Shown here: positions 1 through 64,000 of the stretch, piece after piece
How positions within the stretch are numbered: position 1 is the stretch's first letter
How the letters are laid out: each line of letters starts with the position of its first letter
Assembly: GCF_003337435.1 (NCBI RefSeq)
Contig: NZ_QPJS01000001.1
Coordinates: 140,513 to 204,512 of the forward strand
Direction: 5' to 3'
DNA length: 64,000 nt
Origin: Schleiferia thermophila
GTDB taxonomy: Bacteria; Bacteroidota; Bacteroidia; Flavobacteriales; Schleiferiaceae
Notes under the pieces: generated by a model
Told to the model about the DNA's origin: nothing
The model's input: the letters and a program-made list of their open reading frames with translations, nothing else
Database searches by the model: none
Position numbers and translations under genes: made by a program

Positions 1-1
1 T

Positions 2-248
2 TACGCCCGATCTGCAAGGGGAATAGGAGCCGCAGACCGGCCCCCGGCTGCCCGCTGGAAGCAGCCGGGGGAGGCGCCCAAAAGAAAAAATTATACTTGT
101 GTGATTTTGAGGGTGTTGGTCATTCCTTTTTCATAAATGGGCATGCTGGCGATTTGGATGATGAAGTCTCCGCGGTTGAGCAGGCCGTTGTCGAGGCAGA
201 TTTGGGCAATGTCGGCAAAGGATTCGTCGGTGGTGGTCATTTTGTCGT
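2..248. repeat. Left copy of 247-bp direct repeat (pyk 3' end plus downstream hairpin)
   Basis: Bases 2-248 match 4060-4306 with only two differences that I can see, at 136/4194 and 204/4262. The copy covers the last 51 codons of pyk, its stop codon and about 89 bases of downstream flank including an 11-bp GC hairpin (41-51 with 61-71). Identity stops sharply at base 248 inside the helicase reading frame. On the left it stops at base 2, one base from the window edge, so the true left boundary is unknown. One difference is silent and the other changes Lys to Gln. The repeat could be the scar of an insertion at the pyk 3' end, a local duplication or an assembly join. Confidence 0.93.
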
Positions 249-2943
249 CTAATTCAGTGCCCACCACTGTCATCAGAGCCATACGGTTTTCAACCCTTGA
301 TTTCAGGTTAAGATAATCTTCGTAGTTTTTGCCCGGCCAAAAGTTGATGCCGCGAATGGTTTTGTTGGGCGAGCCAATACGGTCAATACGTCCCATTCGC
401 TGAATTAAGCGTACCGGATTCCAATGTATATCGTAGTTTACAACGGTGTCGCAATCTTGTAAGTTTTGTCCTTCACTTAAACAGTCGGTTGCAATTAAAA
501 CATCAATTGGGTTATCAATTTTGTATTGAGTGTCTTTGTCGTGCTGCTTGATGATTTCCAGCCATTTTTTATATGGCACTTTCCATTTATCAGCTTCTCG
601 GTAATCATCTGAAAGGTTGATTTTTTCATACAAGTCAGACCAATCTTTTTCATTGTAAAGCTTGGTAAAAGGAGCAAATCGTTCCAAAATGGGTTCAAAC
701 TTGTCGCCTGAATAGCCATCAAAAGTTTCGCTGATAGAACCTGAAACAAAAGCTACATTAGGAATGCCTCTTTTCTTTAGTTCATCGTATAGAAATTTAG
801 CAGTGTCCTTAAACACGGTAAATACCAGCACTTTCTTATTATCAGATTTCTTTTGCTTGTTGGTGATGTGTTCGATGAGTTTATTGAGTTTTTCATCTTG
901 AGCCTTTTTAGCGTTGAAATCGGCTTCATATTTATCCAAACTTGTTTTTAGTTTAGATAGCTTTTTGATGTCGGCTTCTAAATGCCTTTTGAATAGGTCT
1001 ATTTGCGTAATGGCAGAAAGTGGAATTGGTTGTTTTTTGCCCAGTGTGATGGGTTCTTCTGTTTCACTATTTATTTCGGCTGCTGTTTCGTCAATTTCTT
1101 CTTGCTCTTCTTCGGTCAAATCGTCTTCTATAACACTATCGGTTTTGCTTTGAATATATTGATTGATTTTATTCAGCGCGTTGATGTGATGATTCAAAAT
1201 ATTTTCAACCGTGCTTTTAAATGAAAACCAACTTGATTCCAATCGTTTTATCAAAAGGATATACATCATCTTAACGAGGAACTTTTGGCGTTGCTTTTCA
1301 TCTTCCAGCACACTCTTAGGTTGAATATCTTTGATATAATCTGCGGGTCGGTATGCTGTTAAGTTTACAGAAATAGCGCTCAATATGTCGTCAAATGATT
1401 TCAGGTCGCCAATGTTTTCGGGTGTTATAAACTCATTGATAGGGTTTTCTTTTTTCGGGAAATTCATTTCACCAAATTCGCCTTCAATCAGTTTTCGGGT
1501 TCTTGCTACAATTAAAGCATCTGTGAGCTTTTCAAACTTTTTTGGAAGCTTGGCAATAAAGTCAGCAATTTTTCTGTCGTCAAGGTTAGCCCATTCGCTA
1601 AAATCTTTTTGAGCGGTCTTAAAAATATTTTCAAGGCTTTCAATTTCTAAATCGGTTTGTTTAAATCCATCGTCAAGTCCTTTGGTCATCAGTTTAAACT
1701 GATTGCGAATGTCCATCAGTTTGTTGTTGATTGGCGTTGCCGAAAGATGCATTACTTTTACGTCTCTGCTTTTGTTTTCGGGCAACAATATTTCATTAAT
1801 GAGGAATTTGTATCGAGAAGATTTGTCGTTACGCAGGTTGTGGCTTTCGTCAATTACAATGAGCAACTTTGGTCTTGTCTTGAAGTAACGTAGTGTTTTG
1901 TCGTTGTAGCAGTCAAAACGACCTTCCTGCAAGTCGGTGTGATAGCGGATATAAAAATCAATTTCGTCTTTTTCAAAACGGCTTTGCTGCCCGATTTTGT
2001 ATTGCTGCCAGTTGTTTGCGAGCTTTTTAGGACAAAGCAATAAAACCGTGTAGCCTTTCAGTTCAAAGTATTTCATCACGGCCAAGGCGGTCCATGTTTT
2101 TCCTAAGCCAACGGCATCGGCTAAAATGGCTCCATTATACTTTTGGAGCATTTTAATTAAACTGATTGCTCCTTTTTGTTGATAGGGGAAAAGCGATTTG
2201 TAAATAACAGTTTCTTCTAAATGAGCTATTTCACGTTTGAATTCGGCATCACCCGAAAGTTCCATTATGTCGTCCTTAAACATTTCGTAAAGGACTTTGA
2301 AATACAAGTCGTGTGGTGTGTATTCTTTGTAGAGTTTTTTTATTAGTTCAATGATGTATTGTTTAACTTCTATCTGGTTTTTGTTGGGCAATTCGATAAT
2401 TTCCGATGCCACTTTTTCCCATTGCTCCTGAAACCACTTTTTTAAGTTTTTAAATTCGTCTTCATAATCGTGTTTGGCAATGTTTAATTCAATGTTTGAA
2501 CTGTCTTTAATTCCGAGTCCGGCATCTGTCAAGTTAGAGCTTCCAACAATGAAATAGTTTTTGGTTTTAGTTTTATCGGTGTAGAGATAGGTTTTTGCGT
2601 GGCAAAAATTCTTCTGAATGTTTTTTACAGATACTTTGTCCTGTTGCAGAAAGGCAACGGCTTTTTGAGCCGATGTGCTTAATGAAAGTGTCGAGCTAAT
2701 GCCGGTGTCGCCATTTAGCAAGTCAATCACTTTGTTGATTTGTGATTCTTCTTGCATAAGATTGCCCAAAATCAGTCGGAATTTTTCCACTGAATTGATG
2801 TGGTCTTTCATTAAGGCCAAAGCGTTTATTGTAAAGTATCCGGTGACAAGGTCAAGCGAACCGTTTTCGGTGTTTGCTTTTATGAAGTCGAACACTTTGT
2901 AGTGTTCATTGTCGTCTGTTTTTGTTTTGTTATCTAATAGCAT
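91..2943 (-). CDS. PLD-domain SNF2-type DEAD/DEAH helicase, C-terminus replaced by pyruvate kinase tail
   Basis: The 950-residue protein starts with a phospholipase D-like domain (HAK at 115-117, GSSNLT at about 134-139). A superfamily 2 helicase core follows: Walker A DAVGLGKT at 276-283, DESH at 365-368, SATP at 401-404, and motifs V/VI near 840-885 (SEGQNLQ, QRMGRIDRIG). Helicases of this build remodel or translocate on nucleic acid and often occur with restriction or phage-defence genes; a defence role here is inference. Residues 900-950 are not helicase sequence: they match the last 51 residues of the pyruvate kinase encoded at 4149-5570, with one substitution. The original C-terminal region therefore seems lost, and translation ends at the copied pyk stop. 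The ATG at 2943 gives a full PLD domain. No partner methylase or nuclease gene is visible. Confidence 0.88.
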   Translation of the reverse strand: MLLDNKTKTDDNEHYKVFDFIKANTENGSLDLVTGYFTINALALMKDHINSVEKFRLILGNLMQEESQINKVIDLLNGDTGISSTLSLSTSAQKAVAFLQQDKVSVKNIQKNFCHAKTYLYTDKTKTKNYFIVGSSNLTDAGLGIKDSSNIELNIAKHDYEDEFKNLKKWFQEQWEKVASEIIELPNKNQIEVKQYIIELIKKLYKEYTPHDLYFKVLYEMFKDDIMELSGDAEFKREIAHLEETVIYKSLFPYQQKGAISLIKMLQKYNGAILADAVGLGKTWTALAVMKYFELKGYTVLLLCPKKLANNWQQYKIGQQSRFEKDEIDFYIRYHTDLQEGRFDCYNDKTLRYFKTRPKLLIVIDESHNLRNDKSSRYKFLINEILLPENKSRDVKVMHLSATPINNKLMDIRNQFKLMTKGLDDGFKQTDLEIESLENIFKTAQKDFSEWANLDDRKIADFIAKLPKKFEKLTDALIVARTRKLIEGEFGEMNFPKKENPINEFITPENIGDLKSFDDILSAISVNLTAYRPADYIKDIQPKSVLEDEKQRQKFLVKMMYILLIKRLESSWFSFKSTVENILNHHINALNKINQYIQSKTDSVIEDDLTEEEQEEIDETAAEINSETEEPITLGKKQPIPLSAITQIDLFKRHLEADIKKLSKLKTSLDKYEADFNAKKAQDEKLNKLIEHITNKQKKSDNKKVLVFTVFKDTAKFLYDELKKRGIPNVAFVSGSISETFDGYSGDKFEPILERFAPFTKLYNEKDWSDLYEKINLSDDYREADKWKVPYKKWLEIIKQHDKDTQYKIDNPIDVLIATDCLSEGQNLQDCDTVVNYDIHWNPVRLIQRMGRIDRIGSPNKTIRGINFWPGKNYEDYLNLKSRVENRMALMTVVGTELDDKMTTTDESFADIAQICLDNGLLNRGDFIIQIASMPIYEKGMTNTLKITQV

Positions 2944-4059
2944 TTTAATATCAAGAATTTGGCTCGTGAATATCGCAAATTATCATTACATGTTGGCAAA
3001 AAAGTGGCTCTTTGGCCTTTGCCTGAGGAGTTGGATTGTGTGGTGGTTGCACGAGCCAATGTACCATTTGCGGGCTGGCATAAAACTGAATAGAAGAAAG
3101 TGTACAATGGGAAAATATTAATACACGGAAAGGTCGGCTGTGAGCGTCGGAATTCTGGTGTTGTCAACATTTCGTTTTTCTGTTTTTTTACAAGGGGTTG
3201 CTTTTTATTTGGGTATTATCATTTACTTTTTTGGTTGTTTTCAACGTTTTGGCCTTGCGTAAGGGAGGGTTTGGGGGGTCAAAATTGTCAATTTGCTTTG
3301 TGCTGCTGTAGCAATGCAACGTTGGGGTGTGGGCGTATCCTGTGGGTCAGTCGGCGTGTGGTGGTTTTGTTCTGTTTTATTGTCGACCCTTTGGTGCTGT
3401 TTTTTCTGGTCTTGTGTTCATTGAAATGGTTTCGGGATTCTGTGCCATATACCGGCACAGTGGTGCATATCTCCAGATGGTTCTGCAAGTAGTTTTCGCC
3501 GACAGGATGTTTTCATCAGTTTATGAAAAAAGAGTTGTTTTTTATGTCTGGCCTTATGGACGGGTGTCTTGTGGAAAAAATTGTATGATTTGCCTGTCTA
3601 TGGAGCGAATCTTTCGGTTTGAGGATGGTATTTACTTTCTGGATTTTGGGACTTTGAAATTTTTATTTTTTATGGCGATGATGGCAAAAAATGTCGGCCG
3701 TACTGAGGAGTGGCGAGTTCTTTGGGGCCTTGCATTTTACTTTGCTTACAAGAAAAATATTTTCAATTTAGACTTATTGAATTGTGGCTAATAGTGCAAA
3801 GGAGCGGTGTACGATTGGTGATAAGGGTTTGTGACGGGTTGAGTGGAGGAGTTTTTTGTGAATGTACTCCAAATGGGGGGTTTTCGGGTTGCGGAACGGG
3901 GAGCAGATTTGTGAGGGTTGATTTTTTTGGGTTAGATGGGTGGTTGCTGCGGTGGGGTGAATGCGCCAGGGCGGAGGCGGATATGAGCCGCAGCAGGCGG
4001 GCAGAGTAGCCTCCGTGCGAGGAGGCGGAGCGACAGCGAGCCACCGCAGCGCGAGAGGC
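2944..4059. other. GT-rich stretch without a convincing gene
   Basis: About 1.1 kb between the helicase start and the repeat beside pyk. From about 3170 to 3960 the plus strand is strongly enriched in G and T. The reading frames there give Phe/Val/Gly/Cys-rich proteins with no motif I recognise, so I do not call genes. The first 130 bases hold inverted repeats and the last 100 bases belong to a GC-rich hairpin element; both are listed separately. The stretch may be decayed accessory DNA. Confidence 0.6.
2959..3083. repeat. Imperfect inverted-repeat element upstream of the helicase
   Basis: The arm TTGGCTCGTG at 2959-2968 is complementary to CACGAGCCAA at 3050-3059. A second pair, TCGCAAAT at 2973-2980 and ATTTGCGG at 3066-3073, is nearly complementary but crosses the first, so this is not one simple hairpin. 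GGCAAA near 2995 can also pair with TTTGCC at 3018-3023. The size and pattern recall the intergenic repeats seen around accessory genes in Bacteroidota and, loosely, integron attC sites. I could not find a proper attC core site (GTTRRRY), so the identity stays open. Confidence 0.4.
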
Positions 4060-4135
4060 TACGCCCGATCTGCAAGGGGAATAGGAGCCGCAGACCGGCC
4101 CCCGGCTGCCCGCTGGAAGCAGCCGGGGGAGGCGC
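3963..4135. repeat. GC-rich multi-hairpin element downstream of pyk
   Basis: This compact GC-rich block sits in AT-richer DNA. Complementary arms visible by eye are GCGCC 3963-3967 with GGCGC 4131-4135 (closing pair), GCGG 3977-3980 with CCGC 3988-3991, GTAGCCTC 4006-4013 with GAGGCTAC 4055-4062, TCTGC 4069-4073 with GCAGA 4090-4094, and an 11-bp stem 4099-4109 with 4119-4129. This gives a multibranched fold that could be a structured RNA, a REP-like mobile repeat or an unusual terminator for pyk. Its right part (4060-4135) is also present at 2-77. No T-run follows the last stem on either strand. Confidence 0.55.
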
Positions 4136-4306
4136 CCAAAAGAAAAAATTATACTTGTGTGATTTTGAGGGTGTTGGTCATTCCTTTTTCATAGATGGGC
4201 ATGCTGGCGATTTGGATGATGAAGTCTCCGCGGTTGAGCAGGCCGTTGTCGAGGCAGATTTTGGCAATGTCGGCAAAGGATTCGTCGGTGGTGGTCATTT
4301 TGTCGT
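4060..4306. repeat. Right copy of the 247-bp direct repeat, at the native pyk 3' end
   Basis: This is the partner of 2-248. It is the native location, because the 51 residues encoded here continue the pyruvate kinase fold without a break and end with the usual pyruvate kinase C-terminal pattern (GDFII...ASMPI.EKG.TNT.K). The two copies are 4,058 bases apart and in the same orientation, so recombination between them would remove one 4.06-kb unit carrying the helicase. Confidence 0.93.
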
Positions 4307-5570
4307 AGTAAAAGGCTTTGACACCCCAGACGAGGCTGAGTTGTGTGAGGATGTCGCGGTTTGCGGTAAAGACGAGGATGTAGGAGTCGGGTCGGTGGGA
4401 GGATATTTTGAAGGCTGTGTATCCGGAGTGCGTCATGGTGAGGATGCCCATGGCGCCGATTTGGTTGGAGATTTTGGAGGCGTTGTAGCAGATGGAGTCG
4501 GTGATAAAGCGTACGGAGTGATAGGTGGGGATGCTGTGTTCGAGCTGAGGGCGGAGGGTTGAGTCTTCTACGTGTTTGATGATTTTGGCCATGGCTTCGA
4601 TGACCTGAACGGGGTATTTGCCTACGGAGGTTTCGCCGGATAGCATGACGGCGTCGGCTCCGTCGAGCACGGAGTTGGCTACGTCGTTGACTTCGGCGCG
4701 GGTGGGGGTGAGGCTGTTGATCATGGATTCCATCATTTGGGTGGCGATGATGACGGGTTTGGCTTTGGCGAGGGCTTTTTTGACGATGAGCTTCTGGATG
4801 AGGGGGACGCCTTGCATGGGGACTTCGACTCCGAGGTCGCCACGGGCTACCATGAGGGCGTCGGTTTGGTCGATGATGTTGTCGATATCGACTATGGCTT
4901 CGGGTTTTTCGATTTTGGAGACGATGCGGGCGTGGCTTTTGTTGTGGTCGATGATACGGCGCAGCTCTGCGACATCGGTGGCTGAGCGTACGAAGGAGAG
5001 TCCGATCCAGTCAACTTTTTCGTCGAGGGCTACTTTGAGGTCTTCGAGGTCTTTTTCGGTCAGACAGGGCAGGGATATTTTGGTGGAAGGCAGGTTGACG
5101 CCTTTTTTTGATTTGAGGGGTCCGCCCTGGATGACGCGGGCTTTGACTTCGTCGATTTTGTTGGTATCGATGACTTCGAGGATGAGTTTTCCGTCGTCGA
5201 GGAGTATTTTTTCGCCCAGTCGGACGTCTTGCGGAAATTGTTTGTAGGTCATGTAGACGCGTTGGGCGTTGCCTACGCAGTAGTGGTTTGTGAAGGTAAG
5301 GGTGTCGCCGGGTTGTAGTTCTATGCCTTCTTCTACTTCTCCGATTCTGAGTTTGGGGCCCTGGAGGTCGGCGAGGGTGGATATGTGGAGGTTGTGTTTT
5401 TGGTTGAGTTCTTTGACGAGTCGGATGTAGTGGCGAGTGTCTTCGGGCTTGCCATGGGAGCAGTTGATGCGAAAGACACTGACGCCGGCTTTTGCCATCT
5501 GGAGCATGATGTCGGGCTGAGCGCTGGAGGGTCCGAGGGTGGCTACGATTTTGGTTTTGTTGAAGTGCAT
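4149..5570 (-). CDS. pyk: Pyruvate kinase
   Basis: This enzyme converts phosphoenolpyruvate and ADP to pyruvate and ATP, the last step of glycolysis, in the cytoplasm. The 473 residues are the normal bacterial length. The N-terminal KTKIVATLGPSS motif, the active-site segment SKIEKPEA at about 218-225, ARGDLG at 242-247, ATQMMESM near 276 and MLSGET at 309-314 are all present, followed by the C-terminal alpha/beta domain. It is the last gene of the acpP-fabF-rnc-IPExxxVDY-pyk series, with a 58-bp gap after the preceding gene that contains its own -7 promoter box. The final 51 codons plus 3' flank are duplicated at the end of the helicase gene, while this copy is complete. Confidence 0.98.
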   Translation of the reverse strand: MHFNKTKIVATLGPSSAQPDIMLQMAKAGVSVFRINCSHGKPEDTRHYIRLVKELNQKHNLHISTLADLQGPKLRIGEVEEGIELQPGDTLTFTNHYCVGNAQRVYMTYKQFPQDVRLGEKILLDDGKLILEVIDTNKIDEVKARVIQGGPLKSKKGVNLPSTKISLPCLTEKDLEDLKVALDEKVDWIGLSFVRSATDVAELRRIIDHNKSHARIVSKIEKPEAIVDIDNIIDQTDALMVARGDLGVEVPMQGVPLIQKLIVKKALAKAKPVIIATQMMESMINSLTPTRAEVNDVANSVLDGADAVMLSGETSVGKYPVQVIEAMAKIIKHVEDSTLRPQLEHSIPTYHSVRFITDSICYNASKISNQIGAMGILTMTHSGYTAFKISSHRPDSYILVFTANRDILTQLSLVWGVKAFYYDKMTTTDESFADIAKICLDNGLLNRGDFIIQIASMPIYEKGMTNTLKITQV

Positions 5571-5598
5571 GGTTGGGTTACTTAGTGTATTTGGTACG

Positions 5599-5606
5599 CA
5601 AATGTA
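5599..5606 (-). promoter_or_regulatory. Putative -7 box for pyk (TAcaTTTG)
   Basis: The minus strand reads TACATTTG, an exact match to the Bacteroidota -7 consensus TAnnTTTG. It lies 28 bases upstream of the pyk ATG. I see no clear -33 TTG, so this is a motif call only. Confidence 0.5.
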
Positions 5607-5628
5607 GGCTGTTTTGATGTGGTGGAAG

Positions 5629-6114
5629 TTAAAAGAACAGGAGGTGGGACCAGTATTTTGACCTGGAGGGGTCGAAAGGTTGGATGTGGGTGATCAGTGG
5701 GAGTTGGCGTAGGGCGTGGGTTTCGGCAGAGATGTCTACATCGGTGGAGCTGAGCAGGAGCCAATAGTTGACTTGCTTATGGTCGGGTATGAGGTGGGTT
5801 TTGGATTCGGTGTCGGAGTTGCTGAACAGGTCGCTTTGGGTGGGAGTGGAGCCAGGTGGCAGTGGTTGAGGGGCTGAAAGATTGCTGACGAGCATCCAGA
5901 CGGAGAGTCTGTCGGGGTCGTCATAGGAAAAGGCGCTGAAGTGGTATTCTTGTCCATTTTTGTGCAGGAGGGTGTGGTCGGGTATTCGATGCAGGCAGAT
6001 GTCGAGGGTGGAATTGATGTGAAAGGCGAGTTGATAGTCTTTTAGTGCGGTGAAGATCTGAAGACATTGAAATTGGGGCTCAGTGTCTGAGAGTTGTAGG
6101 ATGTTTCGTTTCAA
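5629..6114 (-). CDS. IPExxxVDY family protein
   Basis: The 161-residue protein belongs to a Bacteroidota-specific family named for an IPExxxVDY motif. Here the motif reads IPDHKQVNY near residues 108-116, so two of the named positions are changed. Family members typically lie between rnc and pyk, as here. The start overlaps the rnc stop by four bases (6111-6114), suggesting translational coupling. The N-terminal half has the family pattern (LKDYQLAFHIN, then a tyrosine/aspartate-rich segment). The function is unknown, and no signal peptide or membrane segment is visible. The assignment rests on context and motif and I am fairly confident of it. Confidence 0.8.
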   Translation of the reverse strand: MKRNILQLSDTEPQFQCLQIFTALKDYQLAFHINSTLDICLHRIPDHTLLHKNGQEYHFSAFSYDDPDRLSVWMLVSNLSAPQPLPPGSTPTQSDLFSNSDTESKTHLIPDHKQVNYWLLLSSTDVDISAETHALRQLPLITHIQPFDPSRSKYWSHLLFF

Positions 6115-6842
6115 GAGAGATTTAGTTTCCTGATGGCGATTTTGGCGGCTTCTTCTTCAGCGGATTTTTTAGTAAGTCCTGTTCCTGAGCTGATGAGTTC
6201 ATTGTTGATATAGCAGCCGATTTCAAAGGTTTGATGATGGCTGCTGCCCCAGGAATCGATGAGCTGAAAGGTCAGGTGTTTTTTGCTTTTTTGTGCCCAT
6301 TCGTGTAGATAGGCTTTGTGGCTATTGATTTTTTGTACGATTTCGTCGATGGAAATGTGTTTGGCCATGATTTGCCGGAGGATGAATTTTTCGGCTTTTT
6401 TGTAGCCTCTGTCGAGGTAGATGGCTCCGATGAGGGCTTCCAATACATCGCCGTAGAAAGATTTGGGCAGGTTTACAGTTTCTGTTTTCTTATGCCGGAT
6501 TAGGGAGGGGATATTTAGGTTGATGGATATTTGGTGCAGGTGGTTTCGGTTTACGATTTTGGCTCTGACTTCGGAGAGGAAGCCTTCTTTTTTTTGGGGA
6601 AATCGATGGTAGAGAAATGAGGTAATAACTGCGCCGAGGATAGCATCGCCGAGAAATTCGAGCCTTTCGTAGTCTTCCAAATTTTGTCCTGGCTTGGAGA
6701 GGCTTCGGTGATGTAAGGCTATCTTGTAATGGGTGAGCTGCAGTGGAGTGATGCCCGTAATTTTTTTTAGGGCCTTTTTGAGGCTTTTGTCGGTGCCGAC
6801 TGTGATAAAACCGGATAGGGATTTTATCCAGTTGGTGACCAT
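6111..6842 (-). CDS. rnc: Ribonuclease III
   Basis: This is a double-strand-specific endoribonuclease that processes rRNA precursors and structured mRNAs. The 243 residues show the signature ERLEFLGDA at 59-67, the second acidic cluster GDVLEALIGA at 131-140 and a C-terminal double-stranded-RNA-binding domain from about 170 to 240 (GTGLTKKSAEEEAAKIA). The ATG overlaps the fabF stop in a TAATG arrangement and the stop overlaps the next gene by four bases, so fabF, rnc and the IPExxxVDY gene look translationally coupled. The length is typical. Confidence 0.97.
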   Translation of the reverse strand: MVTNWIKSLSGFITVGTDKSLKKALKKITGITPLQLTHYKIALHHRSLSKPGQNLEDYERLEFLGDAILGAVITSFLYHRFPQKKEGFLSEVRAKIVNRNHLHQISINLNIPSLIRHKKTETVNLPKSFYGDVLEALIGAIYLDRGYKKAEKFILRQIMAKHISIDEIVQKINSHKAYLHEWAQKSKKHLTFQLIDSWGSSHHQTFEIGCYINNELISSGTGLTKKSAEEEAAKIAIRKLNLS

Positions 6843-8098
6843 TAATGGTATTTTTTGAAGAGGATGCTGGCGTTGTGACCGCCGAAGCCAAAGGTATTGG
6901 ACAGGGCGGCACGGACGGTGCGCTGCTGTGCTTTGTTAAATGTAAAGTTGATGGCCGGGTCGAGGTCGGGGTCGTCGGTGAAGTGATTGATGGTGGGTGG
7001 AACGAAGTCGTGGCAGATGGCAAAGACAGTAGCGAGTGCTTCTACAGCTCCTGCACCTCCGAGCAGGTGGCCAGTCATGGATTTGGTGGAGCTGATATTG
7101 AGCTGGTAGACGTGGTCGCCAAAAACTTTTTGGATGGCCTTGACTTCGGCAATGTCGCCCAGGGGTGTTGAGGTGCCGTGTACATTGATATAGTCGATGT
7201 CGGCGGGGGACAGGCCGGCATCTTCGATGGCATATCGCATCACATTGGCTGCGCCAAGACCGTCGGGATGTGGGGCAGTAATGTGGTGTGCGTCGGCTGA
7301 GAGGCCAAAGCCTGCTACTTCGGCGTAGATTTTAGCGCCTCTGGCCAGGGCATGCTCCAGTTCCTCTAGAATGAGGCATGCACCTCCTTCGCCCATTACA
7401 AAGCCGTCGCGGTCTTTGTCAAAAGGTCGGGAGGCTGTTTCAGGGGAGTCGTTTCGGGTGGAGAGAGCCTGCATGGCATTGAAACCTCCGATGCCTGCTT
7501 CAGTGATGGCTGCTTCTGAACCACCGCTCACCACTACGTCAGCTTTGCCGAGCTTGATCATGATGTAGGCATCGATCAGGGCATTGGTTGAAGAGGCGCA
7601 GGCAGATACTGTGGAAAAATTGGGACCTCTGAACCCGTATTTAATAGAGATGTGGCCGGGTGCGATATCGGCTATCATTTTGGGTATGAAAAAGGGATTG
7701 AAGCGGGGTGTACCGTCACCCTTGGCATATTCTACTGATTCTTTGAGGAAAGTATCTAGTCCTCCGATGCCCGATCCCCAGATGACACCCGTACGGTCAG
7801 GATCGAAAGATCCTTCCCTATCGAGACCAGCATCTTTGATGGCCTCATCAGCACAAACCAGTGCAAAGTGGGTAAATCGGTCCATTCGCCTGGCTTCTTT
7901 GCGGTCGATGAACTGATTGACATCAAAATTTTTTACTTCACAGGCAAAACGTGTTTTGAATTTTTCGGTATCAAAGGCTGAGATGAATGATGCCCCGCTG
8001 ACTCCGTTTTTCAGACCACTGAGGTATTCCTGAGCGGTATTTCCAATAGGAGTAATAGCTCCAACACCGGTAATTACTACACGTCTTGCCTGAGTCAT
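6842..8098 (-). CDS. fabF: 3-oxoacyl-[acyl-carrier-protein] synthase II
   Basis: This condensing enzyme elongates fatty acids by joining malonyl-ACP to acyl-ACP. The Cys-His-His triad is visible: Cys167 in VSACASS, His307 in NVHGTSTP and His344 in KSMTGHLLGGAG, as is the glycine-rich C-terminus (NTFGFGGHN). The length of 418 residues is standard. It follows acpP by 32 bases and precedes rnc with a TAATG overlap, so acpP and fabF are likely on one transcript. This order is common in bacteria. Confidence 0.98.
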   Translation of the reverse strand: MTQARRVVITGVGAITPIGNTAQEYLSGLKNGVSGASFISAFDTEKFKTRFACEVKNFDVNQFIDRKEARRMDRFTHFALVCADEAIKDAGLDREGSFDPDRTGVIWGSGIGGLDTFLKESVEYAKGDGTPRFNPFFIPKMIADIAPGHISIKYGFRGPNFSTVSACASSTNALIDAYIMIKLGKADVVVSGGSEAAITEAGIGGFNAMQALSTRNDSPETASRPFDKDRDGFVMGEGGACLILEELEHALARGAKIYAEVAGFGLSADAHHITAPHPDGLGAANVMRYAIEDAGLSPADIDYINVHGTSTPLGDIAEVKAIQKVFGDHVYQLNISSTKSMTGHLLGGAGAVEALATVFAICHDFVPPTINHFTDDPDLDPAINFTFNKAQQRTVRAALSNTFGFGGHNASILFKKYH

Positions 8099-8130
8099 AA
8101 AGAATATTTTGATTAACTAATACGATGATT

Positions 8131-8370
8131 TTAGCCTTTCACGGCTTTTTCGATGTATTCGATTGCTTGACCAACGGTTGAGATGTTTTCTGCCTGATCG
8201 TCGGGAATCTGAATATCGAATTCTTTTTCAAACTCCATGATGAGTTCAACAGTATCTAGAGAGTCAGCTCCAAGGTCATTGGTGAAGCTGGCTTCCATGG
8301 TTACTTCATTCTCATCAACGCCAAGTTTGTCAACGATTATGGCTTTTACTCTTGAAGCGATGTCTGACAT
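8131..8370 (-). CDS. acpP: Acyl carrier protein
   Basis: This small acidic four-helix protein carries growing acyl chains on a phosphopantetheine arm. Ser37 in the [10 protein letters not shown] motif is the attachment site. The 79 residues match the family, including the [19 protein letters not shown] helix region. It is the first gene of the minus-strand fatty-acid operon with fabF directly downstream. A -33/-7 promoter pair of the Bacteroidota type lies 28-58 bases upstream. Confidence 0.98.
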
Positions 8371-8397
8371 TGTGGTAAAGGTTTAAGATTTCGGGTG

Positions 8398-8428
8398 CAA
8401 ATAAATGAACTAGTAATGGATTAGACAA
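8398..8428 (-). promoter_or_regulatory. Putative Bacteroidota-type promoter of the acpP operon
   Basis: On the minus strand a TTG (plus-strand 8426-8428) is followed after 20 bases by TTTATTTG (8398-8405), a one-mismatch version of TAnnTTTG. The spacing fits the -33/-7 architecture of the primary sigma factor in this phylum. The acpP ATG follows 28 bases later. Confidence 0.45.
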
Positions 8429-8551
8429 AAAATTGATGTAGGCTATGGAAGTGGTCTAATAGTCTTTATTTCTTTGATAATTACCTCTTTGATAGTCAGT
8501 AAGAAGTCTACAAAATGACAACAAAATGAAAACTGAGATTAAATGTGAGAG

Positions 8552-9421
8552 TTAATTTATGGCTTTGTGCTTTCGGTTGAAAAAGAATATCATTAGTCCT
8601 CCTGTGAGAAACATTATCAGGGAGTACAGAGCTGGCGCTACGGTCATGGCCGGATTTTTCAGCAAGGTAGCGGTAATTACGATGCCCAAGGTGCCGTTTT
8701 GAATTCCGGATTCAATGATGACAGAGATTTTATCTTCGGTGCTAAGTCCAGCCATCAGACCGGCGATCCAACCGATCAGCATGGTAGCCAGGTTGAGCAG
8801 AAGGGCGGCAAGGCCTGCAGTGCGAATGTATTCGGGTAGATTTTCGCGTTCTTTAAGAATAGCAGCAAGGACGATCAAAGCAAAAACGACAGCTGAGAAA
8901 ATACGCATGGGCCTGTCTGCCCTTGACGCAAATTGAGGAGCTTTATATCGAATCAGCATGCCAATTGAAACTGGAAGGAGTGTGATGCCAAATATTTGAA
9001 TCATAGTGGTGCCTACCGGCAACCTGATTTCGGCTGTCTGGGACATGAAATGAGACAAACTAAGGTTGACAATCAAGGGAATGGTAAAAATGGTAATCAC
9101 GCTGGTGATGGCTGTAAGGGTGATGGATAGTGCTGTATTTCCACGGCTCAGGTGAGTGATCAGATTGCTGGTGACACCTCCGGGGCAGGCCGCCAGCACC
9201 ATTAAACCAACAGCTAATTCGGGTGAAACAGGAACGAATGTAACGACCAAAAATCCAATAACAGGCAGTAAAATTACCTGATTCAGAAGACCTGTGGCTA
9301 CAGATTTGGGAAATCTGACAATCCGGGTAAAATCGTCCGGTGTAAGGCTCAGACCCAGGCCTAGCATGATGGCAGCCAGAGATAAAGGCAGGAATACTTC
9401 TGTAAGTACATTTGTTTGCAT
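8552..9421 (-). CDS. Bile acid:sodium symporter (BASS) family transporter
   Basis: This hydrophobic protein of about 289 residues has roughly nine to ten predicted membrane segments. The family patterns LMVLAACPGGVTSNLITHL and ESGIQNGTLGIVI are present, typical of sodium-coupled BASS carriers. Substrates in bacteria include bile acids, pantothenate and other organic acids, and the substrate here cannot be read from the sequence. I chose the ATG at 9421 (MQTNVL) because the in-frame upstream start is a TTG in poorly conserved sequence. The photolyase gene ends 75 bases upstream on the same strand, so the two may be cotranscribed. Confidence 0.88.
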   Translation of the reverse strand: MQTNVLTEVFLPLSLAAIMLGLGLSLTPDDFTRIVRFPKSVATGLLNQVILLPVIGFLVVTFVPVSPELAVGLMVLAACPGGVTSNLITHLSRGNTALSITLTAITSVITIFTIPLIVNLSLSHFMSQTAEIRLPVGTTMIQIFGITLLPVSIGMLIRYKAPQFASRADRPMRIFSAVVFALIVLAAILKERENLPEYIRTAGLAALLLNLATMLIGWIAGLMAGLSTEDKISVIIESGIQNGTLGIVITATLLKNPAMTVAPALYSLIMFLTGGLMIFFFNRKHKAIN

Positions 9422-9496
9422 AGCGGATTCTTTACGCACAAAGAAAGTGTTGATCAGCTTGTAATGCAATTCTTTGTCCGCTACATGTGCCGGACC

Positions 9497-10997
9497 TCAG
9501 TTGAGAAGATTGTCTGTTCGCTGGTCAATGTTTCGGGTCGAAGTAGTGTGGCGGGCAAGTATTCTTTGGCTTTCTTTTACTACAGCGGGCCATTTTTGTG
9601 CCTGGTGCAGAAGTTCCTGGGCCTTCTTGTACGCAATCCCAAGGTCGAGTATAGGTTTTGGGTAGTCTGCGCCATATTTAAAATTGTACAGCATTTCATC
9701 CATGGGCATGGTTTTCCATGGCTCAATGGCCAGCGGAGCTGGAAGCTCAGCCAGTTCAGGTACCCATTTTTTTATAAATGCAGCCTTAGGGTCGTGGTCC
9801 AGAGCTTGTTTTACAGGATTGTATATGCGTATGGTATTGATACCCGTCACTCCGGCCTGCATCTGAAACTGCGGATAGTGAATGCCGGGTTCGAAGTCGA
9901 TAAATTGTCTGGCCAAATGATGGACACCCTCTCTCCAATCGTGGAGCATGTAGTGGCAAAAAAAGGATACCAGCATGGCCCGCATTCTAAAATTGAGATA
10001 ACCAGTCTGGTTAAGACAGCGCATGCATGCATCTACCAATGGGATACCGGTGGTGCCTTCCATCCATGCTTTGATATGAGAAGGGTTGCTTTGGTAAGGG
10101 AAATCGAGATATCCTCTGTTAACGGGTTCAAATTCCATCCTGTCTTCGGATTCGAACTTTTGAATAAAGTGGCAATGCCAATGCAGCCGGCTGATAAATG
10201 CCCGCAGCGGAAATTTGACAGTGTCTTCGGATTGGTACTTTTTGATGGCAAGTTGATAGACTCTTCGCAAACTTACACATCCCCACGCTATGTAGGCCGA
10301 AAGACGGCTACAGCTTTGTCTGCTCTCTTCCGGTTTTGAAATATGTCTGCTGTAGGACGTGTAGCGACTTTGCAGAAGGGATTCCAACTGAAACAAAGCC
10401 TGCGACTCCCCCGGTGATTGAAACTGTGAGGAATATGCTGTCCAGCTTTTTATCAAATGTTCAGGTAGAGAGAATGGATTTTCGAAATTTACCCAGCCGC
10501 CATCGTATGTGGAAAGTCCGGGATCTTCTTCTGGTTTGTGCATAAACTCCTTCCATTTCCTGTCCCAGTCTTTGCGGTGGGTAAGGCCTCTGATGACGCC
10601 AAATTGCCTGTACTCTTGCCAATGAATACCCTTATGACGAAAAAAATCTTTCAATAGAAGATCTCGCTGATATGTTAACTGTACACCGGTCTCCTGATGC
10701 GAATGGACAGAAACTATAGCCAAATTCTCCGAAAGATGTGCAAAAATCTCTCGACAATCGCCAAAGCATAGTTCACACCGGATGCCAGCGGCCATCAGCT
10801 TTTGTTTTATTTCCAGTGCACTGAGAAATTCAAAGGCAAAATGCCTCTGGCTGTAGTCTGGATGCAGGATAAGATTTGGCTCGGCTATCCAAGATGACCA
10901 AAACGGTATGCTTAGAACGTATGGCCTGAGCAAGTGGTTTGTGGTCGTGAATGCGAAAATCTCTTTTCAGCCAGACTATTGAAATATGTTTTTCCAA
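9497..10997 (-). CDS. Cryptochrome/deoxyribodipyrimidine photolyase, apparently frameshifted near the N-terminus
   Basis: This flavoprotein family repairs pyrimidine dimers in light or senses blue light. The long frame ending at 9497 encodes a partial antenna domain and the complete FAD-binding domain ([47 protein letters not shown]). It has no good start: the first start-like codon, TTG at 10933, would remove the N-terminus. The missing piece, [18 protein letters not shown], a canonical photolyase beginning, is present in another frame upstream and opens with TTG at 10997. A single-base shift between about 10885 and 10925 would join them. Either the gene is disabled or the sequence has an indel error. 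msrA is divergent, starting at 11070. Confidence 0.85.
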
Positions 10998-11069
10998 TCA
11001 AGCGTTTTTACATTCACATACTCAAACCAATGCAGGTGCACACCTGTTTAGAAAAAACAAAAAAAGACA

Positions 11070-11633
11070 ATGGCTGTTATGCGGAATGTTTTTCTGATGA
11101 TTTTTGCGGCAATTCATATGGTAAGTGGACAGAAAATGAATGACGACAAATACCAGAGAGCCATCCTGGCGTCAGGTTGCTTTTGGGGCACGGAGTATCA
11201 CCTGAAGCGGATTCCCGGAGTGATCAGCACACGCTGCGGATATACCGGCGGACATGTGCCCAATCCCACATACAAACAAGTATGCACAGGTACTACCGGG
11301 CATGCCGAAGCAGTAGAAGTGGTTTACGACCCTACTCAGGTAAGTTTCGAAACCATTTGCAAAGTGTTTTTTGAAACTCATGATCCCGGACAACTCAACA
11401 GACAAGGGCCCGACATCGGTCACCAGTACCGCAGCGCTGTTTTCTACTTAAACGAAGAGCAAAAGCGTATAACCGAAAAGCTAATTGCCATCCTCAGAGA
11501 GAAAGGACATAAAGTAGTAACTAAATTAACCCCGGCTGGAGAATTTTATCCGGCCGAAGACTACCATCAAAATTATTACGACACCAAAGGCACTACGCCC
11601 TATTGTCATTTTTATGTAAAAAAGTTTGATTAA
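11070..11633 (+). CDS. msrA: Peptide-methionine (S)-S-oxide reductase
   Basis: This enzyme reduces the S-epimer of methionine sulfoxide in oxidised proteins. The catalytic GCFWGTE motif, the GYTGG segment, GHAEAVEVVYDP and the THDPGQLNRQGPDIGHQYRS block are all clear. The first 22 residues (MRNVFLMIFAAIHMVSG core) look like a signal peptide, so the enzyme may be exported. If translation starts at the internal Met at 11136, the protein would be cytoplasmic. No MsrB domain or neighbour is visible. Its position opposite the photolyase groups two damage-repair functions. Confidence 0.95.
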   Translation: MAVMRNVFLMIFAAIHMVSGQKMNDDKYQRAILASGCFWGTEYHLKRIPGVISTRCGYTGGHVPNPTYKQVCTGTTGHAEAVEVVYDPTQVSFETICKVFFETHDPGQLNRQGPDIGHQYRSAVFYLNEEQKRITEKLIAILREKGHKVVTKLTPAGEFYPAEDYHQNYYDTKGTTPYCHFYVKKFD

Positions 11634-11700
11634 TCCACAGCGGTGGAATGAATTTGTTAAAAATGCGAATCGCATCAGGTAATAGCTGATTAAAATGTGT

Positions 11701-11708
11701 TACCTTTG
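11701..11708 (+). promoter_or_regulatory. Putative -7 box for yceD-rpmF (TAccTTTG)
   Basis: This is an exact TAnnTTTG match 61 bases before the yceD-like start, in the gap after msrA. No convincing -33 TTG is seen at the usual distance. Confidence 0.45.
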
Positions 11709-11769
11709 CGGGCTCTGAAATCCATGTAGTAAAACATTTCACTCAACTCAAAGACAACTATTTGCAAAG

Positions 11770-12336
11770 ATGATGAGAAAAGATGAACGCTGGCTTAGAG
11801 AGTTCGACATTCCATTTGTCGGAATGAAGCTTGGTGTTCATCAATTCGAATACGATTTAACCGACGATTTTTTCTCGCACTATCCGGAGCAGGAGTTTCG
11901 CAATCCCAGGCTTAAAAGTTTGGTCAATTTTGAAAAAAAAACCAACATGCTGCTGATTGATTTCAAAGTCAGTGGAGTGGTAGAAGTCGATTGCGATATA
12001 AGCACCGAACCTTTTGACCTGGAAATTAACGGTGTCTGGCATTTGATCGTAAAGTTCGGAGTAGAAAATACACCCGAAGAGGATGGGGTGATGACGTTAA
12101 AACACGAAGAGCACACCATCAATATTTCGCAATTTATCTACGAGACAGCAGTTCTGGCTGTACCCTTGCAAAAAATTCACCCAGGCGTGAAGGACGGTTC
12201 TCTGGACAATGAAGTATTGCGAAGGCTTGCCGAGCTGAGAGTGGAGACCTTACCCGGCGAACCTCAAGCAGAGCCCGATAACGCCCATGATCCCCGCTGG
12301 GACAAATTAAAAGACTTGTACAACAAATTAAATTAG
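11770..12336 (+). CDS. DUF177 (YceD) family protein
   Basis: The 188-residue protein lies directly upstream of rpmF with an eight-base gap, the classic yceD-rpmF arrangement. The core shows the family pattern [14 protein letters not shown] followed by an acidic segment and conserved hydrophobic strands. In plants and E. coli, YceD-type proteins are linked to 23S rRNA accumulation and ribosome assembly; that role is inferred here. It has no signal peptide or membrane segment. A -7 box at 11701 may drive both genes. Confidence 0.88.
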
Positions 12337-12344
12337 AATACACC

Positions 12345-12536
12345 ATGGCACATCCCAAGCGCAGACAGTCAAAAACCCGCAGAGACAAGCGCAGAACACA
12401 CTACAAGGCTGAAGTACCAACCATAGCCGTATGCAATGTAACCGGCGAAGCTCACCTCTGGCACAGAGCATACTGGCATGAAGACAAACTGTACTACAAG
12501 GGTAAGGTACTGCTCGATAAGTCAGCTACTACATAG
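12345..12536 (+). CDS. rpmF: 50S ribosomal protein L32, without the zinc-ribbon cysteines
   Basis: The 63-residue protein begins with the L32 signature [19 protein letters not shown]. Many L32 proteins carry two CxxC pairs that bind zinc. Here only one cysteine remains (Cys30), followed by [19 protein letters not shown]. The protein therefore looks like the zinc-independent form, which I believe several Bacteroidota share. It is cotranscribed with the upstream YceD-like gene. Confidence 0.96.
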
Positions 12537-12562
12537 CAGTATACCCATTTGACTATTACCAG

Positions 12563-12582
12563 GCCGGCTATAAGCCGGCTTT
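12563..12582. terminator. Hairpin between rpmF and a convergent gene
   Basis: GCCGGCT at 12563-12569 pairs with AGCCGGC at 12573-12579 across a three-base loop, followed by only three T. It sits between convergent genes and may end rpmF transcription. Confidence 0.5.
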
Positions 12583-12600
12583 CGCCGTTTTGAGGCAGAT

Positions 12601-12876
12601 TTATTTGCTTTCTTCCCATTCGCTGGTGTGGGAAAATTTCAGATGTGTATTGTCTTGATACCATTGGTTTTCATACGATACCGGGGGTACATAAGCTTTG
12701 TCCCGCAATATCAGATAGACCAGCCATATCAGTACAAGGGGCGATATCGAAAACAAAAACATCCCCAAAGCATAATATCCACTCAAATAAAAAACAGGAC
12801 TTAGGATGCCGCACAACAGGTGAAGAAATGCGACTGGAATAATTTTTTTCATTTTACTTTTTTTTTTAACAACCAT
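12601..12876 (-). CDS. Small two-helix membrane protein of unknown function
   Basis: The 91-residue protein has a basic N-terminus (KKKSKMKK) and two hydrophobic helices (about 12-34 and 36-57), then a charged tail rich in Tyr, Trp and Glu. I do not recognise the family. The hydrophobic pattern and positive N-terminus suggest an inner-membrane protein with its tail in the cytoplasm. A second ATG at 12852 (MKKIIPV) is an equally good start. It converges on rpmF and has no operon partner. Confidence 0.6.
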   Translation of the reverse strand: MVVKKKSKMKKIIPVAFLHLLCGILSPVFYLSGYYALGMFLFSISPLVLIWLVYLILRDKAYVPPVSYENQWYQDNTHLKFSHTSEWEESK

Positions 12877-13031
12877 CGGTCTTGCAGTGTTTTACTGCAT
12901 TGATAATAAAATAAAGTAATTGCTTTTTATACTTTGGTACCATAGATGTAGAAAAAGAATCGCTTTGGCCTGATGAACTATTGCCTGTTTTCAGTCACGG
13001 AACAATCTATTTTTGCCAAAAAGAAAGGTAC

Positions 13032-14273
13032 ATGCTGAAATTTGGGATCATTCGAGAAGGAAAAAATCCACCAGACAGACGCACTCCCCTCACCCCGGGT
13101 CAAGTGAGGCTGTTAATGGATAAGTTCCAAGTTGAGTTCTATGTGCAATCGAGTCCATACCGCGCTTTCAGTGACGACGAATACCGGGAAAGAGGTATCC
13201 CAGTGACTGAAGACCTTAGCATGTGTGATGTGATTCTGGGAGTAAAGGAAGTACCTGTCGACATGCTGATACCCGAAAAGACGTACATCTTTTTTAGCCA
13301 TACTATTAAAAAACAACCCTACAACCGACAGATGCTTCAGGAAATACTCAGGCGAAAAATCCGATTGATCGATTATGAAACCATGGTTGATGCCAAAGGA
13401 AAAAGATTGGTCGGTTTTGGCAAATATGCCGGTATTGTGGGAGCTTACAACGGATTGAAAGCTTACGGATTGCTGAGCAATGCCTACCATCTGAAGCCCG
13501 CTTATCAGTGTTTTGACCTGGCAGAAATGCTCGATGAGCTTACCAAAATTCAATTGCCAGTAGATTTTAAAATAGCTATCACAGGTACCGGAAGAGTTTG
13601 CGAGGGTGTCATTGAAATAATGAGGGCAGCCGATATCGAACAAGTATCCCCTTATGAATATGTTTTTAGGGATCACACCCAGCCGGTATTTGCCGTGATA
13701 AAACCCACACAGTATTACAAGCGCAAAGACGGCAAGGTGGCCCGGAAATCTGAAATTTACGACAATCCGATTGGATATGAAAGCGATTTCCTGCATTTTG
13801 CCAGAGAATCTGACCTGTACATCACCGCACATTATTGGGACAATAGGGCCCCATATATTCTTACCAATGAAATGCTGCTAGATCCTTTTTGCCGCATAAA
13901 GGTGGTAGCTGATATCAGCTGCGATATTGGAGGACCTATAGCATGTACCCTCCGACCATCGACCATCGAAAATCCGATCTATGCCTACGATCCTGCCAGC
14001 CGAAGTGAAGTACCGCTTAACACCCCCAACAGTATTGCGGTAATGGCAGTAGATAATCTGCCGTGTGAGCTGCCGCGCGATGCCAGCGAAGGTTTTGGCA
14101 AGGAACTGATGGATAAAATTTTTTCTGAATTGCTAAAATCTCATTCCCCCATTATCGAAAGGGCCACTATCACCCTGCCTGAAGGCGTGTTGGCCCAGCG
14201 CTATGAGTATCTTGCCGATTATGTAAGCCAGGAATCCGACCTGGAAGTGTCCACCGGACAAAATTCAAAATAA
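13032..14273 (+). CDS. Saccharopine dehydrogenase/lysine-ketoglutarate reductase-like NAD(P)-dependent protein
   Basis: About 413 residues from the ATG at 13032 (MLKFGIIREGK). The N-terminus matches the alanine dehydrogenase/transhydrogenase N-terminal fold (IIREGKNPPDRRTPLTPGQ). A Rossmann motif (AITGTGRVCEGVIEIM) follows, then the ADISCDIGGPIACTLRPSTI segment typical of lysine-ketoglutarate reductases. Enzymes of this group condense lysine with 2-oxoglutarate or split saccharopine. The exact reaction is inferred from the family. An upstream in-frame extension (from 12981) is possible but poorly supported. Confidence 0.8.
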   Translation: MLKFGIIREGKNPPDRRTPLTPGQVRLLMDKFQVEFYVQSSPYRAFSDDEYRERGIPVTEDLSMCDVILGVKEVPVDMLIPEKTYIFFSHTIKKQPYNRQMLQEILRRKIRLIDYETMVDAKGKRLVGFGKYAGIVGAYNGLKAYGLLSNAYHLKPAYQCFDLAEMLDELTKIQLPVDFKIAITGTGRVCEGVIEIMRAADIEQVSPYEYVFRDHTQPVFAVIKPTQYYKRKDGKVARKSEIYDNPIGYESDFLHFARESDLYITAHYWDNRAPYILTNEMLLDPFCRIKVVADISCDIGGPIACTLRPSTIENPIYAYDPASRSEVPLNTPNSIAVMAVDNLPCELPRDASEGFGKELMDKIFSELLKSHSPIIERATITLPEGVLAQRYEYLADYVSQESDLEVSTGQNSK

Positions 14274-14710
14274 ACATGCTTCCAATTACTTCATTTGGTT
14301 GAATTGATAAGTTCCCATTCGAAATTTTTCTACCCTCTTTGGCATCCAGATGAGCTTTGCATTGCATGGATTGAATACTGCTTTCTTCACCACGGATATC
14401 ACAGTTGCGAACAGGCAGGGCACTTTCTTTTCGAAATTCAGCTGTATCGATTCAAGTATTAAAGTTTTATTTCTTTTTTGAATTACTCCTGTATGGGACC
14501 AATTGATTTACACATACAATTCTTCAACATTGAAAAAACTTTTAGCTATCGATTTAGATGGTAAGAAATCCTGAATGCAAACACCGGTTGCATACTATGT
14601 ATTTGATAAAGTCAGTCGCCATTATAGGCCTGATTGTATCTTTTAGACACTGTTTGCTCTTGCTTTCGTAACGACAAATTTTAATACCTTGCAGCGCTTA
14701 AAATCAGTGT
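14274..14710. other. Intergenic stretch, nothing recognised
   Basis: This is a 437-bp AT-rich gap between two plus-strand genes. No reading frame, tRNA or strong hairpin was recognised. A weak TACCTTGC near 14683 resembles a -7 box for the downstream synthase but misses the consensus. Confidence 0.5.
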
Positions 14711-15724
14711 ATGTATCGTTCAAAGATTTCAGGTATAGGTCATTATGTACCAGAAAATGTCGTCACAAACCATGACCTGGCAAAAATGATGGACACCAGC
14801 GATGAATGGATAATAGAAAGGACTGGCATCAAAGAGCGAAGATTTGTAAAACCCGGCGATGGCAATACTCCTTCAAGCATGGGAACCAAAGCAGCCCTTC
14901 AGGCGATGGAGCGGGCCGGTATTACACCAGATGATATTGATTTTATCATTTTTGCTACTTTGAGTCCTGATTATTACTTCCCCGGACCGGGTGTGCTGGT
15001 GCAGGAGCAGCTTGGTATCAGAGAGGTCGGTGCGCTGGATGTGCGCAATCAGTGCAGTGGTTTTGTATATGCATTGAGTGTGGCAGACCAGTTTATAAAG
15101 ACCGGTATGTATCGCAACATCCTCGTCATCGGGTCTGAACTACATAGTGGAGGACTCGATTTTACCGATAGAGGCCGCAATGTAAGCGTGATTTTTGGCG
15201 ATGGGGCTGGAGATGTAGTGGTATCACGTGCAGCCGACGACGAACCGGGAGGAATTCTCTCCACTCATTTACACTCAGAGGGAAAATATGCCAAAGAATT
15301 GGCTGTGACCGCTCCTAATTCAAGCCGGTGGATACCTCAGATCATCAAAGAAAATGATCCGGAAGACGCATCGTATTATCCCTACATGAATGGCAATTTT
15401 GTCTTTAAACACGCCGTAGTACGTTTTTCAGAGGTAATTCAGGAAGCACTCGAGGCCAATGGACATGCTCCAAATGACATTGATTTGCTTATACCTCACC
15501 AGGCCAATCTCCGGATCAGCCAATACTTACAGCAAAAAATGGGATTGGCCGACCATCAGGTATACAACAACATCATGAGATATGGCAATACCACAGCAGC
15601 CAGTATTCCCATAGCTATGAGCGAAGCCTGGGCTGAAGGTCGTATCCGACCAGGTAACCTGATTTGTCTGGCAGCTTTTGGCAGTGGCTTTACCTGGGCT
15701 TCGGCGTTAATACGCTGGATATAA
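14711..15724 (+). CDS. 3-oxoacyl-ACP synthase III (FabH-type) family protein
   Basis: The 337 residues have the FabH Cys-His-Asn triad: Cys115 in NQCSGFVYAL, His263 in IPHQANLRI and Asn293 in YGNTTAAS. FabH starts fatty acid synthesis by condensing acyl-CoA with malonyl-ACP. The gene stands alone, away from acpP-fabF, and the genome could hold another FabH, so this copy might serve branched or secondary lipid synthesis. The DEWIIERTGIKERR segment near residue 31 is typical of the family. I do not assign fabH because paralogues are common. Confidence 0.88.
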   Translation: MYRSKISGIGHYVPENVVTNHDLAKMMDTSDEWIIERTGIKERRFVKPGDGNTPSSMGTKAALQAMERAGITPDDIDFIIFATLSPDYYFPGPGVLVQEQLGIREVGALDVRNQCSGFVYALSVADQFIKTGMYRNILVIGSELHSGGLDFTDRGRNVSVIFGDGAGDVVVSRAADDEPGGILSTHLHSEGKYAKELAVTAPNSSRWIPQIIKENDPEDASYYPYMNGNFVFKHAVVRFSEVIQEALEANGHAPNDIDLLIPHQANLRISQYLQQKMGLADHQVYNNIMRYGNTTAASIPIAMSEAWAEGRIRPGNLICLAAFGSGFTWASALIRWI

Positions 15725-15773
15725 ATTTCATACGACCCCGACCAAAGCCCCCTGAGCATTGGTTGCAGGGCAT

Positions 15774-15781
15774 TATCTTTG
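15774..15781 (+). promoter_or_regulatory. Putative -7 box (TAtcTTTG)
   Basis: This is an exact TAnnTTTG match 35 bases before the GTG start of the carboxypeptidase-regulatory-like gene and may serve it and the TonB receptor downstream. Confidence 0.4.
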
Positions 15782-15815
15782 TTCTGACAACTGTGTTATG
15801 TAATCAATTCAACGA

Positions 15816-16472
15816 GTGAAGCATTATTCAATTTTTTTACTGCCACTGCTGGTTTTAATTTCCTGTACCATGCCATCTTATGGGCAAAAGGGAGTCAAAG
15901 CCATTCAAATTTCAGGAGTAGTAATCACGGACGATGATATTCCGCAGTTTATCCCCAATGCCCATATCTTGATTCGAGCTCGGGGCCAGGGCACCATCAG
16001 CAGCAGTGACGGTTTTTTTTCCATAGCTGCCATGCCCGGTGATACCATTTTGTTTAGTTGCATTGGCTTTAAAAGAGAAAAATTCTATGTTTCACCCGAT
16101 CTAAAGGACGAAAAAGGCTATCTGATGACCGTCACGCTGGTACGCGACACGGCCATGCTTCAGGAAGTAACCCTCTATCCTTGGCCGTCGCGCGACAGGT
16201 TGTATACCGAGCTGTTGGCCATGCGACCCAAGACCACCGAGCTCGACATTGCCCAGCGAAACCTGGCACTCGAATCCCTAAAAGACCGCGCCAGAGCCAT
16301 GGGCTTCGATGCTTCTGAGGCAGCAAGATATATGGTACGCCAACAAGAACAAGCCATTTACAATTACAACCGCTACAACGGCCTGGCCAATGGTGGACAG
16401 GCCATGCTCCTGCAGCTTTCCAATCCATTTGCCTGGCTTGAGCTCTTTGAATCCCTAAAAAAGAAAAAGTAA
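15816..16472 (+). CDS. Secreted protein with carboxypeptidase-regulatory-like domain
   Basis: The 218-residue protein has a signal peptide with a possible lipobox (VLISC, Cys17), so it may be a lipoprotein. A beta-sandwich domain of the carboxypeptidase-D regulatory type covers about residues 30-128 (ISGVVITDDD..PNAHILIR...GFFSIAAMPGDTILFSCIGFKRE). The C-terminal 90 residues are Ala/Arg/Gln-rich and probably helical. The start is GTG at 15816. The TonB-dependent receptor follows after nine bases, implying a two-gene envelope operon. The function is not known beyond a likely outer-membrane or periplasmic role. Confidence 0.72.
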   Translation: MKHYSIFLLPLLVLISCTMPSYGQKGVKAIQISGVVITDDDIPQFIPNAHILIRARGQGTISSSDGFFSIAAMPGDTILFSCIGFKREKFYVSPDLKDEKGYLMTVTLVRDTAMLQEVTLYPWPSRDRLYTELLAMRPKTTELDIAQRNLALESLKDRARAMGFDASEAARYMVRQQEQAIYNYNRYNGLANGGQAMLLQLSNPFAWLELFESLKKKK

Positions 16473-16481
16473 ATCCACACA

Positions 16482-18980
16482 TTGATTGTTTCTGATAAAC
16501 GCCGGCCTCTGGTCATATTGGTAGTTGTTGCTTTTTGCATAGTGCAGACTTCATTCGCTCAAAATTCTGTAATCACCGGTAAGGTGGTATCTTCTGACGG
16601 TCTGCCGCTTCATATGGTTGAAATCTACTGTCGCGGATATCAGACCTATACCGACGAAAAAGGTAAATATACCCTCGAACTGCCCGCCGTCAAAAATTCT
16701 TGGGTATACTTCTACTTGCTCGGTTATCGAAAAGATAGCCTCCGTGTAGACCTTCAATCCAATAAGGCATACAACTTCCGCACTGTCCTGAGGCCCCTGT
16801 CCGAAGAGCTCGGAGAGGTGGAAATTGTAGAAGAAAAATCCAGAATCACCAATACCACCGTCATCGAGGTAAAGGCGCTCGACATGCTCGCAGGACCCGT
16901 CACCGGAGTGGAAGGCCTTATCAGGCTCTTGCCCGGCGTCACATCCCGTAATGAAATGAGCTCACAATACAACGTACGCGGAGGAAATTTTGACGAAAAC
17001 CTGGTGTATGTCAATGGTATAGAAGTTTATCGTCCCTTTTTGGTGCGCAACGGACAGCAGGAGGGCCTCAGTTTTATCAATCCAGATATGGTCGGTAACA
17101 TCGAATTCAGTGCAGGAGGTTTTGATGCACGCTACGGAGATCGGATGTCGTCAGTATTGGATATCACCTATCGCAAGCCCGAAAAATTTGGCCTCCGCTC
17201 TGAAGCCAGCTTTATGGGTGGCAGCCTTACTATAGATGCAATAGGATTGAAAAATCGATTTACAGCCCTCAGCAGCATTCGCTATCGCACCAATGAATTG
17301 TTGCTTGGCTCTTTGGATACCGATGCAGACTTCCGCCCACGTTTCACCGATGCACAGGTGTATTTGACCTATTCATTAACTGATAAACTCGAAATCAGCT
17401 ATCTGGGCAACTATTCGCGCAATATTTACAAAGTCATCCCATCCGTTAGGACTACCAATTTTGGCACCATTCAGCAGTCGCTCAGGCTTACGGTGTTTTT
17501 TGACGGCATGGAAAACTACGACTTTACAACACGCTTCTCAGCTCTGGCGGCTGATTTGCGCCCCTCCAAAAAAACTACCCTGCGCTGGGCCGTTTCCGCA
17601 TTTCAAACTACTGAACAGGAATACTTCGATATAGCAGGAGCGTACCGCCTGGCTGAGCTCGACAACAATTTGGGTTCAGACCAATTTGGCGATATCCGCT
17701 TTATCCGGGGGGTAGGAGGGTTTCAAAACTACGCACGCAATCTGCTCGATGCCATCGTAATCAATGCCCAGCATACAGGCACCTTTGTCACCTCCCGGGG
17801 CACCTGGGGTTGGGGCTTGCGCTGGCAAACCGAGGACATTATCGACCGCTACAAAGAATGGGAAACCATCGACTCTGCCGGCTACAACCTGCCCCATTTC
17901 CGTAGGCATATCTTCCGGACGGATACCCTGGGCAATGTATTCGTCGATACCGTAGAACCCACCGGGCTCTTCCTCTTCGAAAGTTTCGACTCCAGAGCAT
18001 CCGTCGTATCACAACGCTGGATGGGTTACGGTGAATACTCTGCGCGCCACAAAATCTGGGGAGGAGATCTCTACTTCACCGCTGGACTGAGGCTCCACTA
18101 CTGGACCCTCAATCAACAGATGCTCTTCATCCCAAGGACCACCCTGAAGTTCAAACCCACGGGCCCAAAAAACATCATCTACCGCCTCTCACTCGGTGCC
18201 TACCATCAGCCAGCTTTTTACCGCGAAATGCGCGACCTGCGCGGCAACGTCAATACATCCCTACGTGCTCAGGAAAGCTATCACCTGGTCACAGGCATCG
18301 ACCAGGTAGTCACTATTTGGGACCGGCCGTTTCGCATCATCACGGAATACTACTTCAAATACCTTCGAAATTTAGTAACCTACGAACTGGAAAACGTTCG
18401 CCTCCGATACTCTGCACTCAACGACGCAGATGGATTTGCCACTGGACTCGACTTCCGCATCAATGGCCAATTTGTCAAGGGAATTGAATCGTGGTTCAGT
18501 GCTTCCCTGATGACTGTACGCGAACGACTGCGCGACCAGCCAGAACTCGGCTATCTTCCCCGTCCTACCGACCAGCTCTTCAATACCAGTATTTACTTTC
18601 AGGATTACCTGCCCAAAGACCCCTCATGGCGCGTCGGACTCACCCTTAGCTTCGGTACAGGCATACCCTTTAATCCCCCGCAGTTCCCGCGCACCACGCA
18701 GACCTTCAGAATACCACCCTACCGCCGTATCGACGTCGCATTCTACAAAGTGCTCAAAGAAGAGGGCAAACCCGCACGTTACAAAGCTCTCAATACCTTG
18801 AAAGCCGCCTGGATCGGAGCCGAAGTCTTTAACCTCCTGGCCATTCGAAACACCATCAGCTATTTATGGATCAAAGACATCAATGCCGCCAATCCCGATA
18901 TTTCCACCGGCAGGCAATTTGGCGTACCCAACTACCTGACCAATCGCCTCATCAACCTGAAGGCTGTGGTCAGAATCTGA
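16482..18980 (+). CDS. TonB-dependent receptor with N-terminal carboxypeptidase-like domain
   Basis: The 832-residue outer-membrane protein has a signal peptide (about 1-26, ending SFAQ), a carboxypeptidase-regulatory-like domain (about 28-110, ITGKVVSSDGLPL..EIYCRGYQTYTDEKGKY), a plug domain (about 125-230, LIRLLPGVTSRNEMSSQYNVRGG, then GGFDARYGDRMSSVLDI) and a long beta-barrel. Such receptors import ligands using TonB energy, but no SusD partner is present, so a glycan-uptake role is not supported. The start is TTG at 16482, and an alternative start is possible. Codons are unusually C-ending compared with neighbouring genes. Confidence 0.9.
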   Translation: MIVSDKRRPLVILVVVAFCIVQTSFAQNSVITGKVVSSDGLPLHMVEIYCRGYQTYTDEKGKYTLELPAVKNSWVYFYLLGYRKDSLRVDLQSNKAYNFRTVLRPLSEELGEVEIVEEKSRITNTTVIEVKALDMLAGPVTGVEGLIRLLPGVTSRNEMSSQYNVRGGNFDENLVYVNGIEVYRPFLVRNGQQEGLSFINPDMVGNIEFSAGGFDARYGDRMSSVLDITYRKPEKFGLRSEASFMGGSLTIDAIGLKNRFTALSSIRYRTNELLLGSLDTDADFRPRFTDAQVYLTYSLTDKLEISYLGNYSRNIYKVIPSVRTTNFGTIQQSLRLTVFFDGMENYDFTTRFSALAADLRPSKKTTLRWAVSAFQTTEQEYFDIAGAYRLAELDNNLGSDQFGDIRFIRGVGGFQNYARNLLDAIVINAQHTGTFVTSRGTWGWGLRWQTEDIIDRYKEWETIDSAGYNLPHFRRHIFRTDTLGNVFVDTVEPTGLFLFESFDSRASVVSQRWMGYGEYSARHKIWGGDLYFTAGLRLHYWTLNQQMLFIPRTTLKFKPTGPKNIIYRLSLGAYHQPAFYREMRDLRGNVNTSLRAQESYHLVTGIDQVVTIWDRPFRIITEYYFKYLRNLVTYELENVRLRYSALNDADGFATGLDFRINGQFVKGIESWFSASLMTVRERLRDQPELGYLPRPTDQLFNTSIYFQDYLPKDPSWRVGLTLSFGTGIPFNPPQFPRTTQTFRIPPYRRIDVAFYKVLKEEGKPARYKALNTLKAAWIGAEVFNLLAIRNTISYLWIKDINAANPDISTGRQFGVPNYLTNRLINLKAVVRI

Positions 18981-18991
18981 TCCGTCGTTAC

Positions 18992-20701
18992 TTAGCGAAT
19001 AATCTCAGTTCGATATTCACCAATATTACCCACACCATCGGTCACCTTCACTTTTATCTCCATCTTCCGGCCGGCCGGCGGAGTTTCAAAAATATGGTAG
19101 AGCAATCCCGTTTTCCCGTCAAATTCGGCCAGCACCCATTGCCCGTTGATTTCCATACGGTAAGACTTGATGCCACTCAGGTCATCAGAGATCCGAAATC
19201 TCACCAGCGCCTGATGGCGCATATTGCCTCCAGCTGGAATGTTTTGCGGCACTATGGTAGGCACCTTCAGGTCTGCTTCTACCCAATATTTGCCAAACGA
19301 CCTGATTTTGGCAGTATACCAATCTCCTTCAAGTGTGCCAGTGACCACATTTCTTTTGTTTCCAACGGTATTCACTAACACAAACTTTGACGCATTCGGA
19401 TGACTGCCATTTACCTTCATCCGCAAAGTAGCAAACTTGTGAAACGGCACACTTTCATCCCTGAAGTGAACTTGTGCCGAAAGACTTTCTGGTTCCAAAG
19501 GTTTAACCGAGAAATTTACCCTTACCGGTCTGTAAAAAGTACCGCTCTCTGCCAGAAAGACAAAATGGTCGTCCTTGATCACAATCTCATCGTTAAAACC
19601 AAAATAACCTCTTCGTTGTTGAGGTTGCGCATTGATTGTTTCGGATACCCCCCTTGCCCAAAAAGCTAACTCAGAAACATTTCCGCTGATATCGCTTGCC
19701 ACTATCTGCACTCTCACCACACTATCGGGTGTTAAACTGATTAGACCTCTGTTTACGACTGCTGTGTACACATCAAGTCGGTTTCCGGGTAACACAAAAA
19801 GTTGATGAACATTTCTGCCACTGTTTACACGGTAGTCGTAATCGATGTGCGCGTTCAGATACCTTGTTTCGTCGAAACGTACAGCATCTGCCGAAAATTT
19901 GTAGATCAGCTCGCCATCTACATACAGCGATAGTGTGTAGACTCCAAACTTAAAGCCCGATCCATCCTTGTAGTCCACCGTCTCCACTCCCAGCCCTGCC
20001 AAAACCGGAATAGATACCGTGTCTTTTTCAAGCCTGTAAACGGAGGGAGATACTCTCCTCACGGGCAGGATCCTTCTTTGAATCTCAAGAAAATCCTCAT
20101 CCAGTTCATACACCATACATTGCAGGAATTCCGGGGGCTTGCTGTCGGGAACTTCATATCCAAAAGCCATAGGATTGATCGCCCGCTCACTCCCCTGATC
20201 CCGGATTTCAAAATGCAAATGCGGACCCGCCGATCCGCCGGTATTGCCTGACAGGGCAATTACTTCACCCTTTTTTACCCTTAGCATACCAGGTTCGGGG
20301 TACAAGTCCACTTCAAATGACTCCCTTTTGTACTGCTCTTGTCTTACATATTGTTCAATGGCGGTATTAAACCTCTGCAGGTGCGCATACACCGTCATAT
20401 ATCCATTAGGATGTTGGATGTAAAGTGCTTTTCCATAGCCATAGGCACTCACCAGTATTCTCGCCACATAGCCATCAGCAGCAGCAAACACCTTTTTGCC
20501 CTCCACTCCGCCGGTGCGCAGATCCAGGCCGGCGTGGAAGTGATTGGATCTCAATTCACCAAAATTGCCTGACAACTGAAGTGGCAACTCCAGAGGCGGT
20601 CCAAAATACTCCGGTAATTTTATTTCAGGTTGTCCGCTCAGTGAACCGACCAACCCAAAAACAGCAAAAAGCGCCACCAATCCTGTATCCCAACGAATCA
20701 T
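18992..20701 (-). CDS. M23 family metallopeptidase
   Basis: This secreted protein of about 569 residues starts at 20701 with a signal peptide (MIRWDTGLVALFAVFGLVG core). The LytM/M23 peptidase domain follows near its N-terminus: the zinc ligands lie in NHFHAGLDLR and GPHLHFEI, with the GNTGGSAG loop between. The rest (about 200-569) is beta-rich and resembles immunoglobulin-like repeats. Such enzymes cut peptidoglycan cross-links or activate amidases. An upstream ATG at 20737 is possible. It converges on the TonB receptor gene with an 11-bp gap. Confidence 0.87.
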   Translation of the reverse strand: MIRWDTGLVALFAVFGLVGSLSGQPEIKLPEYFGPPLELPLQLSGNFGELRSNHFHAGLDLRTGGVEGKKVFAAADGYVARILVSAYGYGKALYIQHPNGYMTVYAHLQRFNTAIEQYVRQEQYKRESFEVDLYPEPGMLRVKKGEVIALSGNTGGSAGPHLHFEIRDQGSERAINPMAFGYEVPDSKPPEFLQCMVYELDEDFLEIQRRILPVRRVSPSVYRLEKDTVSIPVLAGLGVETVDYKDGSGFKFGVYTLSLYVDGELIYKFSADAVRFDETRYLNAHIDYDYRVNSGRNVHQLFVLPGNRLDVYTAVVNRGLISLTPDSVVRVQIVASDISGNVSELAFWARGVSETINAQPQQRRGYFGFNDEIVIKDDHFVFLAESGTFYRPVRVNFSVKPLEPESLSAQVHFRDESVPFHKFATLRMKVNGSHPNASKFVLVNTVGNKRNVVTGTLEGDWYTAKIRSFGKYWVEADLKVPTIVPQNIPAGGNMRHQALVRFRISDDLSGIKSYRMEINGQWVLAEFDGKTGLLYHIFETPPAGRKMEIKVKVTDGVGNIGEYRTEIIR

Positions 20702-21503
20702 GCGGCTAAAATCCGTTTTTTTTACAGCAAAGCGCATACCTCGACACTTAAAATATTCACAGGCCTGTCGGATTACCTTTTTTTTAAATAATTGAAATAT
20801 GTACCCATCGCAGATTAATTCTATCCTTTTATAAGGAAGGCAATGAAAATTTAATATACCCGGTGAATCTGGCATCCGGTTTTAATATCTTAATTGAGAA
20901 ATCCGAAATTGATGATTTTTACTTTCGTCATCAGACAAAACATTTGAATAATTGGAAAGACCCTTAGACGCGCCTGAATATTTTTATCTGGTAATTTCAA
21001 TCAATTAACACAAAATCATTGAACATCAGATGATGATTGAAAGTCGCTGCATTTTGTAAGCCAATCGTTTTTTTGTGAGCTAATTTGTTATTTCATTAAA
21101 AAAATCCGGCCTACTCTGTTAGGTGAGATTCAGGAAACAGGTTTCTTTAAGGAGAATTCAATGAATTTTTTATCATATAATTCAATGTAAAAACACACTA
21201 AATTGCAGGCGAAATATTGGATATCATTTGGAAAAATTGTGTAGTATTTTTGAAGTACAAAATAAAAAAAATATCATAACAATTACTTAGTGAAGTTAAC
21301 TTCTCAGACTTTTCTAAAAGGCTAAAAATTGTTTGTTTCTTACCTGAAAATTTATAAAATTGATTTGAATTTATTTTGGACTGAATGACCTGATTTAAAA
21401 CTTGAATTTAGTAAAAAATTCATGAATTGGATTTTTTTCAAATCCTGGGCCTATTGTGATATGAATCTATTTTTTGAATTACAATAAATTACTGCGAAAA
21501 TAC
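20702..21503. other. AT-rich gene-poor stretch
   Basis: Apart from a possible N-terminal extension of the M23 gene at its left edge, about 630 bases (20876-21503) are AT-rich with no supported gene, tRNA or repeat. Together with 21903-22699 it isolates one small gene. Confidence 0.5.
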
Positions 21504-21902
21504 CTATGACTTTCTTAAGATATAGCGAGTTAAAATGATACAAGGCGAATTGTTGTTGTCCGGATGAACAGCAGTGGTCACATTTATAATTTCCCACCCT
21601 TGCTTTTGCAATTCATTCAACTTCATAGTAACGAGGTTGTCATTGCTCTTCAGGTTTTTTTCATTAATAAAATTTGCTACTGAAAACAAACCTTTCAATT
21701 CAATGGTCTCCTGATTTCCGTCGGGAAAAGTTATCAGCATGTGGGACGCTGCTCCTGTCAAGAATGATGCATACTCCACTACTGTCACTGTCATGGATTG
21801 TTTTAAATCCTGGGTGACGATCATGGATTGCCGGGAGGACTGGCCTGTTGCATACTCACTCATAATAATAGCAAAGAAGCTCAGAAGAAATATTTTTTTC
21901 AT
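21504..21902 (-). CDS. Small secreted protein with a DUF4177-like C-terminus
   Basis: About 132 residues from the ATG at 21902. A signal peptide (MKKIFLLSFFAIIMSEYATG) is followed by a Gln/Ser-rich segment and a core. The C-terminal part, MKLNELQKQGWEIINV, resembles the short DUF4177 pattern (LNELGKEGWELV). The function is unknown. It stands alone between AT-rich, gene-poor stretches and its own composition is similar, hinting at acquired or fast-evolving DNA. The DUF4177 resemblance is by eye only. Confidence 0.6.
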   Translation of the reverse strand: MKKIFLLSFFAIIMSEYATGQSSRQSMIVTQDLKQSMTVTVVEYASFLTGAASHMLITFPDGNQETIELKGLFSVANFINEKNLKSNDNLVTMKLNELQKQGWEIINVTTAVHPDNNNSPCIILTRYILRKS

Positions 21903-22699
21903 AATGGATATTTTTAATATTGTAAAATTTAAAAAAAATAACATTGCACTAAGTAAATTGAATATTAATTCTTTATTAAACAATGTGTTTCCTTGAAGTT
22001 GATAAAGTTAATAAGACAAACCAATAAACTTTTATCTTCAATTTCGGAGATATACTTTGGCACAATCACTTGCATAAAATTTAATATGAGCTGTATCGTA
22101 ACACATGTTGAGTATGTTGTACAAAAGATTTTCGGTGTCAATCACTGTGTTATTGGCAGCTTTTTGTTACATGGTAGCAATTGGTTTAAATCAGTTTGAG
22201 TACTTGCCTCGCATTGCCAATAGTCTGGTAGATTCTTCCCTATCAAGATTGGTGATTTTTTTTAACCATTCAATGATGAAGTAGCTTTTGATCAGTATAG
22301 ATTTTTTTTCCGGGATTATACTACTTTCTCCAATTCCGAATTCCTTGCACATTGAATAGATTTTTATCTTTTAAAAGTTGCCTGAAGGGAGATAGCAAAA
22401 CGAATTTACTTACTCCATTCCGTTAAAAAACTGTTTTTCATCGGATGACTTAGTTTTCAGTTTGAAAGTAATCCCACGCCGTTCTACGTTCAATGGCTGA
22501 TGCTATTAAACTCCTGTTTTTATTAAAATTTTTTATTTTCTGAAGTTTTATCAACGCTCTGCGATATTTTTCAAATAGATTTTATTTGGCTTTTATAAAT
22601 CAACGGAAATGCAATCATCAAAAAGAGTTTGAATGCAGTAAGTTCAACTGCATCCAAATGCTTACTATCATTGCACAGCCGTTTCAAATCTTCAGGCCG
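21903..22699. other. AT-rich gene-poor stretch
   Basis: About 800 bases between divergent genes. I see no gene. A sigma-54-like pattern at 22057-22073 has the wrong internal spacing and was rejected. The last 114 bases could encode an N-terminal extension of the carboxylase gene but look noncoding. Confidence 0.5.
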
Positions 22700-24241
22700 A
22701 TGAAAGAAAGCTTCAAAAAACTGCTGGACCTTAAAGACGAAGCCCTGAAGGGCGGGGGAGAAGACCGCATTAAAGCCCAGCACGAAAAAGGCAAACTCAC
22801 CGCCCGTGAGCGGATCGACTTGCTGCTCGACCCGGGCAGCTTTCAAGAACTGGGGATGCTCGTCAAGCACAGAAGCAAAAATTTCGGCCTTGATAAGCAG
22901 GTATTCCTTGGCGATGGAGTTGTGACCGGCTATGGCACGATCAATGGCCGTTTGGTATATGTCTTTGCGCAGGACTTTACAGTGCTTGGAGGCTCGCTGG
23001 CTGAGGCACATGCCGAAAAAATCTGTAAGATCATGGACCATGCCATGAAAAACGGAGCCCCCGTAATCGGGCTCAACGATTCGGGCGGTGCCCGCATTCA
23101 GGAGGGCGTAGTCTCCCTGGCCGGATATGCCGATATTTTCTATCGAAATACCTTGGCCAGTGGAGTGATACCCCAGATTTCAGTCATCATGGGTCCGTGT
23201 GCAGGCGGGGCAGTCTATTCGCCCGCTCTTACCGATTTTGTGGTGATGGTCGAAGGCACCTCCTACATGTTTGTCACCGGACCAAATGTGGTAAAAACAG
23301 TAACCCACGAAGAAGTCACCTCCGAAGAATTAGGTGGCGCAAGCGTGCACAGCACCAAAAGCGGGGTTGCCCATCTTACCTATCCCAATGAAATAGCCAC
23401 CATAGAAGGTATACGCACATTGCTCTCGTACATTCCTCAAAATTGTGAAGAAAATCCACCTTCATTGCTCTATACCCCCGGCGACGAATCCAGACCTGCT
23501 CTCGACGACATAATTCCCGACAATCCCAACCTGCCTTACGACATGAAAGAGATCATTCAGCAGGTAGTCGACCCGGATTCGTTTTTTGAAATACACCGCG
23601 ACTTTGCGGAAAACATTGTCGTCGGCTTTGCCAGGCTTGCCGGTCGTTCCATCGGTGTGGTGGCCAATAATCCGGCATTTCTGGCCGGTGTCCTCGACAT
23701 TAAAGCCTCTCAAAAGGGCGCCAGGTTTGTCCGGTTTTGCGATTCATTCAACATTCCTCTGCTTGTGTTTGAGGATGTACCCGGATTTTTGCCGGGCACC
23801 GACCAGGAGTGGAACGGTATCATCACCTCAGGCGCCAAGTTGCTCTATGCTTTCTGTGAAGCTACCGTACCGCGTATCACAGTGATCACCCGCAAAGCCT
23901 ACGGTGGAGCTTACGATGTGATGAATTCCAAACACATCGGTGCAGATCTCAACTTTGCCTGGCCTACAGCCGAAATCGCCGTAATGGGGGCTAAAGGTGC
24001 GGCTGAAATCATTTTCAAGAAAGAAATCGCAGCCGCTGAAGACAAAGACAAAAAGCTCAAAGAAATGGAAGCCGAATACGCCCGAATGTTTGCCAATCCC
24101 TACAGGGCAGCTGCCAGAGGTTTTGTAGACGACGTCATCCTGCCTCGCCAAACCAGAGAGGTGCTCATCCGTGGATTTGAAATGCTTAAAAACAAAGCCG
24201 TATCTCTTCCCAGAAAAAAACACGGCAATATTCCTCTCTGA
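22700..24241 (+). CDS. Acyl-CoA carboxylase carboxyltransferase (beta) subunit, propionyl-CoA carboxylase type
   Basis: About 513 residues from the ATG at 22700 ([12 protein letters not shown]). This subunit transfers carboxyl from biotin to acyl-CoA in propionyl-CoA or methylmalonyl-CoA enzymes. The crotonase-like halves are clear: GGARIQEGV and [12 protein letters not shown] in the first, [20 protein letters not shown] and the [12 protein letters not shown] region in the second. The C-terminus KKHGNIPL is typical of the family. No biotin carboxylase or biotin carrier gene is adjacent, so partner subunits must lie elsewhere. Substrate choice cannot be read with certainty. Confidence 0.93.
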
Positions 24242-25075
24242 CACCCAATGATTCATCCGAATGGATCGGATGGAAATTTTATGTGAATGTTCCTAAAAGC
24301 AGTTGTCTTATGGCTTAGTTTTTTAACCAACAAATGCCTAAATCTTAATGTTGATTTTAAAAACCGGAAATAGCTGTTACACTGGCAAGGAATCTGATTT
24401 TAACTTTTTTTGCTAAAAATTGACATGCAGTTTCGATTGTGTCCTTGTCATATGTAGAGTAAATACAATTTAATTTTACAATTCAAAAGTACAAACTTTT
24501 ATTGCGTTTTAAGATTGAAAAGCATCGGTAAATCGAAGCATTGAACCAATGATAAAATAACAATGAAAGATAAATGAAAATTACCAACTATTGTATAAAA
24601 ATTTAACTCCGGTAACCTTTAAACAACTGAAGTGCAGGTTGCGTAAGGAATTTAAAATATCTCACCTGAAATCGAATTTGAAAAATAAACCATCGAATCA
24701 CTGAAAAACAGCATCCCTGTTGTTCTTTCTTAGATTACCAAATTCTGACACCTGAATTGTTTAATAAATTTATGGTATTTAATTTAATTCCGTCTGTGAT
24801 TTCTTACCAAGTCCGGTGTAAAAAGAGGGAAATCTTCCTGGCTAATGAATACATGTGAAACAATGCTTTATTCAGCAAATATTCAAATTGATTGGATGGG
24901 TATTATATATGGTATAAAAAGCTGTAAACGGTCGGAAAAAATTCTACTATCAATAAATCATATTACGGCTCATAAAAGTACAGAATGCAATAAATTAAAT
25001 ATTGCAGTTTAAAACTTTCTAATTGGGGATATGAACAATCAAACAGTTAAACCAGCAAAAGGCATAGTAGATAGA
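24242..25075. other. AT-rich intergenic stretch between convergent genes
   Basis: About 830 bases without a supported gene. A short inverted repeat (24254-24260 with 24266-24272) just after the carboxylase stop, followed by an A/T-rich tract, might help terminate transcription. The rest shows nothing I recognise. Confidence 0.5.
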
Positions 25076-26074
25076 TCACAACTCGATTCCTTGCTTATTG
25101 CCTTTTATATACATTTCCCAACCGTTTCGAGCCATTCCATAGCCATAGCCCACCATCATCACCAGTGTGGTTATTATGGTGAGAAAGCCGATTCTGACGC
25201 TTTCATTGGTCATGGTGGAAAAAATCATGACCAAACTCAGATACAAGAGATACAGCATCAACGGTAACTCGGTAAAAGGCAAAAGCAGCAAAGACATCAG
25301 TAACCCGATGCTGAATACCAGTGGAAACAGATGTGTAATCTTCAGATTACCGGGATGGCGTTGGTTGAGCAGCAGCCTGGCAGCCCCAAACCGGTATACT
25401 TGTCTGAAAAATTTTTTTAAGGTCGTCCTTCGCTTGTGGTATACACCTGCCTCTGGAATGTACGCCACTTTATACCCTGCTTTAAGTAAACGTATGCTCA
25501 GCTCTATGTCTTCTGCACATAAAAAATCAGAATATCCTCCCACATCGTCAAAGGCTTTCTTGCGCACACCCATATTAAATCCTCGGGGTAGGTAGGTTGT
25601 TACAGATCTTCTGCCACCGCGAATGCCTCCGGTCGTCAGAAAGGAAGTCATGGAGTAATTAATGGCTTTTTGAAGCGGTGTAAATCCCTCTGCGGCCAGG
25701 TCCGGTCCACCAAACACATCGGTATCCGGATGTTTTTCGAGAAAAGAAACTACCTGACTCAGGTATTTATCTGGAATGATGCAGTCCGAATCCAGGAAAA
25801 TCAGGTAATCTCCCCTGGCTGCTGCAGCAGCAGCATTACGTGCGGGGCTCACGGCTATATGCTCGGTGTAAAGTATGGTCAGTGGATATACTCCGTTGTT
25901 TAGAAATCGACTGATGACTGGCCTGAGTGTGTCACCTGGGGTACCATCGCTCACAATCACTTCAAACTGCTGATACTCCTGCTTGAGCAGACTTTCCAAA
26001 AATTCCACCACTTCATCAGGTCTGCCAAATGTCGGGGTGATAAGACTGAAATAAATTGGTTTACTTGAATTCAT
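25076..26074 (-). CDS. Family 2 glycosyltransferase with C-terminal membrane segments
   Basis: The 332 residues start with a GT-A fold: SLITPTFGRPDEV at the N-terminus, VSDG near 43, the LDSDC metal-binding motif near 95, and the acceptor-side motif CAEDIELSIRLLKAG near 185. After about residue 245, three hydrophobic helices suggest membrane anchoring. It likely adds a sugar from a nucleotide donor to a lipid or surface polymer; donor and acceptor are unknown. Its start overlaps the end of the upstream glycosyltransferase gene by 14 bases, so the two form a coupled pair. Confidence 0.9.
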   Translation of the reverse strand: MNSSKPIYFSLITPTFGRPDEVVEFLESLLKQEYQQFEVIVSDGTPGDTLRPVISRFLNNGVYPLTILYTEHIAVSPARNAAAAAARGDYLIFLDSDCIIPDKYLSQVVSFLEKHPDTDVFGGPDLAAEGFTPLQKAINYSMTSFLTTGGIRGGRRSVTTYLPRGFNMGVRKKAFDDVGGYSDFLCAEDIELSIRLLKAGYKVAYIPEAGVYHKRRTTLKKFFRQVYRFGAARLLLNQRHPGNLKITHLFPLVFSIGLLMSLLLLPFTELPLMLYLLYLSLVMIFSTMTNESVRIGFLTIITTLVMMVGYGYGMARNGWEMYIKGNKQGIEL

Positions 26075-27062
26075 TGACTTTTGACTGGTCTAGATTGGCG
26101 GTGCGCTCGATCACAGAAGCATCAAATTTTCGTGGGTTGTTTCGAATGATCAACTCAGCCAGAAATCCAGCCAGAAACAACAAAGTCCCCAAAATCATGG
26201 AGGTCAGAGAGATGTAAAACCACGGATTATCGGCTACAAGCATTGCTGGGACTCCCTGTCGCAAAGAATATAATTTTGAAATGCCAATATATAAAGCGGC
26301 AAAAAAGCCAAACACAAACATCAGGGTGCCCAGCAATCCAAAAAAATGCATGGGCCTTTTGCTGAATCGACTGACAAAAGCCAGCGTTACCAGGTCGAGA
26401 AACCCATTGATAAATCGCTCCCAACCAAATTTTGTCGAGCCGTATTTGCGTGGTCTGTGAATCACTGTTTTTTCACCAATCTTGGTAAATCCTGCACTTT
26501 TGGCCAATACAGGTATGTAGCGGTGCAATTCTCCATATACTTCTATGTGTTTAACCACTTCCAGCCGATATGCTTTCAAACCGCAATTGAAGTCATGGAG
26601 CCGGATACCCGACATTTTTCGGGTGGCGTAATTAAAGAGTTTGGTAGGGATGGTTTTTGACAAGGGATCGTAGCGCTTCTTTTTCCAGCCCGATACCAGG
26701 TCGTATCCTTCCTGAGTGATCATCCGGTAGAGTGCCGGAATTTCATCCGGACTGTCCTGCAGGTCAGCATCCATGGTAACAACCACCCGCCCGGTAGCAG
26801 CCCTGAATCCGGCGTTCAGCGCTGCTGACTTACCCTGATTTCTTCGGAATGAAATTCCTTTCACCTCAGGATATCTTTCTGCCAGACTCGAGATGACGGT
26901 CCAGGATCGGTCGGTGCTGCCATCGTCCACCATGATGACTTCCGCGGTAATACCTTCGGAGTCGCAGACCCTTTTGATCCATTCAAACAATTCGACCAGA
27001 GATTCTTCCTCGTTGTACAGAGGTATGACCACACTGATGTCAGGTGTATACGAGCTTTTCAA
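26061..27062 (-). CDS. Family 2 glycosyltransferase, polyprenyl-phosphate sugar synthase type
   Basis: The GT-A domain (SVVIPLYNEEESL, MVDDGSTDRSW, TMDADLQDSPDEIP, DFNCGLKAY) followed by two C-terminal membrane helices resembles dolichol-/undecaprenyl-phosphate mannosyl or glucosyl synthases (DPM1/GtrB/ArnC group). These charge a lipid carrier for later glycan transfer. The start is uncertain: no ATG lies near the conserved beginning. I use TTG at 27062, which gives MKSSYTPDISVV, and an upstream TTG at 27155 would add 31 residues. It is coupled to the glycosyltransferase at 25076. Confidence 0.88.
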   Translation of the reverse strand: MKSSYTPDISVVIPLYNEEESLVELFEWIKRVCDSEGITAEVIMVDDGSTDRSWTVISSLAERYPEVKGISFRRNQGKSAALNAGFRAATGRVVVTMDADLQDSPDEIPALYRMITQEGYDLVSGWKKKRYDPLSKTIPTKLFNYATRKMSGIRLHDFNCGLKAYRLEVVKHIEVYGELHRYIPVLAKSAGFTKIGEKTVIHRPRKYGSTKFGWERFINGFLDLVTLAFVSRFSKRPMHFFGLLGTLMFVFGFFAALYIGISKLYSLRQGVPAMLVADNPWFYISLTSMILGTLLFLAGFLAELIIRNNPRKFDASVIERTANLDQSKVNEFK

Positions 27063-27167
27063 GCGGAGTATTGATTTGCGCTCAAATATCCGATGTTTGG
27101 GGCAAATAAAGACAGAACATTCCTCTTTAGTGCCATGCCAGATCCCAAAAAGCAAAAAATCCTTGAC

Positions 27168-30100
27168 TTATGCGCTAATCTTGCGCATTTCAATGCCATC
27201 TTCCTGCAGATACAGTAGGTAGCCTTCAGCCTTTTGACCGCCCTGGCTCAGCAGATGTACATAGTGCCTGAGCTGATCCAGATGAGCATCCGATGGATGA
27301 CCGGTTTTGTATTCTACTACCTTAATCACATCTCCAATCAACGCCATGGCATCTGGTATTACAAACTGGCCATTGCTCAGGATAGCCCTCTCAGTGACTA
27401 CTTTCGGGGCCGTATAGATGGCTTTTAACTCATCGTTTCCATCTATAAATTCCACAAGCTTCTGCAGGATATTTCGTTCGTAAAAGGTCAGTGCGTTTGA
27501 GTGAATTCTTTCCTTCAGGTCATTCAAGTGATTGCACTGAGACAAAATTTGGTGCATTTTACTTCCCGTTGAAATTTTCTGTGCCTGAGGCAGACTATAG
27601 TGCCGCGCTATCTTCAATTTGTCCCTCCAGTGAGTGGTTGTAGTTTCAGTTTGTAATGGCTGTGGGCTTATTTCTGTTTGTTGTTTAGATTTTTGAGTGG
27701 CTTTAACTCCTTTCACATATACGGATGATTCTGAAGCAATAGGATTGCCATCGAAAACAGTGCACTTAATTAAATGGGAAATTTCATCCTGGTAAGGCTT
27801 GTTTTTAATGCTTATATACAATTCGCTTTTGGGTCTGGTGAATGCCACATACATAAGATTTACAGCATCTTCCATCTGTTCTTGTACATAGCGCTTTCGC
27901 ATTTCCTCCAAATCATCTTCCTCAGGCCAATTCTGGTTTTTATAAATATGTACCAGAGCAGCGCCTAGAAAATATCTATTCGGATTGAGAGGGATGATTT
28001 GCATTTCTTGCTGGAAGGTTTTATAGTCAAAAAACGGCAGGATCACTACAGGCCATTCAAGCCCTTTAGCCTTGTGTATGGTCATTATGGATACAGCATC
28101 GGGGGTCGTTGATGCATTGATCGAGCGATCCTCATCAATTTGATGGGTATAGTAGTCGAGAAATCCTACAATATCTGATGACCTGTATTTTTCTACATAA
28201 TCATACACCAGCTCCAGGTACGCCACAATAAAAGGATCCTGCCGTTCATTGGGAAAGTAAAATTGCACCAGCTGAGTTGCCAGCTCATGTACTGGTATTC
28301 GTCTCAGCTCGGATGTGTATCGAATGCGCTCGAGCAAGCTGTGATTTTTTTGAATCTTGCAAGTACTCAAAAGATAGGTAAAAAAACACTGATTATCATT
28401 TAGTATTTCTTTGTACAATTGATGTTCAGATTGTCCATTTAGGTCGATGATTTTTAGCTTGATCAGGTCGTATGCGATTTTGAACTTTAACAATTGATCC
28501 TGCGGATTTTTTATCAGTCGCAGCGAATTGTCCAACACCTTTACTTTGGGGTTGGATTTTATAGCAAATGAATCCTGTGACGATACGGGAATTTTTTCAA
28601 AAGTTTGTTCGTTGCTATTGAGCTGTTGAAAGTAATCGGCAAGCTTTTTACCTTGTGCTTTGCTTCTTACCAAAATGGCTATGTCTCCATATCGGTAATT
28701 TCTTTGAATGCAATCCCGTATGATTTCCTTTACATGGTTTAATGTGGCCTCTTCGTATTCATCTGCAGTAGATGAATTTAAAGCCTGTATTTCAACGTAT
28801 CCTTTTTCTTTTGAGCTGGCATTTTGTACTACATCGTGATAGGAATCTTTTTCAAAATTCCAAATCGATTTTTTGATTTTTGAAAAAAAATCGTTGTTAA
28901 AGTTTACAATCTCTTGGGCACTTCTGAAATTTTTATCTAATACTTTCTTTTCTGGTGATATGTTGAATGGTGTTTTTTTATGGTTAAGAAGCTCAATCAT
29001 TAGTTGGCTGTTGGCATTTCTGAACCGATAGATGCTTTGCTTCGGATCACCGATCAGTTTCAATGTCCCATTTTTAGCTAATATTTCATGTGCCAGTGGT
29101 TTAATATTTTCCCATTGCCGGCTGGAAGTATCCTGAAATTCATCTATGAAAATGTAATGGTATCGATTGCCGAGTTTTTCAAAGATAAAATCTGCTGCTT
29201 CATTTCGTATGAATGTATGAATAGTTGCACTGATCTCGCTTAGCAACACCTGATTTTCTTCTTCGGAAACTTCTTTTATTTTCTTTTCAATATCGCGAAG
29301 CAATATGAGCAATGAGGAGAGCTTAAGAATATTTTCGATGAGCCTGACTTTTATAAGACGTGCAAGCAGTTTGCTTGCTGATGACTCAAAACATTTTGCC
29401 AAAGAATTTATGTTTTCAATGTTTTTTATGGAGGAATTTAATAAATATGACTGGAATTCATTATTTTTAATTTTGTTTGATATAATTTGTAACTTATTAA
29501 TTGTATCATTCAGGTTTATTTCTTCCGATGATAATTCTTCAAAAAAAAGTTTGTATAATGTCCCTCTGGAGCAGTCTTCCCTTTTTAAGTTATGTTTACT
29601 AAATATTTTTTTTGTGCATTCATTTATTTGATTTACTTCATTTAATAATTTTTTTTTGTATTCTATAAGTTTTGTTATTGTATTATTGAAATCCTCATAA
29701 TTGATATTTTGAAAATTATTCAAGAAAAGTTCTGCTTTTTCATCGGAGATTTTTTTGGTAATTTCCCGCAGGATGAATGTTGGGTCCTGGATGTATTCAC
29801 TGTCATTAAACGTTATATTCAGATAGTCTTCAAAGAATTTTGTAAGTTCTGAATTAGTTCCTAATTCACTTATCAGGCTATCGATGGCCAGAGTTTGAAT
29901 ATACGTTTCGTCTACACCCGGAGCTTTGTTCCATGAGGTCAGCAGTTCAGCGGTGAATGCCTTGTAGAGCTTCAAAAAAAATTTATCGATGGTAATAACG
30001 TGAAAGCCGCTCATGTCGTGAAGAATTTCAAACAACACTCTTTCGGCTTTTTTCTTTAGGATGTTGTCAGAGAGGTTGGTTTTTTTTTCAATTTCAGCTT

Positions 30101-30326
30101 TGAACGCCTGAAAATTTTCGGAAGAGTCTCCGGCAGCGAGTTTTTGTAGATTTTTCAGGATGCGTTCTTTCATCTCTTCTGCTGCCTTGTTGGTAAAAGT
30201 GATGGCCAGAATTTGCCGGTGCACATTGGATGGACCGGTGAGGCATATGGAGATGTAATCAGAAGCCAAAGTAAATGTTTTTCCGGAACCTGCAGAAGCT
30301 GAGTAAATTACAAATGGTGAGTCCAT
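27168..30326 (-). CDS. UvrD/AddA-like helicase with C-terminal PD-(D/E)XK nuclease
   Basis: The 1052-residue protein has superfamily 1A helicase motifs in order: SASAGSGKTFTLA (Walker A, about 9-21), ITFTNKAAEEM, FIDEFQDTSS (about 392-401), GDPKQSIYRFRNA, MTIHKAKGLEWPVV and NLMYVAFTRPKSELYIS. The C-terminus ends in a RecB-like nuclease (IPDAMALIGDVIKVVEYKTG with Asp and Glu-x-Lys residues). This is the AddA layout for double-strand break processing. No AddB-type partner is adjacent. The region encoded by about 29280-29760 is very AT-rich and Ile/Asn/Lys-rich, unlike the rest of the gene. Confidence 0.92.
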   Translation of the reverse strand: MDSPFVIYSASAGSGKTFTLASDYISICLTGPSNVHRQILAITFTNKAAEEMKERILKNLQKLAAGDSSENFQAFKAEIEKKTNLSDNILKKKAERVLFEILHDMSGFHVITIDKFFLKLYKAFTAELLTSWNKAPGVDETYIQTLAIDSLISELGTNSELTKFFEDYLNITFNDSEYIQDPTFILREITKKISDEKAELFLNNFQNINYEDFNNTITKLIEYKKKLLNEVNQINECTKKIFSKHNLKREDCSRGTLYKLFFEELSSEEINLNDTINKLQIISNKIKNNEFQSYLLNSSIKNIENINSLAKCFESSASKLLARLIKVRLIENILKLSSLLILLRDIEKKIKEVSEEENQVLLSEISATIHTFIRNEAADFIFEKLGNRYHYIFIDEFQDTSSRQWENIKPLAHEILAKNGTLKLIGDPKQSIYRFRNANSQLMIELLNHKKTPFNISPEKKVLDKNFRSAQEIVNFNNDFFSKIKKSIWNFEKDSYHDVVQNASSKEKGYVEIQALNSSTADEYEEATLNHVKEIIRDCIQRNYRYGDIAILVRSKAQGKKLADYFQQLNSNEQTFEKIPVSSQDSFAIKSNPKVKVLDNSLRLIKNPQDQLLKFKIAYDLIKLKIIDLNGQSEHQLYKEILNDNQCFFTYLLSTCKIQKNHSLLERIRYTSELRRIPVHELATQLVQFYFPNERQDPFIVAYLELVYDYVEKYRSSDIVGFLDYYTHQIDEDRSINASTTPDAVSIMTIHKAKGLEWPVVILPFFDYKTFQQEMQIIPLNPNRYFLGAALVHIYKNQNWPEEDDLEEMRKRYVQEQMEDAVNLMYVAFTRPKSELYISIKNKPYQDEISHLIKCTVFDGNPIASESSVYVKGVKATQKSKQQTEISPQPLQTETTTTHWRDKLKIARHYSLPQAQKISTGSKMHQILSQCNHLNDLKERIHSNALTFYERNILQKLVEFIDGNDELKAIYTAPKVVTERAILSNGQFVIPDAMALIGDVIKVVEYKTGHPSDAHLDQLRHYVHLLSQGGQKAEGYLLYLQEDGIEMRKISA

Positions 30327-30475
30327 CGTTGAAAATTTACCCTAAAACTAAGGCACACCTCAATTGGTCAGTTCTGAAGCGGATTTTTTCAATGAAAAAT
30401 TTTTTCGTGACTTCAATAAATGCTTATATTGTAATCTGAAAATTGATAAATAAATTGACAAATAGAGCTGATGTT

Positions 30476-31660
30476 ATGAGTTTCATGCTGCTGAACAATG
30501 ACAAGCGAATCGTCACTCACATGGATTTGGATACCTTTTTTGTTTCTGTGGAGCGACTCAAAAATCCGAAACTCTACGGTTTGCCTGTGATTGTGGCTGG
30601 CAGTAGCGATCGGGCTGTAGTAGCCTCCTGCAGCTACGAAGCCCGTCGCTATGGTGTCCACTCGGCCATGCCCGTCAAAATGGCACGTCAGCTATGCCCT
30701 GATGCCGTATTTGTACGGGGCGATATGGAAGAATACAGCCGCTACTCCCACCTGGTCACCGGGATTATAGCCGAGCATGCACCGGTGTACGAAAAACGCT
30801 CTATCGACGAGTTTTACCTTGATCTCACCGGTATGGACCGATTTTACAACGCCTATCGTTGGGCGCTCGAACTCAGGGATCGCATCATCCGAGAGACAGG
30901 CCTGCCCATCTCCATGGGCTACTCCATCAACAAGACAGTAGCCAAAATAGCCACCTCTGAAGCCAAACCCGCTGGCACCCTTCAGGTAGAGAAAGGCTCA
31001 GAGCGCTCATTTCTCGCACCTCTGCCAGTGAAGCGTATTCCCGGTGTAGGCACTAAGGTCCAATCTACCTTTTACGAACTCGGAATACGCCGTATAGCCA
31101 CCCTTCAGCAGATGCCACCACAGCTGATAGAACGTACCCTCGGTCGCAATGGGCTCGACATCTGGCAAAAAGCCAATGCAATAGATCCCTCACCTGTGGA
31201 GCCCTACAACGAAGCCAAATCCATCAGCACCGAGCAGACTTTCGAACGCGACACCATCGACCACTACTCCGTCAGACGCATCCTGGCCGCCATGACCGAA
31301 GAGCTTGCCCGCCAGCTCCGACAGCAGCACCGCCTCACCGGCTGTGTCACCGTTAAGATTCGCTACAGCACCTTCGATACTGTGAGCCGCCAGCAGAGCA
31401 TCGCTTATACTCAGGCTGACCATAAACTCATTCCAACTGTCCATGCTCTCTTCGACCGACTCTACGACCGCCGTCTGCGTATACGCCTTGTCGGTGTGCG
31501 GTTTAGTAGGCTCATCTACGGCTCTTATCAGCCTGATCTCTTCGAACCCCATGAAGAGACCATCCAACGCCTCTACCGAGCCCTTGACCACCTCAATACT
31601 CGCTGGGGAAAGCCCGTTGTAGGACGAACAAACAGCATCCTGACCATACATCCCGCATGA
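30476..31660 (+). CDS. dinB: DNA polymerase IV (Y-family)
   Basis: This is a translesion DNA polymerase. Catalytic carboxylates are visible in HMDLDTFFVSVE and in KRSIDEFYLDLTG. The CSYEARRYGVHSAMP finger motif, the MGYSINKTVAKIAT palm segment, the helix-hairpin-helix (KRIPGVGTK) and the little-finger domain follow. Start candidates are the ATG at 30476 (MSFMLLNNDKR) or an upstream in-frame codon at 30443, and I prefer 30476. No LexA-like operator was recognised. Codons are C-rich, unlike the AT-rich helicase gene that is divergent from it. Confidence 0.95.
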   Translation: MSFMLLNNDKRIVTHMDLDTFFVSVERLKNPKLYGLPVIVAGSSDRAVVASCSYEARRYGVHSAMPVKMARQLCPDAVFVRGDMEEYSRYSHLVTGIIAEHAPVYEKRSIDEFYLDLTGMDRFYNAYRWALELRDRIIRETGLPISMGYSINKTVAKIATSEAKPAGTLQVEKGSERSFLAPLPVKRIPGVGTKVQSTFYELGIRRIATLQQMPPQLIERTLGRNGLDIWQKANAIDPSPVEPYNEAKSISTEQTFERDTIDHYSVRRILAAMTEELARQLRQQHRLTGCVTVKIRYSTFDTVSRQQSIAYTQADHKLIPTVHALFDRLYDRRLRIRLVGVRFSRLIYGSYQPDLFEPHEETIQRLYRALDHLNTRWGKPVVGRTNSILTIHPA

Positions 31661-31740
31661 AAAATCGACTCCTCATATAAATAATGTAAACAATCTAATC
31701 AAAATATATGTATCAACAATAAATGTAAATACATATAATA

Positions 31741-32283
31741 ATGGAAACAAAAGCACTAGCCACCACTACTTGGCAACTCGACAAAGCTCACAGCGAGCTG
31801 CTCTTTAAGGTAAAACATCTGATGATCACCCATGTAAAAGGAGAATTCAGAGACTTCGATGCCACTGTGAGCACAACAGGTATCGATTTTCAGGGGGCTG
31901 AAATAGAGGCTGTCGTACGCACAGCCAGCATCGACACCAACCATGCTGACCGAGACGCTCACCTCAAAAGTGCCGACTTCTTCGACTGCGACAACCATCC
32001 GACCATGACTTTTGCCGGAAAAGCTTATCACATCAGTGGCAGCAATTACGAAATCCGGGGGATCCTTACCATCAAAGCTATTAGCCACCCGGTGACACTG
32101 AAAGCAGAATATGGAGGAATTATGAAAGACCCCTGGGGCAACGAAAAGTGCGGTTTCTCCTTTACCGGAAAAATAAGCCGCAGCCTATGGAATATCACCT
32201 GGAATGCTGCCCTAGAAGCCGGCGGGGTATTGGTCAGCGATGAGGTCGTGCTCATGGGCGAAATCCAGCTTTCAAAGCTCTGA
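31741..32283 (+). CDS. YceI family protein
   Basis: The 180-residue lipocalin-like beta-barrel protein has the family features: TTWQLDKAHSELLFKVKHL, GEFRDFDATV, the paired DANF-type region (SIDTNHADRDAHLKSADFFD) and KCGFSFTGKISRSLWNITWN. Members bind isoprenoid-type lipids. No signal peptide is visible, so this copy is probably cytoplasmic. It stands alone, with a clear intrinsic terminator 40 bases downstream. Confidence 0.93.
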   Translation: METKALATTTWQLDKAHSELLFKVKHLMITHVKGEFRDFDATVSTTGIDFQGAEIEAVVRTASIDTNHADRDAHLKSADFFDCDNHPTMTFAGKAYHISGSNYEIRGILTIKAISHPVTLKAEYGGIMKDPWGNEKCGFSFTGKISRSLWNITWNAALEAGGVLVSDEVVLMGEIQLSKL

Positions 32284-32322
32284 GCTTCACCAGGCAAAGC
32301 GCATTTTTTACATTCAGAGCAG

Positions 32323-32354
32323 AAAATCCCGGCATGAAGGGCACGGGATTTTTT
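32323..32354 (+). terminator. Intrinsic terminator after the yceI-like gene
   Basis: AAAATCCCG at 32323-32331 pairs with CGGGATTTT at 32344-32352 over a 12-base loop, with a T-run to 32354. Confidence 0.75.
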
Positions 32355-32453
32355 GCTTTCATTATTATATAAGGTTCTTTCGTACAAAGCGAAATACACC
32401 GTGCTAGGAGATACATATTGGTGCTCAGATTGTGAAATCGTATGTTTGCCGAT

Positions 32454-33509
32454 ATGAGCAATACGTTTGGCAGAATATTACGGCTAACAACGTTCGGCGA
32501 GTCGCATGGGAAGGCTATTGGGGGTGTGATCGATGGATTTCCGGCCGGGATAGCAATCGATTTTGCGCGGATCAACCGGCAAATGGCACGCCGGAGACCC
32601 GGCCAATCGGCCCTTACCACAGAACGCAAGGAGACAGATAAACCAGAGTTTTTGTCCGGTATATTTGAGGGGAAATCTACGGGAGCTCCCATAGCTTTTG
32701 TAATTCAAAATGCAGATAAAAGGTCATCCGATTACGACCATCTCAGAACAGTCAACAGACCCGGACACGCCGACGAAACCTATACAGCCAAATACGGACA
32801 CCGAGACCATCGCGGTGGCGGACGCTCATCAGCCCGAGAGACTGCCAATTGGGTAGTAGCCGGCGCTCTGGCCTCTCACTTGTTGCCTGGTGTAGAAGTG
32901 TTGGCATATACCAGTCAGATTGGTGAAGTCGTAGTACCCGCTGGTAGTCTGGTCACACCTGAAAGTATTGATGCACATCCCTCCCGAATGCCCGTAAGCG
33001 AGTACGCCCGCAAGGCAGAAGCCATCATCGCACAGTTTAAGAAAACCGGTGACTCTATCGGAGGAAAAGTGAGGGTAGAAGTCAGAGGTCTGATGCCCGG
33101 ACTCGGTGAACCAATATTTGACAAACTCAGCGCCCGGCTTGCCTACGCGATGATGACCATCAATGCCACAAAAGCATTTGAAATAGGAAGCGGTACCAGA
33201 GCAGCCTTTATGAAAGGCAGCGAACACAATGATGCCCCGGATACCGGCGGAGTATTTTCTTCAAACAATGCTGGCGGTGTGTTAGGAGGTATCAGCACAG
33301 GCAGAACACTGTATTTTGAAGTAACATTTAAGCCTACGGCTTCAATCTCCTTAGCTCAAAAGGCATTGGATTCCTCTGGCCAGGTGATAGACCTGGAGAT
33401 TAATGGAAGACATGACCCCTGCGTGGTACCGCGTGCTGTGCCCGTGGTAGAGGCTATGACTTGGCTTGTATTGGCCGATTTTTACCTGATGTCTAAAATA
33501 AACGCATAA
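32454..33509 (+). CDS. aroC: Chorismate synthase
   Basis: This enzyme makes chorismate from EPSP, the last common step to aromatic amino acids, and requires reduced FMN. The signatures GESHGKAIGGVIDGFPAG, RPGHADETYTAKYGHRDHRGGGRSSARETA and GGVLGGISTGR are all present. About 351 residues from the preferred ATG at 32454 (MSNTFGRIL), with an ATG at 32442 in frame upstream. The stop overlaps the next start as TAATG, so the transporter gene is translationally coupled, an unusual partner for aroC. Confidence 0.97.
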   Translation: MSNTFGRILRLTTFGESHGKAIGGVIDGFPAGIAIDFARINRQMARRRPGQSALTTERKETDKPEFLSGIFEGKSTGAPIAFVIQNADKRSSDYDHLRTVNRPGHADETYTAKYGHRDHRGGGRSSARETANWVVAGALASHLLPGVEVLAYTSQIGEVVVPAGSLVTPESIDAHPSRMPVSEYARKAEAIIAQFKKTGDSIGGKVRVEVRGLMPGLGEPIFDKLSARLAYAMMTINATKAFEIGSGTRAAFMKGSEHNDAPDTGGVFSSNNAGGVLGGISTGRTLYFEVTFKPTASISLAQKALDSSGQVIDLEINGRHDPCVVPRAVPVVEAMTWLVLADFYLMSKINA

Positions 33510-34948
33510 TGAACATCTCAAAAATAACCAGTTGGCCTCTGCATTGGAAAATTTTGTCGGGTATGCTTCTGGGCATTGTTTATGCTATCGCAAGTGTTCA
33601 GTTGGGATGGAGCAGATTCACCTCTGATTTTATAGCCCCGTTTGGTACCATATTTATGAACTTGCTTAAACTGATCGCTGTACCACTGGTACTTTTCAGC
33701 ATCATCAGCGGTATAGCCGGGCTTGGCTCGCCCGAATCTCTTGGAAGGTTGGGACTGAAAACACTTTCAATATACCTCGGTACTACCATCGTGGCTGTAA
33801 GTCTTGGCCTGTTGTTGGTCAATTTGCTAAAACCGGGAAAAAGCAACGACTCAGAATTGATATTGGAAAACAGAATCCGATATGAGCTTTGGAAAAGCTC
33901 TACAGGAGCTGAAGACCTCGACGAAATTTGCCAAATATGTAAACCCGAAAATCAAGAGGTTGTTGAACGAGTAAGAGCAGCTACTGCTACATTTTCATCA
34001 GAAGAAGCAATTGAATCTAAAATCGAAAAAGCCAAACAAACCCAGAGCCGGGGCCCTTTGAGCTTTCTGGTAGATATGGTGCCCGATAACATCTTTACCA
34101 GTTTGAACGACAGTAAACTGATGATTCAGGTCATTTTTTTTGGGATTTTTTTTGGAATCTCCCTTTTGTATGTATCCATTGAACGACAGGCTGTATTGAT
34201 TTCATTTTTTCAGGCTACGACAGACGTATTCTTAAAAATGGTAGACTTCGTGATGCAAGCTTCACCATTTTTTGTCTTTGCACTGATGGCTGCTACTATA
34301 AGTCAGATAGCAGGTGATGATGTGAGTAAAATGTTGCCGGTTTTTGCTTCTTTGGGTCTTTACAGTATCACAATAGTTTTCGGTCTGGTGCTTATGGCTT
34401 TTGTCATATACCCTCTCGTAATACATTACCTGGCACCTGGCATTCGATATACAGATTTTTTAAAAGCTATAAGTCCGGCTCAATTGCTCGCATTTTCCTC
34501 CTCGAGCAGCGCGGCTACATTGCCTGTTACCATCGAATGTATGGAAGAAAACATGAAAGTTGATAAAAAGTATACTGCCTTTGTATTACCTATCGGAGCC
34601 ACAGTTAATATGGACGGTACCAGTTTATATCAGGCAGTAGCGGTGGTTTTTCTGGCACAGCTCCACGGTGTGGATTTAAACTTCGTTCAACAGTTGACCA
34701 TAGTGCTCACTGCCACACTGGCCTCCATCGGTGCGGCAGCTGTGCCAAGCGCCGGGCTTATTATGTTGATAATTGTGCTCAACTCCGTTGGACTCAATCC
34801 GGCCTGGATTGCAATTATTTTGCCCATTGACAGGATTCTTGATATGTGTCGTACGGTGGTAAATGTGACTGGTGACGCAATGGTTTGTACCTTAGTAGCC
34901 AAATCTGAAGAATACAATCACTCAATTTCAAATGAAAAGGGCAGGTAA
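33509..34948 (+). CDS. Dicarboxylate/amino acid:cation symporter (DAACS family)
   Basis: This 479-residue integral membrane protein of the glutamate/C4-dicarboxylate transporter fold has the SSSSAATLP hairpin loop near 330 and the MDGTSLYQAVAVVFLAQ motif near 370. A hydrophilic insertion of about 60-80 residues (about 110-185, rich in Glu/Lys with CQICKP) lies between early helices and is longer than in typical family members. The gene overlaps aroC by one base and the AsmA-like gene by 17 bases, so the three are coupled. Confidence 0.93.
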   Translation: MNISKITSWPLHWKILSGMLLGIVYAIASVQLGWSRFTSDFIAPFGTIFMNLLKLIAVPLVLFSIISGIAGLGSPESLGRLGLKTLSIYLGTTIVAVSLGLLLVNLLKPGKSNDSELILENRIRYELWKSSTGAEDLDEICQICKPENQEVVERVRAATATFSSEEAIESKIEKAKQTQSRGPLSFLVDMVPDNIFTSLNDSKLMIQVIFFGIFFGISLLYVSIERQAVLISFFQATTDVFLKMVDFVMQASPFFVFALMAATISQIAGDDVSKMLPVFASLGLYSITIVFGLVLMAFVIYPLVIHYLAPGIRYTDFLKAISPAQLLAFSSSSSAATLPVTIECMEENMKVDKKYTAFVLPIGATVNMDGTSLYQAVAVVFLAQLHGVDLNFVQQLTIVLTATLASIGAAAVPSAGLIMLIIVLNSVGLNPAWIAIILPIDRILDMCRTVVNVTGDAMVCTLVAKSEEYNHSISNEKGR

Positions 34949-37742
34949 ACTTTTATTAATCTTATTCGGAATTATTGGGGTCTCCGTTGTGGTTATACCC
35001 TTGATATTTAAGGACCAGATTATCAATAAGTTTAAAGAAGAGGTCAACAAACAGCTGCTAGCGGACGTGGATTTTGGACGCTTTAAATTGAGTCTGATCC
35101 GTGACTTTCCCAATTTGCACTTTGGGGTGGAGGACTTTGTCGTTACAGGGAGAGACACTTTTGCCGGAATTGAGCTGGCCAGAATTGGAGATTTCAGAAT
35201 CTCACTGGACCTGCTATCTGTGTTTAAAGGTGAGCAATTCAAAATTAGGAAAATCGGAGTGGAAAATGCAAATATTCATTTGATTGTATTGGATTCTGCT
35301 ACAGCTAATTATCTGATTCTGCCGACTTCAGAAGAGGAAGAAATACCTACAGAAGACACGATATCCACATCTTTTAATCTTGCGCTGAAAAAGTATTATT
35401 TCAAAAACATAAATCTGATTTACGAGGACCGCCTAGCAGGAATTTATACAGAAATTAACCACTTGAATCATGAAGGAAAAGGGGATTTTACTGAAGAAAT
35501 AGTAAATCTTAGCACTTCTACAAAAATTGATGAATTGACATTTAAGTCCGATGGAATCGCACTGCTCAGCAGGGTGGCGGTAGCTTCTGATTTTGACATC
35601 AAAATCAACCAGAATACCATGGAGTTTAGCTTCGGCGATAATTTTCTCGAGCTTAATGATTTGAGATTGAATTTCAAAGGCGTTATTAGAATGCCGGATG
35701 AAAACATTGAAACCGATGTAGAATTTGACACCCCCAACTCATCTTTCAAGAGCATTATTTCTCTTATCCCAGCCATTTATTACCAGGATTTTGCAAAGCT
35801 AACAGCTCGAGGTACTGCCAGCCTTACCGGCAAGGTTCAGGGAACCTTCAACAGCGAACAGGAAATCTATCCAAAATTCAATATTCTACTGACCATTCGG
35901 GACGGATATTTTAAATATCCGGACTTACCTGCTGCAGTCGAAGCTGTAAATACTGACTTTCGGATCACCAACCCGGGCGGAAGTCTTGACAATACGCTGC
36001 TCACTATACCGGGCTTTTCAATGAAATTGGCCGATAATCCCATAGAAGCTGCATTGATGGTTTCTACACCTATCAGCGATCCTTTCATCGATTTCATGTT
36101 CAACGGAAAATTGGATTTGGGGACCATCAGCAAGCTGGTGCCGATCGACAAAAGTGTAGAGTTAAAAGGATTGATGGATGCTGGATTGACCCTTAAAGCT
36201 AAACTTTCTGATATCGAGTCAGAAAGATATGATAAAGTAGTTGCCGAAGGAAGGGTTTTGGTCAGAGATTTTCTGTTCAAGGACCCGGCTGCATTGGCAC
36301 TTCCGGTCAGCATTAGCAAAGCCAAAGTGGTGGCACAGCCTGAGCATTTCAGACTCGAAGAGCTTTCGATGGCCATAGGGCAATCAGATATACGAGCCAC
36401 CGGCCGGTTCGACAATCTGCTCTCCTATGTGTTTAAAGATACCTCGCTTTTCGGGCGATTTGATGTGAGCAGTAAAATATTTGATTTAAACGAGTTGGCC
36501 AATATATCGACCGACACCGCTGCAGCATCGGCCACTGAGGGTACAGAAGAAGATTACATACGCTTACCTGATCAAATCGATTTCACACTGACAGCTTCGG
36601 CAGACAGAGTACTGTTTAGCGATTTCGACATCGGAAATTTTACAGGAACCGTCACGCTGTCTGACCAGAAAGCGATCATGAACAATGTGCAGATGGAATT
36701 GGTAGGCGGTAGAGTGCTTTTAAGCGGTTTTTACGATTCGAAACTACCGGTGCCAGTATTTGACTTTTCCTTGAATCTTGAAAATTTTGGGATACAGCAG
36801 AGCTTTCAAACCTTTTCAACGGCGAAGGCTCTTGCGCCCATCGCCAAAAACTCTGAGGGTCAGTTCAATGTGGCCTTCAAAATTTCCGGGCCTTTGAACC
36901 GGGATATGACACCGGATCTGACGAAAATCACCTCAGCCGGAAGTATTAAGACCAATAACATACTACTGAGATCTGACGCATTGGCACAGATAGGCAGTTT
37001 CCTCAGAAATCAGGATTATTCTACTTTAACACTTCGGGATGCTAATATTTCCTTCAAAATTGAAAATGGACGGGTATTTGTCACACCATTTCAGGTGAAG
37101 ACCGGACAGGTCACTGGTACCATTTCAGGTTCTAACGGATTGGATCAGACACTTGACTACGACATGGAATTAAAAATTCCTGGCTCTGCTGTCAGAGCCG
37201 ACCAATTGCTGGCGTCTCTTGGAGGTAAGGCTCCGCAGACCATTGACCTCAGAGTAAAAATAACAGGAACTTATACGAATCCCAAAGTTTCTACTACTTT
37301 GGGCAATGTAGTCGGGGATCTGGTCACTCAGGTAAAGGAAAAGATTAAGGAAACAGCAGAACAAAAGGTTGAAGACTTAAAACAGCAAATCAATGCTGAA
37401 GCAGAGCGCATCATGGCCGATGCGCGTGCACAGGCTGAGCGTATTATGAATCAGGCTCAGCAACAAGCTGATAAGGTCAGAGCCGATGCCAGGGCTGCTG
37501 CCGACAAAGTAAGAGCCGAGGGAAGAGCACAGGCACAGCGATTGCGGGATGAGGCCAAAGGAAATATAGTCAAAGAACGCGCAGCCAATGAAGCAGCCAG
37601 ACGTCTGGAGCAAGAAGCCGAAAACAATGCCCGCAAAATTGAACTAGAGGCCGATCGCCGTGCCGAACAACTTGTGCAGCAGGCAAGAGAGCAGTCCAAT
37701 CAGATATTGACTGAAGCGGAAAATAAAGCCCGGGTGAAATAG
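34932..37742 (+). CDS. AsmA-like protein with C-terminal Ala-rich coiled coil
   Basis: The 936-residue protein has one N-terminal membrane helix (about 5-22) and then a long AsmA/YhdP-type repeating beta-groove region. Such proteins act in lipid transport between inner and outer membranes. The last ~135 residues, after about 800, change to a charged, Ala/Glu/Arg/Gln-rich helical tail with repeats like ADARAQAERI, DARAAADKVRAEGRAQAQRL and EAENNARKIELEADRRAEQL. This looks like a long coiled coil similar to ATP-synthase b-subunit stalks. The start codon lies within the symporter gene. Confidence 0.82.
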   Translation: MKRAGKLLLILFGIIGVSVVVIPLIFKDQIINKFKEEVNKQLLADVDFGRFKLSLIRDFPNLHFGVEDFVVTGRDTFAGIELARIGDFRISLDLLSVFKGEQFKIRKIGVENANIHLIVLDSATANYLILPTSEEEEIPTEDTISTSFNLALKKYYFKNINLIYEDRLAGIYTEINHLNHEGKGDFTEEIVNLSTSTKIDELTFKSDGIALLSRVAVASDFDIKINQNTMEFSFGDNFLELNDLRLNFKGVIRMPDENIETDVEFDTPNSSFKSIISLIPAIYYQDFAKLTARGTASLTGKVQGTFNSEQEIYPKFNILLTIRDGYFKYPDLPAAVEAVNTDFRITNPGGSLDNTLLTIPGFSMKLADNPIEAALMVSTPISDPFIDFMFNGKLDLGTISKLVPIDKSVELKGLMDAGLTLKAKLSDIESERYDKVVAEGRVLVRDFLFKDPAALALPVSISKAKVVAQPEHFRLEELSMAIGQSDIRATGRFDNLLSYVFKDTSLFGRFDVSSKIFDLNELANISTDTAAASATEGTEEDYIRLPDQIDFTLTASADRVLFSDFDIGNFTGTVTLSDQKAIMNNVQMELVGGRVLLSGFYDSKLPVPVFDFSLNLENFGIQQSFQTFSTAKALAPIAKNSEGQFNVAFKISGPLNRDMTPDLTKITSAGSIKTNNILLRSDALAQIGSFLRNQDYSTLTLRDANISFKIENGRVFVTPFQVKTGQVTGTISGSNGLDQTLDYDMELKIPGSAVRADQLLASLGGKAPQTIDLRVKITGTYTNPKVSTTLGNVVGDLVTQVKEKIKETAEQKVEDLKQQINAEAERIMADARAQAERIMNQAQQQADKVRADARAAADKVRAEGRAQAQRLRDEAKGNIVKERAANEAARRLEQEAENNARKIELEADRRAEQLVQQAREQSNQILTEAENKARVK

Positions 37743-37743
37743 T

Positions 37744-38127
37744 CTATTTTTCTGCCTTACACTCCGGATCGTATTTTACAAAAAAATGAATCCAAAGCGA
37801 CCGCGACAATCTAAACAGCACAGGCGAAAGGATGACCAACACAATGAAATATGTTGGGATCAGTACCTCGATTTCGTTGTGACCTATTAAGGTCAAAATG
37901 ACTAATACGGCTACAAACAGGGCTACAGCAAGTGCATAGCTCGCATACATCGCACCGTAGTAGAAGTTGGGTTCAATCACGTAAGGCTGTCCGCAGGACG
38001 GACACTTTTCGTGCATTTCAAAAAGTTTCGAAATCTTATATGGATTTGGTTGAGTAAAAAGAGGTGATGTTCTGCATCTCGGACACCGCATGGATAGGAT
38101 ATTGACTACCAGTTTTAAAAATTTCAT
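37744..38127 (-). CDS. DUF983 family membrane protein
   Basis: About 127 residues from the ATG at 38127. A cysteine-rich N-terminus with CPRCR and CPSCG pairs, probably a zinc ribbon, is followed by two membrane helices (about 65-85 and 92-112). This matches DUF983, a conserved small membrane family of unknown role. It is next to an ABC ATPase gene on the same strand with a 68-bp gap, but no link is known. Confidence 0.83.
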   Translation of the reverse strand: MKFLKLVVNILSMRCPRCRTSPLFTQPNPYKISKLFEMHEKCPSCGQPYVIEPNFYYGAMYASYALAVALFVAVLVILTLIGHNEIEVLIPTYFIVLVILSPVLFRLSRSLWIHFFVKYDPECKAEK

Positions 38128-38195
38128 ATCTCCAACGTTTTCCGGTTCAAAAGTAGATTCAATAATTATCTTCAAGCGTTACTTATATCACCGGG

Positions 38196-38882
38196 CTAGT
38201 TTTTTAGCTCGTCCAAAACAATTTTACCATCTTCCAGGGTGATGATTCGCCTGGCAGCTTCAATCACCCTGTGGTCGTGCGTGCTGAAAATGAATGTAGC
38301 TCCCAATTCCCTGTTGAGTTCGGACATCAAATCCAGTAACTGGCGGGCAGTATTACTGTCGAGGTTTGCTGTGGGTTCGTCGGCTAGCACAAAGGCCGGA
38401 CGTGAAACCAATGCTCTGGCTACTGCTATCCTCTGCTGCTGACCTCCGGAGAGTTGTGAGGGCCTTTGGTGCAACTTGCTACCCAAACCGACCCTATGCA
38501 AAATTTCCTTCGATCGCCTGATATAATCCTCCTTTTTTACTCCTTGAAGCTGCATGATAAAAGCCACATTTTCCAGAGCGCTGAGTACCGGGATTAAATT
38601 GTATGATTGGAACACAAATCCAATGTTGAAAAGGCGAAAGTCGATCAATTCATCCTCTGTTAAAGAGCTGAGATCAGTGTTATTTATGATTACCTGCCCT
38701 GAGGATGGCCGGTCCAGGCCACCTATCAGATTCAGCAGAGTGGTCTTTCCTGAGCCAGACGGACCAATGATGGCTGTAAACTCCCCAGGCTCAATATTGA
38801 GGCTTACCCCATCCAACGCTCGTACCTCTATTTCTCCGGGATAATAGATTTTACAGACATTGTTTACAGTAATGATTGACAT
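38196..38882 (-). CDS. ABC transporter ATP-binding protein, MacB/LolD type
   Basis: The 228 residues have Walker A GPSGSGKTT, the Q-loop in GFVFQSYNLIPVLSALENV, signature LSGGQQQRIAVARAL, Walker B FVLADEPTANLDS and the switch His in FSTHD. The FQSYNLIPVLSA segment is typical of the MacB/LolD/FtsE group, which works with FtsX-fold permeases in lipoprotein release, macrolide efflux or signalling. No permease gene is adjacent, so the ATPase looks orphaned here. Confidence 0.92.
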   Translation of the reverse strand: MSIITVNNVCKIYYPGEIEVRALDGVSLNIEPGEFTAIIGPSGSGKTTLLNLIGGLDRPSSGQVIINNTDLSSLTEDELIDFRLFNIGFVFQSYNLIPVLSALENVAFIMQLQGVKKEDYIRRSKEILHRVGLGSKLHQRPSQLSGGQQQRIAVARALVSRPAFVLADEPTANLDSNTARQLLDLMSELNRELGATFIFSTHDHRVIEAARRIITLEDGKIVLDELKN

Positions 38883-39037
38883 GAAATAAAACGTGACATC
38901 TTAGAATGCAACGATGCAAATAAATCATATGTTTTCACGTTCATTACAAATGAATTATTAAACCCGTTACTGAAAATGGTGTTGGCCCATACAAGCGTAA
39001 GCGGTTGTAGAGATTCCCATTCAATAGTTTGCGTCTG

Positions 39038-39045
39038 TACTTTTG
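39038..39045 (+). promoter_or_regulatory. Putative -7 box for the CysN-like gene (TActTTTG)
   Basis: This is an exact TAnnTTTG match 41 bases upstream of the ATG at 39086. Its place supports that start over the in-frame ATG at 39029, which would lie upstream of the box. Confidence 0.45.
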
Positions 39046-39085
39046 CATAACCAATAAATTAAAAGACCTTGATCCGTTCAACCGA

Positions 39086-40303
39086 ATGCCGGATAAACTT
39101 ATAAAAATCGCTATTGCCGGGAGTACTGACGATGGTAAAAGTACCCTACTGGGTAGGTTTCTGATGGACACGCACAATGTACCAGATGATCAGCTTCAAT
39201 CAATAGCCGAAGAAAGCAAAAGACTTGGCCGCCCAGCACCTGAGATCGCATGGCTGACCGACGGCCTTAGTACCGAACAACAAAAACGGATCACCATAGA
39301 TGTAGCATACCGAAGCGTCAACCTCAATGGAATAAGATTCCAATTGATTGATACACCAGGTCATCTGGAATTTCTTACAAGGGCAGCTGTCGGCATCAGT
39401 GAGGCCGATTCCTTGGTTTTGATTACAGATATTTCCCGCTCTATCACTGACCAAACGATCCGGCATCTGATATTGGCACGTATGTTTGGCATCAACCGGC
39501 TGATTGTGGTAGTCAATAAAATGGACGTTGTCGATTGGAAAATGCAACAATTTTGTGACTTTCAAAAATCACTTACAGCTAAGTTCTCTCTACTTTTTCC
39601 CGGTCAAATTACTTATATACCCGTATCAGCCCTTTCAGGTCATAATGTGGTATTTGACAGCGGTTATACTCAATGGTATCAGGGGCCGACTCTATTCCAG
39701 TGTTTTCTGAATCTGGCAGACCAAAACGTAAGTAGACTGAAAACTCATTCCAATACTACAATTGCAAGGATTGCCTGGTATCGTCCGGATTTGAAATGTA
39801 TAGGAATAAAGATATTATCTGGGATACTAAAAAGCGGAGATGAATTATTTCTCAAAGGCAGTGAAAAATCAATCATAATTCAAAGTATTTTTTACCACGG
39901 AATTAAAGCAGATACTGCCTTCATGGGTCAAAGCATCACTGTACTGATAGAGGGTGAATTTAATGAGATATTTGAAGGCATCTGTTCTAAAAAACCGTTG
40001 AATTATCTTTCTGCTGATATCGTAGTTGAAGCAGTTTTATTTGAAAATTGTAACAATAAGACTTTGAAATGGGTCACCCATGCAGGTAACTTTGATGTAA
40101 CTGTTGAAATACTAACGGATTTAACCAGTGAAGCCTTTGAATGCGAATGGACGACATCTGCAGATTCATTTGCGGTTTTCAAAAGATTGCGAATTCACGC
40201 GTACTTGCCGGAGGGTTTGCCAAGCTACATTCTAAACAGGGGACTATTATTTGGCAACAATAAAAAGTTGGTAGCTATTACAGGAAGAGAAATAGGGCAA
40301 TAA
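39086..40303 (+). CDS. CysN-like GTPase (sulfate adenylyltransferase large-subunit family)
   Basis: About 405 residues from the ATG at 39086. A translational-GTPase fold with G1 GSTDDGKST, a G2 region ITIDVAYR, G3 DTPGH and G4 NKMD matches sulfate adenylyltransferase subunit 1, followed by beta-barrel domains. CysN drives APS formation with CysD, but no cysD, cysC or cysH lies nearby. The switch region reads STEQQKRITIDVAY rather than the usual EREQGITIDVAY, so the protein is divergent. It could be a true CysN with a remote partner or a changed paralogue. Confidence 0.78.
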   Translation: MPDKLIKIAIAGSTDDGKSTLLGRFLMDTHNVPDDQLQSIAEESKRLGRPAPEIAWLTDGLSTEQQKRITIDVAYRSVNLNGIRFQLIDTPGHLEFLTRAAVGISEADSLVLITDISRSITDQTIRHLILARMFGINRLIVVVNKMDVVDWKMQQFCDFQKSLTAKFSLLFPGQITYIPVSALSGHNVVFDSGYTQWYQGPTLFQCFLNLADQNVSRLKTHSNTTIARIAWYRPDLKCIGIKILSGILKSGDELFLKGSEKSIIIQSIFYHGIKADTAFMGQSITVLIEGEFNEIFEGICSKKPLNYLSADIVVEAVLFENCNNKTLKWVTHAGNFDVTVEILTDLTSEAFECEWTTSADSFAVFKRLRIHAYLPEGLPSYILNRGLLFGNNKKLVAITGREIGQ

Positions 40304-40310
40304 AAAATAC

Positions 40311-40332
40311 GAAAGGGTGGCATTAGCCACCC
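40311..40332 (-). terminator. Hairpin terminator between convergent genes
   Basis: GGGTGGC at 40315-40321 pairs with GCCACCC at 40326-40332 over a four-base loop. On the minus strand a T-rich tract (TTTCGTATTTTTT) follows, so it best serves the rfbB transcript. It may also act on the CysN-like gene. Confidence 0.55.
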
Positions 40333-40358
40333 CTGGGGTATTTGAATAACTTTCTGAA

Positions 40359-41411
40359 TCACCTATTTTTATACATCTCTTCGTAGTATTTTTGATACGC
40401 ACCGGATGTAACATTCTTCAGCCATTCCGTATTCTCCAGATACCAATCAATAGTCTCTGAAAGGCCTGTTTCGAAAGTTACACTTGGCTTCCAGCCCAGC
40501 TCAGTATTGATTTTTGTTGCATCTATTGCATATCTTCGGTCGTGACCCGGCCTGTCTTTAACAAAGGTGATCAGCTTATCAGCTGTTCCCTCCGGTCGCC
40601 CGAGTTTTTTGTCCATGAGTCTGCATAATAATCTGACTAAGTCTATGTTTTTCCATTCGTTGAATCCTCCAATGTTGTAGGTTTCATGCTTTGCTCCCTT
40701 GTGGTAGACCAGGTCAATCGCCATGGCATGGTCAATTACATAGAGCCAATCTCTGGTGTAAAGGCCATCTCCATACACTGGAAGAGGTTTATTAGCGATG
40801 ATATTATTGATAAAGAGAGGAATCAGTTTTTCGGGAAATTGAAATGGACCATAATTGTTGGAGCAATTTGTGATGATGTAGTTCATCCCATAAGTTTCTC
40901 CATAGGCTCTTACAAAATGATCGGATGCAGCCTTTGAAGCTGAATAGGGTGAGTTGGGATCGTAAGGTGTAGTTTCAGTGAAAAGACCCGACTCTCCTAA
41001 GGTGCCGTAAACTTCGTCGGTAGAGATGTGATAAAAAAGAGTTTCATCATACCGACCTTTCCAGATATCTCTGCACGCATTGAGCAAATTTACTGTTCCA
41101 ATCACATTTGTTTTTACAAATGCGAGAGGATCGTTGATGGACCTGTCTACATGCGATTCGGCTGCAAGGTGAATGACACCGTCTGGATCGATTTCCGATA
41201 TAATCTCATACATTTTATCGGCATCCGTAATGTCTGCTTTTATAAATGTATAATTTGGAAAGTTTTCTACATCTCGCAAGTTTTCCAGATTTCCGGCGTA
41301 CGTCAGGGCATCCAGGTTGTAAATCTGATATTGCGGATATTTAGTCACAAATCGTCTTACAACGTGTGAACCTATAAAGCCGGCACCACCGGTAATGATA
41401 ATTTTTTTCAT
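40359..41411 (-). CDS. rfbB: dTDP-glucose 4,6-dehydratase
   Basis: This enzyme makes dTDP-4-keto-6-deoxyglucose, precursor of rhamnose and other deoxysugars. The 350 residues from ATG 41411 show GGAGFIGSH (NAD binding), AAESHVDRSI, HISTDEVYGTLG, the YSASKAASDHFVRAY catalytic Tyr-Lys pair, NCSNNYGP and the C-terminal RPGHDRRYAIDATK. An in-frame upstream extension to 41531 is poor sequence. rfbA, rfbC and rfbD are not adjacent. Confidence 0.95.
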   Translation of the reverse strand: MKKIIITGGAGFIGSHVVRRFVTKYPQYQIYNLDALTYAGNLENLRDVENFPNYTFIKADITDADKMYEIISEIDPDGVIHLAAESHVDRSINDPLAFVKTNVIGTVNLLNACRDIWKGRYDETLFYHISTDEVYGTLGESGLFTETTPYDPNSPYSASKAASDHFVRAYGETYGMNYIITNCSNNYGPFQFPEKLIPLFINNIIANKPLPVYGDGLYTRDWLYVIDHAMAIDLVYHKGAKHETYNIGGFNEWKNIDLVRLLCRLMDKKLGRPEGTADKLITFVKDRPGHDRRYAIDATKINTELGWKPSVTFETGLSETIDWYLENTEWLKNVTSGAYQKYYEEMYKNR

Positions 41412-41435
41412 AAGCAACTGAAATGAAATGGAGCA

Positions 41436-41464
41436 CAAATTAAAAGTAGGAAATAAAATGCCAA
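41436..41464 (-). promoter_or_regulatory. Possible rfbB promoter
   Basis: On the minus strand TTG (41462-41464) is followed 18 bases later by TTAATTTG (41436-41443), one mismatch from TAnnTTTG, 24 bases upstream of the ATG. Confidence 0.3.
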
Positions 41465-41650
41465 CAGAATATTTGTCTGTAAGTGTTAAATTCTTTTTAA
41501 TTTCCTTAAAATATCTATGGAAATGGTACAATTTGCATGACCTGCTATTGAGATGGTTGAATATAAATTAATGAATATCAATAATATAAAAGAGTCTTCA
41601 AAATCTTAAAAATGGTCAAAAAGATGAAAGATCTGGAAGCTGAAAAGATT

Positions 41651-41679
41651 TTGATAATTGAAAAACCGAGCTACATTTG
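41651..41679 (+). promoter_or_regulatory. Promoter candidate for the tRNA-tuf operon
   Basis: TTG at 41651-41653, 18 bases, then TACATTTG at 41672-41679, an exact -7 match. The first tRNA starts 17 bases later, so transcription likely begins near 41686. Confidence 0.6.
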
Positions 41680-41696
41680 CAATCCGAAATTTTAAA

Positions 41697-41769
41697 GCCG
41701 GCATAGCTCAGTTGGTAGAGCAGCTGATTTGTAATCAGCTGGTCGGGGGTTCGAGTCCCTCTGCCGGCT
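41697..41769 (+). tRNA. tRNA-Thr (anticodon TGT)
   Basis: A 73-nt cloverleaf with a perfect seven-base acceptor stem (GCCGGCA/TGCCGGC), anticodon loop TTTGTAA and T-loop GGTTCGAGTCC. First of four tRNAs before tuf. Confidence 0.97.
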
Positions 41770-41794
41770 CAACTTTAAGTTCTTTAAAAAATTT

Positions 41795-41875
41795 GGGGAG
41801 ATTCCAGAGTGGCCAAATGGGGCAGACTGTAAATCTGTTGCGAAAGCTTCGGAGGTTCGAATCCTCCTCTCCCCA
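41795..41875 (+). tRNA. tRNA-Tyr (anticodon GTA)
   Basis: The acceptor arms GGGGAGA/TCTCCCC are complementary. The anticodon loop is CTGTAAA, and the variable arm is long, as expected for bacterial tRNA-Tyr. Confidence 0.96.
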
Positions 41876-41886
41876 CGATAAGTATT

Positions 41887-41962
41887 GCGGAAGTAGCTCA
41901 GTTGGTAGAGCATCAGCCTTCCAAGCTGAGGGCCGCGGGTTCGAATCCCGTCTTCCGCTCCA
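41887..41962 (+). tRNA. tRNA-Gly (anticodon TCC)
   Basis: The acceptor GCGGAAG/CTTCCGC is perfect and the anticodon loop is CTTCCAA. A CCA follows the discriminator base (41960-41962) and may be encoded or chance. Confidence 0.96.
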
Positions 41963-41967
41963 GGTTA

Positions 41968-42039
41968 GCCGTTGTAGCTCAGTGGTAGAGTGTTTCCTTG
42001 GTAAGGAAAAGGTCGAGGGTTCAATTCCCTCCATCGGCT
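41968..42039 (+). tRNA. tRNA-Thr (anticodon GGT)
   Basis: A 72-nt cloverleaf with anticodon loop TTGGTAA. The acceptor stem GCCGTTG/CATCGGC has one T:T mismatch at the fifth pair. It lies 41 bases upstream of tuf. Confidence 0.94.
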
Positions 42040-42080
42040 CTGATTTTTTTATTTTTATCAACATTAATTGAGCTTCCGAA

Positions 42081-43268
42081 ATGGCAAAAGAGCAATTTAT
42101 TAGAAAAAAACCCCACGTAAACGTGGGTACCATAGGTCACGTTGACCACGGAAAGACCACCCTTACTGCCGCCATTACCAAAGTGCTTGCGGAGAGAGGT
42201 CTGGCTCAGGCTCGCGACTTTGATTCAATCGACAACGCACCTGAAGAAAAGGAAAGAGGTATCACCATCAACACAGCCCACGTAGAGTACGAAACCGACA
42301 AAAGGCACTACGCTCACGTAGATTGTCCAGGCCACGCCGACTACGTGAAAAACATGGTTACAGGTGCTGCACAAATGGACGGTGCTATTCTTGTAGTAGC
42401 TGCTACTGATGGTCCTATGCCACAAACTCGTGAGCACATCCTTCTGGCTCGCCAGGTAGGTGTGCCCAGAATCGTGGTGTTTTTAAATAAAGTGGACATG
42501 GTAGATGACGAAGAACTCCTCGAGCTTGTAGAAATGGAAGTTCGTGAGCTTCTGTCATTTTACGAGTACGATGGTGACAATACCCCTGTAATCAGAGGTT
42601 CTGCGCTTGGTGCACTGAACGGTGAGCCTAAATGGGTTCAGACTGTTCTCGACCTGATGAATGCAGTTGATAACTGGATCGAAGAACCAATAAGAGACAA
42701 GGATAAGCCATTCCTGATGCCGATTGAAGATGTCTTTACCATCACAGGTCGTGGTACTGTAGCTACCGGTCGTATCGAAACAGGTGTAATCAATTCTGGT
42801 GATGCCGTTGACATCATCGGCTTTGGCGATGAGAAACTCACATCCACCGTTACCGGTGTTGAAATGTTCCGCAAGATTCTAGACAGAGGTGAAGCTGGTG
42901 ACAACGTAGGTCTGTTACTGCGCGGTATTGAAAAATCTCAAATCCGCAGAGGTATGGTAATCTGCAAACCAGGCTCTCAAACACCGCACAGGTCTTTTAA
43001 AGCCGAGGTGTATATCCTGAAAAAAGAAGAAGGCGGCCGTCACACTGCCTTCCGCAACAAGTATCGTCCTCAGTTTTATCTCAGAACCACAGACGTTACA
43101 GGTGAAATTATCCTACCAGAAGGTGTGGAAATGGTGATGCCAGGTGACAACCTCACCATCACTGTTAATCTGATTACACCAGTAGCAATTAGCAAAGGTC
43201 TCCGTTTCGCTATTCGCGAAGGAGGTCGTACTGTAGGAGCTGGCCAGGTAACTGAAATCCTCGAATAA
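42081..43268 (+). CDS. tuf: Elongation factor Tu
   Basis: This GTPase delivers aminoacyl-tRNA to the ribosome. The 395 residues have the G1 [10 protein letters not shown]2 RGITI, G3 DCPGH and G4 NKVD motifs and all three domains, ending in [10 protein letters not shown]. It is cotranscribed with the four upstream tRNAs, an arrangement common in bacteria that ties tRNA supply to EF-Tu. An intrinsic hairpin follows before tRNA-Trp. Confidence 0.99.
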
Positions 43269-43290
43269 AGTAATAATTCATAACTTTACA

Positions 43291-43323
43291 GGGTGTTTCG
43301 GGGTAAAACCTGAAACACCTTTT
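43291..43323 (+). terminator. Intrinsic terminator after tuf
   Basis: GGTGTTTC at 43292-43299 pairs with GAAACACC at 43312-43319, followed by four T. Confidence 0.65.
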
Positions 43324-43330
43324 ACCACAT

Positions 43331-43401
43331 ACGGGTGTAGTTCAAGGGTAGAATAGCGGTCTCCAAAACCGTTGATGGGAGTTCGAATCTCTCCACCCGT
43401 G
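43331..43401 (+). tRNA. tRNA-Trp (anticodon CCA)
   Basis: The acceptor ACGGGTG/CACCCGT is perfect, the anticodon loop is CTCCAAA and the T-arm is normal. It lies just upstream of secE, a widespread bacterial arrangement. Confidence 0.96.
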
Positions 43402-43427
43402 CTTAGAGAGGTAGAAATAAGATTGTG

Positions 43428-43622
43428 ATGTTCGAATCGTTAAAAATTGCATTGAAAGAATCTTATGTAGAGCTGGTGCAGAAGACTTCCTGGCCTACAT
43501 GGGGAGAAATGCAAAAAACTGCTGCAATCGTAGCAGTGGCCTCAGTGGTCATTTCTTTGATCATATTTGCCATGGATAAGGTTATAACCCTTGTTTTAGA
43601 GACGTTTTATTCACTCTTTTAA
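43428..43622 (+). CDS. secE: Preprotein translocase subunit SecE
   Basis: The 64-residue protein has the SecE core: an amphipathic helix (ESYVELVQKTSWPTW) and a single membrane helix (AAIVAVASVVISLIIFAMDKV). SecE stabilises the SecYEG channel. The ATG at 43428 is preferred over the GTG just before it. nusG follows after 16 bases, as usual. Confidence 0.95.
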   Translation: MFESLKIALKESYVELVQKTSWPTWGEMQKTAAIVAVASVVISLIIFAMDKVITLVLETFYSLF

Positions 43623-43638
43623 AAGAGGACTACTCAAA

Positions 43639-44187
43639 ATGACTGACAATAAAAAATGGTATGTTGTAAGGGCTATAAGTGGCCAGGAGAATAAGATCAA
43701 GAACTACATTGAAAACGAAGTTCACAGAAATAATCTGTCAGCTCAGCTGGGCAAAGTCCTTATTCCAACCGAAAAAATAATACAAGTCAGAAACGGAAAA
43801 AAAGTAACAAAAGAGAGGAATTATTTTCCGGGTTACATCATTATAGAAGCCAACCTCGAGGGTGAAATGATACATGTAATCAAGAACATTCCCGGTGTGA
43901 TTGGATTTCTGGGTGAGACAAAAGGCGGTGACCCGGTGCCACTTAGGCCATCTGAAGTGAATAGAATGCTTGGAAAAGTCGATGAGCTGGCCGAAAGTCT
44001 TGAAATGACCCAGGTTCCTTTTACTGTAGGAGATACAGTAAAGGTAATAGACGGTCCTTTTACCGGATTCAATGGGGTCATTGAAAAAATTCACGAAGAG
44101 AAGAGAAAACTCGAGGTGATGGTAAAGATTTTTGGTCGAAAAACACCACTTGAGCTTAGCTATATGCAAGTGGAACGAGACGCTTAA
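43639..44187 (+). CDS. nusG: Transcription termination/antitermination protein NusG
   Basis: The 182 residues have the NGN domain (KWYVVRAISGQENKIKNYIE, YFPGYIIIEA, GVIGFLGE) and a C-terminal KOW domain (VGDTVKVIDGPFTGFNGVIEKI). NusG binds RNA polymerase and links it to Rho or ribosomes. It lies between secE and rplK. Confidence 0.98.
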   Translation: MTDNKKWYVVRAISGQENKIKNYIENEVHRNNLSAQLGKVLIPTEKIIQVRNGKKVTKERNYFPGYIIIEANLEGEMIHVIKNIPGVIGFLGETKGGDPVPLRPSEVNRMLGKVDELAESLEMTQVPFTVGDTVKVIDGPFTGFNGVIEKIHEEKRKLEVMVKIFGRKTPLELSYMQVERDA

Positions 44188-44269
44188 CAACGATATTGAT
44201 GTGAGCTCAATATACAACAACAACTGACTGATACTGCTTCCATATCAGTCGAAGATAAAAGTAAATAAA

Positions 44270-44713
44270 ATGGCAAAAGAAGTAGCAGCAATCATAAAAT
44301 TACAGGCCAAAGGAGGCCAGGCCAATCCTGCTCCCCCTATAGGACCTGCACTTGGCTCCAAAGGTGTTAACATCATGGAGTTTTGTAAGCAGTTTAATGC
44401 CCGTACACAGGATAAAATGGGCAAAATACTTCCCGTACTTATAACTGTTTACACCGATAAATCATTTGATTTCATCGTTAAGACCCCTCCCGCAGCCATT
44501 CAGCTTATGGAAGCGGCAAAAATCAAAAGTGGAAGCGCTGAGCCAAACCGCAAGAAAGTAGGTAAAGTGACCTGGGATCAAATCAGAGCTATCGCTGAAG
44601 ATAAAATGCAGGATTTGAATGCGTTTACTATTGAATCAGCTATGAGTATGATCGCAGGAACAGCCCGCAGTATGGGATTGACAATTGTAGGTGAATCACC
44701 TTTAAAAAAGTAG
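44270..44713 (+). CDS. rplK: 50S ribosomal protein L11
   Basis: The 147 residues include [30 protein letters not shown] and the C-terminal 23S-binding domain with [14 protein letters not shown]11 forms the GTPase-associated centre. It starts the L11-L1-L10-L7/L12 series, and rplA begins four bases after its stop. Confidence 0.99.
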
Positions 44714-44717
44714 AAAA

Positions 44718-45413
44718 ATGGCTCGGATGACAAAAAAAATGAAAGCAGCACTCGCTAAAGTTGAAAAAAATAAAAACTATACACTCGATGAGGCTGCAAA
44801 ATTGGTCAAAGAAACATCGATTGCAAAGTTTGATGCATCAGTAGATTTAGCAGTTCGCCTGGGAGTTGATCCCCGAAAGGCTAACCAAATGGTACGCGGT
44901 GTTGTAACTCTGCCTCATGGAACGGGGAAAACAGTAAGAGTGCTTGCCCTGGTTCCAGCAGATAAAGAGGCCGAAGCCAAAGAAGCAGGCGCAGATTACG
45001 TTGGTCTTGATGAATATATAGAAAAAATAAAAAACGGTTGGACTGATGTAGACGTAATCATCACTATGCCATCGGTAATGGGAAAAATTGGTCCTTTAGG
45101 TAGAATATTGGGGCCACGCGGTCTGATGCCCAACCCAAAAACCGGCACAGTAACCATGGACGTAGGAAAAGCTGTAAAAGATGTAAAAGCCGGGAAAATT
45201 GATTTCAAAGTAGACCGTTACGGTATAGTGCATGCAGCTGTTGGAAAAGTATCCTTTGAACCTTCAAAAATCAAGGAAAATGCTGAGGAACTGCTGAAAA
45301 CCATCGTACGCCTGAAACCTTCGACTGCAAAAGGCACTTATATCAAAAGCATCAGCATGAGTGCCACTATGGGCCCGGGAATTCCAATCGACCCACGCCA
45401 GGCTACTAACTAA
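44718..45413 (+). CDS. rplA: 50S ribosomal protein L1
   Basis: The 231 residues include [24 protein letters not shown], the [14 protein letters not shown] signature and a C-terminal RNA-binding segment. L1 binds the L1 stalk of 23S rRNA and in many bacteria represses its own operon. I did not find the repressor-site structure upstream of rplK by eye. Confidence 0.99.
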
Positions 45414-45431
45414 TAAAACAAACGTACTGAA

Positions 45432-45956
45432 ATGAATAAACAGGAAAAAGACACACTGATAAACGAGCTCACAGATCTTCTAAAAGAAAATAGTGTCATA
45501 TATCTTACAGATATTGAAGGTCTAAACGCTGCCCAGACATCGCAGCTTCGCCGAATTTGTTTTAACAAAAAGGTGCAGCTTAGGGTAGTAAAAAATACAT
45601 TGTTGAAAAAAGCAATGGAGCGATCAGGTAAAAACTTTGGGGAACTCTTTCCAACCCTCAAAGGAATGACAAGCCTGATGATCGCCGAAAGTGGAAGTAC
45701 TCCTGCCAGGCTGATCTCCGAAGTGCGCAAAAAGTCGGAGAAGCCAATTCTTAAAGGTGCTTATATCGATGAGGCAGTGTTTGTAGGTGATAATCAGCTC
45801 AAAGTCCTTGAGAACCTGAAATCACGTGAAGAACTTATAAGCGATATTATATTGCTGCTTCAAAGCCCCATCAAAAACGTGGTATCTGCTCTTAACAGCG
45901 GAGGTCAAACTATCGCCGGATTGCTTAAATCTCTTGAAGAAAGAGCACAGAATTGA
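45432..45956 (+). CDS. rplJ: 50S ribosomal protein L10
   Basis: The 174 residues begin MNKQEKDTLINELTDLL, with the Y.TD..GL motif and KNTLLKKAM segment of L10, and the C-terminal helix that anchors L7/L12. An 18-base gap follows rplA. L10 commonly regulates its own mRNA, but no leader was identified. Confidence 0.98.
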   Translation: MNKQEKDTLINELTDLLKENSVIYLTDIEGLNAAQTSQLRRICFNKKVQLRVVKNTLLKKAMERSGKNFGELFPTLKGMTSLMIAESGSTPARLISEVRKKSEKPILKGAYIDEAVFVGDNQLKVLENLKSREELISDIILLLQSPIKNVVSALNSGGQTIAGLLKSLEERAQN

Positions 45957-46028
45957 TGTAATTCCTAAGTACGCACTCAGCTTCCAATAACCCAAATTCA
46001 ATTATTAACAATTAAAAAATCAAGCAAA

Positions 46029-46412
46029 ATGTCAACAATTCAAGAACTCGGAGATAAACTGGTAAGCCTCACAGTAAAAGAAGTACAAGAGCTTGCCAAT
46101 TACCTAAAAGAAACCTATGGAATCGAACCTGCCGCTGCTGCAGTTGTAGCCGCTGGTCCTGCTGCTGGTACTGGCGATGGAGGTGCTGTAGTGGAGGAGA
46201 AAACTTCTTTTGATGTAATCCTCAAATCAGCTGGTGCCCAAAAACTCGCTGTAGTTAAACTAGTAAAAGAACTTACAGGTCTCGGACTTAAGGAGGCTAA
46301 AGATGTAGTAGACAATGCACCAAAAGCGCTTAAAGAAGGCGTTACAAAAGACGAAGCCGATGCTCTCAAAAAACAACTTGAAGAGGCAGGAGCTGAAGTT
46401 GAAATTAAGTAA
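46029..46412 (+). CDS. rplL: 50S ribosomal protein L7/L12
   Basis: The 127 residues have the N-terminal dimerisation domain, an Ala/Gly hinge (about 36-55) and the C-terminal factor-binding domain ([20 protein letters not shown]). It recruits translation GTPases. An attenuator-like hairpin lies between it and rpoB. Confidence 0.99.
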
Positions 46413-46433
46413 CTTTACTTTCTTAACCACATT

Positions 46434-46469
46434 GGTTTAGGCTTGATGTTTCAGGCCTAAACCTTTTTT
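46434..46469 (+). terminator. Intrinsic terminator/attenuator between rplL and rpoB
   Basis: GGTTTAGGC at 46434-46442 pairs with GCCTAAACC at 46455-46463 across a 12-base loop, followed by six T at 46464-46469. Placed between ribosomal protein genes and rpoB, it probably lowers rpoBC transcription relative to rplJL, as an attenuator does in E. coli. Confidence 0.8.
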
Positions 46470-46509
46470 GTATTTCAATCCTTATTCAAAACGAACCGCT
46501 TATTTACTT

Positions 46510-49500
46510 ATGAGCAGCCAAATTCCTCACGAAATAGTACACGGAAGGGTCTCATTCAGCAGTGCAAAACTCCTGAATGATTATCCTGATCTGCTTGAGA
46601 TTCAAATCAAATCATTTAAAGACTTCTTCCAATTGGAAACAAAGCCTGAAAATCGCAAGAATGAAGGGCTTTACAAAACTTTCCTGGAAAACTTTCCCAT
46701 TACAGATGCCAGAAATCAGTTCGTCCTGGAGTTTCTGGACTACTTTGTTGATCCACCCCGCTATTCAGAGGTCGAGTGTATTGAAAGAGGCCTATCGTAT
46801 TCAGTGCCGCTCAAAGCCAGATTAAAACTCTACTGTACCGACCCCGAACATGAGGAATTTGAGACCATAGTTCAGGATGTCTATCTCGGAACCATTCCTT
46901 ACATGACCGAAAGAGGCACCTTCATCATCAATGGTGCCGAAAGAGTAGTCGTATCTCAATTGCATCGCTCACCCGGTGTATTTTTCGGACAGAGTTATCA
47001 TGCCAACGGTACTAAATTGTATTCAGCTCGAATCATTCCATTCAAAGGAAGCTGGATAGAATTTGCTACCGATATCAATGATGTCATGTATGCATACATC
47101 GACAGAAAGAAAAAATTGCCCGTCACTACACTGCTAAGAGCCATTGGCTTTGAGCGAGACAAAGACATTCTCGAACTCTTTGATCTAGCCGAAGAAGTAA
47201 AAGTCTCAAAAGCTGGTTTGAAACGAGTAGTCGGCAGAAGACTCGCTGCTCGTGTTCTTAAAACCTGGATTGAGGACTTTGTAGATGAAGATACAGGAGA
47301 AGTAGTTTCTTTGGAAAGAAATGAGGTTATTATTGACAGAGATGAAATTATAGAAAAAGAACACATAGACCTCATATTCGATGCAAATGTTGAAACCATT
47401 CTGCTCCACAGAGAAGATGTAGAATCATCAGAGTATTCCATTATATATAATACACTTCAAAAAGACCCGACCAATTCTGAGCTCGAAGCCATGGAATACA
47501 TCTACCGACAGCTCAGAAATGCAGATCCTCCAGATGAGGAAACCGCTAGAGGTATTATCGAAAAACTCTTTTTTTCAGATACACGTTATAGCCTCGGCGA
47601 TGTGGGACGTTACAGATTGAATAAAAAACTCAATTTGGACATCGATCCAAGTATCCAAATCCTGACTAAAGAAGACATTATTGCTATTGTAAAATATCTC
47701 ATTCAGCTTATTAATTCAAAAGCTGAAGTTGACGATATCGACCACTTAAGCAACAGAAGAGTAAGGACCGTAGGCGAACAGCTTGCAGCACAGTTTGGTG
47801 TAGGTCTGGCACGTATGGCACGCACCATCCGGGAGCGCATGAATGTTCGAGACAATGAGGTGTTTACTCCCATCGACCTCATCAATGCCAAAACACTCTC
47901 CTCCGTTATAAACTCTTTCTTTGGCACCAACCAGCTCAGCCAGTTCATGGATCAAACCAATCCATTGGCAGAGATTACACATAAACGCCGACTATCCGCA
48001 CTAGGGCCTGGGGGTCTTTCAAGAGATCGGGCGGGTTTTGAAGTGCGCGATGTACACTATACACATTATGGACGGTTGTGTCCGATTGAAACGCCCGAAG
48101 GACCCAATATTGGTCTTATATCCTCACTCTGTGTATACGCGAAGGTCAATAGTCTGGGTTTTATCGAAACTCCCTATCGCAAAGTAGAAAACGGCCGAGT
48201 AAAGCTGGACGAAAACCCAATCTATCTCTCTTCGGAGGAAGAAGAAGGTATGGTGATTGCGCAAGCTAATGCACCCATAGATGAAAATGGAGAGTTTGTA
48301 AACAATAAAATCAAATCCAGATTAGAAGGTGATTTCCCCATTGTAGAGCCCAATGAAGTGAACTATATGGATGTGGCGCCTAATCAGATTGCCTCCATAT
48401 CTGCTTCACTCATCCCTTTCCTCGAACACGACGATGCCAACCGTGCATTGATGGGCTCAAACATGATGCGCCAGGCTGTTCCGCTTCTCAGACCTGAAGC
48501 ACCAATAGTTGGAACTGGTATGGAGCGAGTAGTAGCTAAAGACTCCAGAGTCCTAATCAATGCAGAAGGTGATGGTACAGTTGAGTATGTAGATGCCAAT
48601 GAAATTCACATCCGCTACAACAGGACTGAAAACGAACGTCTTGTGAGCTTTGAGGATGATCTGAAAATCTATACACTCACCAAATTCCGCAAAACCAACC
48701 AAAATACTGTCATCAATCTCAAACCCATTGTAAAGGTAGGCGATCGCGTCACCAAGGGTCAGGTGCTCTGTGAAGGTTACTCCACCAAAAACGGTGAACT
48801 GGCACTTGGCAGAAACCTCAAAGTAGCATTCATGCCATGGAAAGGCTATAATTTTGAGGACGCCATCGTGATTTCTGAACGGGTAGTGCGAGAAGACATC
48901 TTTACCTCTATACACATTGAGGAATACTCGGTGGATGTACGCGATACGAAGCTCGGTATGGAAGAGCTCACTTGCGATATCCCCAATGTAAGTGAAGATG
49001 CAACCAGAGACCTGGATGAAAACGGAATCATCCGGATCGGCGCTGAAATTAAACCTGGTGATATCCTCATTGGAAAAATCACACCTAAAGGAGAGTCAGA
49101 TCCCACTCCCGAAGAAAAACTCCTCAGAGCTATCTTTGGAGATAAGGCCGGAGACGTAAAAGATGCCTCACTAAAAGCGCCCCCTTCTGCTTATGGTGTT
49201 GTAATAGACAAAAAGCTCTTTTCGAAAGCTCTCAAAGACAAAAGGTCTAAACAAAAAGAAAAACAAGAAATACAGGAAGCAGAAGATGAATACAACAAAA
49301 GTATTGCAGAGCTTAGAGAAGAATTTCTCCAAAAACTCAACATCCTGGTAGCGGGAAAAACATCTCAGGGTGTGTACAATGATCTAAATGAGGTTGTTAT
49401 TCCCAAAGGAACCAAGTTTACACAAAAAATCCTGAATTCCATTGAAGATTATACCAGGATTCAAGGTGGTCAATGGACTACTGATGAGGAGAAGAACAAT

Positions 49501-50334
49501 CTGATCACTACCCTGCTTCACAATTATAAAATTAAAGCAAGTGATTACCTTGGAATTCTGAAACGCAAAAAATTCAACATCACAGTTGGTGATGAGCTTC
49601 CTCCGGGAATTGTCAAACTGGCTAAGATTTATGTGGCCCAAAAGCGCAAACTCAAAGTAGGTGACAAGATGGCCGGCCGCCACGGAAACAAAGGTATTGT
49701 CGCTAGAATAGTCCGGGAAGAAGACATGCCATTCCTCGAAGATGGTACTCCTGTAGACATCGTCCTAAATCCGCTGGGTGTTCCATCGCGGATGAACATC
49801 GGACAAATCTATGAAACAGTACTAGGCTGGGCAGGCCAAAAACTTGGACTTAAGTTTACTACTCCTATATTCGACGGAGCCAGCATCGATGACATCAACT
49901 ATTATACGGACCTTGCAGGATTGCCGAGATTTGGCCATACGTACTTGTACGATGGTGGTACTGGCGAGCGCTTTGACCAAAAAGCTACCGTAGGTATCAT
50001 TTACATGCTCAAACTCGGCCACATGGTCGATGATAAAATGCACGCACGATCTATTGGACCTTACTCCCTTATTACACAGCAACCACTCGGAGGAAAATCT
50101 CAATTTGGTGGTCAGCGCTTCGGTGAAATGGAAGTCTGGGCTCTCGAAGCCTACGGCGCATCCAACATTTTGAGGGAAATTCTTACCATTAAGAGCGATG
50201 ATGTGGTAGGAAGAGCAAAAACCTATGAAGCTATTGTTAAAGGTGAAAACCTGCCCGAACCAGGAATTCCTGAATCATTCAACGTATTGTTGCATGAGTT
50301 GCTTGGATTAGGACTAAAGATTACAATGGAATAA
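46510..50334 (+). CDS. rpoB: DNA-directed RNA polymerase subunit beta
   Basis: The 1274-residue catalytic subunit starts at ATG 46510; an upstream in-frame TTG at 46468 lies inside the terminator's T-run. The rifampicin-binding region ([33 protein letters not shown]) and the sequence [12 protein letters not shown] are clear. With rpoC it forms the polymerase core. The N-terminal rifampicin cluster looks wild type ([23 protein letters not shown]). Confidence 0.99.
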
Positions 50335-50354
50335 AAGCTTAATACCGAATCATC

Positions 50355-53300
50355 ATGTCATTTAAAAAGACAGAAAAAAATACACAAACAAGCCGATTTA
50401 ATTCAATTACCATCAGTCTGGCATCGCCTGAGTACATTCTTGAGAAGTCTTATGGTGAGGTACTAAAGCCGGAAACCATCAATTACCGTACACACAAGCC
50501 GGAAAGAGATGGTCTGTTTTGTGAGCGGATTTTTGGTCCTGTTAAGGATTATGAATGCGCATGTGGCAAATACAAGAGAATACGCTACAAAGGCATCGTA
50601 TGCGATCGATGCGGTGTAGAAGTAACAGAGAAAAAAGTCCGTCGGGAGCGAATAGGCCATATTACACTCACTGTGCCAGTTGCACATATTTGGTACTTCA
50701 GATCCATACCAAACAAGATAGGGTATCTGCTGGGACTTCCATCCAAAAAACTGGATATGATTATTTATTATGAGCGATATGTGGTCATTCAGCCTGGAAT
50801 CGCTAAATATCCAGATGGAAAAGAGATCAATAAAATGGATTTTTTAACTGAAGAGGAATATCTGGACATCACAGAGAAACTACCGGCCGATAATCATTAT
50901 CTAGATGACAGCGACCCAAATAAATTCATAGCAAAAATGGGAGCGGAAGCCTTGTTAATGCTCTTGCAACGTCTCAATTTAGATGAGTTGTCGTATGAGC
51001 TGAGACATCAGGCCAGCCGCGAAACATCCCAACAAAAAAGACAGGAAGCACTTAAACGCCTTCAGGTGGTCGAAGCTGTAAGAGAAGCCAACAGCAGAAT
51101 TGTAAATAAGCCCGAGTGGATGATCATGAAAGTAATACCAGTCATCCCACCTGAGCTTCGTCCATTGGTACCTCTGGATGGAGGAAGATTTGCCACATCT
51201 GACCTCAATGACCTCTACAGAAGAGTAATCATTCGAAACAATCGCCTGAAGCGATTGATGGAAATAAAAGCTCCGGAAGTTATTCTTAGAAATGAAAAGA
51301 GAATGCTGCAAGAGGCAGTAGATTCCCTCTTTGACAATACTAGAAAGTCCACAGCCGTAAAAACTGAGTCAAACAGAGCGCTTAAATCCCTTTCGGATAG
51401 CCTTAAGGGAAAACAAGGTCGCTTCCGCCAAAACCTATTGGGAAAAAGAGTCGACTACTCAGGAAGATCTGTTATTGTTATAGGGCCTGAACTAGCCCTC
51501 CACGAATGTGGTCTTCCGAAGGATATGGCAGCAGAGCTTTACAAACCTTTTATCATCCGAAAACTCATCGAAAGAGGTATAGTAAAAACAGTAAAGTCAG
51601 CCAAAAAGATTATTGATCGCAGAGAACCCGTCGTATGGGATATACTGGAAAATGTGATGAAAGGACACCCGGTATTGCTCAACAGGGCTCCAACCCTTCA
51701 CAGACTGGGCATTCAAGCGTTTCAACCCAAACTGATCGAAGGTAAAGCTATCCAATTGCATCCGCTCACCTGTACGGCATTCAATGCCGACTTCGATGGC
51801 GACCAGATGGCCGTTCACCTACCTCTCGGACATGCAGCCATCCTGGAAGCTCAGATGCTCATGCTCGCTTCGCACAACATCCTGAACCCTGCCAACGGAT
51901 CGCCGATTACAGTTCCATCACAGGACATGGTTCTTGGTCTGTATTACATTACTAAACCTAGACCTTCAACTCCTGAGCATCCCGTCAAGGGTGAGGGCAA
52001 GATTTTTTATAGTGCAGAAGAAGTCCAAATCGCATTGAACGAAGGTAAACTCGACATAAATGCTAAAATTAAGGTAAGAGCTAGGGTAAGAGAAAACGAC
52101 CAATTGGTGTACAAAATCATAGACACTACTGCCGGACGTGTTGTTTTCAATACCATAGTACCTGAAGAGGTCGGATTTATCAACGAACTTCTAACCAAAA
52201 AGTCACTAAGAGACATCATAGCCCGGATCCTTCGCCTTACCAACATTCCGAAAACTGCAGCCTTCCTCGACAATATGAAAAACCTTGGCTTTAAATATGC
52301 CTTCAAGGGAGGTCTTTCGTTCAGTTTAGGCGATATCATCATTCCAAAAGAAAAAGAACAACTTATAGTCGAAGCCAATGAGGCCGTTGAAAATGTGATT
52401 GCCAGCTACAATATGGGTCTCATCACTAACAATGAACGCTATAACCAGATCATCGATATCTGGACCAACACCAATGCAAAACTCACAGAGAGAGCTATGC
52501 ACTATCTCTCAAGCGATCGCCAGGGATTTAACCCCATCTACATGATGCTCGACTCCGGTGCAAGAGGTTCAAAAGAGCAAATCCGCCAGCTTTCAGGTAT
52601 GCGTGGTCTGATGGCTAAGCCTCAGAAATCAGGCTCCGGAGGAGGAGAGATCATTGAAAACCCCATTATAGCAAACTTTAAAGAAGGGTTGTCAATTCTC
52701 GAATATTTCATTTCTACACACGGTGCCCGCAAAGGTTTGGCAGATACCGCTCTGAAAACAGCAGATGCCGGATACTTGACCCGCCGTCTGGTAGATGTGG
52801 CCCAAGATGTAATAATCTCTGAAGACGATTGTGGCACACTTCGCGGTCTGGAGGTCACAGCACTTAAGAAAAATGAAGAAGTAGTAGAGCCCCTGTATGA
52901 CCGTATCCTCGGCAGGGTATCGCTTCACGATGTGTACGATCCGCTCACCAACGAACTATTTGTAAAAAGCGGTCAAGAAATTACCGAAGAAATTGCAGCA
53001 AAAATTGAAAATTCGGCCATTCAGATGGTGGAAGTGCGCAGCCCGCTGACCTGTGAATCACAAAAAGGAATATGCGCAAAATGCTACGGTCGAAATCTCG
53101 CAACTTCCAAAATGATTCAAATCGGTGAAGCCGTAGGTGTGATTGCCGCTCAATCCATTGGCGAGCCAGGTACTCAGCTTACACTCCGTACTTTCCACGT
53201 AGGTGGTACAGCCGGTAATGTGGCAGAGGAATCAAAAATAGTAGCCAAATTCGACGGCATTATCGAAATAGATGAGCTTCGGACAGTAGTCAGCGAAAAC

Positions 53301-54665
53301 GACCAAGGCGAAACTGTAGAAGTAGTCATTGGACGCACTGCTGAAATGAGAATTGTTGATGAAAAAGCTGGAATCGTAGTACAGACCAATAATATACCCT
53401 ATGGTTCTACTATTTATGTAAAACCAGGCAACAAAATTTCAAAAGGCACCAAAATCTGCGAATGGGATCCATACAATGCCGTAATCATTGCCGAACAAAA
53501 CGGAACAGTCAAATATGAAGGCATCGAAATGGGAGTGACTTGCAGAGAGGAAGTAGACGAACAAACCGGATTTAAAGAAAAAGTGATCACCGAATCAAAA
53601 AACAGACGACTGATCCCAACTCTTCATATCCAAACTGCCGATGGAGAAATTCTCAAGTCCTACAATCTTCCGGTTGGAGCATATCTGATCGTAGAAGACA
53701 ATACTTCCATAAAAGCGGGCAAAGTAATCGCCAAAATACCACGTAAATCAGCCAAGGCTGGCGACATTACAGGTGGGTTGCCCAGGGTAACTGAACTCTT
53801 CGAAGCCAGAAACCCATCCAATCCGGCCATCGTGTCTGAAATCGATGGTATTGTTTCCTTCGGACCAAAAATCAAAAGAGGTAACCGCGAAGTAATTGTA
53901 GAAAGCAAAACAGGCGAACGTAAAGTTTACATGATTAACCTGTCAAAACAAATTCTCGTACAGGAAAATGATTTTGTTAAAGCAGGTACACCTCTGTCCG
54001 ACGGAGCTATTTCACCAGCTGATATTCTTTCTATCCAAGGTCCCGGTAAAGTACAGGAATATCTCGTAAATGAAATTCAGGAAGTATATCGCCTTCAGGG
54101 AGTGAAAATCAACGATAAGCACTTTGAAGTAATCGTTCGTCAAATGATGAGGAAGGTTGAAATCGTAGAGGCGGGAGATACAAGCTTCCTTGAAGACCAG
54201 CTTGTACATATCAATGATTTTAACGCTGAAAATGACTACATCTTCGACAAAAAAGTGATTGAAGATGCCGGCGATTCTGCTGAGCTTAAGCCGGGGATGA
54301 TCATATCTGCACGCAAGCTCAGAGATGAAAACAGCCGCTTGAAACGCCAGGACAAAAAACTGGTAGTGGCAAGAGATGCTAGACCAGCTACTGCCAAACC
54401 CGTATTACAAGGAATCACCAGAGCTGCTCTGCAAACGAAATCATTTATCTCAGCAGCCTCATTCCAGGAAACTACTAAAGTGCTCAATGAAGCCGCTGTA
54501 AGTGGTAAAGTAGACTATCTTGAAGGATTGAAAGAAAATGTAATTGTAGGCCACAACATTCCAGCAGGTACCGGCCTGAAATCTTTCGATCGAATCCTTG
54601 TGGGTTCGCTGACAGAATACGAATCAATGAAATCAAGAAAAGAAAAAGAAACTACTATTCATTAA
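50355..54665 (+). CDS. rpoC: DNA-directed RNA polymerase subunit beta'
   Basis: The 1436 residues have the N-terminal zinc-binding motif ([23 protein letters not shown]), the catalytic NADFDGDQM with three metal-binding aspartates, the rudder/bridge regions and the second zinc site ([13 protein letters not shown]). It starts 20 bases after rpoB, and the DUF3467 gene follows after three bases. Confidence 0.99.
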
Positions 54666-54668
54666 AAA

Positions 54669-54986
54669 ATGGAAAGGCAAGATCTACCGGAGCAGCAAAT
54701 CAATGTAGAAATCGCTGAAGAAGTGGCCGGAGGAGTGTACAGTAACCTCGCAATCATCAATCACAGCCCTAGTGAATTTGTGATTGACTATCTGCAAATA
54801 ATGCCGGGTATGCCTAAAGCAAAGGTTAGATCCCGCATCATTCTAACACCTCAACATGCAAAAAGACTCCTTCTGGCACTCAGCGACAACATTGCTAAGT
54901 ACGAAGCTGCTTTCGGAAAAATAAATGAAATAGAACCCGGTGGTCCGGTACCTCCGATGGCATTCGGACCTAAAGGACAAGCTTGA
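54669..54986 (+). CDS. DUF3467 domain-containing protein
   Basis: The 105-residue protein matches DUF3467 (GGVYSNLAIINHSPSEFVIDYLQIMPGMPKAKVRSRIILTP core, followed by a helix). The family is small, often found after rpoC in Bacteroidota, and of unknown function. The three-base gap and the strong terminator just downstream make it the last gene of the rpoBC operon. Confidence 0.92.
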   Translation: MERQDLPEQQINVEIAEEVAGGVYSNLAIINHSPSEFVIDYLQIMPGMPKAKVRSRIILTPQHAKRLLLALSDNIAKYEAAFGKINEIEPGGPVPPMAFGPKGQA

Positions 54987-55015
54987 GTCTGTAAAAAGTC
55001 TTAAAGTTCAATTCC

Positions 55016-55051
55016 AATCCGAATCCGATACGATCGGATTCGGATTTTTTT
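55016..55051 (+). terminator. Strong intrinsic terminator after the rpoBC operon
   Basis: A perfect 14-bp stem, 55016-55029 with 55033-55046, closes on a three-base ACG loop and ends in a T-run. It separates the DUF3467 gene from the proline tRNAs. Confidence 0.93.
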
Positions 55052-55193
55052 ATCACTACATATATAAATATTTCTATTTTTCTCTCTTAAAGACAAATGA
55101 TCTTGGAATTCATTAAATTTAAGTAGGTGAGAAGATCAAAAAAATTTACACATATTTTTAAGAAAATCGCTTTTTCGAAACTTCTCCAGAGGC

Positions 55194-55201
55194 TACTTTT
55201 G
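55194..55201 (+). promoter_or_regulatory. Putative -7 box for the proline tRNA cluster (TActTTTG)
   Basis: An exact TAnnTTTG match 39 bases before the first tRNA-Pro; no clear -33 TTG. Confidence 0.5.
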
Positions 55202-55240
55202 CAGCCCGTTTACAAATAATAAACCAGTTCTTTCAATTAT

Positions 55241-55313
55241 CGGGATGTAGCGCAGTTGGTAGCGCACTACGTTCGGGACGTAGGGGTCGCTGGTTCGAGT
55301 CCAGTCATCCCGA
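55241..55313 (+). tRNA. tRNA-Pro (anticodon CGG)
   Basis: The acceptor CGGGATG/CATCCCG is perfect, the anticodon stem is CTACG/CGTAG and the loop is TTCGGGA. It is the first of three proline tRNAs, which together read all four proline codons. Confidence 0.96.
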
Positions 55314-55366
55314 CTTTGTGTTCTCGGTCCACGTAGTGTGTCGAAAGCTGTATTTAGTGATACTAT

Positions 55367-55439
55367 CGGGATGTAGCGCAGTTGGTAGCGCACCTGGTTT
55401 GGGACCAGGGGGTCCCAGGTTCGAGTCCTGGTATCCCGA
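55367..55439 (+). tRNA. tRNA-Pro (anticodon TGG)
   Basis: The acceptor CGGGATG/TATCCCG has one G:T pair, and the anticodon stem is CCTGG/CCAGG with loop TTTGGGA. A strong terminator begins four bases later. Confidence 0.96.
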
Positions 55440-55442
55440 CTG

Positions 55443-55478
55443 ATTCAGGTATTACATCTGTAATACCTGAATTTTTTT
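55443..55478 (+). terminator. Intrinsic terminator between the second and third proline tRNAs
   Basis: A 13-bp stem (55443-55455 with 55460-55472) over a four-base loop is followed by six T. It implies the third tRNA-Pro either has its own promoter or is read through. Confidence 0.93.
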
Positions 55479-55482
55479 ATCG

Positions 55483-55555
55483 CGGGATGTAGCTCAGGTG
55501 GTAGAGTACACGTCTGGGGGGCGTGTGGTCGCTGGTTCGAGTCCAGTCATCCCGA
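55483..55555 (+). tRNA. tRNA-Pro (anticodon GGG)
   Basis: The acceptor CGGGATG/CATCCCG is perfect, and the anticodon stem is CACGT/GCGTG (closing with T:G) with loop CTGGGGG. It starts five bases after the preceding terminator's T-run, which is unusually close. Confidence 0.93.
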
Positions 55556-55568
55556 CTGATTACCTATC

Positions 55569-55597
55569 AAAAGCAGGTTTATATCACCTGCTTTTTT
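55569..55597 (+). terminator. Intrinsic terminator after the third proline tRNA
   Basis: AAAGCAGGT at 55570-55578 pairs with ACCTGCTTT at 55586-55594, followed by T's, directly before tatC. Confidence 0.85.
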
Positions 55598-55610
55598 CGT
55601 TTTGAAGAGT

Positions 55611-56447
55611 ATGTTTTCCAGCAAAAGAAAGCAAAATCCAGAGGCCGAAATGAGTTTTCTCGGTCATCTTGAGCAACTAAGGCAGCACCTCATCAGGTCA
55701 GTAGCAGGTGCTTTAATTGCCGCTGCTCTTGTTTTCTATTTTAAAGAGTTTTTTTTTGATAGCATTTTGTTAAAACCTACGAAAGTAGACTTTCTGACCT
55801 ATCGATTGTTTTGCAATATAAGCAAATTATGGGGAGGTGAGGTCTTTTGTCTGGACTCAATGCCGTTCAAACTAGTAAATCTCAAAATGGCCGGGCAGTT
55901 TGGTATGCATATCTGGGTTGCACTCATAGGAGGAATTATCCTTTCTTTTCCATACATTATTCTCCAGCTATGGCTTTTTGTTTCCCCTGGACTAAGGCCG
56001 GAAGAAAAAAAATATTCAGGTCTGATGATATCTTCCAGCAGTCTTTTGTTCTTTCTAGGGGTATTTTTCGGGTATTTTATCATTGTGCCACTTACAGTAC
56101 AATTCTTGGGAACTTATCAGGTGAGTGTCGATGTACAAAACCAAATCGATCTGTCGTCGTACATTTCTACCATCACTAGTGTATTACTTGCGTGCGGCCT
56201 TATGTTTCAGTTGCCAGTTTTGGTTTATGTTGGAACTAAACTAGGACTTTTAACCCCGCAATGGATGAGAAAATACCGTAAGCATGCATTTGTGGTGGTA
56301 TTGGTAATAGCTGCTATCATTACTCCACCTGATGTCGCCAGTCAAATATTGGTCACAATCCCTGTGATGCTCTTATATGAAATCAGCATACTTATCTCTG
56401 CCAGAATTGTAAAAAGTGAGCAATCCGGACAATCCCGTGTCATATAA
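55611..56447 (+). CDS. tatC: Sec-independent protein translocase TatC
   Basis: This six-helix membrane protein is the receptor of the twin-arginine pathway for folded proteins. The N-terminal MSFLGHLEQLRQHLIRS signature, the FVSPGLRPEEKK loop and the late IITPPDVASQ motif are present. 278 residues from the ATG at 55611; a TTG nine bases upstream is a weaker choice. No tatA or tatB gene is adjacent. Confidence 0.96.
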   Translation: MFSSKRKQNPEAEMSFLGHLEQLRQHLIRSVAGALIAAALVFYFKEFFFDSILLKPTKVDFLTYRLFCNISKLWGGEVFCLDSMPFKLVNLKMAGQFGMHIWVALIGGIILSFPYIILQLWLFVSPGLRPEEKKYSGLMISSSSLLFFLGVFFGYFIIVPLTVQFLGTYQVSVDVQNQIDLSSYISTITSVLLACGLMFQLPVLVYVGTKLGLLTPQWMRKYRKHAFVVVLVIAAIITPPDVASQILVTIPVMLLYEISILISARIVKSEQSGQSRVI

Positions 56448-56538
56448 GTTTTCAACACTTTAAAAATTTTGACAATTTATCTTCACCTTTACAGTCTGAG
56501 AACCTTTATAGCTAAATCTTTAAAAATAAATATACCTG

Positions 56539-58164
56539 ATGGAGCAAATCAGCCAGATAAAGCCCAAAAAAGCACAAGATGAGGCTAAAGATTACTCATT
56601 GATTTATGGCAAAGTGCCTCCGCACGATGTGGCACTGGAAGAGGCAGTACTTGGAGCTTTGCTGATCGACAACAGAGCCATCGGGGAAGTGCTGGAAATT
56701 CTACAACCGGAGCATTTCTATCTGCCCCGCCATGGAATAATTTTTTCCAGCATAAAGGATTTGTTTAGCAGAAGTGAGCCTGTAGATCTACTAACTATCA
56801 GTGCAGAGCTAAAGAAAATTGGTAAAATATCTGAAGTTGGCGGAGATTCCTACCTGGTATATCTGAGTCAACGGGTTTTTTCTTCAGCCCACGTAGAATA
56901 CCACGCCAGAATCGTCCTGGAAAAATATCTACTCAGGGAGATTATTTCCATTTCAGGACAGTTGGAAAGAAAAGCCTTTTCCGATGAAACAGACCCTATA
57001 GAACTTCTTGATGAGACGGAACAAAGGCTATTTGAGCTTACCGCAGGCAATCTAAAGAAAAATTTTACCACGGCTGGAGATCTGATAAAAGATGCTCTTA
57101 AACGCATGGAAGAAATCAGCCGAAAAGAAGGGCTCAGCGGTGTATCCAGTGGTTTCAGGGCCTTGGATAGCGTCACCGGTGGCTGGCAACACTCCGATCT
57201 CATCATCATCGCAGCTCGGCCATCAATGGGTAAGACAGCCTTCGTCTTATCCCTGGCTAGAAATATGGCCATTGAAAACAATATTCCGGTAGCATTTTTC
57301 TCATTGGAAATGTCTGCTGTTCAGCTGATTATGCGTCTGATATCTTCCGAAACTGGAATCCCTAATCAAAACTTAAGAAACGGGGACCTCTCATCAGAAC
57401 AGTGGAATTTGCTCTACACCAAAGCAGTAAAACTGGAAAAAGCCCCCTTGTTTATCGATGATACCCCCTCTATCTCCATATTCGATTTGAGAGCAAAATG
57501 CCGAAGACTCAAAGCCGTACATGATATTCAATGTGTCATCATCGACTATCTGCAGCTGATGACTGCCGGAACTTCAAAAAATGGAACGCGTGAACAGGAA
57601 ATATCCAGCATCTCCAGAGCACTCAAGGTAATAGCCAAGGAATTAAACATACCCGTAATAGCATTGGCTCAGGTGAACAGAGCGGTAGATTCCAGGGGCG
57701 GCAGCGACAAGCGACCTATGCTGAGCGACCTGCGGGAATCGGGCGCTATAGAACAAGATGCTGATATCGTCAGTTTTATTTACAGACCTGAATATTACAA
57801 GTTTGAGACTTGGGAGGATGGAACTCCCTGTCACAATCAGGCTGAGCTCATCATCGCCAAACACAGAAACGGAGCTCTAAAAAACGTTCGATTTAGGTTT
57901 GATAATGAAACTACCTCGTTTATTGAACTGGGCATTGCCGGAGAAATGGATTCATCACATTTTAATGAAATAACTTTTGAATCAAGAATCAATAAGGAAA
58001 AAAGTCCTATTCTGACCGATTCGAGCAGCGAATCAAGTACATCTTTTCAACTTCCGGTTTTTAACCCATTTGATGTGAAAGGTTCATCGTCTACTCCTAT
58101 GCATGGCAGTAAATTTGAAGATGATTTTAGTGATGAAATGGATGAAGACGACACTCCTTTTTAA
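56539..58164 (+). CDS. dnaB: Replicative DNA helicase
   Basis: This hexameric helicase unwinds DNA at the replication fork. The 541 residues include the N-terminal domain (PPHDVALEEAVLGALLID), Walker A ARPSMGKTAF, FSLEMS, the Walker B DYLQLM segment and SDLRESGAIEQDADIV. No intein is present. The C-terminus carries about 60 extra acidic/Ser-rich residues, and the next gene starts inside its last 23 bases. Confidence 0.98.
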   Translation: MEQISQIKPKKAQDEAKDYSLIYGKVPPHDVALEEAVLGALLIDNRAIGEVLEILQPEHFYLPRHGIIFSSIKDLFSRSEPVDLLTISAELKKIGKISEVGGDSYLVYLSQRVFSSAHVEYHARIVLEKYLLREIISISGQLERKAFSDETDPIELLDETEQRLFELTAGNLKKNFTTAGDLIKDALKRMEEISRKEGLSGVSSGFRALDSVTGGWQHSDLIIIAARPSMGKTAFVLSLARNMAIENNIPVAFFSLEMSAVQLIMRLISSETGIPNQNLRNGDLSSEQWNLLYTKAVKLEKAPLFIDDTPSISIFDLRAKCRRLKAVHDIQCVIIDYLQLMTAGTSKNGTREQEISSISRALKVIAKELNIPVIALAQVNRAVDSRGGSDKRPMLSDLRESGAIEQDADIVSFIYRPEYYKFETWEDGTPCHNQAELIIAKHRNGALKNVRFRFDNETTSFIELGIAGEMDSSHFNEITFESRINKEKSPILTDSSSESSTSFQLPVFNPFDVKGSSSTPMHGSKFEDDFSDEMDEDDTPF

Positions 58165-59419
58165 CAAAATCATTTGCACTCTTCTATTACTGCTTACACC
58201 TCCTTTAGTTTGGTCGCAATACCTGCTTATTCCGATGGATGAAAGCAATCAGCAAAACCATTTGAAAAGTTATGGTATAGCCTATTGGACAATTAAAAAC
58301 CACACATCAATTGAATGGCTACTCAATTACAGAGGGGGTTCATTTTTAATACCCGCCAACGATGCTATAATTCGGGAATGCAGGGTAAGAGGCGTCTCCT
58401 TCGAACCGATCTCAGCTGCGCAGGCTGCACAGATCAAAGCAGAAATTTCGAGTCCAGCTGTCAATATGGATGTGGTTAAACTGGAAGTGGTACCCAAAAT
58501 TGCCGTTTATACCCCACCGGGGAGCCAGCCATGGGATGATGCTGTGACACTCGCCATGGAATACGCAGAAATCCCCTATGACAAAATCTACGATCGTGAA
58601 ATTCTAAACGGCAAACTAAAGGATTACAACTGGATACACTTGCACCATGAGGATTTTACTGGCCAATATGGCAAGTTTTACGCTGCATACAGAAATGCAC
58701 CCTGGTACATCAGGCAAAAAAACGAGTTGGAATCACTTGCCAAAGACCTTGGATTTTCGAAAGTATCCCAGCTTAAACTTGCGGTAGTTCTCCGGCTGAA
58801 AGAATTTGTTGAAAATGGTGGCTATATGTTTGCAATGTGCTCTGCAACCGATACATATGATATTGCTTTAGCTGCTGTCGGCCTGGATATTTGCGAAAGT
58901 ATGTTTGACGGCGACCCAGCCGAACCCAATTACAACTCAAAACTTGATTTTTCAAAAACTTTGGCGTTCAGAAATTTTACTCTAAGTACCAATCCTTATG
59001 AATATGAATATTCAGATATTGATATGACCAATTTCAGAAGAGTCAAACAAGAAGATGATTACTTTGGATTGTTTGAGTTTTCAGCTAAATGGGATGTGAT
59101 TCCCACCATTTTGACTCAAAATCACACAAGAGTGATCAAAGGGTTTATGGGACAGACAACTGCCTTCAATCGAAAACTGATTAAACCCGGTATCGTGATA
59201 TTAGGCGAAAACAAACAGCTCAATGAGGTAAGGTATCTCTATGGAATTCATGGAAAGGGCTTTTTTACATTTTATGGTGGCCACGATCCGGAAGATTATC
59301 AGCACAGGGTGGGAGATAAGCCTACAGAACTCGACGATCATCCAAACTCACCGGGATACAGGCTCATTTTGAATAACATACTTCTGCCTGCAGCGCAAAA
59401 GAAAAAACAAAAAACTTAA
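58142..59419 (+). CDS. Secreted 'asparagine synthetase B-like' conserved protein
   Basis: About 425 residues from the ATG at 58142, with a signal peptide ending near VWSQ. The sequence matches a well-conserved family of exported Bacteroidota proteins often labelled asparagine synthetase B. I see no synthetase active-site motif (no N-terminal Cys glutaminase, no SGGxDS loop). Conserved blocks include HLHHEDFTGQYGKFY, FMFAMCSATDTYDIALAA-like, NPYEYEYSDID, QNHTRVIKGFMGQTTAF and FYGGHDPEDYQH, so a periplasmic or surface enzyme fold is likely but its function is unknown. It overlaps dnaB by 23 bases and the next gene by TAATG. Confidence 0.85.
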   Translation: MKTTLLFNKIICTLLLLLTPPLVWSQYLLIPMDESNQQNHLKSYGIAYWTIKNHTSIEWLLNYRGGSFLIPANDAIIRECRVRGVSFEPISAAQAAQIKAEISSPAVNMDVVKLEVVPKIAVYTPPGSQPWDDAVTLAMEYAEIPYDKIYDREILNGKLKDYNWIHLHHEDFTGQYGKFYAAYRNAPWYIRQKNELESLAKDLGFSKVSQLKLAVVLRLKEFVENGGYMFAMCSATDTYDIALAAVGLDICESMFDGDPAEPNYNSKLDFSKTLAFRNFTLSTNPYEYEYSDIDMTNFRRVKQEDDYFGLFEFSAKWDVIPTILTQNHTRVIKGFMGQTTAFNRKLIKPGIVILGENKQLNEVRYLYGIHGKGFFTFYGGHDPEDYQHRVGDKPTELDDHPNSPGYRLILNNILLPAAQKKKQKT

Positions 59420-60222
59420 TGACAACATTTTATTACAATAAAGTAATCTGGATTACGGGAGCTTCATCGGGTATTGGCAGAGGAATGGCTCTTTATCTGA
59501 ACCAGATTGGAAATTGTACCTTGATCCTCAGTGCTCGCAGAAAGGAATTGCTGCAAATGCTGGCCCGGGAGTGCTCAAATGTAAAGGCTCATGTTTTGCC
59601 TCTGGATATGGAAGATTTTTCCCAAGCTTCTCACTGGGTAAAAAAAGCCCTGGAACTGGCCGGCCGAATAGACATTTTAATCAACAATGCAGGAATCGGT
59701 CAGTTGGGAAATTCTCTGGACACTCTCGACGAGGTGGAGGAGAAAATTATGAAAATCAATTATTTTGGAAATGTAGCACTCTCAAAAGCAGTATGCAGAT
59801 ACTTTATTGAAAATTCAATACACGGTCAGATTGTTGTGATTTCAAGTGTCTTAGGTCAATTTAGCCAGCCAAGATTAGCCACCTACGCTGCTTCAAAACA
59901 TGCTCTTTACGGATACTATGAAGGGTTCAGAGAAGAAGTCAGAAAATACGGTATTAGGATTCAGATTGTCAGTCCAGGTTTTATTCAAACAGATGTAACA
60001 CTGAATTCTTTGACACCTGATGGCAAAAAACTCAATAAAAACAGCCCAGCCCAAGAAAAAGGCATGTCTACCGAAACATTTGCCAAAAAGCTTAGCAAGG
60101 TCATTATCAAAAAAAAAGAACATGCATACATAGGGGGGCCGGAGATTTTGGCAGCTTATTTTAAACGTTTTTTACCAGATTTTTTTTATTTTCTTATGAG
60201 AAAGTTTGTCTTTAAGACCTGA
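59419..60222 (+). CDS. Short-chain dehydrogenase/reductase
   Basis: The 267-residue SDR enzyme has the glycine-rich TGASSGIGRG, the NNAGIG segment and the YAASKHALYG catalytic Tyr-Lys pair, with a Ser in VVISSVLG. It resembles the DltE/DHRS7-like group, which may act on lipids or sugars; the substrate is unknown. The start is coupled to the previous gene (TAATG). The C-terminal hydrophobic helix (KRFLPDFFYFLMRKFVF) may anchor it to the membrane. Confidence 0.92.
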   Translation: MTTFYYNKVIWITGASSGIGRGMALYLNQIGNCTLILSARRKELLQMLARECSNVKAHVLPLDMEDFSQASHWVKKALELAGRIDILINNAGIGQLGNSLDTLDEVEEKIMKINYFGNVALSKAVCRYFIENSIHGQIVVISSVLGQFSQPRLATYAASKHALYGYYEGFREEVRKYGIRIQIVSPGFIQTDVTLNSLTPDGKKLNKNSPAQEKGMSTETFAKKLSKVIIKKKEHAYIGGPEILAAYFKRFLPDFFYFLMRKFVFKT

Positions 60223-60243
60223 AAGTACAAATATGCTCATATT

Positions 60244-60251
60244 TAGTTTTG
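60244..60251 (+). promoter_or_regulatory. Putative -7 box for the E1 gene (TAgtTTTG)
   Basis: An exact TAnnTTTG match ending 22 bases before the ATG of the dehydrogenase; no clear -33 TTG. Confidence 0.4.
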
Positions 60252-60273
60252 CAATCCAATAAGCTCTGCTCCA

Positions 60274-62280
60274 ATGTCCCTGAAAACGCTACAAATTAAT
60301 TTTGAACTTTTTGCAGATAAGTTCAGCAAAAGTGAACTTATTGATATTTATAAAAACATCCTTCTACCAAGACTTATTGAAGAAAAGATGCTGATATTGC
60401 TCCGTCAGGGTAGAATATCCAAATGGTTTAGCGGATGGGGGCAGGAGGCCATTTCTGTCGGGGTAGCTTATGGAATGGACAAGGATGAATATCTCCTGCC
60501 TATGCACCGAAATCTTGGACTTTTCACAACCCGAGGCATCCCCTTGCACAGATTGTTTGCCCAGTTTCAGGGAAAACCTTTAGGGTTTACCAAGGGAAGA
60601 GATCGCTCTTTTCACTTTGGAAGCAAAGAGCACAAAATCGTAGGGATGATTTCCCACTTAGGTCCGCAAATGGGAATAGCCGATGGTATTGCTTTGGGAA
60701 ACAAATTGAAAAACCATCGCAAAGTCGTAGCCGTTTTCACAGGCGATGGGGGGGCAAGTGAAGGAGATTTTCACGAATCCGTAAATGTGGCGGCCGTCTG
60801 GCAATTGCCGGTAATTTTTGTTATCGAAAACAACCAATGGGGTCTTAGCACTCCCAGCAGAGAACAGTTTCGATGTGAAAAATTTTCAGATAAGGGAATC
60901 GGATACGGCATACATGCAGAAACCATCGACGGAAACAACATCCTCGAAGTTATAGATTCAATACGATACTGGAAGAAAAAGATTTCCGAAGGAGAAGGCC
61001 CTCTGCTACTAGAGTGTATTACATTTAGAATGAGGGGACATGAGGAGGCCTCAGGCACTAAATATTATCCTCAGGGGCTGCAGGAAGAATGGTCTAAGAA
61101 AGATCCCGTACTTCAGTACGAAACCTTTCTACAGCTCGAGAAAATATTGGATGAAGAGCAGATTTTTACCATTCGAAAAGAAATTAAAACCTTGATCAAT
61201 TCTGAACTGGAAATAGCTTTTAATGCCCCAGACGCTGAATTCGATACATTGAAGGAGTTAGCAGATGTTTATGCTCCTTTTGAATACCATGAGACAAAGC
61301 CAGCATCTGATGCCAAACGCGAGATGAGACTTTTGGATGCCATTTCAGATGCTTTGGATAAAGCAATGCAAAAGCATCCAAATCTGATTTTGATGGGACA
61401 GGATATTGCAGAATACGGAGGAGTTTTTAAAGCTACGGAAGGACTGGTTGCCAAATATGGTAAAGAAAGAGTCAGGAATACTCCTTTGTGTGAAAGTGCA
61501 ATTATCGGTGCAGGTTTGGGACTTTGCATAAATGGTTTTAAAGCCATGGTTGAGATGCAATTTGCTGATTTTGTAACAGAAGGTTTTACGCAGATTGTAA
61601 ATAATCTCGCAAAAATTCACTACCGATGGGGACAAAATGCAGATGTGGTGGTGCGAATGCCCACAGGAGCCGGAGTAGCAGCGGGTCCGTTTCACAGCCA
61701 GAGCAATGAATCATGGTTTACACATGTGCCTGGTCTTAAAGTAGTATATCCAGCATTTCCTTCCGATGCCAAAGGGCTACTGCTGACGGCTTTTGAAGAC
61801 CCAAACCCAGTGATGTTTTTTGAACATAAAGCCCTATATCGCTCGGTTGCAGAGCATGTGCATGAAGACTATTATACATTGCCATTTGGCCAGGCCAGAA
61901 TAGTACAAGAGGGCAATGATCTGTCCATCATTACCTACGGATTAGGAGTTCATTGGGCATTGGAATATGCCCGTCAAAATCCATTCATTAGTTTCGAAAT
62001 CGTCGATTTAAGAACTTTGATTCCACTGGATACAGAAACAATTTTTAAATCTGTGATTAAAACAGGCCGGGCACTGGTTCTTTATGAAGATACATATACC
62101 GGTGCTTTTGGTGCTGAAATTTCTTCTCTGATTTCAGAACATTGTTTTAAATGGCTTGATGCTCCCGTGATGAGGGTAGGGTCACTGGATACTCCTGTGC
62201 CTTTTAATGCTAAGCTGGAGCAAGGTTTTCTTGCCAAAAGCAGGTTGGGTGCAGCAATAGAATACTTGCTGCGGTTCTGA
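60274..62280 (+). CDS. 2-oxoacid dehydrogenase E1 component, fused alpha and beta subunits
   Basis: The 668-residue thiamine-diphosphate enzyme decarboxylates a branched-chain or related 2-oxoacid and passes the acyl group to an E2 lipoamide. The alpha half (about 1-340) has the TPP motif GDGGASEGDFHESVNVAAVW...VIENNQWG. The beta half (about 350-668) has GQDIAEYGGVFKATEGL and EMQFADF. The fusion is frequent in Bacteroidota. E2 and E3 genes are not in the window. Its stop directly abuts that of the sugar transferase on the other strand. Confidence 0.94.
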   Translation: MSLKTLQINFELFADKFSKSELIDIYKNILLPRLIEEKMLILLRQGRISKWFSGWGQEAISVGVAYGMDKDEYLLPMHRNLGLFTTRGIPLHRLFAQFQGKPLGFTKGRDRSFHFGSKEHKIVGMISHLGPQMGIADGIALGNKLKNHRKVVAVFTGDGGASEGDFHESVNVAAVWQLPVIFVIENNQWGLSTPSREQFRCEKFSDKGIGYGIHAETIDGNNILEVIDSIRYWKKKISEGEGPLLLECITFRMRGHEEASGTKYYPQGLQEEWSKKDPVLQYETFLQLEKILDEEQIFTIRKEIKTLINSELEIAFNAPDAEFDTLKELADVYAPFEYHETKPASDAKREMRLLDAISDALDKAMQKHPNLILMGQDIAEYGGVFKATEGLVAKYGKERVRNTPLCESAIIGAGLGLCINGFKAMVEMQFADFVTEGFTQIVNNLAKIHYRWGQNADVVVRMPTGAGVAAGPFHSQSNESWFTHVPGLKVVYPAFPSDAKGLLLTAFEDPNPVMFFEHKALYRSVAEHVHEDYYTLPFGQARIVQEGNDLSIITYGLGVHWALEYARQNPFISFEIVDLRTLIPLDTETIFKSVIKTGRALVLYEDTYTGAFGAEISSLISEHCFKWLDAPVMRVGSLDTPVPFNAKLEQGFLAKSRLGAAIEYLLRF

Positions 62281-63714
62281 TTACTTTCCTCTTCCCTGAA
62301 GGACTATCAGAATAGTGTAAAACAGTATCTTTATATCGTTCAATAGATTGACATTTTCCAGGTACACAAGGTCATACTTTAGACGCTGAATCATTTCATC
62401 TACATTTTCAGCATAGCCAAATTTGACCATGCCCCAAGAGGTGATTCCTGGTTTTATTTTGTGAAGCTGTTTGTAATAAGGAGCCTTTTCCACTATTTTC
62501 TTTATGTAATATTCCCTTTCAGGCCTGGGGCCTACAATGGACATTTCTCCTTTAATAACATTAAAAAATTGGGGTAACTCATCGATTCTGTACTTTCTCA
62601 TTATTCGCCCCCATGGTGTAATTCTAGGGTCTTCTTTGCAGCTGAGCTGAGGACCATTGGTTTCGGCATCTGCCACCATCGATCTGAATTTTATGATGTT
62701 GAATTTTTTCCCCTTATATCCCACTCTTTCCTGTCGAAAAAAAATATCCCCTTTACTGCTTAATTTCACCAAAACCATTGACGCCAAAAAAATTGGTGAA
62801 AAAACAATCAATACAATGATTGAAACTACAATGTCAAATACCCTTTTTATAAATGCACCTGTGACACTAAGAGGGCGATTGGGTATTTCGACCAAAGGCT
62901 CTCCATAGGACTCCAGCTTAACCTTTCCACTTAATATATCATAAGTGTCAGGTATCATTTTGATTTTTACATTTTCATCTTCGAGGAGATTCAGAATATT
63001 TTGCACCTTATTGTGCTCTTTGGATTCCACAGCTATAATCACTTCTTCGATGTCATTTTCAGAAAGAATTTTATCCAGGTCTGTATAATTTCCCAAGTAA
63101 TTGAGTTTCTTTTCCAGCAAGAATTTTATGTTGTTATCCACACTTACAAAACCAACAAAGTTGTGACCGGTTGAAAAGTTTTTATTACGTAGTTTATTGT
63201 ATAAGTCAACTGCATTTTGATTGCTTCCAATGATTAAGGTATTATAGGATATTTTGCCTTTTTGAATCAAAAAGTTAGTTCTCGAAGAAAGAATAAATCT
63301 GAATAAATATGTGAGTAAAAAATGATATGAAAAGAAGATGAAGAAGGATTTGTAATAATCTTTATAATTAGTCACAATATCATCAAGTATAAACAGGAAA
63401 AAAAGCAATATGGAACCAAATAATGACTGATTAAATGTCTGAAAAAATTCTTTTAGTCTTGATCTTCTGAAAATATCATTGTAAAATCCAGAAATTTGGT
63501 AAATTGAAATCCATAGTGCTGTAAATACAAATGCACCAAATAAAAAATTAATGTCAAAATCAAAGGGACTTTTTATATCAAAAAGCTTCGTTTCAATATA
63601 TTTTTTACGGTAAAAAAATAGTACTGAGTAGGAGAGTATAGACGATATAATATCGAAAGTTATATAGAATGCTCTTTGTTTGGCTTCTCGCTTTTTGCGT
63701 TGCGTTGATATCAT
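62281..63714 (-). CDS. Polyprenyl glycosylphosphotransferase (sugar transferase)
   Basis: The 477 residues have five or so N-terminal membrane helices, a Rossmann-like middle domain (about 150-260) and a C-terminal bacterial sugar transferase domain (KRVFDIVVSIIVLIVFSPIF, RVGYKGKKFNIIKFRSM, DELPQFFNVIKGEMSIVGPRPER). Such WbaP/WcaJ-type enzymes start exopolysaccharide or O-antigen units by moving a sugar-phosphate to undecaprenyl phosphate. The N-terminal region matches CoA-binding-like members. It and the truncated gene upstream likely begin a polysaccharide locus. Confidence 0.94.
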   Translation of the reverse strand: MISTQRKKREAKQRAFYITFDIISSILSYSVLFFYRKKYIETKLFDIKSPFDFDINFLFGAFVFTALWISIYQISGFYNDIFRRSRLKEFFQTFNQSLFGSILLFFLFILDDIVTNYKDYYKSFFIFFSYHFLLTYLFRFILSSRTNFLIQKGKISYNTLIIGSNQNAVDLYNKLRNKNFSTGHNFVGFVSVDNNIKFLLEKKLNYLGNYTDLDKILSENDIEEVIIAVESKEHNKVQNILNLLEDENVKIKMIPDTYDILSGKVKLESYGEPLVEIPNRPLSVTGAFIKRVFDIVVSIIVLIVFSPIFLASMVLVKLSSKGDIFFRQERVGYKGKKFNIIKFRSMVADAETNGPQLSCKEDPRITPWGRIMRKYRIDELPQFFNVIKGEMSIVGPRPEREYYIKKIVEKAPYYKQLHKIKPGITSWGMVKFGYAENVDEMIQRLKYDLVYLENVNLLNDIKILFYTILIVLQGRGK

Positions 63715-63727
63715 TATTTGCCGTTCA

Positions 63728-64000
63728 CTATTCCAGGTAGAGTATTTTTATGTTGTCCAACAAAAATTCAGTTGAGCCGGAATTAGGGTCTGCTTTTACT
63801 GCTCCAAAAAAAATCTGATAGTCCAAAGCATTAACATTTCCAGAAATTTCCGGTGTCAGGTCAATATAAATTTTTCTCCACTCTCCGGGTGTTGGTCGAA
63901 TTTGTACAACAGGAGCTTGAACCAGTCTGTCAAATAAATGAGCAAATACACCGACCGTAAATGGTTGATTACCTGTGAAATTCATTTCCAGAAACACCTT
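63728..64000 (-). CDS. C-terminal part of a truncated hypothetical protein
   Basis: The window edge cuts this gene, so only the last ~90 residues are visible and no start can be chosen. The sequence has beta-strand character (PFTVGVFAHL, WRKIYIDLTPEISG, YQIFFGAVK, TEFLLDNIKILYLE) like an exported carbohydrate-binding or jelly-roll domain. It ends 14 bases before the sugar transferase start on the same strand, consistent with one operon. I recall similar hypothetical proteins beside Bacteroidota sugar transferases, but cannot verify this. Confidence 0.7.
   Translation of the reverse strand, partial: KVFLEMNFTGNQPFTVGVFAHLFDRLVQAPVVQIRPTPGEWRKIYIDLTPEISGNVNALDYQIFFGAVKADPNSGSTEFLLDNIKILYLE

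Follow-up and report, generated by a model that had tools for sequence, protein, structure and literature searches.

The helicase gene at the start of the analysed DNA runs in frame into a copy of the end of its neighbour, the pyruvate kinase gene pyk. We think it probable (roughly 0.75) that a recent rearrangement truncated a two-gene, restriction-like operon beside pyk, through copying at a microhomology followed by loss, leaving behind a disarmed remnant. The window, a stretch of 64,000 nucleotides of the Schleiferia thermophila genome, contains the following features:

Positions 1 to 90, no strand assigned: remainder of the copied segment (copy B), made up of the 3′ spacer and part of its repeat (REP-B), which runs on leftward beyond the window, across a scaffold gap.
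Positions 91 to 248, minus strand: copied pyk tail in frame with the helicase (codons 423-473 and the stop codon), differing from the native tail at two bases, of which one is silent and the other gives K/Q.
Positions 236 to 248, minus strand: 13-nt junction microhomology, ACGACAAAATGAC, common to pyk and, judging from the homologous locus L039, to the original helicase.
Positions 249 to 2943, minus strand: helicase-derived part with the HKD/PLD nuclease domain and SNF2 helicase core, spanning residues 1-898 plus one base (the first) of codon 899.
Positions 2944 to 3961, no strand assigned: about 1 kb from the helicase start to the repeat, its first ~146 bp similar to the sequence that precedes homologous helicases (72% in the case of L039).
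Positions 3962 to 4148, no strand assigned: copy A of the dispersed GC-rich repeat, together with the spacer, on the downstream side of native pyk; the repeat has ~25 genome copies, and those that were read show a sharp TGCGCC edge.
Positions 4149 to 5570, minus strand: native pyk, intact and the source of the tail, with Pfam PK and PK_C matches across its full length.

A helicase reading frame with a pyruvate kinase tail

The chimeric open reading frame (window 91-2943, minus strand) encodes 950 residues with no internal stop, and its Pfam matches comprise PLDc_2, SNF2-rel_dom/ResIII, Helicase_C and, at residues 883-947 and above the cut-off, PK_C. The HKD, Walker A, DESH, SAT and QRMGR motifs are all in place and residues 1-903 are 79% identical to intact homologues. 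The chimera has the HKD nuclease and SNF2 core of PLD-SNF2 helicases from two-gene operons such as L039 and L040; their conserved C-terminal region (~200-235 residues) is absent, and the pyk tail stands in its place. Chimera residues 900-950 correspond to pyk residues 423-473, Q914 against K437 being the sole difference, so that the reading frame, the PK_C match and the residue alignment all bear out the original prediction of an in-frame run into 51 residues of pyk with one Lys/Gln difference. The tail does not amount to a whole PK C-terminal domain, matching profile positions 49-113 of 114. Native pyk is 88% and 85% identical to its orthologues in two relatives. Third-position GC is 41% in the helicase and 71% in pyk, which is weakly consistent with horizontal acquisition of the helicase, given a window average of 43% GC. 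Upstream of the helicase, a 46-aa open stretch had no match in Pfam, PHROGs or NCBIfam.

The copied segment includes a dispersed repeat

The copied DNA measures 345 bp and matches its source at window 3962-4306 (copy A) with 98.8% identity, a length and identity that exclude a chance origin. That the tail was copied from the adjacent pyk had been predicted correctly, but the copy is longer than claimed, taking in, besides the pyk tail, the 3′ spacer and the whole of a dispersed GC-rich repeat of ~180 bp. Four differences separate copy B from copy A, two in the repeat and two in the tail. This low divergence (1.2%) indicates that the duplication is a recent event, as had also been proposed.

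The repeat itself (window 3962-4140; 73% GC; sharp ends TGCGCC...GGCGCCC) occurs at ~25 places in the genome, the other copies being at most 90% identical; in those that were read, the first ~25 bp hardly vary. An Rfam search with it returned no convincing family, and the relative G001 also has a 72% match to it. Copy B stops exactly at the outer edge of the repeat. Window base 1 is the first base past a 96-N scaffold gap (L003:11905-12000) and part of copy B lies to the left of the window; the length of 345 bp was obtained by joining the gap flanks at their 99-nt overlap. Both flanks contain an exact 99-mer in common, as expected from de Bruijn assembly at k=99, and the gap, which the original prediction had no means of seeing, is therefore probably spurious. 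With this gap intervening, no continuous sequence runs through to the far side of the copy; the helicase-pyk junction itself lies ~240 bp inside the contig.

The residue difference had been described as a Lys-to-Gln change. This direction is probably reversed: at the site of K437 the pyk genes of the two nearest genomes encode Gln, so that Lys is probably the derived state. Across the wider family the residue varies, with 9 Q, 4 K and others in 22 aligned sequences. Where the copies differ within the repeat, copy B is the odd one out at both positions, against 11 of 11 and 9 of 11 of the copies read.

Loss of the helicase C-terminus and probable loss of a partner methyltransferase

Homologues at 33-84% identity, about 70 in number, extend ~200-235 residues beyond the chimera breakpoint; full-length ones down to about 32% identity retain this region, most of them with a conserved ending, NFDLI.W / FELITWL. 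The original prediction had named homologues naturally ending in the same 51 residues as evidence against it, and none of the ~70 has such a PK tail. Helicases 72-79% identical are about 1126-1131 aa long, and the part that the chimera lacks comes to about 222-226 residues in the closest relatives. The helicase's own C-terminus is therefore missing as predicted, but this account of the loss was incomplete in that a downstream methyltransferase appears to have gone as well. The missing C-terminus had no match anywhere in the S. thermophila genome; as a control, a C-terminus query matched three relatives at 71-79% identity (E<1e-110).

In all seven close relatives with enough downstream DNA, the helicase is followed on its 3′ side by the methyltransferase or a homologue of it. 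The large downstream protein belongs to one family. Its gene lies 3 bp from the helicase in L039 and L040; elsewhere short gaps or a single small gene intervene. Four such proteins were scanned (L039, L045, L043 and L069) and all matched the Pfam Eco57I methyltransferase model, the first three also matching TaqI_C, which L069 did not. Residues 300-392 of the L043 methyltransferase ORF (L043:10325-13825) also match an IS200-like Y1 transposase model. The methyltransferase was found neither at the chimera locus nor elsewhere in the genome, the same search giving matches in the genomes of 9 of 40 relatives. Conserved synteny to the left of the copy was found in neither of two relatives (G001 and G019). 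G001 has a decayed helicase homologue of its own (L125:255-2884) with many stops, which likewise breaks off at about residue 886; the 12 kb read at that locus contain no methyltransferase match.

The junction lies at a 13-nt match

The joint falls exactly on a short match of 13 nt, the helicase side of which is deduced from a homologue whose protein is ~79% identical. ACGACAAAATGAC is the longest exact match between the helicase and methyltransferase operon of L039 (7 kb) and this pyk (1.4 kb), and it occurs in the L039 helicase at the corresponding codons. It aligns the two reading frames (LDDKMT / YYDKMT), which accounts for a fusion that is in frame and uses the stop codon of pyk. A junction at this position points most likely to microhomology-mediated duplication or a template switch, after which recombination at the repeat probably took place.

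In the starting state that we propose, a PLD-SNF2 helicase gene followed by an Eco57I-type methyltransferase gene would have adjoined pyk. A break or stalled fork within the helicase would then have paired with pyk at the 13-nt direct match, and the pyk tail, spacer and repeat would have been copied onto the helicase, through either a 4,058-bp tandem-duplication junction or one-ended template switching, both of which would leave the observed joint. The far side of the copy would next have been joined to unrelated DNA, probably by recombination at a common dispersed repeat, removing the helicase C-terminus and the methyltransferase. On its far side the copy ends just where the repeat has its sharp outer edge with ~25 nearly invariant bp, so the rest could have been removed by recombination with a different copy of the repeat. 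Such a crossover would have to sit near that outer edge, because copy B is 99% like copy A throughout and the repeats are divergent.

Comparison with known systems

Gene fusions at duplication joints are known from bacteria (Anderson and Roth 1978, cited in PMC11111574). Tandem duplications and illegitimate recombination at short homologies resemble the present case in the short direct match at the novel joint, in near-identical flanking copies and in the fusion of two neighbouring genes. They differ in that the fused 3′ end here comes from a housekeeping gene, and a second helicase copy and the partner gene are absent, so that further loss is needed.

Type-2 BREX-related (BR) systems have HKD-Swi2/Snf2 helicase effectors with N6-methyltransferases, and occasional loss of C-terminal domains is reported for these effectors (PMC12839542). 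The N-terminal HKD nuclease, the Swi2/Snf2 helicase and the paired N6-methyltransferase are common to them and to the family described here, but the chimera locus differs in having no methyltransferase. Neither a DUF499 ATPase nor DUF3780 was recognised among the Pfam-scanned neighbours of intact relatives (selected ORFs in ~6-kb flanks). The best PADLOC model for the helicase is C3a139 (HKD+Snf2; 1.3e-79). The DISARM models DrmD for the helicase and DrmMI for its partner are weaker matches than C3a139 is for the helicase; the helicase differs from DISARM in that its DrmD score of 142 is far below the NCBIfam cut-off of 610, and other DISARM genes were not seen.

Alternative explanations and the fate of the product

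The helicase-pyk join could be an assembly or library artefact, with a chimeric contig end formed next to a scaffold gap, as the join is only about 240 bp from the contig end, the window begins at a gap with the k=99 signature and an identical second gap lies 3.5 kb off. However, at most 13 nt are in common at the join, far under k=99, copy B has its own variants on either side of the gap (including the T at L003:12001, common to both contig ends), and the remaining contig with the helicase, repeat A and native pyk is N-free, which together make an artefact unlikely. The least probable of the alternatives is site-specific integration of a small element at the 3′ end of pyk, with copy A restored by the element and copy B representing the displaced native end. 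Although the geometry fits (an intact gene, an insert and a displaced 3′ fragment that points the same way) and copy B has an ancestral-like Gln, the ORF list of the 4-kb insert holds nothing of recombinase size other than the helicase, and the 1 kb beside the helicase shows no homology to known genes, recombinases included. A 345-bp near-identical repeat with a resident dispersed repeat inside it is, moreover, unlike an att core; two repeat positions mark copy B as derived, and its inner edge falls on the helicase microhomology.

Whether the product is a harmless remnant or a working chimera had been left open by the original prediction, and the evidence, which is indirect, favours the remnant. 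For a fused protein that is expressed and useful, with the pyk tail as a new stable end of the truncated helicase, speak the stop-free 950-aa frame, the full set of core motifs and the absence of excess changes at conserved columns: the chimera departs at 6 columns that are invariant in the others, the range among homologues 68-79% identical to it being 0-16. A recent event explains these features too, and at 4 differences per 345 bp too little time has passed for an open frame to be a sign of selection. The chimera has lost a C-terminal region that every full-length homologue examined retains, the partner methyltransferase is lost too, and the partial PK domain of the tail is modelled poorly. 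In an AF2 model, residues 880-950 all have pLDDT <50, a result that weighs little given the low overall confidence and shallow alignments. We thus hold a working chimera to be improbable, and more improbable still a stable, expressed and selected nuclease-helicase that works without the methyltransferase and has been caught soon after its birth. A recent, disarmed remnant of a restriction-like system is the most likely product, while the open, undecayed frame makes some residual function possible.

If the remnant reading is correct, the locus is a clear, recent example of how faulty repair at a 13-nt match can disarm a restriction-like defence operon; a working chimera would instead be a new enzyme fusion seen near its origin. 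In either case the in-frame chimera would pass annotation pipelines as a full protein with a PK_C domain, and domain fusions beside scaffold gaps call for a check of the junction.

The second 96-N gap (L003:8354-8449) also has an exact 99-mer common to its flanks, and both gaps sit at recent duplications. To the left of the window there is a second recent direct duplication (L003:8452-9007 and 10943-11497), made up of repeat families of 299 and 257 nt, each 100% identical, at a spacing of 2490-2491. It covers a small lipoprotein-like gene ahead of each of two related-looking proteins of ~540 aa.
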